A stretch of 64,000 nucleotides of DNA from assembly GCA_018902385.1 (NCBI GenBank), contig JABSSW010000043.1, forward strand, positions 248,001 through 312,000, written 5' to 3'. Of this stretch, positions 1 through 64,000 are shown piece after piece (the first letter of the stretch is position 1; every line of letters starts with the position of its first letter). The position numbers and the translations under genes were made by a program. The notes beneath the pieces were generated by a model. That model saw nothing but the letters and a program-made list of their open reading frames with translations. It was not told the origin of the DNA and ran no database searches. This DNA is from Physcia stellaris (Eukaryota > Ascomycota > Lecanoromycetes > Caliciales > Physciaceae).

Positions 1-64
1 GAAAAACACGCGCGCATTCGATGTTGTTGCAAATTCATTGATTTCGACTTTTCAAAAAACATGC

Positions 65-69
65 GATGT
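65..69. repeat. Target-site duplication, left copy (GATGT)
   Basis: Five bases immediately before the 5' LTR. They are identical to the five bases immediately after the 3' LTR, as expected for a gypsy integrase. Confidence 0.85.
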
Positions 70-239
70 TGTTATGATATGAAATCGATTGTCGACTCAT
101 GTCAGATTATTGAAATTTTGTCTTCAGAATGTTTGTCGACTCTGAAAGACTTTCACAAAAAAATTAACGCATGTATTTTATAATTGACAATTTCGTAATT
201 ATTTACAATTTAACTTCTTTACATTTCATACATTTGACA
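70..239 (+). repeat. 5' LTR (170 bp)
   Basis: Begins TGTTATGATATGA and ends CATTTGACA, so it has TG...CA termini. It aligns without gaps to 7438-7607 with 16 differences, all transitions and no transversions. It is preceded by GATGT at 65-69. Confidence 0.93.
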
Positions 240-835
240 ATTGATAGCATCATCGCATCAATCAATCTTGTTTGACATCATTGATTGTCAGTTTGACATC
301 AACAAATTTGCAATCTGTAATTTGCATCAAAAGATACAAATTTTACTGTACATTTTCGTTCGTCGTTGTGAGTTCGATTTGAGCACGTCATTTATTTGAC
401 GTATTTCATCTCGCTCATCGACTTTCTCATCATTGTACGAGTATTTTCTGTTTTTTGTCATTGTCTCTATTGTCTATCAGAGTCGATTGCAGAAGACTTC
501 TCATGCTAAAAATTTTTTCACAATATCACTGTTAGTCAATTGCAAAAGTCTTTAGCAACACGTTTTTTCTGTTGTCAAAAAAACATTCGCAAACATTTTG
601 ACGTCGTCAATCATCAGCTCGTTCTTCACTATTTTCAGAGACATCGTTCTCATTGCATTCGACATCGACAATTTCGTCAAAAATCATCACAATTACGTCA
701 ATGAATTGTCAAACGAGATCAAATATATTGTCAACGTCATCGTAGTCATCAACTTTCGATCGTCAATCAAATTTCAAACTCGTATTTTCAGAGTCGCGTC
801 AACAGAATTTTCAAATTTTTCGTCGAAATGAGTTT

Positions 836-2730
836 TTGAGCGAAATGTTTTCAACAACGCTATTCGACAATTTCACGAAATCACAATCGAATTCAAAATT
901 ACAATCGATTATCGAAATTTTTTGTCAAAAGACGAAAAAGACAGTTTCGATTCGAATTTCAATACGTTTGTTGAATCGACGAGTCTCATCATTTCAGAAA
1001 AATCACAAATCGACGAAAACGTATCAAGTGTTTCACGTCTCGCTAATCGATTTCGAAACGAAAACGATACATTTGTTGTTGAAAAAAATCAGACTCATAT
1101 TCAAACGCACGTTCGATTGTCAACAAACGAGTCAAAAGTTTTTAGTTACTCATCTATCACTCAATCAAGCACTATCGCTAGTCAATTCGACGAGCAAAAT
1201 GAATCAAACTCGTTCAATACTCGAGAGACTTCTGCGAAGAAAGTCATATACTCATTACTCATAAAATCAAATTCAATAGTTGTTTCAATGAATTCAGTTT
1301 TGCAAATTGTCATTATTGTCGTCGTCAATGTCGCAATCATTCAAACTATCAACGATATTCGAACAGAGATTCGTCAAGAAATACAGCAAATTCAGCAAAA
1401 CAATGATCAATCAAAATCTCTCGAATCTTCTGATTCATCAAATTCATTCGGCGAAAATAACGACGAAAATAACGACGAAAATTCATTTTGACGTTTCGAA
1501 AATCTAAATTTTCTTGATTTCAAATTGTCGACATTCTTTGAGCTCGATCTCATGATCAAAAACGATAAAAATGTTTATTATCGTAACGTTCATCTGTTTT
1601 GTGAAAAAATTCGAGATCTAGTTGCTACTAAAAGTGAAAAACTGATTCGAGTCAATTTCAACATCTGTTTTTTCGACTATGCTTTCATCTGATATATTTC
1701 AAAGTTGAAAATTTTGAGTCGAACTGATTTACGTAGTCTTTTTCTTAAAAATGATTGAATCAAAAAATTTAAATTACGTTTCAAATTTAATCACAATGCG
1801 ATCATCGACGCTTTCGTTTTTGAACGTTATACGTTAATCGACGTTCGAAGTGATCGAAAATCGTCTAGTTACGTACAGCAAATTGTTAACTATGTTATAA
1901 ATGTCAATTTTCAGAACACGCATCAACAACTCATTTGAGTTTGAAAAAATTTTGATTTCAATTTGAAACGTGATATTTCGACGTCAAATGATATTACGTC
2001 GCTTACGAACTTCTTGCATTTGATTGAAAACAAAAAAAAAATATGACAAGAACTCTATACGCGTGATGAAAATCGAAACGATCGTGATCGACGTTTTAAT
2101 AATCGTCAAATCAATAAATTTAATCGACAAAATAGTAATCGTGACGATCATTTATCGTTCGACGACGTCTATGTTTTTCAGTCTCAATATTTCTTTGCAA
2201 ATTGATATTATAATTCGAATTCAATTTATCAAAATCAGAATTTTTAGTCTCGTCAATTTTTCGAAAATTACGCACAACAACGTGCTCAATTCGCAATTGC
2301 TTTGTCAACTGCAAAATAATCATTATTTCTCAAAATCGAAAGCGAATCAAATTCGAATCAGAACTCGAAACAGAAAAACAAATCGAACGTCGAAAGATTT
2401 CAAAAATTCGATAAAACTAAAATCTTTCTAGTTGACGAGAATGACGAGAATGTCGAATCTGAAAAAATCTTTCAAAACAATCAGAATGACGATTCAAACA
2501 ATTATTTCGCATCGTCGAAAAATTTTGTCTATTACGAGTCATCGTCATACAACGAATCGAATGATGAGAATGACATTGTCTATTTCATCTCATCAAAAAT
2601 TTCAATTTCAGAACATTCTCATTGTCGCAAATGTGATGAAATTTTCTCGTTCAACAACAAGTTGCATCAACATATTCGCAAACTTTGTACAATCGATCGT
2701 GAAAACTTTTCGTTATCAATGCAACGTTTG
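836..2730 (+). pseudogene. Degraded gag-like region of the gypsy element
   Basis: Several overlapping open stretches on the + strand are rich in Ser, Asn, Gln and Lys and lack Pro, Gly and Trp. Near the end (about 2620-2690) is a finger of the form C-x2-C ... H-x-H, reading CRKC then LHQHIRKLC. Similar fingers lie at the gag end of many fungal gypsy elements. TGA stops interrupt the frame. The exact gag start cannot be placed. The assignment rests on position between the 5' LTR and the protease/RT region plus the finger. Confidence 0.6.
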
Positions 2731-3249
2731 ACAGACGTAATCGTTGAATTTTTCAAAAGAATCGAAATCAACTCGTCAACAAATGTCTTGATCACAAAAT
2801 CAAATTTGAGAAAATCTTTTTCTATCAAAGTTATCAAAGATTCGTTCACAACAATCGACGCTAACGATTTTATTTGAAAGTTTTTCACAAATTTCATTTT
2901 TAGTGACGATGATGTTGAGAAGTTTTTCGCAAATTCTCTTTCGATCATATTTTCAGACGTCGATTTCAATAAAAACGTTGACATCGATTATGAATTTCGA
3001 GAATGAAAATACGCTCGTGTTTTTGCAGCGTTGTCATTCATTATCGAGTCGAAACATGCGTGTCTCGATACGAATGTCAATATCATTCTCGTCGATCGCG
3101 AATTTTTCAAAAGACAAACATCGAATATATCGATTCGAATCATGACAATTTCAATTTCAATTCGTGATTTTGATACGACACAGCATTGATTTAGCGATTA
3201 CGTCATAATTTTCATCTACTTTTCGAGCAAAAAGAACGAAATTGTCGTC

Positions 3250-6200
3250 AAAACTATGATTACGCGTGAAATTCATTTGATTGATGATTTGAAAGTCAAC
3301 ATGCTTATCGAAAACGATCTTATGAAATCGAAAAAAATCGACATCAATGTGACAAAAAGAATCGCTCACATTGACAGTTGCGATGTCATCGTCGCATTGA
3401 ATGTCAAAATTTCTCGTATTATTGTTCACACATCGATTCATGCACGTAAAACAATCATTGTGTTTTCGCACATTGAGATTGTTTTGTCGATTCATTTCAT
3501 CACTATATTTGCAAATAGAGACTTTCTATTCGAATCGAAAAATTTCAATTTGTCGCTTTATGTTCATCTGACAGATGTCGAGTTCAAGAACATTATTGTC
3601 AGAAACGATAGTGACAAATCTGCTCACATATCACGCAATTGTCGCGTAGAACGAATGATTGAATTAAATTTCTCGAACGCATATATGATAGCAATTGACG
3701 ACGATAATGACGTCGTCGAGCTCGCAATGAGAAAATCTTTCACAAAACACAAAATTAGTTGATTTAAACGTGTCATCGTCGCTGTTTATGTCGTTATTGT
3801 TGTGATCACGTCAATCAGTTTGTCAACTGTCAATTTTTCAGTAACAAATCTGAATTCTGTGATTATTGAAAATTTTTTCTCAATCGACTATATCGTTCAA
3901 ACATCTCTGTCAATATCACAGATTTCTGATGTAACTATGTCAGATGTGTTATTCGCATCGACGTCGTCATTTGCGTCGAAAATCATTTTCAGCAACGACA
4001 TTACAATACATCGATTCAATGACGTCGCAGTACAGATTTTCATTGACATCGTCAAAAAATATTTTGATTTTTGAAAGAAGACAAGTTTCGTTGATTTGTC
4101 GAAAAAAAACTGAATGAAAATATTTTTTAAAACTGACTAAAAAAGTCGAATATTTGACAAAGTCAAAATTTATTCGCTAGACATCAAAGATAAAAAGTTG
4201 ATTGACGCTATTTTCGATAAATTACATGAATTCGACAAGTTTAGTTGAATCGAAAAATTCACTTCTTTCAACTATTTCGTCTTTTGTGTCTGAAAGAACG
4301 TCAACGACGAAAAAAAGAAACGAATAATAATTGACATACGAGAATTAAATGTCATTATTCAGTTTGACGTTTATTCATTTTCATTACAAATTGAAATGAT
4401 TTTCGTCGTTTTCGAATGTCAATATATTATTGTTATTGATTGTTCAACGTTTTTCTATCAGTGACGCGTGCATTTTAAAAATCGACACAAATTTACGATG
4501 ATTAGTCATCGCGATCAGAAATTCTTTAACGTAACGATTATGAAATACAAAAATTCGCTCGTTTACGTACAACGACAAATCGATCGTTTATTTCGATCAC
4601 ATCGTCATTACGTCAAAATATACGTTGACGATATTGTGATTTATTTCAAAATTCTTGACGAACACAAAACTCATTTGCGTTCAATATTTGACATGTTTAA
4701 AATCAATAACATTTCAGTCAAGTCAGAAAAGATTTTCATTGATTATTTCACAGTTCATTTGCTAGAACAAAAGATGAATTTCTTAGAACTGACTACAATT
4801 GAAAAGAAATTGAAGACAATTTTTCGTCTATCGTATTTCAAAACATTACAGATTTTAAAAATTTATTTAAAACTCATTGAGTGATTACGCGATTACGTTT
4901 TTATGTATGTTGACGTCGCGAAATCATTTCAGAAATTCAAAATCGAATTGCTTCGCAATGCTTCGATGACAAACAATGTCAAAAAGATTTTTTCTCGCAT
5001 TATCAGAATTAAAAATTTCATTTCGCGAGAATTCGCGTCGTTTCAAATTTTTCAAACGCTATTGTCAAAATTTTTTTATTTGATACACGTTGACTCGACA
5101 CGTCGAATTTACATCGACTTAGACGTCAACAAAAAATTTGATTTGAATGTCATGATGTATCATGTCAAAGAGTTTGTCAATTGAAATGAAAAAAATTACT
5201 CGTCACGCAAAACAATAAAATCAATATTGTTTTTAAGTCGATTGCTATTTGATGTCGAAATCAGATATTGATTTACAGAATTAAAATTCAACGACATAGT
5301 TTGAATTTTGCGCAAGATTCGTCATTTGTTTGACTTCTTTTTGACAAAGTTTTTCGTAATGTTTATCGATCACGAGACTGCTTTAAAGATAGTTAAACAA
5401 ATCAGCATGACAATCGTCTCAACTGACAAATTTAATTTTCGTTTTGTCAGAACGTTCGATTACATTCAACGTTTCGAGTTGAAAATTCGTCACAAATTTG
5501 ACAAACAGCATATTGTATTCGACGCATTATTCAAATTCGTCAACACTAATATCGACGTCGCATCAATTGACGAGAACGAATTAAATGTTCTTTTCATCAT
5601 TGTTTTCGTTCAGATGAAGAAAGATTTTCGTCGAAAGCTTATTGCAAACTACATTACAAATCTTAATTGAAAAAAGATTTCTGACGTATTGAATAAACAA
5701 ATCACTGAAAACAGTGCTCGTTTTTCTTTTTATCGAGAGAACGATTTTATCTTTCGATCAGATGAAATCACTTCTGACGATCACGCGTTCGAATCTCGTC
5801 GACTGTGCATATTTGCGACAATCATTTCAAACATTCTGACAACAACTCATGACGAAAATCACGTCGAATTTGCACGCTGTTACGAGAAAATAGCGTCATT
5901 TTACTACATACGTGATTTGTCTCGTTATCTACGAGACTTTCTGAAACATTGTTCTAAATGTCAAATATTTCAAACTCGTCGACATCGTTTTTACGACTCA
6001 TTTCAATTCATATTTACGTCGTCAATATCTTTTCACACGATCACTATTGATTTTATATTGATTTTATTTTCGTTTTTTACAACGAAAAAGTTCGACTGTT
6101 TTATGTCTGTCAATTGCAAATACTCGAAACGTATATTAGTGATTTCGAAGAAAATCATTTGAACGACAGTTCAATGAGAACACGCTCTACTAGATCGACT

Positions 6201-6822
6201 TGATACTGTCGATTGAGAATTGTCAAAAGTAATCATCTCGAATCGTGACAAAAAATTTCTTTCCGATATGTGAATCGCGATGTTCACGAAATTAGACGTC
6301 AAATTGCTTTATTTCATCGTTTATCATTCACAAACGAATGACTCATCGAAGCGTATCAATTAAACGCTCGAGATAGCTTTTCGATTTCTAATCAATATTC
6401 TGAAGCATTCGAATCGTTGATTCGAAATTTTGTCACGTTTTCAACGCGATTTCAACAACGCAATAATTAGTGTCGACAAGTTTTTCAACGAAGTCGTTTA
6501 CGACTTCACGTCAATGCAAATTCTGAATCTGTCTTTTTTGCAATCGATGACAAACGATTTATCACTGAAGAAGCGTCGACTGATCATTAAACATGAAATA
6601 ATTGACGTCATTGTTTTCGAACAGATGAACGCTAAATTTCATTACGATCGAAAACATCAATCGCTTTACATGAAGTCGAATGATTACGCTTTTATACAAT
6701 TTCACAAGAAATACAACATATTTTCGACTATCAACAAGAAAATCGATCAGCAATACGTCGATCTCTTTCTGATTATTGAAAAGATGAGTAATTTGATCTA
6801 TCGACTAGCTATATCAAACAAC
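3250..6822 (+). pseudogene. Degraded pol of the gypsy element (protease, RT, RNase H, integrase)
   Basis: At 3256-3500 a frame resembles the protease-like region of fungal gypsy polyproteins (REIHLIDDLKVNMLIENDL). At 4468-4884 lies reverse transcriptase with the catalytic YVDD at 4621-4632. At about 4903-5560 follow the connection and RNase H regions (IYIDLDV, KIRHLFD, FDYIQRFELKIRHK). At 5689-6162 lies the integrase zinc finger, with HDENHV then HCSKCQ. At 6430-6822 lies the integrase C-terminal part (MNAKFHYDRKHQSL ... QQYVDLF). Open blocks are separated by in-frame TGA at positions where the family has tryptophan. Glycine and proline of the family motifs are replaced by Glu/Arg/Asp and Ser/Phe, as expected from GG-to-GA and CC-to-TC changes. 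Confidence 0.88.
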
Positions 6823-7437
6823 TGACGCATAGATTTCATTTTCAATATAATTCAACTGAAAATCTGTTCGACATCTGACGATGATTTCTATCATAAATCA
6901 AAATCGAATCATTCAGATTCAGTGTACGTTGAGAAAGATACGCTCATCGTCAAGTTTTTCGAAATTGAACGTTTTATCAACAAGCGAAAAACTGTCAAAC
7001 GTGAATCTGAATATTTGATGCGTTGAAAAAATTATGATTCAAAACATGACGTCTGACGAAATCTTTCGAAATTAGATAACGTCATGAATTTGATCTGAAA
7101 ATACGAGAATGTCATTGACAAAATTGTCATTTTTTTTGATCGACGAATCGATTCTGTCGTCGTCAACAAATCGCTATCTAAAAAACAAAATTTTGTCGTT
7201 GTTATATCGTCAAAGTCGATGTTGCGAAAATCTTTCGCAGACTCGTCGTCGTCAATTTCTTCAACGTTCGAAGTATTGATTCGAAAATTTGTTACAATTT
7301 CGTCTGAGTTCAGCTCTTTACGACGTTCGAATCGACTAAAAAAAGAAGAATAGAAAAACACGAAAATTTGTGATAGAAAAAAGATTTTGATATCATTGAC
7401 ATCGAGACGATGCGATTTTATTTTGCTTGAAACAAAT

Positions 7438-7607
7438 TGTTATGATATGAGATCGATTGTCGACTCATGTCAAATTATTGAAATTTTGTTTTCAGAGTGT
7501 CTGTCGACTCTGAAAGATTTTCACAAAGAGATTAACGCATGTATCTTATAATTGACAGTTTCGTAACTATTTACAATTCAGTTTTTTTACACTTCATACA
7601 TTTGACA
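7438..7607 (+). repeat. 3' LTR (170 bp)
   Basis: Gap-free copy of the 5' LTR with the same length and the same TG...CA ends, followed by GATGT at 7608-7612. Of the 16 differences from the 5' copy, 15 fall in a CpT context (ApG on the other strand) and one in CpA. Confidence 0.93.
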
Positions 7608-7612
7608 GATGT
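7608..7612. repeat. Target-site duplication, right copy (GATGT)
   Basis: Five bases immediately after the 3' LTR, matching 65-69. The flanking DNA on both sides is AT-rich and CC/GG-free as well, so the element landed in an older degraded repeat. Confidence 0.85.
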
Positions 7613-8560
7613 AAATCATTCACGATCAGATTGAAAATTTGAAAATAATTGATGAAATGAACAAGTCGACATTTTTTGCATCAACAGATTTCGACTTTTT
7701 GACGTGTGATATTCATCGTTTTTATTTCTTGTTATGTTTTTGTTTTTAGTTTTTTCTTTGACGTGTTGTTGAACAAAACGAATGACGAAAATCGAAAAAT
7801 GAATAAAGATGTCACGTGAAATGAACGAACGAATAAGTTTTTCGATCGAATGACGATTTAACAAATGTCAATATGATAATTGTTTCGAATCGTACATAAC
7901 TATTTGACGATTGAAATGTCATTGAAATAATCGTCGTACAAAATTAAATGATCGATTGTCGAATAGATGTAAAGTTGAATTAACATTTTTTAATTTTTCT
8001 GTTTTCAACGCAAAATCGTGTAAATTTTCTTTATTGTCGTTTAATTCATTCGTTGAATTGATGATCGAGTTCGTATGAATTTTTCTCACAATTTTAACGC
8101 GATCGAACGATGAATTCTTTTTACAATCGTTTGTTCATTCGCAAAGTTAATGATTGAATTCGTTGTAAATTTTCTTTACTGTTTTAACGCGATCGATCGA
8201 TGAGTTTTTCTCATTGTCGTTGATTTTCGTGATTCGTATCGTGATCGAACGATGCGATTATGAATGCGAGTTCGCGTACGAAAAAATTCAAATTTTTAAA
8301 AACACAACAATTCACGACTTGTCAGATCGAATTGTTTGTCAAACAATTGCAACATCATTGTTACGAACAACATACGTTAAATTCGAACTTATAATCTGTT
8401 AAATAAACATGAACAATGATTGCATGAATTGCGTGTAATTTCTAAAATACAAACAAATCGAAAATTTTGATGTGTGCGATGTCAAAACATTAAATTCAAT
8501 AAAAACGCATTAGTTTTTCTTTCGTCAGATTATATCAATTGAATTCTTGATTATTTTTTT
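7613..8560. other. AT-rich degraded DNA with imperfect repeats
   Basis: No gene is recognisable. The stretch lacks CC and GG but keeps CT and AG. Two imperfect copies of a TTTTAACGCGATCG-containing unit occur about 90 bp apart (starting near 8091 and 8181). Together with positions 1-64 it is the older sequence into which the gypsy element inserted. Confidence 0.6.
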
Positions 8561-8599
8561 GCGAAAATTGTACTTCTCAATATCGTTTACGATTGTTTT

Positions 8600-9712
8600 A
8601 ATCGACATACAGAAAATCACATACAATCAAAATTTGAAATTAAAAAACATACAATTTCACGAAATAACGAAAATCATAATCAAACAAAATTCGAACAAAA
8701 TTTCAAACGACAACGACATAATCAATAAAATATGAAAATGAATAAATGACATCATCGTATCACATTTGCAACGTATATACAACGTCAATTTGAACGAAAA
8801 TTATTGTTCAAAACATTTTCGAAAATCGATCACGATCGCATTACGTAAATCAAACAAAAAAATCTATTCAATGACGATTTCGTACAAATCAACAATTTTA
8901 TTCAATATTATAAACAAATTCATGAAATTCATATTGATCAAACGAATCAATTTTTTGACGAAAAAACACGATTTGTTGTCACGCACACATTTCGAAATCA
9001 AAAAAATCGTGTTTACGAAACACGCATTACATTACATGATAAAACGTATACATTCGACATGAAATAAAAAATTGATAATCGTGATCATGTTTTTCGACGT
9101 GATGAACGTTTTCGACAATATAATTCGATTAAAATTGTTACACAATTTCAAAATAAAACGTTTAAACGAAAAATTGATACGATATATTGATTTTTTTTTG
9201 TTCAATAAAATGACAATATTGAAAACAAACGAATACGATATCGAATGATTCGAAATATTCATAAAAATTTCACAAAATTCATTTATGTCATCGATTTTTT
9301 TTTTTACAACGCATTTTTATTGAAAATTTTGAAAAAAAAAACATTTCAACGAATGAATTCGTCGACGATATAAAAATGTTAACGAAAAATCACATTTTCG
9401 AAAAATGCAACGATATTATAATCAAAACACACGAAAAAATTTGCGTATCGTGAACATTGAAACACGAAATGAAATTTGCATTTTCAAAATATCAATTCAT
9501 TTATTTCGATCGAAAAAAAAAAACAAACGACATCGAATCGATACGACTTTTTGAATTCAATCAAAAATCAAAACAAACAAAAAAATGAAATATTTGAACG
9601 TCATAATGAACGAAAAATTCAATTGAAAAACACAAATCAATCAAAACAAAACGAAAACATTGAAATTTATAAAAACATTACGCAATTTCGACGACATTAC
9701 ATGAAATGTTAA
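8600..9712 (+). pseudogene. LINE reverse transcriptase remnant
   Basis: Visible motifs include KHFRKSITIALRK, then INKFMKFILIKRINFL, then KKHDLLSRTHFEIKK and TKHALH. After an in-frame TGA comes FFDVMNVFDNI, the place of the family's catalytic Asp motif (DVSGAFDNV-like). These match the order of fungal Tad1-type RTs. Glycine and tryptophan positions are lost through G-to-A changes. It is nonfunctional. Confidence 0.8.
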
Positions 9713-10156
9713 ATTTTCGAAAATGAAACAAATGATGCAAACGATTTTCATTTCACAATTCACATACGCATGTTCGATATAATACACGTCGACGAAAAAA
9801 AAAATCACAACAAAAAAATAACGAAAAAATTAACGAACGTTCAATATCAAGCAAAAAAAATCATAACGAAAACATACAAAACGATTTCGAAAAAAACGTT
9901 CAATATCGAAATCAATTCAATGTTTATGCATTTACGTTTAAACAAATTCATCAATACGTTCGCAATGAAATTGATAACAAATTCGACATACGACACGATT
10001 ATACGCGATCGATTCATTAAAAAATCGAAAAACGTCAATTCATTGAAAAAATTAATGAATAAATTCGAAAAAAAAACGAACATCAAAACACACGATATGA
10101 AAAAAAAATTATTTTTTGTTGTATCGTCATGATGAACATCGTCAATTGCACGTATC

Positions 10157-10501
10157 ATGAAAAACAAAAAAAAAATCGAAAAATATCACAAAATACAATT
10201 AACAACGAATTCGATCAATTACATATACATAAATGAAAACGACATTAACGACAAAATGAATGCAACAACGATATTTTCAAAAACGAAATTTATTACAACG
10301 AAAACATATTTGAAATTCATTACGTTATATACGATTTATTTTGTTGAATTATATGACATCGTTTTAACAATGAATATGCGATTACATTCGTTTTTGAAAT
10401 TTGCAAAAAAATCGAAATTCGTCATATGCATCGACAATCAAACAACAATTCAAACGATACAAAATTCAAAAATCAATTTCGATCAATATTTAATGAAATG
10501 A
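10157..10501 (+). pseudogene. LINE RNase H remnant
   Basis: An open frame contains YFVELYDIVLTMNM followed by CIDNQTTIQTIQNSK and QYLMK. This matches the YAAEL...TDNQAAI...QYL spacing of LINE RNase H domains. The final part runs into stops at 10,499 and beyond. Confidence 0.78.
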
Positions 10502-10777
10502 ATAATTTGATTGATTAACGAATTGCGAAACAAATATATTGAAATGAAATTGCATTAAATTTCGATTCATATCGATATCGAAAACAACGAACAAACAAAC
10601 GTTGCGATCAAACAAATCACGAAATGAAAATTGAAAAAACGAAAAAAAAAATGAATATCGATCACAAAACACAACAAACGAACGTGCAAATGTTGAAAAA
10701 CGTCGTTAAAATCGTGATAAATAAATCGATAAAACAACAATGAAATCAAAAATGAAAAAATTGCAATAAAAAAAAAT

Positions 10778-11014
10778 TTGTACAAAATTATATCGAAATT
10801 CAATAAAACAATATTGCGATTACACGAAAAATTCATAAAAAAATTCAACGTCATAACAATACAATTTCGCACGATCAAAATAAAATTAAAAACGTTTTTA
10901 TACAACAAAAAACAAATCGAAAATTTCATGTATTTATGCATGTGTAACAAACAAACGATCAAACACGTGCTTTTCGAATGCAAAAAATTGAAAAAAATTC
11001 GCAAAAATTTATGA
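10778..11014 (+). pseudogene. LINE C-terminal Cys/His motif remnant
   Basis: An open frame reads CMCNKQTIKHVLFECKKL, the C-x-C ... H-x4-C motif at the C-terminal end of Tad1-like ORF2 proteins. It lies in the expected position after RNase H. This supports the LINE assignment and the + orientation. Confidence 0.75.
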
Positions 11015-11403
11015 ATTGACGAAATTAAAAAAACGAAATGAAAAAAAATAAAATTGATAAACGTATTGATCAATTCGATCAATTTGACAAAAACGACAAA
11101 ATTTATCGAAAAATTCGAATTCATTGATTATTTACGAATTTCAATTGCGAACGACGAAAAATAAAAATTGCAAAAAAAATGCATTAAATTGAAAATTTTC
11201 GTACAAAATAAAAATGAAAAAAAATTATGAAAATAAAAATGTTTGAAATGATTTGTTCGAATAAAAAAACGAAACATCAAAAACAAATAATTCTGTATAA
11301 AATCAAAAAATTTTTAGAAAATGATTGACTCGATTGTTTTTAGTCGCATAACGAATTCTTAAAATCGATTTCGAATGCTTAATGAATCAATCAATCAATC
11401 AAA

Positions 11404-11505
11404 CCACTTCCAGGTGACTACGATTACTCGGCGGAGCAGTGGGACTACAGGGGGGTCAAAAAGGACTTCCGGAACATGCTCCCCCGCGATTATCTTTGGC
11501 GGTAG
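11404..11505 (+). pseudogene. Orphan C-terminal coding tail next to the LINE
   Basis: Directly after the LINE tail, 33 codons are open and end at TAG (11,503-11,505). The translation starts PLPGDYDYSAEQWDYRG and ends MLPRDYLWR. It has Trp, Gly and Pro and normal base use, unlike everything to its left. It looks like the 3' end of a real gene whose upstream part is replaced or separated by the LINE. I do not recognise the family. Confidence 0.45.
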
Positions 11506-14500
11506 CCTAAAGGCTGCCTTTACAACAGGCAGTTAGCCAAGGGCGCCTACCGCTCAACAGCAAGGATTTGGTATACTCTGACTTCGTGGATGCTACTGCA
11601 AGGTGCTTTGTGCGTTATGCAGCATTGGTATATTGAATAAGATAATCGTAGCTTGCATCTCATGTAGCTCAACAGTTGAGTTCTTGTTAATGTTGCAGGT
11701 AGATTGGCATTTGCCTTGATTTCCCCGTATCGTGAAGCTGTTGGGTTGTGCCTAACAGGGCAAGCGCAGCGGGTCGTGCCGATCCTTGAACGAATTTGCT
11801 CCTTCAAATGATCTTGCTTAGTCATATGATCCAGACTTCAGTTGCCTCGCTTGTACCGTACGATGGTGTAACCTAACTGATGGACTACCACATTCGACAT
11901 ACCTTTCGTGAAATTTCCGAAGCTCAAACTACGACCATTTCACCAGCCTTTGAACGACCCTCTACCTCTTCACCAGAACTCGAAACACCCAAGTCCTCAA
12001 AACCCCTTTTCAGAAACGTACCTACTTCGTCGGCGAACTAGCCGCTCTCTTTTATCTATTCCATCGCCTTGATGTTGAGTTAGGAAGCCGTCAAGGTACG
12101 TTATATAACAATTACTCTAAGACTTCACGGGCTTGCTCTTCTTGCATGGTTTTTTCTCTCATCCTGAGCTCATCTCGTCTATAACAACAGCTAGTTAAAC
12201 AAGAAAGAGATAAGCTATATCAGCCATGAATCCAATTACGAGCTTACTACATTCTCTCTTCAGTTCTCTGTGGGCACCAAGTCCAAGTCAGCTGAACTTT
12301 CCAGTGTTTCATCACTTACTCCATACTCTACGCTTCAATCCACGGTCCGGATTCTGAAGATCTCAACAGTGCCCTCTGTGGTCCGTTTGTTCCCGATCAA
12401 GACGTCGACCACTTCTACAGTATGACTGAGACAGAACCTGGAACTCTCTGCTCTGAAACGGAAACAGTGGAGACGAGTGGGAGACTACCCTCTTGTTCGA
12501 GGTTCTAAACTAGTTTGTTCTCTCATATTCACGACCTTTCGTATTGAAACTTTACGAAGCCACTCACCGTGCAGAAAGACTCACTCGGACCTGCCCACCA
12601 CCGTCAGAGCAGCCATACTTTTCATAGGATGCATCAAGAGACACAGTAGTGGGATCCAGCCTGAAGATATTTCGTCTATTGAGTTCAACACAGAGTCCAC
12701 TGTTGGCGACCGCTCCTTCTATCGGCACTATGCTGACAAGCAGATCAGCTCGCGAGAGTCCCCGAGCATCAGCGTTCAAATACCTGCATGACGGGAAAAA
12801 CGCCTGAGCAACAATTGGGGCCATGATACAATCATGCTTTCAAGCATCAGCAATTGGTCGCAGCTGTAAATGCATTTGCAATGAATCTGGAGATTTATGT
12901 CGGAAGCTCTTGGACTGTCTGCTGCTCGTCTACTCCCTCAATTCGAGGACACTACCTCATCCCGAGACCAGAAAAGACAGATAAGATCATCAGTCTGCGC
13001 AAGAGGATGATTCGATTGCGCATGATGGCAGTCGCGCCTCTACATCTGGATTGCCTGAAGGGACTGTTCTTATCTCAGGACTTTCGTGGGTCGCCAGCTC
13101 TTCATCGATTGATAAGTTTTTTTTGTCTGACTGTACTAGCGGTGAGATTGAGTCTCGAAGCAAGATAACCGCTGCTGCTATGGTAAATACGGAGTCACGG
13201 GTATAGCAGAGCACAGAGGCTAAAAACATTCCTATCTGAGGGTCAGAATCTGCTGCTCGTCTACTTAATAATACCGAGAAAGGAACAGATTGAGAAAATG
13301 AACGGCGCCTCTAATATGCTACCAGACCACGACATTCCCGGATACTTTCCAATATCCGCAACGAAGCATCAGAGATTACCGTCTTTCTCCGGAGCCTCGT
13401 TCGGCTTGACTCCTTGGCAAATTTGAAATCAGCCAAAGCATGTCTTCGAAGATCCCGCAAAGATGACTAAACATGGCGAAGCCGGTAAAGTGACTTTGCG
13501 GCAATGATAGCAAGCTGTACTGGAAGAGATGCAAAGTCAAAATCTTGCTATTCCGGAAAAGAAATCTGAAAATCCGAGAAATGTCTCGAAGCTGCTAAGA
13601 CACGAGCTTGCTACAACCCAAGTGGCAACTAGTCTTCTGAAGCACGCTTGCACTGGTGCACCGTCTCGAGCTTCCAAACACCAAGTCATCGCCTCCGCTG
13701 TCCAGATTACTCAAAAGTGGAAGTCGCCTAAAAGTTCGAAGCTGCCAGGAAATCTCAAAAGCTTTCTACAGCTTAGGGACAATGAGTGTGACGGGGAACA
13801 CTTGTACAGTCTCGAGCTAGCGAACTCCCAGACACCAAATTACCGCCTCCGTTGGCCACTACCATCGTCTGGTTAAGCCATTACACAGCTAGATATGGAT
13901 TTTACGTCTTAAGTCCATATTTCGCTTGGAGTCTAGCGTTTCTGAGACAACCACATTACTTTGACCGGCAGTGTACCCAATTTCACTACAGTTTTGTGAA
14001 TTATCAAATTCTTCTACCTTCAGACACTTGATCAATCGCAATCTTAGCAGCATCCTCGGGATAAAGGACTGGCTGGCAATTTCAAAACAGGTTGACTATC
14101 CCAAAGTCGCCGAACTCTTGGGTTTCAAGACGCCTGTTGCCGCTACCGCTTCTTGGTTCTGAATCAAAAAGAAGATCAGAAGTTAACGTCTCGCATAACG
14201 TCGAAACGGGACCTTCATTTCAACTTCAAGGCGGCTGACGGTCCAAATCTAAAGCAGATATAGACACCGAAGAGGCCGACAATGCCAGAGAGCAAGGCGA
14301 GTCAAAGTCTACCAAAGAGCGTTGTCACACGGTTGATTGACCAGCTACCTATTTGCTATGCTAGTACGGAGTACAACGCTATAGATACGTCATGTACATC
14401 CCATGAGCTGCTAGAGACTGGCTTACATTTGGAAGGCACCCTCTGAAAAATGAGCCATGCCAGCCCGTGGGATAGTAGCAGTCTACCCCCTATATAGTCG

Positions 14501-15047
14501 AAAACCCAAGCATTCATTTCAACAACGAATTCCTCTTCAAGCTTATAAGATGGGCTCCGCGCCTCGGACAAGATTCGGTGTATCTTCATCTACACTCTCC
14601 CTGACCAACCACGCTGCAAGGACCCCAGGACACCAAAATCGGCCAAACGACATCCCCAGCAACTCGATTATCCTCGTCGCATCCGAACCAGGCTACCAGC
14701 TACCGGGAGAATGATGTTACCTACGTGAAAGAACAATGCCTTCAAGACGGCTCCGTTTAAACACAAAGCCAGGATGTTGAGAAGGGTAAATCGCGTCCTG
14801 GATGCGTGGCGACATTTCGAATTTCTGCTCTTAAGACGTGATCAATGAATACTATAAAGCAGTTAGCTGTGACCGTTTTCGACAGGCACGCATCCTAGGT
14901 GGCTTAGCGACCTCCATATCACACATATTCAGCTCACCTAGCCACCTAAATACCCCTTATCCACGACAGGTATTCCCTCACGATGAATCTCCTCATGGTT
15001 CCCTACCCTCTCTAGTCACATCCGTGACAGCTTCAGCCATCGAAATA
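11506..15047. other. Gene-poor stretch, no supportable gene
   Basis: Base composition is normal for the organism. Only short open frames occur on either strand (for example 12,477-12,791 and 13,529-13,876), without recognisable domains or a convincing exon chain. It may hold decayed genes, but nothing can be named. Confidence 0.5.
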
Positions 15048-15257
15048 CCTCCTCCTCCTCCTCCTCCTCCTCCTCCTCCTCCTCCCCTCCTCCTCCTCCC
15101 TCCTCCTCCTCCTCCTCCTCCTCCTCCTCCTCCTCCTCCTCCTCCTCCTCCTCCTCCTCCTCCCTCCCTCCTCCTCCTCCTCCTCCTCCTCCTCCTCCTC
15201 CCTCCTCCTCCTCCTCCTCCTTCTCCTCCTCCGCCTCCTCCTCCTCCTCCTTCTCCG
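15048..15257. repeat. (TCC/CTC)n microsatellite
   Basis: About 210 bp of near-pure CCT/CTC repeat, with a few single-base interruptions that shift the phase. The + strand is all pyrimidine and the complement is (GGA)n. It creates artificial poly-Pro, poly-Leu, poly-Gly and poly-Arg frames. A C-rich low-complexity stretch follows to about 15,470. Confidence 0.95.
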
Positions 15258-16121
15258 CACCTCCTCATCCTCCCCCTCCCTCCACTCCCACTCCCAACAC
15301 CTCCAAACCCAACAAAGATCCCATCACCTCCCATCCACAACCCCTCTCCACAATCACAATCACCCCCAACCTCCCTCCCCACCGCAAACCCCCTCTCAGC
15401 CCCATCCCCATCCCCAACCACCCCTCTCCCCCTCCCTTCCGCGACTCTGCCTCCCCCAGCGCCTGTATTTACAAAGACCAACTACCTCAAGCTACGGAAG
15501 AGATCTCCATGACTAAATGCAGAGCTCTTGTGAATCTGTAACGTTTCCAGAGAGGGGTGGGGGGAGATGCGTACGTATATTGGATCTCCCGTCGCGGATG
15601 GAGGGGGCTGGGGAAGGCATGGTGTTAGCGTCTTTAAGTACGTCAGTCCGTCAGGGAATTGGGCTTGTGGCAGAGAGAGCCTTCCTTCCTTCCTTCCTTC
15701 CTTCCTTCCTTCCTTCCTGACTGAATGGGGTGGGTAAGCTCGTCGTTCGGGGCATGAGGTGACTACTCAGGCATCAAGGCGTATATAGCAGACATACGCA
15801 ATAGTATTCGTGATAAATGTGTATCGTACCCCGACCCTTGAACGAAACACACCATGAGTGGGTTATTTCCTTCATAGCAAGACCAAGTAGGGCCGATAGA
15901 TAGAAACGAAATGCTTCACTCACTCTGTGCCAGGTCAAGGGATACCTACGGCTGGAGCCAGTAACTGTCTACTTCGTTGTTATCGATAATTATGTGGCAC
16001 AGAAAAGAGTATTATGTACATGCAAGACGCCGCATGCAGATATCGTACCGGTCCCAAAATCTCACCCATCATCTCATGCCTGGTTCCCAGAGCACCATTT
16101 TTATGTCATGTAACTATCATC
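15258..16121. other. Intergenic stretch with low-complexity C-rich DNA
   Basis: C-rich sequence continues to about 15,470, followed by ordinary sequence and the TTCC tract. No gene is recognised. The end of the GID5-like gene lies at 16,122, so the last part is probably its 3' UTR. Confidence 0.5.
15681..15718. repeat. (TTCC)n microsatellite
   Basis: About nine consecutive copies of CTTC/TTCC, flanked by unique sequence. Confidence 0.95.
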
Positions 16122-19100
16122 TCATCTCAACATATTCGCCATCTGCAGCACCGCCGTCTTCGTTCTCTCCCGGACGTCCAATTCAGGATCACTTTCCATA
16201 GCCCTGAGTTTTTCCAAATAGCCCAACTTCGTCAGCTCCCTTGCTCTGGATTTGGTATTCTGTTCGTCGCTCCCGTTATCCACCCACGTCATATTGATGC
16301 ACAGCCACGCGCAGCAGACCCTCATTTCTCTTTTCTCGTGCGTGAACAGCTGGCCCACCTTTTTGAGCAGTTCCGTCTGCGCGATCAGGATCTGTCGATG
16401 CCGAGGAAGGCCTGCGGCGATGTGGATGAGGATGTAAAGGACTGGGATGCTGAGTTCGTTCATCGATTGTAGATCACTGCTACGGACGCCGCGGCGGACG
16501 GCGCTGGACGAATGACTGGAGGAAGTGGTACGGCGGTTGGGATGCGTGGCGCCTCCCGGGTGACGGAGACTGAGTTTGTTGCGAAGGAGTTCAAATAACC
16601 TGTCCTGGCCGAATTCGGAGAACAGGAAATCTATCATTTCGGTCGCGCCTTGACCGCAGACCAGGTTGCGGATGAATTCTAGGCCTTGATACTGGATGGC
16701 GAGGTCGTCGGGGTTAGGGCGTATGGCGAGGAGGCTACCTGCGCGTGAGGACGGTGGATTAGGCGTGCGTTTCGGCCGATTTGGTCGGCTTTCTGGTTCC
16801 GAGTCGCTCATCCGGACATCGCCCTCATCGTCTTCGGTCTGAGTGGAGCCATTGGAGTCGGTTTCCACGGCATTGAGCAGGTCAACTTGCATGCCTACTG
16901 CGTTTGGCGTGCCCATCCCCATTGATGCATTGGCGGCGGACTCTCGCTCTCGGGCGGATTGTTTATCTTCCGTGCCGTTGGAGATGATTTGCTTGAGCCA
17001 GCCGGGACCCAGTTCATTGAGACATTTCATCTTCAGACTGTTGGCTGAGTTGAGAACTAAATGCTTGAGGGCCCAGATAGAGTTGAGTAATAATTGAGAA
17101 TTCATAGCATGAGCGTGGTCACACAAGATTTTCAAGATTCCCCCTTCGACGATAGCCTGGGAGTAATATCAGCTAAGACCTTTTACAACGCGTCGAACGT
17201 ACCTCTCGCATAGGGCTGAAGTCCAGGACGAGATTGCATATGACTGCGGTCGCTGCGATCTGAATTTCCACATCCTGATGCTTCAAAAGAATAAAGAGCG
17301 GAGGGGCGAGTCCAGCATCCATCAGGCTTGTCCTCAACGTACTAACAGACCTTGATAAACGTTGTGCTGATGCACAAGCGGCAAGCACAACGTCTTTGGT
17401 GTTCTCTGTGACTGTCTGCGCTGAAGTCGTAGAACCTTTCTCATCCTTCTTTGACGGCGAGTCCATGTTGTAAGGCTTCAAGGATTGTATTACGAATGAG
17501 ATAACGCCGTTCTCGATAATCGATTTCCTGTACTCGTCTCTTAATGAAGCCATTGCAGCCAATCCCGTCAAAGTGGCCTCTCGTAATCTTGTGATACGGC
17601 TAGCAGCGGGCGAAAGCCCTTGGTAACCGAGATGGGGAACACCGTCCAGGACCTCGTCGGAAGATTCGGCGTCAGGTTGCCATAACGGCGCGGAAGCTGA
17701 TGGCGGCAAAGGATCAAAGGTTTGTTTAAGGATCTGTGACAGTTTTTTTATAGCCCCAGCGTCAATGGCAGCTCTCTGCAAGTCGCAGCTATCTACTACC
17801 AAGCTAGCCAGTACAGCCGGCGCCTTTTCTTCCATGAAATGCCTGTGTGCCCGACTGCCATGCTGCGAACTTGCCGAAGGCTCTTTGTGGTTCGTTGATG
17901 GAGGGTCAAGCATGTTGACAAGCAATGGGACTAGAAGTGTCGAAAATTCAATCTCCCTTCTCTTATGCGCCAGACCACACCGGTAGAGGTTGGTCGCAGT
18001 CTGCAGGGCGATTAAACGTACAAGGTTGCCAGCTTCGGCTCGTGCAATGAAGATGAGCCATGGCACAAGTGGGCTTTCGTCGGCTGAAATTCCATCAGCC
18101 GAATCGATCGAGAAATTGAATGCCTTCAACGAGGGCTGGGTCGATGTTCCTATGGCCCCCAGCGGAGGAAAGCTGGACGTGCTCGGCAATGATTTTTGGG
18201 AAATCTGGAGATTAGGTATCAGCGATTCAATAGGGTGTGGTAATGTTCGACGAGCAGCGTAGCCCGAATTAGTGTCTAAATCTGGTTTAGAAAACACAGC
18301 GTCAAAAACGGAATTGGACAAGAAAAAATTCCATCGAGCATTCGATGTCTCAGTGATAGCACATATCGCCTCCAAAATCGGGGCGAGTTCGGCCTTTTCC
18401 GCCGCTGGAGGTGGTATATTTGTGTGTGAGCCATCTGAACCGTGGGGACAACAACCGGTGGCGACTACGAACGAGGCTAACTTGGTGGCTAAGATCCCAT
18501 AAAGCCCGGCTCGCTCAAGCAGCGAGCGATGATGGTCCTCCTGGCATGTCTTGGAGATGAGAGCTGCTGCAAGGGATATCTGCTGCTGCACGGTCCAGGA
18601 AGAAGACGTCTGTGATAATATCTCAGCTAGGCTATACAGATGTTGCTCGGTATACAGAAGATCGGTCAAAGTATCAGGATGTAAGCGCCTGAGAGGATGT
18701 TGGAGCAGCCGTGCATCTGCAATGGTATTGAGTGTCCTCAATGCGGCAAGGATCGTTGTGGGAGAAGCTTGGTTTGGTGAAATGGCGTCTAGCAGGGGCG
18801 GCAATATGCCATTGGAATACAGTGGCGATATGTATGGTGCACCTCCTATTCAAACAGTCAGATACTCGCCCTAGACAAAATCGAGCAGTGACAGGAAGCG
18901 GATAAAGAATGGAATCAAGGCAGCCCGTTTTGGGACGACGCATGACTGTATCAGGCATGAAAGATTATTTGGACATGGCTTAGTCCCGAGTCGAGCTACT
19001 ACGTGTTCATGTTGCTTCCCAACAAGAGGTGTGTGAGACATCAATGAAGGGTCCACTGCTTGCGCAATGATCCAGCAGATTGGGCGGCGCACGACATGAG

Positions 19101-19498
19101 ATCGGCGCTTTGGCGAACTTGCGCAACATCTGCTCGTGAAGGCAGCCTTAAGTCGGGAGAGAAGCAGGTACGATCTCGAAGTGGGGGAACGAGATGTGTC
19201 AAAGCCCTGTGGCATACTGACCCTGTGCTATGCTGCCCACCACGATGATCGCTTGAAGGCGAGCTTCGTCCTGTTCGCTTCTGGCCTGATGTCGCCTAGG
19301 CGTGCCACCTGCTTGGCCCGTGGGCGAACTCAAGATTTCTACCAGGTACTTGAGCAGACCTCCCCGTACCCACAGGCTCTTCTTCTCTTCATGCCCAATG
19401 ATCTCGTTCTTACACAACCGTAGTTCGTCCAGTCGAGTGTCGGGTGACAAGAGCCGTAGCAGACGAGTGGCGATATCCTGTAGCGAGGTTCTTGCCAT
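16122..19498 (-). CDS. GID5: GID complex armadillo-repeat subunit (Gid5/Vid28, ARMC8-like)
   Basis: Armadillo-repeat scaffold of the GID/CTLH ubiquitin ligase, which in yeast marks gluconeogenic enzymes for degradation. Exons on the minus strand are 19498-19222, 18845-17203 and 17156-16122, giving 984 aa in phase. The N-terminal KNEIIGHEEKKSL, the junction IIVVGSIAQG/GAPYISPLYSNG and the C-terminal ELDVRERTKTAVLQ fit the Vid28/ARMC8 family. The middle is Ser/Pro-rich with ARM-like helices. The ATG at 19,496-19,498 is chosen because the frame upstream has only a TTG. Intron 1 is unusually long (376 bp); intron 2 is 46 bp. The family call is from remembered motifs. Confidence 0.85.
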
Positions 19499-20624
19499 TA
19501 CTTGCCGACGCATGGGGGCGGATGTGATGGTGAAGCTCACGAAGAGCTCAACGCCGCGGAAGAAGCAGACATTATTCTTGTTCAAGGGTTGGGTGGTTGA
19601 GATCGGACTTTGTGACTAATCTCCGGAGCTGTCAAATGCAATCGCTCCTGTCAGGAAGGATCACGGAAGAAAAAGAATAAAAATAAAAATAAAAATAATA
19701 TCAGAAGTAATCGATCACGTGAGATATCAATTAGTGTTTGATGTCAACCTTGTTCCACAGTTCAGGCTAGCATGTGTCTGGTTCACTGATTGCTCCAGCG
19801 TCAGCGTTTGCTACTCCCATTCTTGCAACGTCGGTTTGAAGGGTCATTCAATACAATCGTCATGACGCTGGAGAACCATTCTCCCATTTGAATTCGATAC
19901 ACTTATGCATAGCCAATCGCTTGCGTCAATGATTCTGTGCTACCCCAACGGTAAGCGGACCTTGGCACGATCACTGTCCACAAGCTTCTCCCATGTTACA
20001 GTTGCATTCCCTTGCTTTTCTCTATTTATTCCGAAAAAGTGTCGATGCTCTACGTACCCAGCATCTGACATTCAGTCGAATCTCTGGTTCAATGCTTGGG
20101 CGTTGCGGCTCTCGAGTGTCACACTCTGCTAGTGGCAGGTAGCTAATGCAAATGTGCAAGTTAGAATCCCTCTCTTCGTCTTGCTCTACCTTCACATGAT
20201 ATTCGCGGATCCATTTGAGCCCAGAGAAGACACACGTGGCTCCTAGATGGAATTCAAGTGGTTCATATAGGCGTTGCGTACTGCGGCTATTGCGACCAAC
20301 GCCATGACATTTCCAGAACCTCCTCCCGATATTGACGCCTGAAACAGCCGGTCACATAATGTACGAAAAGAGATTGAAGAACCTGAAACGCCGTTAGAGG
20401 AGCCATGGCCACCAATGAGTCTGTGGCCCATTGGCTTTCACCTTAATTGTTCGCCACGGATGGATCCGTTGGGGCTTGCATTGCGGCTGTCGGCAGCCCA
20501 AGGCCTGTGCTGCTTGCCGACAACATGGCTCTGAAGCTTTGCGGAGAAGGAAATCTGGGGTAAGGGAGTTTTTAGATGCGAGGAGAGTTCATAGACGGAT
20601 ATTCTTCCGCCAGGAAATTTCAAT
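19499..20624. other. Intergenic region between divergent GID5-like and cyclin genes
   Basis: No gene is recognised. It holds a short A-rich (AAAAT)n stretch near 19,675-19,695 and a TCACGTGA palindrome at 19,715-19,722. It probably contains the promoters of both flanking genes. Confidence 0.5.
19715..19722. promoter_or_regulatory. TCACGTGA palindrome (E-box)
   Basis: Exact TCACGTGA in the divergent intergenic region, about 220 bp upstream of the GID5-like ATG. CACGTG is bound by bHLH factors such as Cbf1 and Pho4. A role here is inferred only. Confidence 0.4.
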
Positions 20625-22256
20625 ATGTCGGAAACCTGCTATATAAAGAAGTTTCCAAGGGTCCTCGAAGGAAAGGTCTCGAGGCCAAGTCGAAGGGAGT
20701 CTATCAAGCGATTTCCTATATATACAATTCTTTGTACGACATACAACAATCTCCGGTCTTTAGTAATACCTGCGGTTGCCCTATTCGTCCGGAAGATGCC
20801 GCTTAGGGTTAGGGTGTCGTGTCAATGGGACCCGACCCCCCATCACCTGGAGTCCACGACGAAAGACTACATCTCATGCCCGTATGACGACCGCACTCTT
20901 GTTAACATCTTCAACAAGCTATACAGCTATGCTCGCACCCTCACCTACCCTCCCAGACGTCCGCGACTCCGCATCACCCGCTTCAGCCCTTACGAGGCCG
21001 ATGATATTGAAATGCTGACTTCCTCGCCCTCACCGACACTCCACGCCAGCACTGCATCTGGGGCCTCACCACGCGCAAGCCTGTACTCGCGGTCATCTCA
21101 TAATGGATCATATCGATATTCCACCTCCAGCTCTCCACGTCCCTACATTCGTCGCCCTCCAGCGGCGGCGTTCCCCGGACGCTCAAGCCCCACCATCGCG
21201 ACTTCTCGCACGTCTTTATCGACATCAACCCGCTCTTCGAAAACCACCGTAGACGCAGGCACACAGTACACACCACCGCTGAACCCCGCAAAGAAAACAT
21301 CACCATCCGCCTCATCCCTTGGCAAGCGGCGCAACTCCTCCACACCACCCTCCATGAGCCCCGCAATCCCGCCCGAGCCCGCCCTGGCCCCACAGCTCCC
21401 CCAGAAACCCATTACAGCCGCCCCTCCGCCACCAACATCACACCCAACAAGCACACCGACCATCCCCAAAACCAAGCCCACAACATCCGACTCGCCCGTT
21501 ACCTCATCATCCTCCACCTCCGCCTCGGCATCAACATCCACGACCTCAGCGGCCAAACGCGCACGGCACTCGCCCTCGACCCAGAAGCCGCTCCCAGCAG
21601 ACTACTCCACCTGCGACACCACCTCCCTCTGCACGATCATCAGCAACATGCTGCTCGAGCTGATCCGGCTGAACGACGACATCCCGCTCCGCGACGGCGG
21701 GCTCACGCGCTTCCACTCGCGCGCCCCACCCGGCATCTCGGTAGCCGACTACCTGCAGCGGCTGACGACGCACGCGACGCTCAGCCCGCCCATCCTGCTG
21801 AGCATGGTGTACTACATCGACCGGCTGTGCGCGCTGTACCCGGCCTTCACGATCAGCAGCCTGACGGTGCACCGCTTCCTGATCACCGCCGCCACGGTCG
21901 CGTCCAAGGGCCTGAGCGACAGCTTCTGGACCAACTCGCTGTATGCCCGCGTCGGGGGCGTGAGTTTGAAGGAGCTGGCCCTGCTGGAGCTCGAGTTCTT
22001 GTGGAGGGTCGAGTGGAGGATCGTCCCAAGGCCGGAGGTGCTGGTGGATTATTATAGGAGCTTGGTCGAGCGGAGTGAGGGGTTCCGGATCGTGGGGGAG
22101 GGCGAGAGGAAGAAGAGGTCGAGAAGGCGGAAAGATACTCAGGGGAGCGGCAGTAGCGAGGGGAGTCTGAGTAGTGGGGCGGGGGGTAGTAGTGGTGAGC
22201 CGATGCAGGTGGAGGAGGGGAGTGAGAAGGGGAAGGGAGAGGAGAAAGTGGGTTGA
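20625..22256 (+). CDS. Pho80-type (PHO85-associated) cyclin
   Basis: Predicted regulatory cyclin for a Pho85-type kinase, a family that controls phosphate response, metabolism and the cell cycle. The single open frame encodes 543 aa. Residues about 90-330 are low-complexity and rich in Ser, Pro and Thr. The cyclin box follows: ISNMLLELIRLND, then FHSRAPPGISVADYLQRL, LLSMVYYIDRLC, FTISSLTVHRFLI, and LLELEFLWRVEWRIV, which match the Pho80/Pcl group. The tail is Ser/Glu/Lys-rich. The first ATG at 20,625 is used; another in-frame ATG at 20,796 may be the true start, because residues before it look like untranslated sequence. Confidence 0.82.
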   Translation: MSETCYIKKFPRVLEGKVSRPSRRESIKRFPIYTILCTTYNNLRSLVIPAVALFVRKMPLRVRVSCQWDPTPHHLESTTKDYISCPYDDRTLVNIFNKLYSYARTLTYPPRRPRLRITRFSPYEADDIEMLTSSPSPTLHASTASGASPRASLYSRSSHNGSYRYSTSSSPRPYIRRPPAAAFPGRSSPTIATSRTSLSTSTRSSKTTVDAGTQYTPPLNPAKKTSPSASSLGKRRNSSTPPSMSPAIPPEPALAPQLPQKPITAAPPPPTSHPTSTPTIPKTKPTTSDSPVTSSSSTSASASTSTTSAAKRARHSPSTQKPLPADYSTCDTTSLCTIISNMLLELIRLNDDIPLRDGGLTRFHSRAPPGISVADYLQRLTTHATLSPPILLSMVYYIDRLCALYPAFTISSLTVHRFLITAATVASKGLSDSFWTNSLYARVGGVSLKELALLELEFLWRVEWRIVPRPEVLVDYYRSLVERSEGFRIVGEGERKKRSRRRKDTQGSGSSEGSLSSGAGGSSGEPMQVEEGSEKGKGEEKVG

Positions 22257-22835
22257 GTGATTGCATTGAAGGTGATGGGTACATGTCGAAAGTTTGCCCA
22301 CAGTGGTTCTTGTGGGGAAACCGAATCAGGTGTAGACCGAGCATATACTGCTACGTCCACACGCATCACGGTTGTGCGTCATTGGACGAGCCATCCGACT
22401 TGCTAGGCCTCGTCATGAATAACGAAGGGGGCTCAGCCACAGCCTCCGCCCCGAAGAGCGACTCGAAGACGAAGCGGACAGCACTTGAGTTTGTTGGACC
22501 TACTGAAGATATTAGTGTGGTTTCATGTACAAAATGCGAAACGTTCATATCGAGTTTCCCTCCGTACACAGATGCCGAAATGATAAGGTAGTGAATCAAA
22601 GCCTCATCATCAAAACAAATTATTGTAATATTTTCCACATCTACCTCACGACTCGAAGAATATATGTACAAACAAAGTATATGTAGCAAACCCTCTTCGA
22701 GCCGTTTCACCGGCCATAATGCTCGTATGACTCCCCCATCACAGCTACATTGATGTTAGTAAACCTGGTCACAAATGCTCCCCTCCTACTTGATGCAATT
22801 CATCCGCCCAAACTCTTGAGTCCCAAGATTTTCCG
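22257..22835. other. Convergent 3' intergenic region
   Basis: Lies between the 3' ends of the cyclin (+) and the Ubp3-like gene (-). Only short frames occur and no gene is supported; it is probably the two 3' UTRs. Confidence 0.5.
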
Positions 22836-25726
22836 TCATCCGCTCACCTTTTGATAGAACAACAGGTATGCGACTTTGTTATCTTTCATTGCCGGTCGTC
22901 CAACAGGCGTCATCTTACCAGACGCAGTTGAAGACGTCGCACTGCCATTGTGGACCCCTGACCACTTCTTAGTCGCAGGCGCCGTTCCATTAACTTGATT
23001 CCACTCCTGTTCAGACTGTGGATTCTCCTCATCCTCCAGCTGATCGTACACGTTTCCTTTTGTCGTTGAACCGTTCTTGTGCTGTTCAAGAGCTGCTGCC
23101 AAAATTTTGGGATCTTCTTCACTGCCCCCTTCAGCAACATCTTCGCTACGGATGCGGCGAATGATAGTATCATCTAGCCGGATCCATTCACGACCATCCT
23201 GTCGGCGGACGTCCACCGTGTAGTGACCTCCACTGGCATTTTTCCCGTGATGGTAAACTACGCCAATGAGACGGTACTTTGGGAGAGCACCGTGAGCTAG
23301 TAGACCTGCTCGCTTATGCTGTGGAAAGACTTCCTTGGGAATCTCAAGGTCCAGAGGGTAGCCGACTTTCTTCCATATCTTTTGGGTGCCTCCCGTGTTA
23401 TCGTACTGAAATCGTTTTAAGTGGAGGATGAGGACTTGTGGGAGGGTTTCGATGGTGACTTGCTTGGTGGCGTTGCTACCAGGACCTCTGGGCGAGTTGA
23501 ATTCACCATGTAACGTCTCTGAGCGAGTTAGTCCTTTCAATGCATCAATGATATTGTGAACACTTGGAGATCCAATGTCCAGCTGGAGCGGCTGATAAGG
23601 CTCGAGAGTGACCGAGTTCTTCATTCCAGGCACGCGTAATTCGGATCGGAGTTTGCCGCCAAAGATCTTGGTAACGGGAGACTCAGAAGCGATAACGCCA
23701 GAAGACCGAGTAATGGAAGCCTTCTGCTTTCTACCCACCTCAAGCCACTCTTCGTCTGCTGCATGTCCTGGAGCCTCATTTGATGGGTTTCCAATGCCGT
23801 TGGTAGGGGTTGAGGCTCCAGAAGACGATGCCTGATATCCTTGAGATCTTATGCTCCGACTACATTCATCATGCATTTCTTCTAGAACGAAACCCAAGAA
23901 CTCCTCTGCATCTTGTTGGTGACCTCTCTAAGTCGCAGATTAGCAAAGGCCAATTCAAATAGATTGATCGACTTACTCTCATGGAGGAGAACCGCGGCAA
24001 ATGCCGAATCACTTGATAAACGAACTCCGGAATAAAAGCTTCGCCATACTGTTCGAGCTCGCCATCTTTCAAGCGCATCCTGAGTTGTTCGACAGATACA
24101 GCAGAGTCAATGATAGGAAATTCACGCATAAACATGATCCTGTAGAAATCCTGACGTTAGCTAACTCCTAGAACAAATCTCCGAGGCGGAACCAGGCCTC
24201 GACATCATGACCATGTGTAGACTTACATAGCATCCATCAATGGGGTATCACTTCTGAAACTATGGGCGGCTCGTTTCCCAATATAGTCAAGAAAATTATA
24301 GAAAGGAAGGCAAAAAACAAGGACTTGCAAAATCTATCGCCCAATATTAGCTTGGCCAGGAGTCGCGGAAAGGTGAGCTTACGGAATTCATATAACACAT
24401 ATTACCAGTATTCACGAGACCTCGGGGTTCTAGGAAACAGATCTTGCTACTATCTCTAATGCTTTCCACACTGTATGAGCTTAATGTATCAGCCAAAGAT
24501 CCTGTCTTAGAAGGAAGAATGCCATTTGGCTGAGGAGAAGGCGTTCCATTAGGTGCTGCAGAATCTGGTTTCGAGGGAGCCGTCGTCCTGACCAGGTCAG
24601 CCCACGACTTGGGGGTAGCTTTCGCCGCAGAAATAGAGGAGTCATTCTGCTCAGAGGGTATAGATCCCTCGTCCTTGTTTTGAGCTGCGACACCCACGGC
24701 ATTTGCGAGGTGATCTGCATTTGATGGCAGCTCCTCGATGGGTTTCGAAACCTCCGAGGCAGAGCTTACAGGGGCTTGCTTGGTTGGCCTAGAAGGCAAA
24801 GAAATGTGGGGAATTGCAGGAATAATAGGTACTATCGAGGGATTCGAGCGATGGGAAGGTTTCGGCACTTGGCTTGTTTGTGGTCGTGGCGGTGCTGGCA
24901 CGGTTGCTGAAGAAGGTGTCGTTGGCTGAGTTGAGTCGGTCTCCGAAGGATCATGGGAGGTCACTGGGGTTTCAGAGGTCGAAGGTTCGGGTGCCGGTGC
25001 CGGTGTTGACTGAGGAGGCGGTGTTGTTTCCTGAGGCGGATTATGTAGGTCTGTGACAGGATCCTGCGGATGTATTTCGGTATTTTCTCGCGGTGTTTCG
25101 GGCTCGGGCAGCAAATTGTCACGGGAAGGAAGCTCTACGGGAATATTCGCTGACTGAGGAGCAGGCTTTTTGCGTTTCCTTTTAGGCCCTCGTGATGGCA
25201 ATGCGCCTTCTGAAAATGAATACCATGGTAACTAGAAAACTTAGTACGACGAGCATAATGGAATTGAAGAAATCCTTAGACTCACGGGAGGATAGTATGG
25301 CATTCTTCGGCTAAGGGGTTCCGGGGGTGTTTGGGGAGTCTGTGGTCGAGGCGCGTTTGCTAGTGTAGGCGGAGGGACATGGAGGGAAGCATTCGAAGAA
25401 GCTGGTGAAAGCAGATCGCGGCGAGAGTGCATAGAGGAAGTGTGCTGCGGAGGATGAGGTCGAGGTTGCATTGACGGTTGATTGTTGGAATAAGGAGAGG
25501 TGACCATGGGAGGGTAATGCGGATAAGGTCTGGGCATGGGCATGGTCATATGCTGATATGCTGGCGAAGGATACCATTGCGGATGTTGTTGTGGGTAGTG
25601 CTGGGGAGGAGGGTAGGGTTGTTGGTAGCCGTGATAGTATTGAGGATGATGCGATTGAGGAGGAGGATGGTACATCTCATGTTGTCTTCGTCCATTCTGA
25701 AGTGGAATGGCCGGTAGTGTGTTCAT
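22836..25726 (-). CDS. UBP3: Ubiquitin carboxyl-terminal hydrolase, Ubp3/USP10 type
   Basis: Cysteine deubiquitinase of the USP family. Yeast Ubp3 acts with Bre5 in vesicle traffic and ribophagy. Exons on the minus strand are 25726-25286, 25231-24383, 24333-24227, 24139-23977 and 23927-22836, with phases closing to 883 aa. The N-terminus is Pro/Tyr/His-rich and disordered. The catalytic Cys box is GLVNTGNMCYMNS/ILQVLVFC, which spans intron 2. QQDAEEFLG follows intron 4. The His box is YHHGKNASGGHYTVDV, then WIRLDDT. Introns are 49-87 bp. A last GTGAGC after FYQK could splice to an alternative end, so the final residues are uncertain. Start is the ATG at 25,724-25,726. Confidence 0.9.
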
Positions 25727-26333
25727 CACGCTGGGGAAGCGTGGCCGGCTTTGGTGCCCCAGGCGGGCAGTCGCGAGGTTTTGACGAATCCGATATTCTG
25801 AAAGACTCCTCGGTCACTGATGAAGTAAAGAATATGGTTCTGAAATTCGGTTAGCCTCGTCTTGGGAGCAGGTGTAGGATGGTGGTGTACTCAGAAAGCG
25901 AACAAGGTAATAATTTCAAAGCGAACTGTCTCTCCACAACAGATACAACCAATAGGATGGCTCACTTTGTGTACTCTAGGCTTACAAGGAGTCTCGTGCA
26001 GAAACAGGCGGGACAAGAGAGGTGCGAAAAGGTTCTGGGTACAATGCGATTGCGAGGCGCTGAAGAAGTAACAAAGTCTGACGTTTGGGCGCTGAGAGAT
26101 CTGAGAGATTCTCCTGTCGACCGCCCGAACGATGAATTTCCCAAATCCCCATCACGTGATCCCGGACGCTTATGTACAATGACTCCTCCCCTCACTCCCA
26201 GCCAACCTTCTGCACTCTCTCAGTTCAACCCCTCGGGGTGACTCGCCAACCGATTGCTTCATCTTGGGCATAGCGAGTCTTGAGGCTGGGTTGGCCTACT
26301 ATCATAAGTCAGACTCAATTGACGAGCTTTACA
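25727..26333. promoter_or_regulatory. Shared divergent promoter region
   Basis: A 607-bp region between the start codons of the Ubp3-like gene (-) and the RING gene (+). It carries an ATCACGTGAT palindrome at 26,151-26,160. No gene is seen inside. Confidence 0.5.
26151..26160. promoter_or_regulatory. ATCACGTGAT palindrome (E-box)
   Basis: Perfect 10-bp palindrome containing TCACGTGA, about 175 bp upstream of the RNF10-like ATG and 425 bp upstream of the Ubp3-like ATG. Confidence 0.42.
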
Positions 26334-28718
26334 ATGTCTAATTCGGTTCCTTCGTTGGCCACCTCAAAGACATCGAACCCACCTTCTCAGACACCTTCAC
26401 CTTCGCAGTCCCAGTCCGGGTCTTTCATCGGCTTCGATAATCATCCACAACGCCGCAGTGGTGGATCCGGTAGCTTCGGGGCTGGATCCACTACTCGTAA
26501 TATCGCCTCGACATCCCGGAACAACCAGTCGCTTCGAAAGCCACATAAAGGCCAAAGACGCCCAAGGCTCGCGGATGAGGATGCTTTTGCTGAGTCCGTA
26601 GGTGTTCTATCGTGGGGTGGCGTCAGAAGAGTGGAAGATGGCTAATCATGCTGCATACGCAGGCGGCCATGCAATCTACAAGTAGTCGAAAAGGCCGGAC
26701 CTCTATCACACATCTCATGAACTTCACGTTACCCCCTAGACCTCAGAATCATCATCATCAGTCTCACTTTGGACGGAATACAAGGAGAAACCCAACATGG
26801 GGCCTTGGTTCGGGATACCATGCTGCGGACAAAGCTAGGTAAGTCATGATGGTCATTTGTTGACTTGTCCTGTGCTGAACCAGAAAGGTATATACACGCC
26901 AATTACCGCTTCGTCGTTGATCCACGAGGCGAGTACCGTGCACAGGCTATCGATGCGGATGTCCATCTAGATTGGAACAGTGTACTACAAATCCTAGCCT
27001 CTGCACAGTCACAACTTTCCAGTTGTCCCATATGTCTATCAACGCCGGTCGCACCTCGTATGGCTAAGTGCGGGCATATCTTCTGTCTTCCCTGCCTCAT
27101 TCGATACATGCACTCTACTGACGAAATGGCTCCCATACCTGAAAAAAGAGCAAGATCGAAGAAGTGCCCGATATGCTGGGACAGTGTGTACATATCCGAG
27201 ACACGGCCCGTCCGCTGGTTCACAGGTCAAGAGGGTGAAGCACCTCGCGAGGGCGGCGATGTTGTGCTGAGATTGATCTCTCGCAGGCCTGGGAGTACAC
27301 TTGCACTTCCTAGAGATGACGCAGAATCGTCTGATGCTCTGGAAGATGTTCCATGGTATTTCGCCGCCGAGGTGGCAGACTATGCTCGGATTATGAAAGG
27401 GACGGAAGAATACATGGTAGAGCAATATGATCGCGAAATTGTCGAAATCCAGGTACAAGAGAAAGAAGACGAGCTTATGTTTGGTGATGAGACTCAATGG
27501 GCTAAAAAAGCGATCTCGGCAATCAATGAGACCAAAGAAAAACTCAAAGGGATCGGAAATCCTCCGATTGTGCCGAAGCAGTCTTTGGATAAAAAACCGA
27601 AGCCCCCAGCTATAGAGGTCAAAGGCAATGCAGAGGAATCTCCAGATTTCTACATGGTTCAACACTCTGCGAAGTCGGGGCAATCATTACCACATGGATT
27701 TGAGACATCCAATAGGAATTCGACACCTTCTCCGTCTGACAATCGAGACCAACCACAAATGCTGTTCACGAAAGTACCTGATACTGATCAAGGGCAACAC
27801 GACAGCCCAAGCCGAGTGACGAACATAGTCCAAAGCCAGCAGTCCAGGAGCAATGCACCACAGAACACCACCCACGAATCTCCTTTTTACTTTTACGAGG
27901 CACTTCTTCATTATTACCTTTCACCTCTAGATATCCGGATTCTCAAAGCTGCCTTTGGCGAATTCTCTTCGTTTCCTACCACCATCCTACCCAGAGTTGA
28001 GCGGGTCTCGACAGGGCATATAGTAGACGACGATTTAAGGAAACGAGCTAAATACCTCGCACATCTTCCACATGGATGTGAAGTGGCATTTTTGGAGTGT
28101 AATTGGACGGATGTGGTTGTTCCGGAGGTACTTGAAGGCTTTTCAAGCGAGATCGAGCGTCGACGAAAGAAGAACCGAGAAAAGGAGGTACGTGAAGAGA
28201 AGGAACGTGCCAGAGCGGAGAAAGACGAGGACGAGAAGCGATGGGCAAATGCACGGCGAAGGAAGCCGAGTACATCGAGCGAGGCGGTCTCCTCTACTCT
28301 GTTCCAGTCCTTGGCCTCGGTTGAAGAGAATTTCGAAGCTTCCTCCTGGGAAGGCCCAGGTACAGCATCGGCATCGCCGCCATGGTCATCGACTCGCCAG
28401 CACCAAGGGTCCTCGTTTGCTTCGTTGGCGTCCCCATCGACCAGCCCGGTGGCTGCCAGGACTGTATGGGGAACAACCGCAATCGCGCCTGCGTCCCCAC
28501 CTTTGCAGGCTACGCAGACTGAGGTTGACACGTCTGAAAATGACGGATGGCTACAAGATTGGGAACGAGACCTTCTGGGAGAAGACGAATTGGTTGCTCA
28601 AGTCGAAGCACACGCTATTTCGGGCGGTAGCTCCAAAGCTGTGATGAGCTCGAATGTCAAGAAGAAGAAGAACAAGAAGATCACATTGATGACTACAAAT
28701 GCGAGGAGAGGCGCATAA
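26334..28718 (+). CDS. RING-finger protein, RNF10/Mag2-like E3 ligase
   Basis: Likely ubiquitin ligase of the RNF10 family. In animals and yeast (Mag2) these ligate ubiquitin to small-subunit ribosomal proteins. Exons are 26334-26597, 26663-26838 and 26888-28718, in phase, 756 aa. The N-terminus is Ser-rich. The block THLMNFTLPPRP, then YIHANYRFVVDP, is followed by a C3HC4 RING (CPICLSTP, KCGHIFCLPCL, KCPICWDSV). The C-terminal half has a Lys/Arg/Glu coiled coil (ERRRKKNREKEVREEKE) and ends in Lys-rich sequence. The second acceptor is the AAAG before GTATATAC, because the nearer CAG breaks phase. It is divergent from the Ubp3-like deubiquitinase, whose yeast relative also acts on ribosomes; that functional pairing is inference. 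Confidence 0.87.
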
Positions 28719-29426
28719 TCATTTAAACGGCGACCTATGTCACGAAGTTCTCTTGCCGGGAACAGCAGCCTCATTGGGACTGAACGAGGAGTTGATGTTT
28801 ATAGAACGAATAGAAACGATACCAGTGATTGAGACACCTTGTTGGTATCTCAATTACATGACCAACATCCAATTACTTGACCGTGCTTCTGTTCCTGATC
28901 CGCTCTTGTCGATGCTTCCAAGTGTTCCCTCGTTCCATCACTCGCCCCAGGCAAACCTGAGCACGGATAGGACCTGGACAGGTGGTAGCCCGACTTGGGA
29001 ACGGGAATCGTTCTCAAATATTCTTTCACGTGGGACCTTTTGTTGGCCCCAACTGGCTATCATGGTGTCATCTCTGTCCACGCTCATTCTGTGCCTACGA
29101 GTACCTTGCAGATTTGATGAGGGCGAGTGCCTTTTCTGCCTGACAAGACGGGAAGATGATATGTCACGTGATGTTACGGTACGCTAAAATATTTCATGAC
29201 GAGATGCCCACTCGGCCGTCAAGTCCGCAAGCGAGTTTAATGCTTTTCATGCAGAGAGCGCTAGGGGAGACAATAAATGACACAATTAATGCTGCATTTT
29301 GATTAATGTCTAATATCAGTCCCCCCTCGCTCTGCTTTAAGAGGTCATTGCAAACCAATTGACCCCATCAGATCTCGTCAGCATAAATTCCACGGATCCT
29401 AACCTTCGTGGCGCGTTGTTGACGAC
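28719..29426. other. Intergenic region upstream of ERG4-like gene
   Basis: No supportable gene. An open frame at 28,699-29,187 overlaps the end of the RING gene and shows no domain. A TCACGTGA palindrome lies at 29,164-29,171. Confidence 0.5.
29164..29171. promoter_or_regulatory. TCACGTGA palindrome (E-box)
   Basis: Exact TCACGTGA about 255 bp upstream of the ERG4-like start codon. Sterol genes are often under bHLH (SREBP) control, but the binding factor here is unknown. Confidence 0.4.
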
Positions 29427-31277
29427 ATGCCGACAACACGCCTGCAGGCTGGCGAAACTCCCAAGTACGTGGCCCAGCGTCATTCTTCCTCTGCTACCTT
29501 GTTTTGTATCGCGCTCATCAACCTACAGAAAGACCGAACGTCCGGGCTTCATCGCGACGCCTCGGCGGCGCCGCAATCGCAAATCCAAAGCAAGGCAAGT
29601 GAGCAGCAGCGAATCGGACGAGCGGGAGCAGTCGCCTGACGCTCACAATACGCCAAAAGCCACCGCAAACGTCAATGGCAAACCCAATGGGCACCTCAAG
29701 ACAACGAAGGGGGTCAAAAACAGCGGAAACGCCGACATTGACGCACGCGTGGAAGAAATCGAGCGTCTTGAGTTTGGTGGACCTTGGGGTGTCGGCGCCA
29801 TAATGATAGGATTTCCATTCCTGATGTATTACATGTGGATTGGCGCAACCTACTATGACGGTCACTTTCCATTACCCGCCGAGGGAGAAAGCTTTCCTGA
29901 TTTCGCGCAGCATCTGGTGAACTTGGTGTATGAAGGCGCCTTTCCAAGCATCAAGGCATGGGCAATGTACTGGGTGTTCTTTCTGTTTGAAGCCGCCTGC
30001 TATCTCTACTTACCGGGAGTCTATGCTCACGGTAAGCCATTGAAGCATGAAGGCGGGAAGTCTTTGACCTATTATTGTTCGGGTCAATGGTCCTTCTACA
30101 CCACTATCCTTGTAATGGCTTTGCTTCACTTTACGGGTATCTTCAAGATCTACACAATTCTGGACGAATTCGGACCGCTTTTGTCTGTTGCAATACTTAG
30201 TGGCTGCATCGTTTCTGCGGTTGCCTACGCCTCTGCATTGCACCGCGGGGTCGAGCACCGAATGACTGGCTCTCACGTCTATGACTTCTTCATGGGTGCT
30301 GAGCTCAATCCTAGAATGTTCGGTATCCTAGACTTCAAGATGTTCTTCGAGGTGAGACTGCCATGGTTCATCCTACTCATGATCAGCGCAGCTACTGCTG
30401 CAAGGCAGTATGAGGCGTTTGGCTGGGTTTCTGGGGAAGTTGCTTTCCTTGTGATGGCTCACTTGTGAGTCAAATGCTCCTATCCTTGAGTCGATAGTCG
30501 GCATTGCTGATCTACGCAGTCTCTATGCAAATGCCTGCGCGAAAGGTGAAGAGATGATTGTGACAACTTGGTATGTACCCCAGGTAGTGATCATTGGCAG
30601 ACGCTGACCACTCTTGAAGGGACATGTACTACGAGAAATGGGGCTTCATGCTTATTTTCTGGAACTTGGCAGGCGTCCCGCTTTCATATTGTCATTGCTC
30701 ACTCTATCTGGCAAACCATGCTCCATCCGTCTATAAGTGGAATCGCTGGGCTTTGGTCTTGTTGTACATCAGCTATCTGTTTGTGTACTGGGTCTGGGAT
30801 ACCGCCAACAGTCAAAAGAACCGCTTCCGGCAAGCGGAAAGAGGCACACTTCAAGATCGAACAGCGTTTCCGCAGCTGCCGTGGAAAGAAGTAGCGAACC
30901 CCAACGTCATCAAAACGGAAACAGGAGATTCGATCTTGGTGGACGGCTGGTGTAGGTCACAACTGCTTCACAGCATTCTGGTTCTCGCTAACGAGGGTAG
31001 TCGCTCACGCCCGGAAAATTCATTACACCGCGGACCTCTTCTTTGCCCTGACCTGGGGTTTCATCACGGGGTTCAATAGCCCGTTCCCATGGTTTTATCC
31101 CGTTTTCTTTACATGTATGATTAGCCATCGTGCGTGGCGCGACACCCAAAAATGCAGAGCGAGGTATGGCAAGGCGTGGGAAGAGTACGAGAGAAGGGTC
31201 CCGTACCTGTTTATTCCAGTAAGTATGATTCCGTGAATGCAGCACACATGCTAATTAGATGCCAGTATCTAATTTAA
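29427..31277 (+). CDS. ERG4: C-24(28) sterol reductase (ERG4)
   Basis: Catalyses the last step of ergosterol synthesis in the endoplasmic reticulum membrane, NADPH-dependent reduction of the C24(28) double bond. Exons are 29427-29464, 29529-30464, 30520-30570, 30620-30951, 31001-31218 and 31266-31277, closing to 528 aa. Motifs are [22 protein letters not shown] near the N-terminus, many hydrophobic membrane segments, [38 protein letters not shown], then [14 protein letters not shown]-like C-terminus. The last exon is only 12 nt (four codons including stop). Five introns of 47-64 bp. The N-terminal 90 residues are basic and low-complexity, as in other filamentous fungi. Family identity is clear. 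Confidence 0.92.
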
Positions 31278-31766
31278 GTACATAGATACCCGGCGGCTAC
31301 GCGTTGCTCGATTCTACATTTGGGCGGATAGCTGTTCTACTTTTCCAAAAGTATCACACGGCCTGGAAAAATAACGATGAGCAGACCTAATATGTTTTTA
31401 AAAAAATAAAAAACGCCAAGCATTCGCAAGCGTTTTCCAATCAAGCAAACTTGTTGATTGGCTTTAATTCCACCACACTTTTCCTCTAAATCTTCCGGTG
31501 TCTTTTCTAAACCAGTGAAAGAGAGGTGTAACGCGATATTGATCGATAAGAGTCTGGTGATTACTATTCTAGCTAGGATACACGGAGTCGGTCATCCGAT
31601 CTTTTACACATCATCCCAGGTCTCCTCTTGTACCTAGTTGAAGCCGAGCATATTTATTAATGCCGTCAATCCTCATCTCAACAGGAGATTTGATCTGAAA
31701 CCGCCTCTCACCGCTACAAGACCCATTCCCTGAAGTGTTTTCCCTGGGCTATCTCAACGCTTCACA
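31278..31766. other. Intergenic region
   Basis: AT-rich 3' region of ERG4 and the probable promoter of the next ORF. No gene is seen. Confidence 0.5.
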
Positions 31767-32444
31767 ATGACGAACACCATGCCTCAGGTCCTACTCCTCC
31801 AGCCTAAGACTGGAATGCAGGCAGAAATGCTGCAGGACTTGTACGGTCCTCTGTTCACAAAGATCCAACAACGATTCCGCACCACGGACTTCGATTTCAC
31901 AAACTCCGGCAATTTGTTCGCAGGTGGTAAACCATCCTTAGTCCTCGCAGTCGACGGCCTTCTCAGCCGCAAGCGCTACGATGGCCTGGTACAACAGCTT
32001 GCACAATACACGCTGGACGGCGGGACCGTTATCTGCTGCTGTCTATTCAGCAGTTTCTGCAGGCCCCGCGATATGGAGAATTTGTTCACCAGGTTTGGCT
32101 TTCAGTGGAAGTCGGGCGATTATCACCGCACGACCTTCGCATTGAACAAGGACTTCCGAGCCCTGTTTGGGGATCAGCTTCACTCCACCCTGGAATCTTC
32201 GTACTGTATGAAGGCGCTGCATGTCAAGCACGTGCCGTACAAGGCGAGGATCTATTCGCCGACTCAGGAGTCCAGAACGCAGTCCCATGTCTTTCCTGCG
32301 GGCCATGTCGACAAAGCGCAATCTCCCGCTGTGTTGACTAGATGCGGGAAAGGTTGGTTTGGATACCTTGGGGATGTGAACAATGAGGAAGGATCGCAGG
32401 CTCTGCTGATGGCCATGATTGGTGCTATTCACTTGTTCATCTAG
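31767..32444 (+). CDS. Unknown conserved-looking protein, in frame with a following MYND ORF
   Basis: A 225-aa open frame from an ATG with good codon use. Visible segments are LFAGGKPSLVLAVDGLLSRK, LDGGTVICCCLFSSFCRP and GKGWFGYLGDVNNEEGS. The pattern (a strand-loop with GG, then a GD motif near the end) suggests a folded alpha/beta domain, but I do not recognise the family. It ends at TAG 32,442-32,444. The next ORF continues in the same frame after one codon. The two may be separate genes or one interrupted gene. Confidence 0.6.
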   Translation: MTNTMPQVLLLQPKTGMQAEMLQDLYGPLFTKIQQRFRTTDFDFTNSGNLFAGGKPSLVLAVDGLLSRKRYDGLVQQLAQYTLDGGTVICCCLFSSFCRPRDMENLFTRFGFQWKSGDYHRTTFALNKDFRALFGDQLHSTLESSYCMKALHVKHVPYKARIYSPTQESRTQSHVFPAGHVDKAQSPAVLTRCGKGWFGYLGDVNNEEGSQALLMAMIGAIHLFI

Positions 32445-32447
32445 CAT

Positions 32448-32765
32448 ATGACAGGTCAGTTTGCTGATGATGGTGCAGAAGTAATCTCAAATATGCCTAC
32501 GCATTCTCAAGTCCCGCCGAACACATCCGAAGTGCAGACTCCGGAAATCCTCCCCTCAAATCCGGGCTGCTTTGTATGCGGCAAGCTTGAGCCAGTCAAG
32601 AAATGCGGGAAGTGCCGCAAGGTACAGTACTGCTCACCGGAGTGTCAGAAGGCAGATTGGAAAATGCATAAGGAGATTTGCAACAAAAAGACAAACATTT
32701 CGGAGGAAGAAGGGGACGAGGAAGAAGAAGATGAGGATGATGAAGATAGTGAATATGATTACTAG
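32448..32765 (+). CDS. Small MYND zinc-finger protein
   Basis: A 105-aa frame containing a complete MYND finger: CFVCGKLEPVKKCGKCRK, then VQYCSPECQKADWKMHKEIC, with the expected C-x2-C, C-x2-C, C-x3-C and H-x3-C spacing. The finger mediates protein-protein contacts. The tail is a run of Asp/Glu ending EYDY. The ATG lies one codon after the in-frame TAG of the preceding ORF, with no intergenic space for its own promoter, so a joint transcript is likely. Confidence 0.72.
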   Translation: MTGQFADDGAEVISNMPTHSQVPPNTSEVQTPEILPSNPGCFVCGKLEPVKKCGKCRKVQYCSPECQKADWKMHKEICNKKTNISEEEGDEEEEDEDDEDSEYDY

Positions 32766-33903
32766 TCCGAAGAGGCTGTATGACTCGTAGGCCAGTGCAT
32801 AGAAAGCATAGGACCAGCGGATTTTCTTAACGTCAACGTAAGGCAGACACATTAATACTCTTTAATCCCCTTTGTAGGCTGACGTTTTAGTAACCAAATG
32901 CGTAGTATTCCGAATATCTCGTGTGGAGGCTGTCAAAGTCTTAGGACGAAGGAAATCGGCCGCCCGTGGAACTACAGTAAGAATTGCTTGCATAGAATGT
33001 GAACATTTCTTATCTCATTTCTCATAATGTGATCCTATTACCGTGATTTCAGAATCTCAGATATAGAAACTATATCCCATAAATCCTCCCCAGAGTCTCT
33101 CTTACCCAGATTTCCGTCCATCCACACGTCTATCAAATTCTCCGGGACATATCTCCTAAGCTAATGCATCTTGAGAGAGCGATCATTTTGGCTACTTAAC
33201 TCATCTCGCATGATCACGAAAAGAATCACAACCGCGTGACTGACGACGTTCACTGTCAGCGTGAACTATTCGCGTGACGGCTGCGTCGTCATCCCGATCG
33301 CGATCAGTCTTCTGCTACAACCTTCGAGTCTCTTTGTACATAACCAGTGACCACTCCAGCTTGATATGCTATCTCATATTTTACACATCCAACACTACAT
33401 CTATCATCTATCTCGGGGTGATGATGCCAGTACCTATCTGACTTTCAACACCTTGAAGTCATACTCACTCAGCTTCATCTTCGTCGTGATATCTCGAAAT
33501 CATGCTGAACTTCCCTTAGTAGTGAATCTCTCCTGATATCACGAGGAATCGCAAAGGGCGCTGGACACTGATTCGGGCATGGGCCAAATACTTAAACCAC
33601 CAGCCTCCCCAGCAATCTCTCCCCTCTACATGTACACATCTACACTTAGAGAGTCCTGCCCTTTCTTCTTCATTATCTACCTCCATCGTCTATACCTACC
33701 TTACTATATCAATACGTCAACACCAAGTGATTCAAATATCCCACATATCATATCTTCAATCGTGTATTCCAACTCATTGCATTGATTACACCTACTACCT
33801 CCGTCATTTGTACCTTCTGCGAACCGATCTGCCAGCGTAGTAAACACCCAGAGTCGGTCCCCCAACTGTTCGTTGAGCCGCAAGCATCAAGTCAACCCTC
33901 AAA
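32766..33903. other. Gene-poor stretch
   Basis: Short frames only, with some CT-rich tracts around 33,590-33,720 that could be a promoter for exons near 34 kb. No recognisable gene. Confidence 0.45.
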
Positions 33904-34212
33904 ATGGATGAGTCGTTTGCCGAACACTGGAAGAAATCGAATCCGCTTTCGCGTGGTGGCGGCGACTGCCGGCCTGCAAGTGAGAAATGCTGTATCCGAG
34001 CAACTCCCATTATGATGATATCGTGCTGATATTCGCAATCTAGATGATCCGGATGGTGTAGAAATTGCATGGAACGACGCATCTGAACACGGTTCTAAAG
34101 GTATGTGAGAAAATCACTGTTTTGCCGGTACTGTACTAATTATCAGAATCTAGGTGATACAAAGCTCGTAAAATCTACCCACGTGGCACAAAGTGTCGGA
34201 GAAAACTCCTGA
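33904..34212 (+). CDS. Candidate small three-exon hypothetical gene
   Basis: Starts MDESFAEHWKKSNPLSRGGG at 33,904. Exons are 33904-33979, 34044-34100 and 34154-34212, giving 63 aa in phase and ending ENS then TGA. The second intron is textbook: GTATGT donor, TACTAAT branch site and CTAG acceptor within 53 bp. The first has GTGAGA, GCTGAT and CTAG within 64 bp. No domain is recognised. It may be a small real gene or the surviving 5' end of a larger one, since open sequence continues beyond the stop in other frames. Confidence 0.42.
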
Positions 34213-34263
34213 GATAATTCCAAGCCTGTAGAAAAGATTCCCGCATATTTATTTCGAGTCCGT

Positions 34264-34530
34264 ACACTAGGTCCTGGAACGATTCCAAGTCCGACCCATC
34301 AGAAAAAGATATCGGAACTAATTCAACAGATTTTGAAGCTTTACTGATCGAATTAGTTGATCAACAAGAAGTCGATTTATTCAATCAAGAGAAGAAAGAA
34401 AATATCGATTTTCAAAAATTTGCTACTGCTGAAGTAAACCCCAACGAGTCGAAAATCTTGGTTTCTCCCGGTTTTGACAAAGACGTAAAAGGGCATTTCG
34501 CGGTGAGAAGTTTTACTGAGCCCAGATAAT
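34264..34530 (+). pseudogene. Open coding-like stretch downstream, no start
   Basis: A frame without ATG contains SWNDSKSDPSEKDIGTNSTD and then LLIELVDQQEVDLFNQEKK, ending near 34,528. Codon use looks protein-like. It shares the motif S-x-N-D/D-N-S-K with the end of the small gene at 34,212, suggesting duplication. It is possibly a broken downstream exon. Confidence 0.3.
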
Positions 34531-37500
34531 TCGGGGTAGAGACTCGAAAAATGATAGCGCCGATACCGAGGGGAGGGTCGAGGAATGACTCCTGGAGCGT
34601 GGGGATGTTGTCCTGCTATGAGGAGGGGCCAGGGCGGAAGCGGAGATATGGGCGCTGTAGCGAGGAGGTTCACTAGGCATCATCATACACAAGCTCGTCA
34701 TACACACACGCCTGCCCACCCTGATAGTTTCATACATCACGTCGGAGTAAGCCTCAGCTATCAACACTATCTCTCCTTACTACATCAAACTCCCATCACA
34801 GACTCATTATCAAAGACAAACATCTATCGACCCAAAGTTATCTATAGCTCAAAATTTCACGTCAAAGTAAACTTCAGCGCAAATCAGCGCCGTTGTATTA
34901 ATAACTTACTGACGTTTGTCATAATAAAAGCAATCATGCCAGTCGAAAACAAACATGTAAAGAAGGTCTTGCTTAAGTGAAAGTTTCAGGGAAAAGTTGA
35001 GGGTTACATGAGAATGTTTGAAGCCGACGAATCAAGCAGCATCGATTTTTCTCTCGATCTTGCGCAACGAGCCAGAATGATCAAGGCTATCGATCAGCTT
35101 GCGTGAGAGCTTCACTTTCACTTGCCGAACATGCTGCCACAAAGGCCATTCTGGGGTCAGGGAGCCAAGACGACGCCCCCAATCGTGATACCACTGCGAA
35201 GTATCCAAGTTGGTTTATGGCTCGTCCGAGACTTGACCTTTCTGATGATTACCTATATATGTCATGGTGGAATGAGAAGGGAGCAAGCTAGGATTGACCT
35301 GAAAAAGAACAAGGGATGTAATTACAGTATACACACATAGCGACCAAGGACAATACGAAGACTCTTTATGACCCTATGAATGTTCCGCCAAAGAATTATA
35401 ACGAGTAAAGGAACGAAGTTACGAGATCCTGGGCACTGAAGAAAAGAGGTCTGGGAGTCCGCTCTAATGGTGAGGCTTCAAAACGCACAGCCACGTTTCT
35501 ATTGGCGAACCATTGAGACGGGCAGCACCGAGGGAGGAGGAATCAGGTAATCAACAACGAACATGTCGCGAACATGTCTTGCAATCTTTGACTCGATGCA
35601 ACAGTCCTGTTGCTTGGTCGAAAAACGAAGTGAGACCGTGTCCGAGGGGGAAGAAGAGATCTTGCATAAGATGTTTGGTCGATTGCACGACTATGCACAA
35701 AATACCACGCAAATTGTGAATTGCTAGCAGTGATCTTGCTCCACGGCATACGCCAACTGCTAACACCATACCTTATAATGTGGCGTCAATAGTGCAGTGT
35801 ATCTACCACAGAATTAGCAATGGGTATAGATGGACAAACCTTGTAGTCAAACGCTCGATAGGAATTTTGTCTCTACACCTGTAAAATGACGAATGACTTT
35901 TACGTTCGGCATCTTCAACACCTAATAGCCGTTCCCTCAGCGTAACTTCAGTGGCAGCCACTTCTCCCAAGGCAGAGGATTCGCTGACTCGGTTGTGGTC
36001 GCTCACTAAGTCCCTCGGCGAGTAACAGCTACGGTAATGATTTCCTGAGGTTCCTGGCTGAGCGACAGAACAAGGTCTACGGGGATTGGCCACATCCAAC
36101 TCAGTCCTTTCACCAGGTATTGCTGGGTGCGAGATGCTTATGAATGGACTTTAGAGAGAGATCTCCAGGTTATAATTCACACTAACATCATTAGGAGACC
36201 TATGACCCTCAGATGACTATATTGCTGCTGGGATGAGAATGCTCGCTTGGCTGTTGGCGTAGTTCTGCTGGCCGATGACGAGAGGCTACACGCCAGTCCG
36301 CCTACCAATCAATGAGAGGCTGAGGGTCGTACTATGGTCGCAGTTGTCATGAAAAGCTGCAAAAGAAGCTGCAAAAGAAGAAAGAGCAGTGTAAGAGAAG
36401 AAAGTGTTACTAATCCAAGGGAGAGATTTAGTGGCATTATTCAAGAAGGTGATTTGATGCAACGCGATCGAGACGGAAAGTGCATTTCTTGATCTTCGTA
36501 ACAAAACAATTGGACTTACACGGTAGCAGTACATCGTGTTGTACTTAATACATCACGCGAAAGCTGAGCACGTGTGAGGAGTAGAGAAATGGACTCAATG
36601 CCCAGCATGTTTTCACGCAAGACTTTCTGTATCCCAATGACTGACATTGTATTGAACATTTGCGAAAGCGTCTAGGGTGACTATCTGCTTCGACCAAGTC
36701 GAGAATGCCCTTCGATTCAACAGTGATGGAAATGCCATGTCTTCCAGGGGCGGATGTACAACTAACCTGAACTGCGACCGCTCCATGTCGACGGACAAAG
36801 CACCTTTGTCGCGCGCTCGATGGGCGCATTTCGAAGGAGCACTCTCCAATCGCTGCAACGCAGGAGACTCAATCGGGACTCTCTTTTGAAATTGACAATC
36901 CGTCTCTGGCAGTTGCAGCCAGTGACCATACAACCTAAGTAGTATAGGTAGGTGATTAGTCCGGGCGGTTGACCTTCCGAGCGCGGATGTTTGAGACTTG
37001 AAGAACAGGCGCGCATATCAGAAGCACTTAAGAAGGAACTGGTTGAAAGGCTTGATCTCTAGCTTCCGAATCGGGGTTGTTGGGTAAGAGGCTTCCAATG
37101 GGTTGCAATCAGAAACGCAGATTATCGAGTCATGCTGCATGACCTAATACCTAGGGGCTCAGGTGGGTCAGCAGCTGGTGGGCTCGGGCTTGAGTGTGCA
37201 GGCTCATCTGTAATCTTAATGATCCTTCAGCTCAGGCTGTATGGGTAATGGCTCTGGGAATGCAGGAGCATGTACCTAACCGTTTTTGACCACGAAGCTC
37301 ACTGTAGAACTGTCCCGTATGGCCAAAGTCTCGTGGGAGGGGTAACACGACATGAGACCGGCTGGTGTTACTGCCACAAGGAGTCTTCCCATCCGAAATC
37401 GAACCATGATCGCGCTCAAGCGACTCAACGGACTGCACATCCAACGTTGGTCGGCTGAACCTGACGGGCTTAGTTTTGGACTTGGACTGGTCAATTGGGA

Positions 37501-39581
37501 CGACAGTCGCTACTCTAGCACGGTTGTGAAACCTTTGCGACCCTCGCTCTCTTGACTCTACAGTACTAGTACTAGAACTAGTAGTAGAATGATTGGAAGC
37601 GCGCTGAGAGTCGATCTTGTGCTGAACCACATCTTCATTGCATCACATTAGCCGCACGATGCGGGATCGCATTACACGAGTCATGCAAAACCCCTTGAAC
37701 GTCGACCCCTGACAGCGATCATCCCGGACCCGGTACGGAGTATCGCTAGGCCATCCGGAAAACATCAAGGCGGTGGCCATTGGTGCGACAGAAAGGGGCA
37801 CTGAACATATTGGGGAATGTCCTTCAAGCCGACAGCCTGGTCCTCGGAACAACCCGCATGCTGTTTGTCACACGCTGTACGCGCGGGTGTCCAGAAATCC
37901 AGGACTGGCTCTTGAAAGCCTGTGTCAAGCCGTCGACGGTGACTTGGTGTGTCATGTCATTGATGGCCAAACGACCACCATGCTGCATGGATGCCAAGTA
38001 ACTTGATCTAACCACACGGGTTCAATAATCGTTTCCTACTACTACGGGTGGGGGATTTCCCCTACCGCGCATCCACGAGGTAACCTGAACAGGCATGACG
38101 GGAGACGAGACGAAAGTCCTCCGTTTCGAAGCATGCGGTCAGAGGCTTGGATGATGATGATGAGAACAGAGTGACGGGCTCCAACACGCGCCACAAAGGA
38201 AATCTTTCACGCTACAGTCACAATCGACCTTGGCATCATCAATAAAACAACTCCACGTTATCGCGACCAAAATCTCCGCAGATAAAGGCAAAAGGTTGAA
38301 GATTCGGAAGTTCGGTTCGATGCGAAAGCTTGCTGTGAATGAGAGGCCTCGGACCGCGATAGTCACTTGCTTTAGCTTGACCAGCGACGACGATCTCTCC
38401 CTTGAAGAGCTGCTCCCGCTCGACGATCCTCTATCCATAGATACCTCTTACCAGGTCCTGGTGTTTTGCGGCTTCCTCGTTCGAAGCTAATTACTCATAT
38501 CTATCGTTCACTGGTACCACACTTACTCGAGTATCAGGCCAGGTAGCGGAACACGTGCGATGATTCGATAGAATACGTCGGATGGTGAGGTTGAGGGTGT
38601 GCAGCCTTTCTTCAGCCACACGGACTCTGTCAATAAGTACGAGAGTTGAGTGGATGGGGGTGTGAGCTTTGGGTCAGCCATGCAAAGCAGAGTTCCAATC
38701 ACAATTGCCCCCGTCGTGCAGTAGCCTACCCTGCTGAGTGATGGTGCACTTACCAAGCTGACGCCTTTCCCCTTCCCAAACTGGCGGGCTGCACTACTTA
38801 GTACGATAGCAGCAGGGCCGGTGTTCGGGTCGCTTGCTATTCGTTAACTCGACAGTCACTCACACCGGGAAGAAGGGTGGGAGCCGTATGGTCTTGCTGG
38901 GTGGGATCAACGCTTTTCTTCACCTGCGACTTTCTTCCATCTCCCTCCTCTCAATAACAGACACGATTCCAGGAAGCACCGCGTGACCAGACAACCACCG
39001 CAACCTGCCATCCTCGCATGCAATTAATCTCTACAAGACCTGCCTACGCCAACCTCATTGCGAAATTAGGTTGACCCCGTATTGGCGCCGCCCCTTGGTC
39101 TGACAGCTTGGCTTGACGAGCCCACAACGTACCTTGACAAATACTTCCATTGCGCGACTCCCGACCGTCAGTGTCATCCTCGACCAAGATTCTCTTGCAT
39201 CCCCAAATCTGACCACGTCTGTGTCAGCTGTCGGTGTTGACGGGTAAGTAGTCGCGCATTCTTACCGTGGACGTGTCTTGGTGCTACCAGGTCCGTGGGC
39301 CGGTGTCCCATGCAAAGCCCCTCGATGTTTTACTTTTGAGCATCGCTGAACGTTCAACTGACCCAGATTCCATCCGTGGTTCACAAGACCGTTGTACCGA
39401 GTTATCGGAACCCAGCTATTACTGCTATCTCTGCGATCAATATAGTCCCTTTGACGAGCCTGTTCTACGATCGAGGCTGTGGGTGCCTACCGTGTCGCAT
39501 TCTTTGGTGTCGACTACATCCACCCAGGACACATTTTCATTGCATATACTCTAGCATCAGCTTCCCTCTGCTGCGCCCGCC
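34531..39581. other. Five-kilobase gene desert upstream of veA
   Basis: Only short frames. A decayed-looking run at about 34,936-35,100 reads MPVENKHVKKVLLK, stop, then KFQGKVEGYMRMFEADESSS, without a recognisable family. The last kilobase before 39,582 is the likely veA promoter and leader, with CT-rich tracts. veA genes in related fungi often have long upstream regions (general knowledge). Confidence 0.45.
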
Positions 39582-41575
39582 ATGGCCAGCATCATGGCCG
39601 TCCCCAATGAGACGAAGACTTCGACTAGCCGGGTGACGAAAGAAGGCCGGCATCTCACGTACGAGTTGGAGGTCATCCAGCAACCAGAGCGAGCAAGAGC
39701 CTGTGGCTCTGGTGCTAAGTGTATGTTTTTGCCCTCTTGTTGTCTGAAGGTTCATTTCGACTGATATCCACCAGCTTCTGCGGATCGCCGTCCAGTTGAT
39801 CCACCGCCGGTCGTTCAGCTCCGCATATTCGAGGGTGACTCGAAGAACGACATAACTTTCTCGCATAATGCCAACTTCTTTCTCTTCACGACATTGGAAC
39901 CTGCCCGTCACATGGCACATGGTCGTGTTGGACAGAACAATGCGTCTTTTCCAGTCTTGACTGGTATGCCAGTTGCTGGAATGGCTTACCTTGACCGTCC
40001 CTCACCTGGAGGCTACTTCATCTTCCCTGACCTCTCGGTCCGACATGAAGGGAAATTTAGACTGAGTTTCAATTTGTTTGAGGAACTGAAGGAGTCCAAG
40101 GATGAAGATACGGAACCAGCTCGCTCAAGTCCGGATACAAAGGACATTAAACCACCCCGAGCCTTGGGAACGGCGCCGAAAAGCCACGCGCTTTGGCGGT
40201 TAGAGGTGAAATCGTTCCCTTTCTCGGTCTATAGTGCCAAGAAGTTCCCGGTCTGGCAGAAAGCACCAATCTGAGTCGTGTCGTTGCTGAACAAGGATGT
40301 CGTGTGCGAATAAGACGAGATGTGCGTATGAGACGTCGGGATAACAAATCGAAAGATTACGACGAGTTAGAGGAGAGTGGATACGCACGGACTGATCGCT
40401 TTGCAACACCTGCCCATCAGGTACCCGACAGACCGCGTTCCATAAGCAATGGTAGTGTTCACAGCAACATCCATGGGAGTGTCCATGGGAGTGTTGAGCC
40501 GTCGACTCCGTATGCAGTAGAACATCGCCGATCATCTCAAGATCTAGGATATACCTACAGTCAAACTAACTTTGCCCCGGCGCCAGCACCTCCACAACCG
40601 GTCCAAAATCCAACATACACCTCGCACCTCAATTTTGGCCCTAACTCGTCCCAATACTCAACATCATCGTTTCAGCCGCCATCAGTTCCCATGTCCCATC
40701 CATCTCAACGCTACGTTCATGGTGTCAATGATTATCAATATCCAGCAAACGCCCATTCTCGACAGATGTCCACATCTCAAAATTTTGCATATCCCCCTAG
40801 TCAGCCTCAAACGCCGACCTATCAGCAGCCTCAGACCCCCATCTATCCTAGCAGCACTGGCGAATACAAATCTATCCCGGACTATGGCCGCGCTTCGCTC
40901 CCACCCAGTCAGCCAAGCTACTCTGGTCAACCAATGAACCAGTATAAGGTCGAAAGTAGGCACAATTCCACGAGCTCTCAAATGGACGGTCGTCAGACAT
41001 ATTCCCAGGTAGATACTCGCCAGAACCCCACGTATCCACATGTGGACGCTCGGCAGAGCAACATCTACCCGCCAGCCGATAGTCGTCAACCAGGCTACTA
41101 CACCTCACCAAGCCAGAACCAAGCGCCACGATCCGTAACTCCAAGCAGCAATAGCCACATCCTTCCACCTATCCATACCATTCAGCCCGCCGTCGACACC
41201 AAACACGAAGTTCACACTCCAACATCTGCACTACCCACCCCTTCAAATACGTCGAACCACGAAAACCACTACCACAGATATCAACCTACCTATACCCCAG
41301 CCTCTACAGTGTCCACCAACCCGACATATGACCCCGCACGCATCCAAGGCAAACGGAGTCACGATCAGGTCTTTGACTCATCCCACCAGTACCAGTCCGT
41401 GCATAGCGGTATGAGGCCCGCGACACTCAACCATGGGCAAGATGTACCGCAGATTGAGGCCGATGATGGGACACTGGTGGACGAGTACGACATCGTTCCA
41501 AAGGTGAATTTGGTCTACAGAAGAGCGGATGGGACGAGGTCGAGCAAGAAGTGTCCGAGTCTTCTTATGGATTGA
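39582..41575 (+). CDS. veA: Velvet regulator VeA, with a one-base frameshift in the velvet domain
   Basis: Nuclear regulator joining development and secondary metabolism through the VelB-VeA-LaeA complex. Exon 1 is 39582-39720 and exon 2 starts at 39775 (54-bp intron, GTATGT). The velvet domain shows [51 protein letters not shown], and [12 protein letters not shown]. After CCG 40,248-40,250 the family sequence [10 protein letters not shown] continues only in the -1 frame, as if one G were missing. As given, translation stops at 40,274 (212 aa). In the shifted frame 420 more codons stay open to 41,575, including [13 protein letters not shown] and a long Ser/Pro/Tyr/Gln-rich C-terminus. No intron can explain the shift. 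It is either a sequencing error or a recent mutation. Confidence 0.93.
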
Positions 41576-42687
41576 CGAGGATTAGGAAGGTTCCCGCATT
41601 GGGGTTGAATCAGAAATAGAAGATTAGCAGTTGAGCTTGACGACTCTGGATCGTCCGTGTGGCCTCATACTCATTGAGAGATCACATGGCCAGGAAAGTT
41701 GCTGAACGCAACTACTGGTTGCTTGTTGAGGCTTGCGAGGGATTAGAGAACCTCCACAAGCTTGAAGAAGGCTGGAGGGAACACGCCGGGGTTGGTCCAG
41801 CGCAAGCCGTTCTCATCACTTTCCGACATCTATCACCAGGCATTCACACCAGCTTTCCTCGCAAATGGCGGCCCCTCCTGGCTTCCACCCGTCCACAGTG
41901 GCACATTATCTTCAATCGTTTTCATCTTTAATGTTTTCCTGGATCATTTGACCGAGCATTTTGGGTATGCCCTAGGTTTCTCACCCAGCCGATTGGCCTC
42001 GCAGGATCAGATGTATCATCATTTCGTGTTTTATTGGACTTTGGTTCTTTTATGACGATTCTAGGAAGGAAAAATGGGGAGGTGTATCTTGAGCATTGAA
42101 TCCACACTAACTTCTGCGACGGAACTTCTTCACACGTTGGATGATATGGATGTTTTGGTGGGCGAACATAGCGTTGGGAAAGGTTGGAACGTAACGTGTA
42201 TTCAGGACATTTATCTAGGCTTCTTTACAACGGAATGCTTGAATTATCATCATCTGAAACCGGGTGCTTTGGTCTATTGGATTAAGATGGGCGTGTGAAT
42301 GAAGACGTCTATCGGTAGGCTCAGGTCACGGCAGGCATGAAAGGTGACATAGCATCTACTACAAGCAAGTTAGTCGTTCATCTAGCCAGGGATGAGAGTA
42401 GGAAAGAGACGGCTTGTGAGGCTCGATGGATTCAAGTTCATCAAGTAAGATGCCGAGGATGGGAATACGGAAGACTGCTCCGTGAATAATGATGATTGCG
42501 AGCCTGTGAAAATCAGGGTCCAGCCTTGGCAACTTTGGCGTCATACCAGCCACTTCTCGGATCAAGAAAACAACTCAACCATTCGACCTCCATCGGATTC
42601 CCCTTTCTCGAGTGCTTCATCTTCTCAATTCCTTGAATCGCATTGTTTCTTACTACATTGAGCTTTCCAGGCATTCACCACTTCAAT
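41576..42687. other. Intergenic stretch
   Basis: Short open frames on the + strand at 41,659-41,931 and 42,074-42,298 without domains. No supportable gene. The start of the BTB gene follows. Confidence 0.45.
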
Positions 42688-43478
42688 ATGAGTGACACAT
42701 CCGAAACCCCCGCAGCACCGCGCGAGAAGCCTCTTCACGAGTGCGCCTCCCCAGCTGCTTCCACGACGTCGCACGTTCGTAGCTAATAGTAGACAGGCTC
42801 CTCTCCAACAGTCTCGTAGACATCTACATCGGCCCCGACTCCAACCACTGGGTCCTCCATGAAAAACTGCTCTGCCACCACTCCCCCTTCTTCCGAGCCC
42901 GATTCTACGACTCCAAGAACCAAAGCGCCTCCTCCAAAAGCTGGGGCATGGAAGATTGCGACGATCTACCCTTCGAACTCCTCGTCGGCTGGCTGTACTC
43001 GAAAGCATTGCGTTATCCCGAAGAAGAGAAAGACATCGGCGCCTTGCTCGACCTGTATTTCTTATCCGAGAAATTCGAGATGGCGAAGCTGTCCGAAGAC
43101 GTCGTGGAGACCATCAGGGCCTTCTACCATAACAACGAAAGCTACCCCGCCCTCAGGCGTGTGCAGTACGTGTACGCGAATACGGAGGAGGATAACATCT
43201 TGCGCGAGATGATGGTTTCCAGTGTCGCGAGGTATCTTACCTTGGCGGATGTCATGCCGCCGGTGTGGGAGAAGGCGCTGAAGAGGAATGGTCAGCTCGC
43301 GGTGGATATTATTAGGAGTATCCAGCAATGGCATTTGGAGGGCAAGAATTTGCCTGATGCAAGAGATGCCAGCCAGGATCGTGGACGGTCTGTTGGCTTT
43401 GCGGCTGTTGACGAGGGGAGCTCCCTGGGCTCTGTGAAAGAAGAGGATGCTGAGCATAAGACTAACGGAGTGCACTAA
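42688..43478 (+). CDS. BTB/POZ-domain protein
   Basis: Exons 42688-42740 and 42797-43478 (56-bp intron, GTGCGC to ACAG) give 244 aa in phase. The BTB fold begins NSLVDIYIGPDSNHWVLHEK and continues LLCHHSPFFRARF, then LPFELLVGWLYSKAL, and DLYFLSEKFEMAKL. The fungal BTB group with this pattern is common and of mostly unknown function; some members are substrate adaptors for Cul3 ligases. The C-terminal tail is acidic and Ser-rich. Short introns near the start are usual for this group. Confidence 0.82.
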
Positions 43479-43695
43479 AATGGCCTGTGTTGGCACTGGT
43501 GAGCGACTGGCTTGGGGATGTATTGGATCATTGGGAGAAAAAGATACGGCAATCTTTGTTGTGAAATTTGATTGGAATTTTGTTCTGTTGAGCTTATGTA
43601 TTTCTACATCTGTTTCGCACTTGTAACTTTTGCTGATAGGACATCTTAATATATTGATTTGGGCAAACCATCCAAACCACCTTCAAGCTATCCCA
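43479..43695. other. Convergent intergenic region
   Basis: About 200 bp between the stop codons of the BTB (+) and coiled-coil (-) genes; AT-rich, presumably 3' UTRs. Confidence 0.5.
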
Positions 43696-44484
43696 TCACC
43701 TTCGACGCCTGGGATCTCTACTCGCATCGTAGCCCGGTGCAGCCATTGGCACCACGGGCGCACTACCGGCGACTGGAGCACTTGGACTCGCGGTGCCCGC
43801 ATTACCGGTGCCCATTGGCGGTCCCTTTCCACTGCTGGCAGCTTCTTGCTCTTCTTTCTTAATCCTCTCCCTCGCCTCATAGAACTTCTTCAGCGCAGCA
43901 GGCGTTCCCTTCTCATAAGCCTCCAGCTGGGCAACCGTCTCCTTGACCAAAGCAATGTGGCTCTCTTGCTCCACAAAGAGTGAATTGCCAGATTTCTTCA
44001 TCGCAGCTCTGGCATCTGGGGGCTTCTCATCCCTGGACTTTGGTTTCCACTTCGCTTTCATGGCGGCGAGGTTCGGTTGGTCTTCCACGGTGTCTGCGGC
44101 ATTTGTGGCTTTCGTTATTGCGTTGTCGGTGGTTTGGTCGTTGTCGAGATCTGCTTTTGCGGTGACGGCTCGGAGGAGGATCTGCTGTCTGTGTTGGTTG
44201 AATATTTGGGAGTCTCAATGGGGAGGCTTTGCCTACTTGACTTCTTTCTGGCTTTGTTCGAGATTGTTGATTATGATGTCGAGTCTCTCGAGTCGGGTCA
44301 GGTGATCGGCATCGTAGGAGGTACTGGGTAACTGGTGTTAGCCTCGAGTTTTGGCTCTGTCATTGAGATATGGGCCTCACGAGGGGAAAGAATGGAGGAG
44401 GTTGTTGTTGAGGGAGCTCTGAGAATGAGTCAGTCTAATGGTTGAGGGTCTACTGTGCAGGAGGAACCAGACTAAATCTGTCAT
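43696..44484 (-). CDS. Hypothetical coiled-coil protein
   Basis: Minus-strand exons 44484-44381, 44323-44237 and 44188-43696 close to 227 aa. The last two are well supported: YDADHLTRLERLDIIINNLE, then after a 48-bp intron QQILLRAVTAKADLDNDQ, AAMKAKWKPKSRDEK, and a charged helix LKKFYEARERIKKEEQEAAS. The tail is Ala/Pro/Gly-rich and ends PRRRR. The first exon and ATG are less sure, though donor GTGAGG, a CTAAC branch site and CAG are present. I do not recognise the family. The helix pattern suggests a subunit of a larger complex. Confidence 0.55.
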
Positions 44485-44775
44485 TTTTAGCTTGATAGAG
44501 ACTCTGCGTAATTGTAGCTGGATCGAATAGTCTGGCAATAATCATAGGACTCGAAGCGACATGAGTGAGGCTTTTATTAGGCTTTATCGATAAGCGGATA
44601 GTGACGTACTAGTGTACTCTTAAAACACGTCTGATCGTGACCAGGGACGCGTAAGACGCGGATGCTTCTAAAGTGGCTCGTAATCCTCGATGCGTGTACG
44701 AGCAGGCATCACAGTTACCGCATTGTACATACACCTCTCAAGATCCGACCCTCAGATCTAGGCTCCCTCATTGCG
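44485..44775. other. Divergent intergenic region
   Basis: Lies between the coiled-coil gene (-) and the F-box-like gene (+). No gene; presumed shared promoter. Confidence 0.45.
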
Positions 44776-46964
44776 ATGGCTCTACCCAAACTGCTGAGTC
44801 TACCTGTTGAGGTGCAAGGCCTTATTCTCGAATATGTAAGTCAAAGCCACCCAGTGCCTCAAATGTGGATGAGTGTCGATCTTTCATCGAGTGCAGAGAA
44901 CTCATTCAAGATGTCTCGCTCGAATATGAGGTGTCTTCTCCTAGTCGGGTACCGTCTCTTGAGTTGTTGTCAGCATCCGGATTGTCTTCGAGACCAGTGA
45001 GGGAATCATTAACGTCTTTCATGAGAAATCGCGAGTCACTCGCCTTGGACAGATATGAGTGTGGAAGAAAATGATCTTTGATAAAAACACGTTGCTCGAA
45101 ATCGGGTTGTAGAGGATGATATGACCGCGAATGTATCTTTGGAACTATGTTTGCCCCGACTCGGTCAACCGTGTCTCCATCAGGTTTCGGCACTCGAATT
45201 TTGTCCAAGTCTGTGTTCTAAACGCAACAAACATCCAAAAAGCACGAAGCTCGTGTCCTTGAAAAAGACGCTGATGAATATTTTCATACAGATTACACGT
45301 CCGTCAGACCTAAGGTCCCTTTGCCTTGTGTCAAAACAGGTCTCTCGATCGGCTACACCTTTGCTGTACCGCAATATCTTTCTTCCTTTCGACGCCCGCG
45401 ATCCGGGTTGGACTAGGCTCGAGCGCTTGGCGGACAGTGACGGAGTATTCGACGGTCACGTCAAGTCAGTAAATCTTGGTTCCTGCGACTACACCGCACA
45501 GAAATTCTGTAAAACATTACAGAATTTTATCGAGAACTTGCCAGACGATACCCTTCGGAGATTCGATTTTAGTCCTCTCGCTCGGCCAACCCATGAGGAT
45601 ATTAGGCGTCTATTCAGGAGTCAGCAGCGGCTGACTAACCTGAAGCTCGACTTCTCATTGAACTCGCCGTCGATTTCTGAAATTGTATCGGATCATGAAC
45701 TCATGAGTGACTTCTACGCCTTGGAGTCCCTATCCGAGGTATATATTGATTTTGGAACAGACGGGCCCGAGCCGCAAGCGCGGGATTTTGTGTATAGGCT
45801 CACGAAAAGGTCGTCGACATTACGAAAGGTGATTCTAAAAGCACTACCTGAGCTTTCGAAGCTTCCAGATGCTAGCATTCTTTTGCCACAATCTCTTCTC
45901 TCTAGTAGTTTCCCTTCCACTTTAACACACATTAGTCTTTGGTATTACACTTGCGAAACCACGGAGGACTTGAATTTGAATCAATACCCGGCATTGACGG
46001 ATATGGAGCTCATCGAATGCGGTGGCGTCAAGAAGTTGCTGGATAACTATTTGAACCCAACGCTAATGGGCTTCGTCTACCGCCATGAATGCGCGGAGCA
46101 GGGCAAGGATAGGGTGACCGCAAAAGCTATCATTGAATTCATCAAAAGGATGAAGACTCCAAAACGACTCACCATCGACTGTGAGTTCTGTTTTTCGGGC
46201 CAGGAAACTCATTTAGCCTCCACTATTGCTGCGCACGCCGATAAATTAGAGTATCTACTTCTAACATGCCACAATGACAACTATGGCTTGAAAGACGAAG
46301 TATCGTTCACAGAAGCCGCAAGCAGATGCACAAGACTTAAGCAACTAGGTATGTGTTTTCCATTCAATCTTTTCCCTTAAATTTTCCCCTTCTCTGGCTC
46401 CTGGATCAACTTCAGCATATATTATGAGGACAACCAGCTCAAGAGACGTCCCGTAATTCAACACTTGTTTGAGCCTGCGTTGTTGACTCGAAGATCACGA
46501 ATAGGTATCAGTCTAGGTTTTGGCGATGTAATGGAAGTGTGCAGAGTAAGATCAGAGCCAAATATCAACACCATAGCCAGAGTTTGACTGACACTTTGCG
46601 CGATCTACAGGATTTGATCGATGACCTTCCCCATCTTTCTAGTTTGAACCTTTTCGATGTCGATGGCATGGAGGAAGAATTTAATTCTAACTTGGCGCTT
46701 CTTGCGCACAAGATCTTCAATCTTATAGGACCAACCCCCAGAATCAGGCTCCTAGCCTTTGGCAAGACCTTTCACTATGGCGGACTTTTGGAGCGTCAAG
46801 AGGATATTGATCGAGAATCACATCAGTGTTTTCTCCGCAGCAAGACGAACGACCCACTGCTGATCGGTCTTGGTCAAGCTGTCGCTGTACCGGTAGAATT
46901 TAGCCAGATCAAGTACATCGAGCCGTATTCCGATCTGTTGGAGTACGAATTTGGGTACAGCTGA
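44776..46964 (+). CDS. F-box-like protein with leucine-rich C-terminus
   Basis: Begins MALPKLLSLPVEVQGLILEY (exon 44776-44835), joined in phase to ITRPSDLRSLCLVSKQVS (exon from 45292). Together they form an F-box-like motif, LPxEVxxxILxY...LRSLCLVSK. Exon 2 runs to 46348 and encodes an LRR-like region with repeated L-x2-L patterns (LTNLKLDFSL, LTDMELIECG, LEYLLLTCHN). A further coding stretch at about 46,545-46,964 (DLIDDLPHLSSLNLFDVDG) looks like its C-terminal exon, but I could not find an intron that keeps phase. Either an extra small exon or a frame break lies at 46,349-46,545. Intron 1 is 456 bp, very long for this genome. F-box proteins bring substrates to SCF ubiquitin ligases. Confidence 0.62.
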
Positions 46965-48876
46965 AGCCATCCCATGGCCTACCAAGTCTGGCATGGGAAC
47001 CCTTAGAGACTCCAAGCTTTATACATACATCACCGCTTGCTCGACCTTGACGTATCTGCAACATGGCGTGTGGCCAATACGAGATATTGCCATCTGTATC
47101 GGTCAATTCAGGGTTTCCAAAGCTAGATAGAACCATTCACACAGCTGGCGCATGGGCCACCGTGGCGTTGGTGGTTAGGGGAAGGCTTATAGCGTTTATG
47201 GCACCACGGGGTCAAAAGGAATACTAGGCTTAACGCTCGATTATCTAGGTCCATGTCTACCCCCCCTTCGTACTCCATCTCGTCTATGGCCTGCTACTAA
47301 GTGATGCAATGCTTTATTGTACACCAACAGACCTGCTGATACCCGGCTTGAGACGGAATCAGAAGATGATGTCTACTTCATGTCATTTATGTGGATTCGC
47401 GTCTCGTCACAATGAGTGAGTAGAGGAAAGACGATGCAAGATTGCACTGCATGCTTTAAGATGGTGGGATACTGAATGATTTATATCTTTCAATCATCTC
47501 TATCGTGGGATGATTTGATCATCCTACTTCTGTTGCAAAGCAGTTGTTCGCAGCCAGGACAGGCTTCTCGAGCACCCACTCAAGCAAGCAGCAAGCCAAG
47601 CATACCTATTATGTGATCCCGTGGCGATGGGCTGTAACTTTGAATATAACATGATTGGGACGGCTAATGACATCAAAAACGTGAATTCTACCGAGCGTGC
47701 CTTACTTCCAATAGAGCACCTCCAGATATTGAGAGGGACCCTTCAAGCTAGGAATCAGTCTACTTTGCTCGATGGTGCCCTGGGCTCAGGGGGTATTCTT
47801 AAAGCCATAAGACTATGCTAGCTTTCTCGGCTAAAGTTCACATTGACGAGGGACATACGTTCCTGGCTTATCTCTCTCCCCTTGTTAGATCGTCAACACG
47901 ACACTTGACTGGTCTGGCTGGCTTCGCTTTGCCACTGCGAAGCGAAGATCACAGCTGCAGTATCGGGCGTTGTGGTGCTACTGGCCAGGGGAAAGGTTTA
48001 TAGTGTGACTAAAGGCATCGAAACTGTGGATATTGGAATACAAAGCTAAAAAGCATGGAAAAGTGAATGATGTCTGCTGATCTTTTATATTCAAACCGCT
48101 ATGTCACTTCTCGATGTTTTCTGTACGAATTTCTGTTTTGAGTGATTCAAGAGGGACCTGAGTCTTGTATCTCTTCAACAGGGACCTGAGTCTTGTATCT
48201 CTTCAACACTGAACCTGTTGAACAATTCGTGCTGTATGTGCCACCAGCTACCGGATCATGGGATGTTGAGCTACAAGCAAAAAATTGTTTTGGGGAAAAA
48301 ATGAAGTGTGATGAAGCTCTGCAGGAAGACAGGAAATTATTGGACTTACTCGAGACGTGAATTCGGGTCATGTTGCCGCCGAAGGAGTGAGGGACTTGAT
48401 GGCGCCCTCCAGCCAGTATCGGGGATGAACCCCGCGTGGGTTGGCGAGATGTGGCGTGGACTGGCGTTTGAAGGCGTGTGAATATATCTGCAGAGTGAAG
48501 AAATTAGCAGGATTCGAACCGTTGCAGAGCTTCGTGAAAGTGCAGCGAGGTAGCCATTGAGCCATGAGGGGGATCATCCGTGTTAACGATTGTTGGGCTG
48601 TTTCGAAATATATTGCGTTGGAAAAGGGGCGAGGCTACGATAATGTACTCGAGGTTCGGTTTGGTTGCGAATATTGATCCCAGGGTCGGGTAAGCGGTGG
48701 TGCACTGAGTGCATTTTTCATTCCTCGACTTGATACTAACCACATCTCACCTCAGTCTCTAGACCTACAACTGTCGTAGACCTTTGTCTGAATACTCATG
48801 GCATCCTCGACGACATTGATGGTTATCCAACTTGGTGCCACTCCCTAGTCTTGATCCTACAACACTGTCATATCTT
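46965..48876. other. Gene-poor stretch
   Basis: Only short frames. It contains a 28-bp tandem duplication at 48,153-48,208 and a tRNA-like A-box/B-box pair near 48,510-48,575 that does not fold into a full tRNA. No gene is supported. Confidence 0.45.
48153..48208. repeat. 28-bp tandem direct repeat, two exact copies
   Basis: The unit starting GGGACCTGAGTC occurs at 48,153-48,180 and again at 48,181-48,208 with no mismatch. It lies in intergenic DNA. Confidence 0.92.
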
Positions 48877-50653
48877 CTAGAGTTTCGATGACATCCACAT
48901 CTGCGGCTTTTCGAGCCGAGCAGGGCCATCGTAGATATGCTGTTCGATTGCTCGCGTGTTGAGCTAGGAAGCAACAGATGGTCAGCCGCGCCGTACTCGA
49001 CCGGGGGTGCCTATGAAAGACATTCACGGTTTGGTACTTACGTGCTGTAGACCCAGCTCTCCTATATCGTGGGCACCCAATAGTCGCATTGCAGTCTTCA
49101 ATTCTTCATCCAATACTAGGACACCCAATACGTCAGTACTTCCGCTGGCATCAACACCTCAATCAAGATTAATTTACTTTCCAACGTTCTCTCGACGCCG
49201 GCAGGGCCTCCAGCTGCTAGTCCCCATAAGGCGGCTCGACCGATGCCCACTCCTCTGGCACCAAGACACAACGCTTTCACCACGTCCGTTCCTCGCTTGA
49301 TACCTCCATCGACTAATATCTCTATCTTGTCAAAAACCTCGGGGCAATACTTTCTGATCTCCATCAACGTGTGGATAGCCGGTGGCGCTGTATCCAGCGC
49401 GCGCCCTCCATGATTAGACAGAATGATGCCTTTCACTTGTGGGGTATGCAAAGACGCCAGATAAGCGTCCTCGTGCGTCTGTATACCTTTCAGGACGATG
49501 GGTAGCTTGGTATGCTGAGCAAGCCAGGGCAGCGTTCTGCGCCATGTCAGGTTCGGTGATGTTCCAGCGAAGAGGGACTGTCCTATCCCTCCACGTCCTT
49601 TGCCCTGGGATCCAGGCTTGCTAGCACTGCCTTCTTGAACGGCGGACGTGATCGGTAGCTTCGATGCGATGTTCTTACTTTTCTCGTCGTGTTCACGCTT
49701 GCCCGGGACTGGAGCATCGAGAGTAAGGACTACAAATTTGATATTTGGAAGAGCGTTGACGCGAGCCAGCATTGCTTCTGATTTGGCGCGGTCGATCTGG
49801 GCGTAGAGTTGCCAGGCGAAGCTTTGGTGTGATGGCGCAGAAGATACGATTTGTTCAGGGGTCATAGAGGCGTTATTGGAAATCATTTGCAGGTTCGGAC
49901 GTTTGACGCAAGCTTCCGCTATACCGGCCTCACCAGAGGGGCTACGGGCGTCTCTCGGTTACTTCCATTGCAGTGGCGATACGTTCTATGAGGGCATCGA
50001 AAGATACTTACTGCGCTAATCGTGCCATCGCCGCAGGAGCAACATATATTGGAGAACCAACACTGCACCCTAATATCTTGGTAGATATATCACACTCCTC
50101 GCAGTCGACGAAAATACGAGGTCTAAGCAATATCGATCTATACGCCTCGTTGTTCAATCTTTTCGAGATCAGATCGTCTGCAGCAGAGAAGTAGTAAGCC
50201 CATGTCTTGCGGCTCAGCTGTTTTGTCGCGACTTCTTCGATTTCGTCAACATTGAGCAAGCTATCAAGATCTAGAGGGTCAACATCTTGGTGCTTCTCCT
50301 CCTTTGGGGCTTCGTCTTTCGGTAAAGTATCAGCGTCGATGGCGCCTATCTTTGATTCTGGCGGGAGGTGCTCCTGCAGTGTGCCTGGTGGATGTACTGG
50401 ATCGTACGCTTCCGTAGCATTTTTTCCGGCTAGATTCAACACCTGCATTGAGCATGAGTACAGCTCGACGTTGGCGTGGAGCGCGGTGTATAGAGACATA
50501 CGATTTTACTGCCACCTGGATGCTTTGGTAGAAAATCTGTGACCTAGCATCCGCCTTAGTGCATGGCATGTCGTCTGCTTCCTTGCCTACTGACATCGTA
50601 GACATTGCCATAAAGGATCACCCAGCAGCTGTCAGGTGTGTTGTGCTTGGCTA
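48877..50653 (-). CDS. FMN-dependent L-lactate dehydrogenase, flavocytochrome b2 type (5' end unresolved)
   Basis: Oxidises L-lactate (or a related 2-hydroxy acid) with FMN and passes electrons through a fused cytochrome b5 domain. Minus-strand exons are 50653-50595, 50543-50502, 50442-50012, 49941-49178, 49115-49042 and 48963-48877; all junctions keep phase. The b5 domain shows [19 protein letters not shown], then [11 protein letters not shown] with one haem His. The FMN domain shows [38 protein letters not shown] with the catalytic His, [20 protein letters not shown] and VGIGRA. The C-terminus is [13 protein letters not shown]. The exon with the start codon, which must end in G before 50,653, could not be placed. 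No mitochondrial presequence is visible. Confidence 0.87.
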
Positions 50654-51296
50654 CTGTGTGAAGACTGACAATCAGATAAAAATTCGAAATTGAGGCAAGG
50701 TTAGATAGTTGAAGATTGTAAACTGTCAAGTGGGCGCGCTATCCCGAACTTGCATATAGAGAACCGCACCGTGCTGGCTGGGAAGGGTCTCGTTCAGGGG
50801 GTGAGTGAAACCCATGTTGAACAGGTTCGGAATCTACTTGGGCTCTTGTCTGATCATGAGGATTCGCATAATTTTATTGGATCCAAAGTTTGTAGTCCTC
50901 AAAACATCCATACTCGCCGGCGTACGTGTGGTTTGATCACCGGGAATGCAGCAGGACAGGAAATTTATGTTGGAAACGATAGGACGAAAGCACAAGAATT
51001 GAGATCATGGATGGGTTCACACAAAGGAGAAAGTGCTCGTTCCGTACCTTCGGTGGCATCTAAAATTGCAACCATCTCTACATACCCAAAACAAATATCA
51101 TGGAAAATTATAGATTGTACAATCAACTTGGTTCGACATGCGTTGAAATCAGTTTTATATCCGTAGACCACGAGAAAAGCTGGAACCCTAACCCTACCAT
51201 TCGCGTGATGATCGATCTGGAGTTGCTTGCTTGTTTCATTGTGATTATACAAGGCGTCCATGAGACTGATTGACATCGAGGCTTTGCTATCTACTC
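50654..51296. other. Divergent intergenic region with missing first exon of the b2-type gene
   Basis: Should contain the first exon of the lactate dehydrogenase-like gene and the promoter of Tad3. No start exon with a canonical donor could be identified; nothing else is recognised. Confidence 0.4.
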
Positions 51297-52585
51297 ATGA
51301 CTGCGCTCTCTGCCGTGGAAGATGTGGCACTACCCGCGGCCACAAGCTGCAGCGACGAGTTTTCCTCGTCACAGTCGGGGCACCTCGTCGCGTTACGCAC
51401 AAAAGCCGAAGTCGCCGCCTCTTTCACGACCACAGACGCTTATATGACAGAGATACCCCAGAAGTCCGCAAGTAGAGCCCTGAAGTGTGTGAATAAGGTA
51501 GGTTTTTAGTGAAGACACTGATCTAGGATGTCAGCGCTATTGATCAAGCTCTTCGATGCCGAGATCCGGTGAACCTGCAACACCTACGACGTTTCGTCAA
51601 GCCTGCCTACCTTCCTACCCACCTAAGGACCCCCAAACAGCAACCTGTATCAGATAAGCACTTGGTAGACAGGACCAATGCAATAGAAGAAGCAGAAACG
51701 CTTTTCTTCCTGATAGGTGCCGAGTCATCGTTGTCAATCGAAGACATAACCACCCTACTTGCATCTATCATTCATCCGTTGCCTATCCTACAGAGCGTCA
51801 CGGTCCCTCTTCTTCCACCTACTTCTGCGGAGCAAGCCGAAAAGTGGAGCCGACAATACTGGCCTACGGTCTACAAAAAGACTAATCCATTCGGACCGCA
51901 CCCAAGTATAGTTGCACGAGCAGAAGAAGAGATAAGGCATGAGGTAGGATATTATATGGGCCTTGCAACAAGCGCAGGCGAGGCAGTTGCAAGAGCCCTG
52001 ATAGGGAGAAGCATTGGCGCTGTAGTGGTCGACCGACATTCTACTCAAGGTTCCAAATTGGTCGCTTTAGCCGGCGATGGAAGGTGGAATACGGCCTCTA
52101 CCGTTGCGAAATCGGATGAAGATAATGTACTAGGGCATGCCGTGATGAGAGTTATAGGCCTTGTAGCTCGAAAAAGGCAAGATCTGCTGAAAGAATCTTC
52201 TGGAGAGCCAGTGCAAGAGTCTTCGGCAGTCTTCGGCGATGAACCTATCACAGAACTCGAACGCAACGTGTATGCAAGTGCATCAATCCAATCGGGCGGA
52301 TACCTTTGCCTTGATCTTGAGATATATCTAACGCATGAGCCATGTGTAATGTGCTCCATGGCCATTCTACACTCCAGATTCGGAAGGGTTATATTTCAGA
52401 AGCAAATGCCCAACACCGGAGGCTTGATATCAGAAGTAGGCGACATGGGCGGTGAAAAGAAAACGACCAATCCTAGCTATGGCTTGTTCTGGAGGCCTGA
52501 GCTCAATTGGAAACTTTTGGCCTGGCAGTGGGTTCTCGACCAAGCTTCTCCTTCTTTAACGATTGCTACGGACATACACGCATGA
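51297..52585 (+). CDS. TAD3: tRNA-specific adenosine-34 deaminase subunit Tad3
   Basis: Structural partner of Tad2 in the heterodimer that converts A34 to inosine in tRNA anticodons. Exon 1 starts at the ATG 51,297 (MTALSAVEDVAL, then TTDAYMTEIPQKSAS). Exon 2 starts at 51,527 (DVSAIDQALRC, VNLQHLRRFVKPAYLP) and runs to 52,585. The deaminase fold shows LGHAVMRVIG in place of the catalytic HAE, so the Glu is replaced by Val. It also shows CLDLEIYLTHEPCVMCSMAI and LHSRFGRVIF. Loss of the Glu is normal for the non-catalytic Tad3. Two in-phase donors are possible, 51,498 (29-nt intron) or 51,489 (38-nt intron), both very short. About 410 aa either way. Confidence 0.87.
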
Positions 52586-53769
52586 GACCAACAGAATTAA
52601 GCTGGACTAAGGTCCTTGCCTCATTATGAATCATTAGAGTCTAGTAAATCTGTGATGTAATGACTGAAACGCCGTGTATTTCAATGACCTGGATGGACTT
52701 GACCTTCAGGATGGCTCGGAACAGAAGTAAACTTACTCTCAAGTCTTAAGCTCACAAAGTTAGGTCCGACTGGATGTGAAGTCGCATCTTCAGCAAAAGC
52801 GGTAGAATCGGTACAAGCGCGCCAATTGATGAATCGAAACTTATGGCCGACATCCTGTTGCACTATTGCATGACTTGACTTTGTGGTATGCCTGAAACAC
52901 TACGAAGAAACAAGCGACGATCAATCTATGGATGCTTCCCAAAATGAAACATTCAAAACTCTCCGGAGAACTTTTCGGGGGACGAGATGACTGGATCGCT
53001 CTGACTGCTGACAGTGGAAGCGATAGGATTTGTTTCAAGCCCGATGTAAGGGGTGGCCTCAAGTCAGCACGGGCTGTCTTCCTTTTACCACATCAATGAC
53101 CGAAGCTCGCCTATGCTCTGATGCATGGGGAGCCACAGGAAGTCATCAAAAGTCAAGCCGAGACGAAATATGGGAAAAGCTTGGTGTTTTGAATCTGCCA
53201 TCTACAGCCACGTGCTGCAGGATCTTCATCTTCAAACAGACTACGGGATGTGTGACGCAGACTCTTTGCATCTATATAGATATACTTCGGGGCGTGCAGT
53301 TAGGTCCTGCATGGCTGCGTCCAACGGAGGTTCATTTGAGAGGATCAGAGATTGACCGTAAGTGTAGCTGCGTCTGTTGTCTTGATCACCAAATCGAGGC
53401 CTATCAATCACCAGTTGATAGCTATTTTCGTACATCTCATTTTGAATCCTCCTTCCGTCTTCTGCATTTCCCGCTAGGTGCTGCTTACCCCACAGAGTGA
53501 TGCTGTCCCTTGAAGTCTACACGGCAGGTGACCCAGAACGGCATCTGCACCGTCTCCGTATCCGGTCTATATCATACATGTCTTCCTTCTCCTTTGAGTA
53601 TTGTAGCGCCTGGCAGCGACATTCTTTTCCGGTCCACCGACCTCACGTTCCTTACCTTCTCTCTAGAGTTGATCGTTTCGAGGAGGCAGTACAGTGATAG
53701 AGTATTGCGCCTGTGTCCATCTAACGAGAACCGTCGACTAGTTCGTTGGAGACATACGTTGTGGCCGTC
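52586..53769. other. Intergenic stretch
   Basis: Short frames only on both strands. No domain or exon chain. The end contains the AA9 gene promoter. Confidence 0.45.
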
Positions 53770-55492
53770 ATGATTTCCGCCGAACTGTACATATTATCGG
53801 CTTTTCTCGCTTTTGCCTGCAGAGTCGCAGCCCACGGTCAGGTAACCGGTATTGTCGCTGGCGGCAAATAGTAAGTATTTACACTTGAATCTGGCGAGGG
53901 TAAACTGACGAGAGATTCAGCTATCAGGGCTATGTTCCAAGCGTCCAAGGCTCAAATCCTCATCCAAAGCTAGCTGGGTGGTCCATTCCGAAAGATTCAT
54001 CAAATGGACCTGTTTATCCTCTTGGATACAATACTCCAGACATCATCTGCCATCTTGATGCTAAAGCCGGTGCCGTTTCCGTTGAGGTCGAAGCTGGAGC
54101 TAGTGTGGAGTTGGTATGTACGCCTGTGTCATTTTGCTCCATCTTTTGTATGAGCGCAGTCAGACTGGAAGATAGTACAGCTTGGGGTGACCTCGCTAAG
54201 TCAAGACTAAATCGTGCATTTGACTTGAGAACATTGCCTTTCCATCATCAAACACCTTGAGAAAGGAGGCAACCACTTTTTACACAGATTACGTACCTGT
54301 ACTGACGAAAGACGTGCAGGAATGGACGGAATGGCCCGTAACACATCATGGCCCGGTCATCGATTATCTAGCTAATTGCAATGGTCCGTGCGAGACCGTT
54401 GACAAATCTTCTCTCAAATTTAACAAAATTGACGCTGTTGGGTTGCTGGAACAATCGACCGGTCCTGGGACTGCGGGCTCCTGGGGATCCGACAGGTTGA
54501 GGATTAGAAATAATACCTGGACAGTCACCATCCCCTCAACCGTTGCAGAAGGAAATTATGTACTCAGACATGAGATCATTGCACTCCATTCTGCTAGGAC
54601 GATCAACGGAGCGCAGAATTACCCTCACTGCATCAATCTTCACGTCACAGGGTCCGGCGCCGACAAATTACCGGCAGGAACTCTAGGAACAGCTCTATAT
54701 AAGCCTGGTGAGCCTGGGATCCAAGTTGACATATACAAGCCACTGCAGTATCAAATGCCAGGTCCACCGCTCTACACACCCGAAAATTCAGCGAGCGGGG
54801 CAACAACTGCCGATGCTGGTCTTGGTGGCGGATTGGACAATATGGGTATGGGAGGTGATGTTTCCGCATCCATCTCGGTGGCATCTCAAGCCACTAGCAC
54901 AGCTTCTAGTGTAGCAGCAAATCCTGTCTCAGCTTCCATTTCCGTATATGCTTCGACTACGTCACCTCTTGCAACGACGGCTCCATTTGCTACGGCTTCG
55001 CCACATTACAGCAACTCCACGGGTAGTAATATGACCATGACAATGAGCTACACTCCGATAACCAGCTCGATCAGTGTCGCAGCGGCGAGCTCTAGCCCGC
55101 TGTCAATTCCAGGGGCACTCCAGACGGCAGTCTCTCTGGTCAACAATGTCTCCCAGGGCCCCGGAAGCATCCGGGTGAACGAGGCTGCGGCACAAAAACC
55201 ATACCCATCAACGAGTGCTCAAATACCTGCAGCGACAACCCCAATGGCCACCTCTAGCCCAATCGACATTCCAGTGCAGCAAGTCACGTCAGCAGCAGCC
55301 GCAGCGACGACTTCAACCGCGAAAACATATCCATCACTACCCCTAAACCCAACACCGGCGCTTTTTTCGGGAATGAGTGTCAGCGAGCTGATGCTGTATC
55401 TAAAAGCCATCGTTGCTGAGCTTAGCAATAAGTTGAGTACGAGCCAGTCAAAGCGACGGAGGCATGCCAGGGATGTGATCAGCTCTCGATAA
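53770..55492 (+). CDS. Secreted AA9 lytic polysaccharide monooxygenase with long Ser/Thr-rich tail
   Basis: Copper enzyme that oxidatively cleaves cellulose or related glucans outside the cell. Exons 53770-53870, 53921-54113 and 54320-55492 give 488 aa in phase. A signal peptide of about 21 residues ends [10 protein letters not shown], placing the copper-binding His1 at residue 22. The second copper His is in [16 protein letters not shown] (about residue 108). The conserved [15 protein letters not shown] supplies the axial Tyr and its Gln partner. Cys residues fit the family disulfides. After about residue 270 comes roughly 200 residues of Ser/Thr/Ala/Pro linker without a cellulose-binding module. 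It ends in a predicted helix and a basic [13 protein letters not shown]. Intron 2 is longer than usual (206 bp). Confidence 0.9.
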
Positions 55493-56110
55493 AGGTGGAT
55501 CTCTTACCAGCGAGTCGATCCTGATACCTAACACGAATTAACGAGCATGGACGTTGATGATGACAAAGAAGCCGCGATTTATTGTTATGTAATGCTGCAA
55601 ACAGCTGTTGGATCACAAAGCACTCTTTGGAGGACAAGCCAGCGGCTTTTGAAGATCTTGCTTTGTATCCACTAGACGCATGCTTGAATAGCTTCAAAAA
55701 AGTTACAGCTGTGACTATCATGTCGTAGGAATGTGGACGCTAAATTTACAGTCATATTCTCATTGTTTCAAACGCTGAACGATCACTTCCCTGATAACCC
55801 CCGTGCGGCTAATTTCAGTGTACCATAATCCAAAACACCATACTCCATTTGCAATGCTCGCTTCTCACCCGAATGTGTTTATACAATTTGGATCCACTCG
55901 TTGCATGCCCGGATCGGCATGTGTGGAACAACGTGTCCAATATTCGTGCTGTAGAGTATCGATGCTGTGACCTGCCGATACCGCTTGCTCTGCCGGCGAT
56001 TACAGAATCCCAATGCTCGGCCGAAAAATGTAAGCCATGCGTAGAAGAAGGTGCGTCGATGACGAGTCAACCCAGGTCGCTAACCTGGACCCATTGACTA
56101 AAAGCCCCTC
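55493..56110. other. Convergent intergenic region
   Basis: Lies between the AA9 (+) and M43 (-) stop codons. No gene is recognised. Confidence 0.5.
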
Positions 56111-57121
56111 TCAATTCCCTTTCCGATACAGATTCCAAAGATTCACCATCCGGAACCTCTGCCCGTTGCTGAACCCGGTATAGCAGGCATCACTCGAATA
56201 ATCCATGAAATTATGCACGGGATCGTCCCCCTTGCTGTTCGGACAGCTCTTCTTCGTGTACCCTTCCAAGGGCGGGCATCCGTCCGTGCTGACGCTCTCC
56301 TGCGGCGTGTCGTCCACGTAGTCGCCCTGATCGGACGCATCGCAGGACTCGTCCTGGAAGGTATGCAGCAGGCCGAACCAGTGCCCGACTTCGTGCACCG
56401 CCGTTTTGCCCTCCTGGTACCCTTCGAGGCCGTTGTTGGGCATCGTGGCCGCGAGCACGTTGCACCCGTCGTTGATGTAGGTGCTCGTCGGCTGCGAGAG
56501 CTTCTGGCACTGCCCGTTCGCGGTCCGGTTCTGGGGCGCGCAGGAGGTGGGCGTGTAGGTGACGGAGTTGGGCAGGGTGCAGTACCCCAGCAGGGTCGAG
56601 GCGACGGTGCCCGGGGGTGCGGGCGTCGAGAGGTTGGTTTGGAAGTAGATGTTTAGGGCAGAGTAGTTGCCTTTTCGAAGCGCGGTCTTCATGCCTTTGT
56701 CATCGGCGTCGGTGGCCCAGGCGTCGTTGATGGTGTAGGTGTAGGGTTTGGCGCGGAAGGTGATGTTGGCGGAAGAGTAGGCGTGGTTGAGCACGCCGGT
56801 TTGGTTGGCGACGAGGCCGGCTAGGATCTCGGGCGTGTAGTGCCGTGCTTGGTCTGAGGTTGTGACGACGTGGACGTAGGTGTCGACGAAAACTTCTTGC
56901 AGAACGTTGGTTTTTCGGGGCACCAGGTTGGCCAGGTGCGATTCTCGGTGGAGAGTTTGGTGGGCATTGAGAAGATGCGCTGAGGGTGGACCGGTACCGC
57001 ATAGTCTGCTGGTTGACGGTGCCTTGGACGCGTTACGAGCGACAAGCGGGATGTGATATGGATGAGCGAGTACGAGAGATGGGAGTGTAGCGCTCAGGGT
57101 GAGCGAGGTTAGGAATAGCAT
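56111..57121 (-). CDS. Secreted M43-family zinc metalloprotease
   Basis: Extracellular metalloprotease related to fungal MEP1/pappalysin-type enzymes. Single exon, 336 aa, ATG at 57,119-57,121. The longer open frame has only a TTG start. A hydrophobic signal (MLFLTSLTLSATLPSLVLAH) is followed by a propeptide-like segment. The zinc site is TAVHEVGHWFGLLHTFQ (HExxHxxGxxH). Downstream are CDASDQGDYVDDTP and the Met-turn NFMDYSSDACYTGFS. The Cys pattern matches the family. Codons are strongly GC-biased compared with neighbours. Substrate cannot be told from sequence. Confidence 0.92.
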   Translation of the reverse strand: MLFLTSLTLSATLPSLVLAHPYHIPLVARNASKAPSTSRLCGTGPPSAHLLNAHQTLHRESHLANLVPRKTNVLQEVFVDTYVHVVTTSDQARHYTPEILAGLVANQTGVLNHAYSSANITFRAKPYTYTINDAWATDADDKGMKTALRKGNYSALNIYFQTNLSTPAPPGTVASTLLGYCTLPNSVTYTPTSCAPQNRTANGQCQKLSQPTSTYINDGCNVLAATMPNNGLEGYQEGKTAVHEVGHWFGLLHTFQDESCDASDQGDYVDDTPQESVSTDGCPPLEGYTKKSCPNSKGDDPVHNFMDYSSDACYTGFSNGQRFRMVNLWNLYRKGN

Positions 57122-57820
57122 TGTACCTGAAGCCGAAATAGGCAAATATGTTGTGCTGATTTGTAAGAGAATATGTTCCTGGATGCAAGGGTAATGTTGG
57201 ATTGTCTTAGGAAATGATCAACGGTCAGGGACTCGGAATATATAGACAATTGAGTGTTGTTGTTGAACGGAGAAACGGAGGTGAATCCTGACATCAGCGA
57301 GTCGTCAGTGGAGATTCATATGTTGGAGCAATCGATCTTCAGGGCATCAGTGGCTTGATCAGCATTTTGCCAGACTTTGTGATGGAGGATGCAAACGGCC
57401 GTGCCGAAGTGATGGCACAAAGAGAGTATGGATTCATGGCGTAGAGTCAGATTATCGTGCTATAGGCAACCTCTATCAAATCGAAGATTGGATACAGTAC
57501 AAGAGATGCACGTGTAATGGCTTAAGCCTAACTTCAAGACATGTTGCAAAATAGGATCGAAACCCCGGAGAGGCTTAATCATGAATAGATGCTCGGAGTT
57601 GGGACACTTTAGGATTGAAGGATCAAGATGCATGTATAGAGATAATTCGACTCACAGAACCTGAAACTCGTCAACAAAGCAAAGGAAATCTGTCTGGAAA
57701 TGGTCTTAATCTAGACCGCTCTGGCCAACACCTATACCCCGAGCCATGGTTCCATTGGTCGTCCATACCTGCATGAATAGCACCAATGGAAATAAGGGAC
57801 AAATTGATATCGTATGCACA
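57122..57820. other. Intergenic region (promoter of M43 gene, 3' end of CDC50)
   Basis: Apart from the TATA-like element no feature is recognised. Short frames only. Confidence 0.45.
57236..57246 (-). promoter_or_regulatory. TATA-like element upstream of M43 protease
   Basis: The minus strand reads CTATATATTC about 115-125 bp upstream of the protease ATG, a plausible TATA box at the usual fungal distance. No other evidence. Confidence 0.35.
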
Positions 57821-59397
57821 TCATGCAGCTTCATTACCTTGCCTTTGAATACCCGTTGCAGTCGCGGTGCTAGGTTGATCGTTGTTCCACGTGAGGTAAG
57901 TATGGTCGCCAAGCTTCCTGTGAATAGTCAGAAACTACTGCGTTGAGAACTGAGATCGGGACTTACCGCGGTTTTATGAGATGCGCGACTGTGAACAGTG
58001 CTCCAAGAAGAACGCAAATACCACCAACGACCACATATGCAATCCCTAAGAAGGGGTTCTTCCCTCCGATCACGGTCCGAGTGGATATCAGAATCGATTT
58101 TGTGCCTCCGTACTCGGTGACTGGGAATGCTACTCGATGTCAGGTTTGTTTGCTTTGTTTGCGAGAAGTACTCACTGTTCACAATGTCTAGCTGGTACAT
58201 GCCGCACTTCATCGTCTGGTCGTCGTTCCGTAATGCCAGCTTACTGAAAGCGGGAAGGCCTGCTGTTCTCATCCAGACTTGAAACTCTTCATCTTCCTCC
58301 AGATCAGGCAGATTGTCTTCGGTGTATCCCTCCGGCCACTGCTCTTGCCAATTAGGTGGGACAGCGATATCTTTTGCCTTATATTTAGTCTTCCCATACA
58401 AAGCTTTGTCGCTATCCCAAGCTATACCCTTGTTGGTCATATCATATGTCTGGTTATCACGATTGTCTCCCTGAACATTCACGTTCACAGGGTCGTTGAA
58501 GGAATCGTTGAATAAAGAGTTGGCGATTAGACCGCAAGGATAGTAAGGTTTTCCGTTGCCATCCACTCGAAGAGGATCACAGGAGCCAGATTTAATGGTC
58601 GACACTGATACTGCTTCACCCTTCAACTGATCTGTATCCAAGGATTTCACATAACGGCGGTGGTTTTGGTAAAAGTTGGTTAGGCGATAATAGAGCAGGA
58701 CGGGAGGACCGATGTTGTTAGGAATGGGGAATTGGAGGGTGCAAATCGGCGTTGGATTCTTGGCTCTACCGCCCTTGTATTCGTGATCGGTCTCGTTTCT
58801 AGTCTTCCATTTCACCTTCTGATTCTTGATATTGGAGCAATTTGCGTTTGAGGATTTGAAAGATGAGGAAACTTTGTTACTCGGGACATTGGTGAACTCC
58901 GATCGAGCAGACTTGGTGCACTCGGAGTAGTCTATTGATAGCTCTTCGACCTGTGACATAACACGGATTACTGAGGACTCCCCGTATCATTGGCCTCTCA
59001 GCCATTCGACCTTTTGCTAACCTGCGAGCTTGCATATAATAGAAGGCCACCTATAGGAGCGAATATGACTCCTATCAAGAAGAATAGCGGCAGCACTGTT
59101 TTGGGCGTCAAGATGGGTCTGACAGTAATTCATTAGCCTCAAGCCCGAGATGGGGTCTGAGTGTGAGGGTATTGAAGGGCTCATACTGCCATGCTTTCAA
59201 GCGTTGTTGCCGGAAAGCGGTATCTATATGGCATCAGAATATCACCGACAGGCACCGAGGGTCTGAAGAGCCGCTCGTCTCAACGTAAGACAGGTGGGCT
59301 TACTTGCTGGTCTTCTACTCTTGACCTTCTTCTGGGTATCATTGGCAGGATCCTGCCCATCTACTGAGTCGGTATGGGTGGCCGCAGTCTGTGACAT
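57821..59397 (-). CDS. Cdc50/Lem3-family P4-ATPase beta subunit
   Basis: Chaperone and regulatory subunit of phospholipid flippases in Golgi, endosome or plasma membrane. Minus-strand exons are 59397-59304, 59223-59187, 59118-59022, 58950-58176, 58129-57967 and 57917-57821, closing to 420 aa. Features in order: basic Ser/Lys-rich cytosolic tail, [20 protein letters not shown], first membrane helix ([20 protein letters not shown]), a large luminal domain with several N-glycosylation sites and Cys pairs ([33 protein letters not shown]), [11 protein letters not shown], second membrane helix ([20 protein letters not shown]) and [16 protein letters not shown]. Five introns of 46-80 bp. Family identity is clear. 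Which of Cdc50, Lem3 or Crf1 it matches is not decided. Confidence 0.93.
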
Positions 59398-60438
59398 GTT
59401 GGCTGTAACGACCTCATCCAAGCGCAAAGATAGAGAGAGACTGAGAGCCTTTGCAGAAATGAGAGAAGATTTGACTGGGGTAATACGTCGCTCGAAGGTA
59501 ACCCGCTGCTGCGGCCAGGGTCCACTTCCGGACTAGGGCTTGGCACAGGAATGGTCTTCTGCCTTACAGTATCACCCGGCACAATCAAGCTTGCGAGCCA
59601 TGAGTTGGACAGTAATATACCGCAAGATGATGAAACGAGCTGCCTTCGAAGTGGAATAAGCCTTATGCTATTACTAGATCTTGACATACGTCTGAAGAGC
59701 TGTTTCACGCTATGCGAAGAGGTGCTATGCGAGGACGTATCAACGCTATGCGAAGACGACGCCAGTGTGGACTTTGTACCCTCTTCGTCATGAACGCGAA
59801 GACGAAGTAGCTGCTGCACGTTTGGAGAGATCCACAAGATCGAGACTGCAGGAGGTATCGAAGCACGGCACGATGTTTACACGTATGTGGCGAAGATGGG
59901 TTAATGTATCTTAACTGCAATCACTAGCTAAGATTGCCCCTAACGGCAGATACATACAAGCGAGTCGTACTCAGTCAACTCCTACTGCCTTCTGTTTACA
60001 ATCTGATATCAACAACGCCTGCTTCCCTATTCGATTCGATCCAATCTGGTGCATCAAGCAATGGCTACCCCGGGGCCGTGAACAAGGGGTGGGTATCTGA
60101 GTGAAGAAAACGGAGCGCCTATGCAAGCCGTGATAATCCATAGTGGAGAGTTGATTTCGAAAAACTCCAAGCCGAAAACATGACAAAAGATAGTAGACTC
60201 GGTACCGAATATACATAGCAACTAGGGACCATACGTCAACTGCCCCAAGTCAATGCGATATCCATTGACGAGCGACCTCTTGGTGGAGCAGGTGGTGACA
60301 AGGCCAAAAGAATGTAAGTGCTGATGTTATATAGACCGTGGATGTAAATGAAACACAAAATGAGCTGGTAATCATCGAAACATGTTGGGAACAGTGAAAC
60401 AATTGCGCGAGCCTCATGACAGGTGTCGCATGTTGAGC
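59398..60438. other. Intergenic region upstream of CDC50
   Basis: Contains promoter of the Cdc50-like gene and the 3' flank of the SWIRM gene. A Ser-rich frame lies on the minus strand (59,361-59,837), with short imperfect CTATGCGA repeats at about 59,710-59,755. No supportable gene. Confidence 0.45.
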
Positions 60439-61761
60439 TCAGAGATACTTGTTGAAATGAGAATCGTCAAGCCACCCAACTTTCTCAAAAGCGGCGAAAA
60501 GCTTGCTGGCCTTGTTGACGTCAATCTTGCAGGCCTTCTGAGCATCAGTCTTGCGAAAGTGTTTGCCAACTCGCAGTGCATTGAGGCGAGCCTCGAAGAT
60601 GCGGCGTTTACTGCAGAGGTATTGGGCGCAGCTCAAGCGGAGGGTCTCTGCAACCTTGACCTCAGACGGATGAAGGAGATGACGATCGACGTCGTTGGAA
60701 TGATTGTATGGGTTGTTGCTTGTCCAATCAGTTTTAAGACCAACCGGGCTGTCGTCGAGGGTGGCGAGAGAAGGCGAGTAGTCAGGAAGGGAGCCGTAAT
60801 CCTTATCATCGCGTTTTGCAACCGGCGCACGTACTTCGGGCGTCTCCGATCGGTTGATAGTAGCTTGGGCGACAGGTTTTGCCTTTGGTAGAGACTTGGT
60901 GAATGCTTTGAAACCCGGAGTACGCGGTAAAGCTTTGTCAGGATACTCAAGATCCTCGACCTCTGGTGATACTTTGGGTGTAGGCTTTGGAGTGCGTCTC
61001 GGTCGGTCGATTGTAACTGCTGCTTCGACCGAAATGGCTCTCTTCCGTGGCTGCCTAGGTTGACGTGGTGCGATGGGTCGAGGCTGAATAGCCTGGTACT
61101 TGGGCTGTCCAGGGGCGGCACAGATACGCTTGGTTTTGCGGTAGAGTTCTTCTTCCTCTTCACGTTGTCGCTTCATGTAAGCGCCAGGGTTCTTGTTGTA
61201 AGAACGTCCAATGGTAGGCATACATGTCACGGCAAACCTGTACTCCTCACGAGTAGGAGGCTTGACCTTGCGGCTGAATTTGTGAACAGTGTCTGCCATG
61301 TGCTTTGAAATTGCATCTTCTACCGCTTTCTTGAACGGGACCGACGGGAATAGAGCTTGTTGCACATGGCTCTCGGGGCCATTGCCCGGGAACAAGACTG
61401 GGTCTCGCCTATTGATTGCCGGACCCTCTTGAAGAGCAAGGTCGCCCTGCTTATTGTGCTCCTTGGTCACTTTCCCTGCCCATGGCGAAACTGGTGGGGA
61501 AAGCAGCTTGTTGACCAGCTCCGGGGCAATATTATCTTTTTCCATCGCAGGGAGAATATTGTCCATGGTGAAGCGGCTCGAAAAAGGAGGAAGAGTATTT
61601 TCCGGGCTATAGGAGGCAAGTCGATTCGATTTGGAGGGTGGCGTGCTCGTTGGACTGCGCAGAGCGCTGGCTTGAGGAGGAGACATGAGGCTACGGATGG
61701 ATGGTAGCTGGGTCATGTTGGAGGAAGTTGATGGTTTGTTGGGGTTGGTAACGGAATCCAT
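60439..61761 (-). CDS. SWIRM-domain protein (Fun19-like)
   Basis: Probable chromatin-associated protein. Single open frame of 440 aa from the ATG at 61,759-61,761; the frame extends upstream only to a TTG. The N-terminus is Ser/Pro-rich (LMSPPQASALRSPTSTPPS). A central region carries SYNKNPGAYMKRQREEEEEL and a Lys/Arg-Pro-rich stretch that may be a nuclear signal. The C-terminal about 95 residues form a SWIRM domain: LLHPSEVKVAETLRLSCAQY, LCSKRRIFEARL, FRKTDAQKACKIDVNKASKL and FAAFEKVGWLD. SWIRM domains bind DNA or histones in Swi3, Rsc8, Moira and LSD1-type complexes. This domain order resembles yeast Fun19 and fission-yeast relatives. Confidence 0.85.
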   Translation of the reverse strand: MDSVTNPNKPSTSSNMTQLPSIRSLMSPPQASALRSPTSTPPSKSNRLASYSPENTLPPFSSRFTMDNILPAMEKDNIAPELVNKLLSPPVSPWAGKVTKEHNKQGDLALQEGPAINRRDPVLFPGNGPESHVQQALFPSVPFKKAVEDAISKHMADTVHKFSRKVKPPTREEYRFAVTCMPTIGRSYNKNPGAYMKRQREEEEELYRKTKRICAAPGQPKYQAIQPRPIAPRQPRQPRKRAISVEAAVTIDRPRRTPKPTPKVSPEVEDLEYPDKALPRTPGFKAFTKSLPKAKPVAQATINRSETPEVRAPVAKRDDKDYGSLPDYSPSLATLDDSPVGLKTDWTSNNPYNHSNDVDRHLLHPSEVKVAETLRLSCAQYLCSKRRIFEARLNALRVGKHFRKTDAQKACKIDVNKASKLFAAFEKVGWLDDSHFNKYL

Positions 61762-63620
61762 TTGATGGAAGGGGTTGTATTTGTCGGTGGTTCTGTAGAT
61801 GGAATTCGATGGAAGATATTGGTCAACGATGATTTGTAAGGGGTTGAAGGGGGGAGCGGTTTGTGGCAAATGCGATACTGACGTTGACGAATGGAGGCCA
61901 AGTCAACGGATTGGATGACGGATTGCTCCCTGATGATTAGACTGATGACCTGCACAGCAAACGATGGTGGACGCAAGGAGGAGGAGAAGGAAAGAAAGTG
62001 GGTGGGAGGAGAATAGAAGAGTCGTGTGATGGGTCGAGGCGGAGCAATTGGAGCCTTGTGAATGTGAGTCAAGGCGACATTGACTCTATTAAAGCCGAAA
62101 CGGAGTCAAGGCAGCAAACAAAGAAAAACGCAAAGTGTTGAAGGAAAGGTTGAATTGAGGGAGCATGTGAATGGCAAATGGGTCTCTGCCACATGATCGT
62201 AAGCGCTGTTCTGCCTACGGGAGAAGACAATGGGGAGTGGAGTGAATGGTGATTGGTAATTGGTCAATGGGACTTTGCCATCAGCCGGATTGGTCACCAT
62301 GTCCTTTGATGGCAATTGGCAGCTGGGCCCAACAAGAGCAATAATAATCCTCTAAATCCAAATGGTGAGTCACTATGCCTGGCGTTGGATGGATGGTGGG
62401 AATCATCATCATATGAAAAGCGGGAACAGAGTCGAGCGATGTCAACCATTCTTAGCGTGCATTGGACCCTGAACCGCTCTCCTGTCTCAGTCTTGGCGTC
62501 AGATGGAACTTGGCCACACTCTCTCTAGTCCGCCATCGCTTCCACTCGCTTCGGGCGCTGCTCTGCATGAACATAGGTCCACCTGTCTGTGCCTCAACAA
62601 TACCAAACATAATGACTGGTGATGAATTGGGTCCAATTCAGGTGCAATGAGCCGTCGCTTTCCATGCTCATCCATCCATTATCGCATTGGGTCTGTCCGT
62701 GTCCGAATGACGCGTCAAAATGGGGTCATGGCACTCAACAAAATCGACAAGTGACGGCTTTATGTGCCACTAACGCCGATCACAAGCCCATTCTCCTCAC
62801 ACCCATTGCCCAAATCCGGGGCGTTCAATGGAAGAGGGGGAGATGAACCAGGTCCCGAGGCACCCTTCACACCCGGATGAACCACCACCATGAATCTTAC
62901 GATTCTGTTGAGGGGGAGGGGGAGGTGGAGAAGGTCCGGAGATGACCAGGGTCACCAGGACAGGACAGCTGCCTTGGGCCGTTGACCGGGCTTTGGCAAT
63001 TCAACGAAACAATTGAGAATTAGACGCTACGCGGGCTGCTAAGCCGTCTCCGTTGTTAACTTGGGTAGGAGGTAAAATTGACTGCGCCTTTGCTGTCGGC
63101 CGTGTTGATGTAGCCTGGTTCAAACCTTGAAGCCCACTTTCGTCAATATCCCCTTTTTGGCTTTTCTGATAGATGGCTGAACGCGACCGCTCAACCGACA
63201 GGCACCAGCTCAGTTCTGGATCCCCCAATCGTTCACGGAAGCATTGTGCTCGGACGTTTCATGTCCTGGATCAGTGTCGCTGAACTTTTATGAAGACACC
63301 AACCGCTCACTAGCGTACATATTTGCGCCCACTCATGCAATGTTGAAAGGTGTAAATCCATCTCCCTGACATCAGGAAAGAGGATAACAGACAAGGTCCG
63401 CTCAAATGCTGTGATGATCGACGCAAGGTGCAAAGACAGACGGGAAAGATCATACAAGAATAGAAAGATCCTGTGCCCCGCGGGGATGCTGGCTCCGATG
63501 CCGCATATGCTCGCTAAGGGTATCCAGTGCACGAACAAGGAGGAACTGTCCATACCATCATCCAAACCCGAGCTAGTGTAAGCGCCAGAGCCATGAATCG
63601 GCTGGTCGATCATGTCAAAT
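61762..63620. other. Intergenic region upstream of SWIRM gene
   Basis: Long region with no recognisable gene, only short frames. Around 62,248-62,320 several ATTGG motifs (CCAAT on the minus strand) are clustered. It includes the promoter of the SWIRM gene and the 3' flank of the zinc-knuckle gene. Confidence 0.45.
62248..62320 (-). promoter_or_regulatory. CCAAT-motif cluster
   Basis: ATTGG occurs repeatedly within about 75 bp (GTGATTGGTAATTGGTC, CGGATTGGTC and CAATTGGC). On the minus strand these are CCAAT boxes, about 500 bp upstream of the SWIRM gene ATG. They may bind the HAP complex; this is inference. Confidence 0.3.
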
Positions 63621-64000
63621 TCAAGCCGGGCAGGCGGACTGAATGTGTCCGGGTTGTTTGCATTTGTAGCAGACACGTTCTGACGAGGCCTCCGTGGGAC
63701 AATCGCGGCTGAGGTGACCGACTTCTCCACCTGATCTCCAGTTAGCCTGAACAGTCAAGAGAGACCGAGGGATCTATCACAATTGTAGCATTTTTGACCT
63801 TGGGTACAATCGCGACTCATGTGACCGTAGCCTGCGATGATCAGCAGCGCTCCAGTAACGAGCCAGTGCGGAATGCATACCTCCGCATGAGTAGCAAGTC
63901 TGGCCTCCGCGACCACCACTTCCGTAACCGCCGCCGTAACCGCCTTGGTTTTGCCCATAGCCTCCATAACCACCTCCACCTTCGGTACAGTTACGCGCGA
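63621..64000 (-). CDS. CCHC zinc-knuckle nucleic-acid-binding protein, Gis2/CNBP type (partial)
   Basis: RNA- and single-strand-DNA-binding protein with tandem CCHC knuckles; yeast Gis2 binds mRNA and affects translation and stress granules. The 5' part lies beyond the window. Minus-strand exons are 64000-63881 (partial), 63831-63781 and 63730-63621. A Gly/Tyr-rich stretch (YGQNQGGYGGGYGSGG) precedes three knuckles: CYSCGGYGHMSRDC, CYNCGEVGHLSRDC and CYKCKQPGHIQSAC, then PA and stop. Introns of 49-50 bp split two of the knuckles. All junctions keep phase. The longer open frame 63,233-63,730 on this strand is a different frame and not used. Confidence 0.9.

Follow-up and report, generated by a model that had tools for sequence, protein, structure and literature searches.

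Retrotransposons of Physcia stellaris have been hypermutated by a RIP-type process that takes C before pyrimidines and spares CpA

RIP of the Neurospora type changes C to T on both strands of repeats and mainly converts CpA into TpA. The marks of RIP include C:G to T:A changes on both strands with few changes of other kinds and the presence of a RID homologue, and a preference for CpA is typical of most known cases. RIP of this type also works ahead of meiosis, requires RID or DIM-2, and strikes any duplicated DNA, transposon or not. According to the accessible part of PMC12543289 (2025), which screens 1,239 species of fungi, RIP-like defences share this CpA preference. The portions at hand of PMC4352252 and PMC10998396 describe CpT as an additional or the main RIP target, accompanying CpA, in Botrytis, Sclerotinia, Magnaporthe, and Anisogramma, and those of PMC4352252 describe a RIP-like mutation in Microbotryum that is directed at CpG; the word CpC is absent from the main texts of both papers. 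In the available sections of the RIPCAL paper, the repeats of S. nodorum are depleted of CpC and GpG, yet CpA is dominant and only TpA is increased. No report of a CpC-led RIP was recognised in the accessible portions of the open-licence literature searched. The process found here in Physcia agrees with Neurospora-type RIP in its C-to-T changes on both strands, its occurrence in repeats, its sharp edge, its graded copies, and the accompanying RID-class and DIM-2-like genes, but it takes CpC and CpT and spares CpA. CpT is therefore a target in common with Botrytis and the other three genera, whereas here CpC leads; with Microbotryum it shares repeat-borne C-to-T mutation in a non-CpA context, while CpG is the most protected dinucleotide in Physcia. 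It also differs from MIP of Ascobolus, which is methylation without mutation, because the changes are fixed mutations.

The window, meaning the whole stretch of 64,000 nucleotides analysed, begins with a block (1 to 11402) that is purged of CpC/GpG and also depleted of CpT/ApG. The block is best explained as two retrotransposons hit by a RIP-type, repeat-directed defence whose target is CpY (CpC more than CpT), not CpA. A count over the whole block gave a single GG, at 1450, and a single CC, at 6263, exactly as the initial annotation had read them by eye, and 3212 GG and 3105 CC in the flank (11403-64000). The ratios of observed to expected occurrence in the block, 0.005 for GG, 0.003 for CC, 2.74 for CpG, and 1.25 for CpA, bear out the same annotation's remark that CpG and CpA are plentiful. 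The depletion of CpT/ApG, a second target that the initial annotation had not noted, leaves almost none in 8501-11330: the proportion C/(C+T) before T is 0.506 in the flank but falls to 0.188 in 1-7500 and to 0.013 in 8501-11330. The transition to normal DNA of about 50% G+C, at 11402 to 11404, is sharp and exact to the base level, with CC at 11404 and GG at 11413. No clear gradient of C/(C+T) before C was seen in the first 1.7 kb of the flank, where the values are 34/53 (11403-11603), 47/111 (11603-12103), and 85/257 (12103-13103), with 5738/12697 in the reference flank (16000-64000); the last of the three (0.33) is below average, though it lies away from the block edge. By the customary RIP indices the block counts as unmutated (TpA/ApT, 0.434; (CpA+TpG)/(ApC+GpT), 1.226), so similar defences may have been overlooked elsewhere.

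The first element, a hypermutated Ty3-type (chromodomain) LTR retrotransposon on the forward strand, occupies 65 to 7612 and is bounded by a 5-bp target duplication, GATGT (65-69 and 7608-7612). Its 5' LTR of 170 bp (70 to 239, TG...CA) pairs with the 3' LTR (7438 to 7607), both on the forward strand, and the repeat at 69-239 (171 nt) is 91% identical to that at 7437-7607. The two LTRs differ at 16 sites, 15 of them C/T at CpT and one at CpA, and show no transversions. An unmutated copy, L018 on contig C11, in which the reverse transcriptase (RT), RNase H, integrase zinc-binding, and chromodomain regions were detected, exists elsewhere in the genome with normal CC/GG content; the integrase zinc-binding domain was also detected in the window at 5671-6159. 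The second element (8397 to 11402, forward strand, with a tentative 5' limit) is 93% identical to its relatives L030, over 8840-11401, and L032, over 8397-8583. It probably belongs to the non-LTR retrotransposons, its 3' end consisting of AATC repeats; LINE-type RT motifs were recognized by eye in a frame read through TGA, and a Pfam search of its frames returned no match. It is older than the Ty3-type element, and its CpT is almost exhausted as well. The leftover C/T differences between the window and L030 at sites with an unchanged neighbour (CpA, 52; CpT, 44; CpG, 17; CpC, 4) are not CpY-led, in an element where CpY is nearly exhausted.

Comparison of the Ty3-type element with L018, aligned at 276 to 7607 on the forward strand, reveals the direction and context of the mutation. 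Over 7325 aligned bases, C-to-T or G-to-A changes number 1545, reverse transitions 20, and transversions 24, and C has become T at 934 of 999 CpC, 571 of 997 CpT, 28 of 963 CpA, and 5 of 920 CpG sites. Across the whole element no strand preference was found (CpC, 537/573 on the plus and 397/426 on the minus strand). The earlier proposal that repeats are mutated at cytosines by a RIP-like agent with a preference for CpC, CpA being spared, is thus supported by setting mutated directly against unmutated copies from one genome; the preference for CpC holds, but CpC is not the only target, since CpT is also mutated, at a slower rate. The change of 934 of 999 CpC sites in one element breaks the CpA rule as given in the accessible part of PMC12543289, which means that the target base of such defences is evolvable.

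L018 also excludes the idea, named in the initial annotation as one that could overturn its reading, that active copies naturally lack CC/GG. Together with this idea, an assembly or base-calling artefact has a negligible probability. Although the published assembly started from Nanopore reads, it was polished by two rounds of Pilon with Illumina reads, according to the available part of PMC7513301, and this polishing and the unmutated copies with normal CC/GG present in the same assembly lead us to reject a sequencing artefact; an excess of in-frame TGA, described below, likewise speaks against it.

AID/APOBEC editing and UV damage depend on the 5' base, and lichens are exposed to the sun. The changes seen here are C to T, as either agent would give, but the 5' context is flat (ACC,.929; CCC,.928; GCC,.945; TCC,.933), and TCA (4/234) and TCG (3/226) are spared. 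This pattern speaks against an APOBEC-type deaminase and UV and leaves such agents a very slight chance; the deaminase suggested in the initial annotation as an alternative actor is therefore unlikely.

A second family, represented by the five best-scoring mutated copies of the 38 listed, repeats this spectrum, with mutated fractions of.78-.96 at CpC,.42-.77 at CpT,.02-.08 at CpA, and.01-.04 at CpG and with 1-5 transversions per kb, so that tabulating C-to-T changes by 3' neighbour, a check proposed at the outset, gives CpC-led mutation in two families. The ratio of the CpC to the CpT rate is 2.5-5 by a coarse fit. C before C is a fast target, converted to saturation, and C before T is hit roughly 3 times more slowly; this holds for either strand, and CpA and CpG are left nearly untouched. 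A control pair of unmutated copies with 95% identity across 3.5 kb differs by 40 transversions and shows 18/472 CpC, 17/437 CpT, 14/451 CpA, and 8/444 CpG changes in one direction and 23/488, 20/432, 17/445, and 14/459, respectively, in the other. Their unmutated state in the same genome requires either recent arrival or escape. This pair has a slight lean to CpY (78/1829 versus 53/1799 for CpA plus CpG). No relatives of the second family were found in a viral contig collection.

Methylation of repeats at CpC and CpT followed by slow, passive deamination, with no active mutator, would likewise be expected to yield C-to-T changes on both strands in a 3' context, but we regard such passive loss as improbable because CpC sites are at or close to saturation with transversions at only 1-5 per kb, and because intermediate copies occur alongside entirely unmutated ones in one genome. 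In addition, one of the five copies holds a 300-bp tract in which 2 of 46 CpY sites are mutated on one strand but 29 of 38 on its complement; the tract was seen first and tested afterwards, and among the 10 strand-copy scans it is the one with p 0.001, L049 minus having p 0.046. In 9 of the 10 copy pairs the CpT hits fall nearly independently of each other (phi.06-.22; Fisher p ~0.02 in three of them), and the exception, L047/L048, has most of its CpT hits in common (phi.66).

Beyond the block, we examined 171 one-kilobase stretches of <38% G+C from the window and 17 other 10-kb loci, a sample that is not random because 16 of the 17 loci were picked for being related to one element and the other, L032, for being the neighbour of the window. 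Of the 171 stretches, 167 have a C/(C+T) before C of <0.1, and the remaining four appear, judging from their neighbours, to straddle an edge. CpA is at least 0.4 and CpG at least 0.35 throughout the 171, and thus the ordinary CpA-type RIP that had been named as contrary evidence is not seen in these stretches. In this non-random set of loci the mutation is confined to repeats with sharp edges, which were located at the base level in the window and at the 1-kb level elsewhere. An RT-domain locus for which no second copy was found is unmutated, and this, together with the confinement to repeats, suggests that the process would depend on homology. Of 527 candidate reverse-transcriptase matches, 150 were scored, and the stops within these are 250 TGA, 33 TAA, and 3 TAG, a TGA excess that is to be expected of GG to GA and is not what an attack on CpA would give.

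We consider a RID-class cytosine-5 methyltransferase reading the 3' neighbour to be the likely actor, which might work through methylation-coupled deamination in a sexual stage. The search for RID/Masc1 and DIM-2 homologues called for by the initial annotation found three PF00145 genes, one DIM-2-like (contig C3) and two RID-like, on contigs C5 and C6, so that the RID homologue expected of RIP is present and a RID-type actor, as had been supposed, is plausible, with the C6 paralogue as a concrete candidate. The C5 enzyme groups in the general lichen RID clade; the only other named member of the clade of the extra C6 enzyme is also from Physciaceae, and this clade lies within one 24-row group together with eurotiomycete DmtA sequences. 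Like DmtA, Masc1, and RID, the C6 protein has PF00145 and the motifs PCQ, EET, QxRRR, and GNAVPP, with no BAH domain, but it differs from them in lacking residues of an AHT...DD..N stretch after PCQ that show no variation among the 18 other RIDs in the comparison. All eight members of the C6 clade carry F at column 1373 (otherwise D) and K at column 1376 (otherwise N), and five of the eight depart from the T of column 1367. The extra paralogue is present in Heterodermia as well; an incomplete search showed none in Xanthoria, Usnea, Lasallia, or Cladonia. Outside this stretch, the clade has L in 8/8 at a column where all others have F, and hence the post-PCQ stretch is not the sole candidate determinant. 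The spliced C6 model in the alignment has 508 aa; with the acceptor of the second intron placed 15 bases upstream, the protein reaches 513 aa and agrees better with Heterodermia, and the gap at column 1589 is an artefact of the shorter model, which drops five residues and leaves the post-PCQ stretch unaffected.

As judged from these sequences, the C6 paralogue leads the individual candidates, with odds a little below even. Its rebuilt stretch after the catalytic cysteine may have shifted the target from CpA to C before a pyrimidine, so that this second RID-class enzyme, named only in Physciaceae so far, would now run repeat mutation genome-wide; we put this forward tentatively. If it is true, RIP can, through a change in one loop, evolve a specificity opposite to the known rule. 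The two RID-class genes and the DIM-2-like gene all appear intact, which weighs against naming one of them firmly. A RIP-type process driven by the C5 RID or the C3 DIM-2-like enzyme with changed specificity, the C6 paralogue being irrelevant, is a less likely but serious rival, which overlaps the preferred explanation as regards C5. Each of these two genes encodes a PF00145 domain, C5 belongs to the general clade and retains the columns lost in C6, and the sparing of CpA although C5 looks intact means that this enzyme is either silent or itself changed. Against this rival, C5 is unchanged at the catalytic-domain columns where the 18 other RIDs do not vary, and species with RID and DIM-2 show mainly CpA mutation in the portions of the literature at hand, with CpT or CpG as an extra and in some cases the main target. 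With two RID paralogues that differ in a short post-PCQ stretch within one genome, site choice by RID-class enzymes becomes testable. CpG remains dense in the mutated repeats, and their broken frames show TGA rather than TAA or TAG.

The window's first 11402 bases contain one CC and one GG, as the initial annotation had claimed, and a dinucleotide comparison with the rest of the window, where composition is ordinary, confines this purge to the block, whose edge lies between 11402 and 11404. The fraction C/(C+T) before C, T, A and G is 0.002, 0.19, 0.58 and 0.49 in 1-7500, and 0, 0.013, 0.51 and 0.48 in 8501-11330, against 0.45, 0.51, 0.62 and 0.44 in the flank; C before a pyrimidine (CpY) is therefore gone or going, while C before a purine is retained. 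The first part of the block is occupied by a Ty3-type element, whose LTRs (70-239 and 7438-7607) are 170 bp long and which has a 5-bp target duplication. The second part, ending in AATC repeats, is an older element, probably a non-LTR retrotransposon, an identity for which its frames gave no Pfam match. Outside the block, 15001-16000 shows a strong pyrimidine bias (176 CC vs 47 GG).

The direction of change could be read from L018, a locus on contig C11 carrying the same Ty3-type element with normal composition. Over 7325 aligned bases, C-to-T changes in the window copy affect 934/999 CpC, 571/997 CpT, 28/963 CpA and 5/920 CpG, alongside only 20 reverse-direction transitions and 24 transversions. 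The base 5' of the C has no effect. Among the 65 CpC first bases not changed to T, 50 sit in CCC (changed fraction.675, against.99 in CCA,.99 in CCG and.97 in CCT), an excess expected if the middle C often mutated first. In a second family, five mutated copies, the best-scoring of 38 copies listed, were compared with unmutated L034 (contig C5); CpC was mutated at 83/107, 96/109, 102/109, 104/108 and 99/108 sites, CpT at 57/136, 70/134, 94/139, 106/138 and 100/138, CpA at 2-10 of 131-133 and CpG at 1-4 of 106. A coarse rate fit puts CpC 2.5-5x above CpT, and both far above CpA. Tabulated by 3' neighbor, as had been proposed, both families thus bear out the predicted sparing of CpA and the lead of CpC, but CpC is not the sole target, since CpT is changed too. 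In a control pair of unmutated, 95% identical copies (L034 and, on contig C12, L035; 40 transversions), difference rates are similar in all four contexts; the lean to CpY (CpC+CpT 78/1829 vs CpA+CpG 53/1799, both directions summed) is slight and nothing like that of mutated copies. Many of these differences lie at intervals divisible by three, the spacing that coding selection would give. It seems that two lineages of this element either stayed unmutated over time or came in recently.

The pattern extends to other repeats. In 17 fetched loci, mostly chosen as relatives of one element, and the window, 171 1-kb stretches fall below 38% G+C; 167 are CpC-purged and four apparently straddle an edge. 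CpA is depleted in none of the 171, and the ordinary CpA-type RIP that the initial annotation had weighed against its reading is absent from all of them. Twelve excised RT loci comprise four unmutated and eight purged, one of the latter in part (L038, 0.146 before C). By hand count, internal stops in RT matches (150 scored of 527 candidates) are 250 TGA, 33 TAA and 3 TAG, with 10 matches stop-free; simulated change of every CpY in four unmutated frames yields TGA stops only, and that of every CpA, TAA and TAG only. At L018:8001-10000, a fully purged stretch lies no more than ~1 kb from where the unmutated LTR copy ends.

CpT mutations are near-independent in 9 of 10 copy pairs (phi.06-.22; Fisher p ~0.02 in three), so the process mostly hit copies separately. 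The exception (phi.66) is L047 and L048, which have a common history. Columns 600-900 of L047 form a ~300-bp tract with CpY mutated at 2/46 sites on one strand and 29/38 on the other; this strand-specific unmutated tract has no counterpart in L048, and this one case suggests that the mutator works strand by strand in tracts. Both families include unmutated copies, and an RT locus for which no second copy was found is also unmutated; for transposon DNA, this fits a process needing repeats and time. Between the window's second element and its relative L030, almost no CpY is left in either copy, and the residual C/T differences are not CpY-led, as expected after saturation.

Physcia stellaris is a lichen-forming ascomycete. 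The assembly analyzed here spans 43.97 Mb in 147 contigs. The published one, from ascospore cultures sequenced by Nanopore with two Illumina polishing rounds, has 46.57 Mb in 184 scaffolds at 43.3% G+C, and the accessible text of that paper makes no mention of RIP (PMC7513301). With this overall value, ~50% G+C in the window flank and 28% on average across the 171 low-G+C kilobases (lowest purged kilobase, 21.5%), the purged share of the genome may be around 30%. The contexts named in the accessible text of RIPCAL (PMC2621366), a ten-genome survey (PMC4352252), an Ascomycota survey (PMC7882544) and a 1,239-species screen (PMC12543289) are CpA, CpT and CpG, with no description there of CpC as lead target. 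For a Cladonia lichen, a paper reports RIP to be strong, with G+C peaking near 16%, and its accessible text gives no context (PMC12542154); that peak, set against the 21.5% and 28% here, hints at a different context. By the RIPCAL thresholds as accessible (TpA/ApT >=0.89, (CpA+TpG)/(ApC+GpT) <=1.03; PMC2621366), the usual indices score the block as unmutated, at 0.434 and 1.226; unmutated L018 gives 0.903 and 1.112. The process works like RIP, but the CpA preference typical of classical RIP was tested and is absent, and it is therefore not classed as such; it is CpY-targeted repeat hypermutation, a new form of RIP-like process.

The proposed search for methyltransferases returned three PF00145 genes by profile, on contigs C3, C5 and C6. 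The C3 protein, which has DUF7893 as well as a sub-threshold BAH match, we take to be DIM-2-like from its domains and motifs; those of C5 and C6 are RID-like. In a quick tree with long branches (58 hand-picked of at least 238 proteins found, plus two queries), C5 falls in the general lichen RID clade, and C6 in a 13-row clade (SH-aLRT 100) whose only other named member is from Heterodermia, also Physciaceae, the remaining rows being unnamed database proteins; this clade lies inside a 24-row group with eurotiomycete DmtA. After PPCQ, 18 other RIDs compared retain T, D and N (as in AHT...DD..N), whereas the C6 clade reads AQ..KP.DFEDK or nearly so; all 8 members examined have F in the D column and K in the N column, 5 of the 8 differ in the T column, and elsewhere one more invariant column (F) is L in 8/8. 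This segment can be aligned with the one following PPCQ in DNMT1, a loop that contacts DNA. C5 retains all of these columns, and C6 is therefore favored, as a single candidate at a little under an even chance. An ORF at window 51527-52585 (+) with a tRNA-deaminase-type HEPCVMC motif, presumably Tad3-like, is a housekeeping gene and not likely a DNA mutator. Three Teloschistales lichens (P0045, P0062 and P0066) carry a different second RID-class paralogue, placed elsewhere in the tree.
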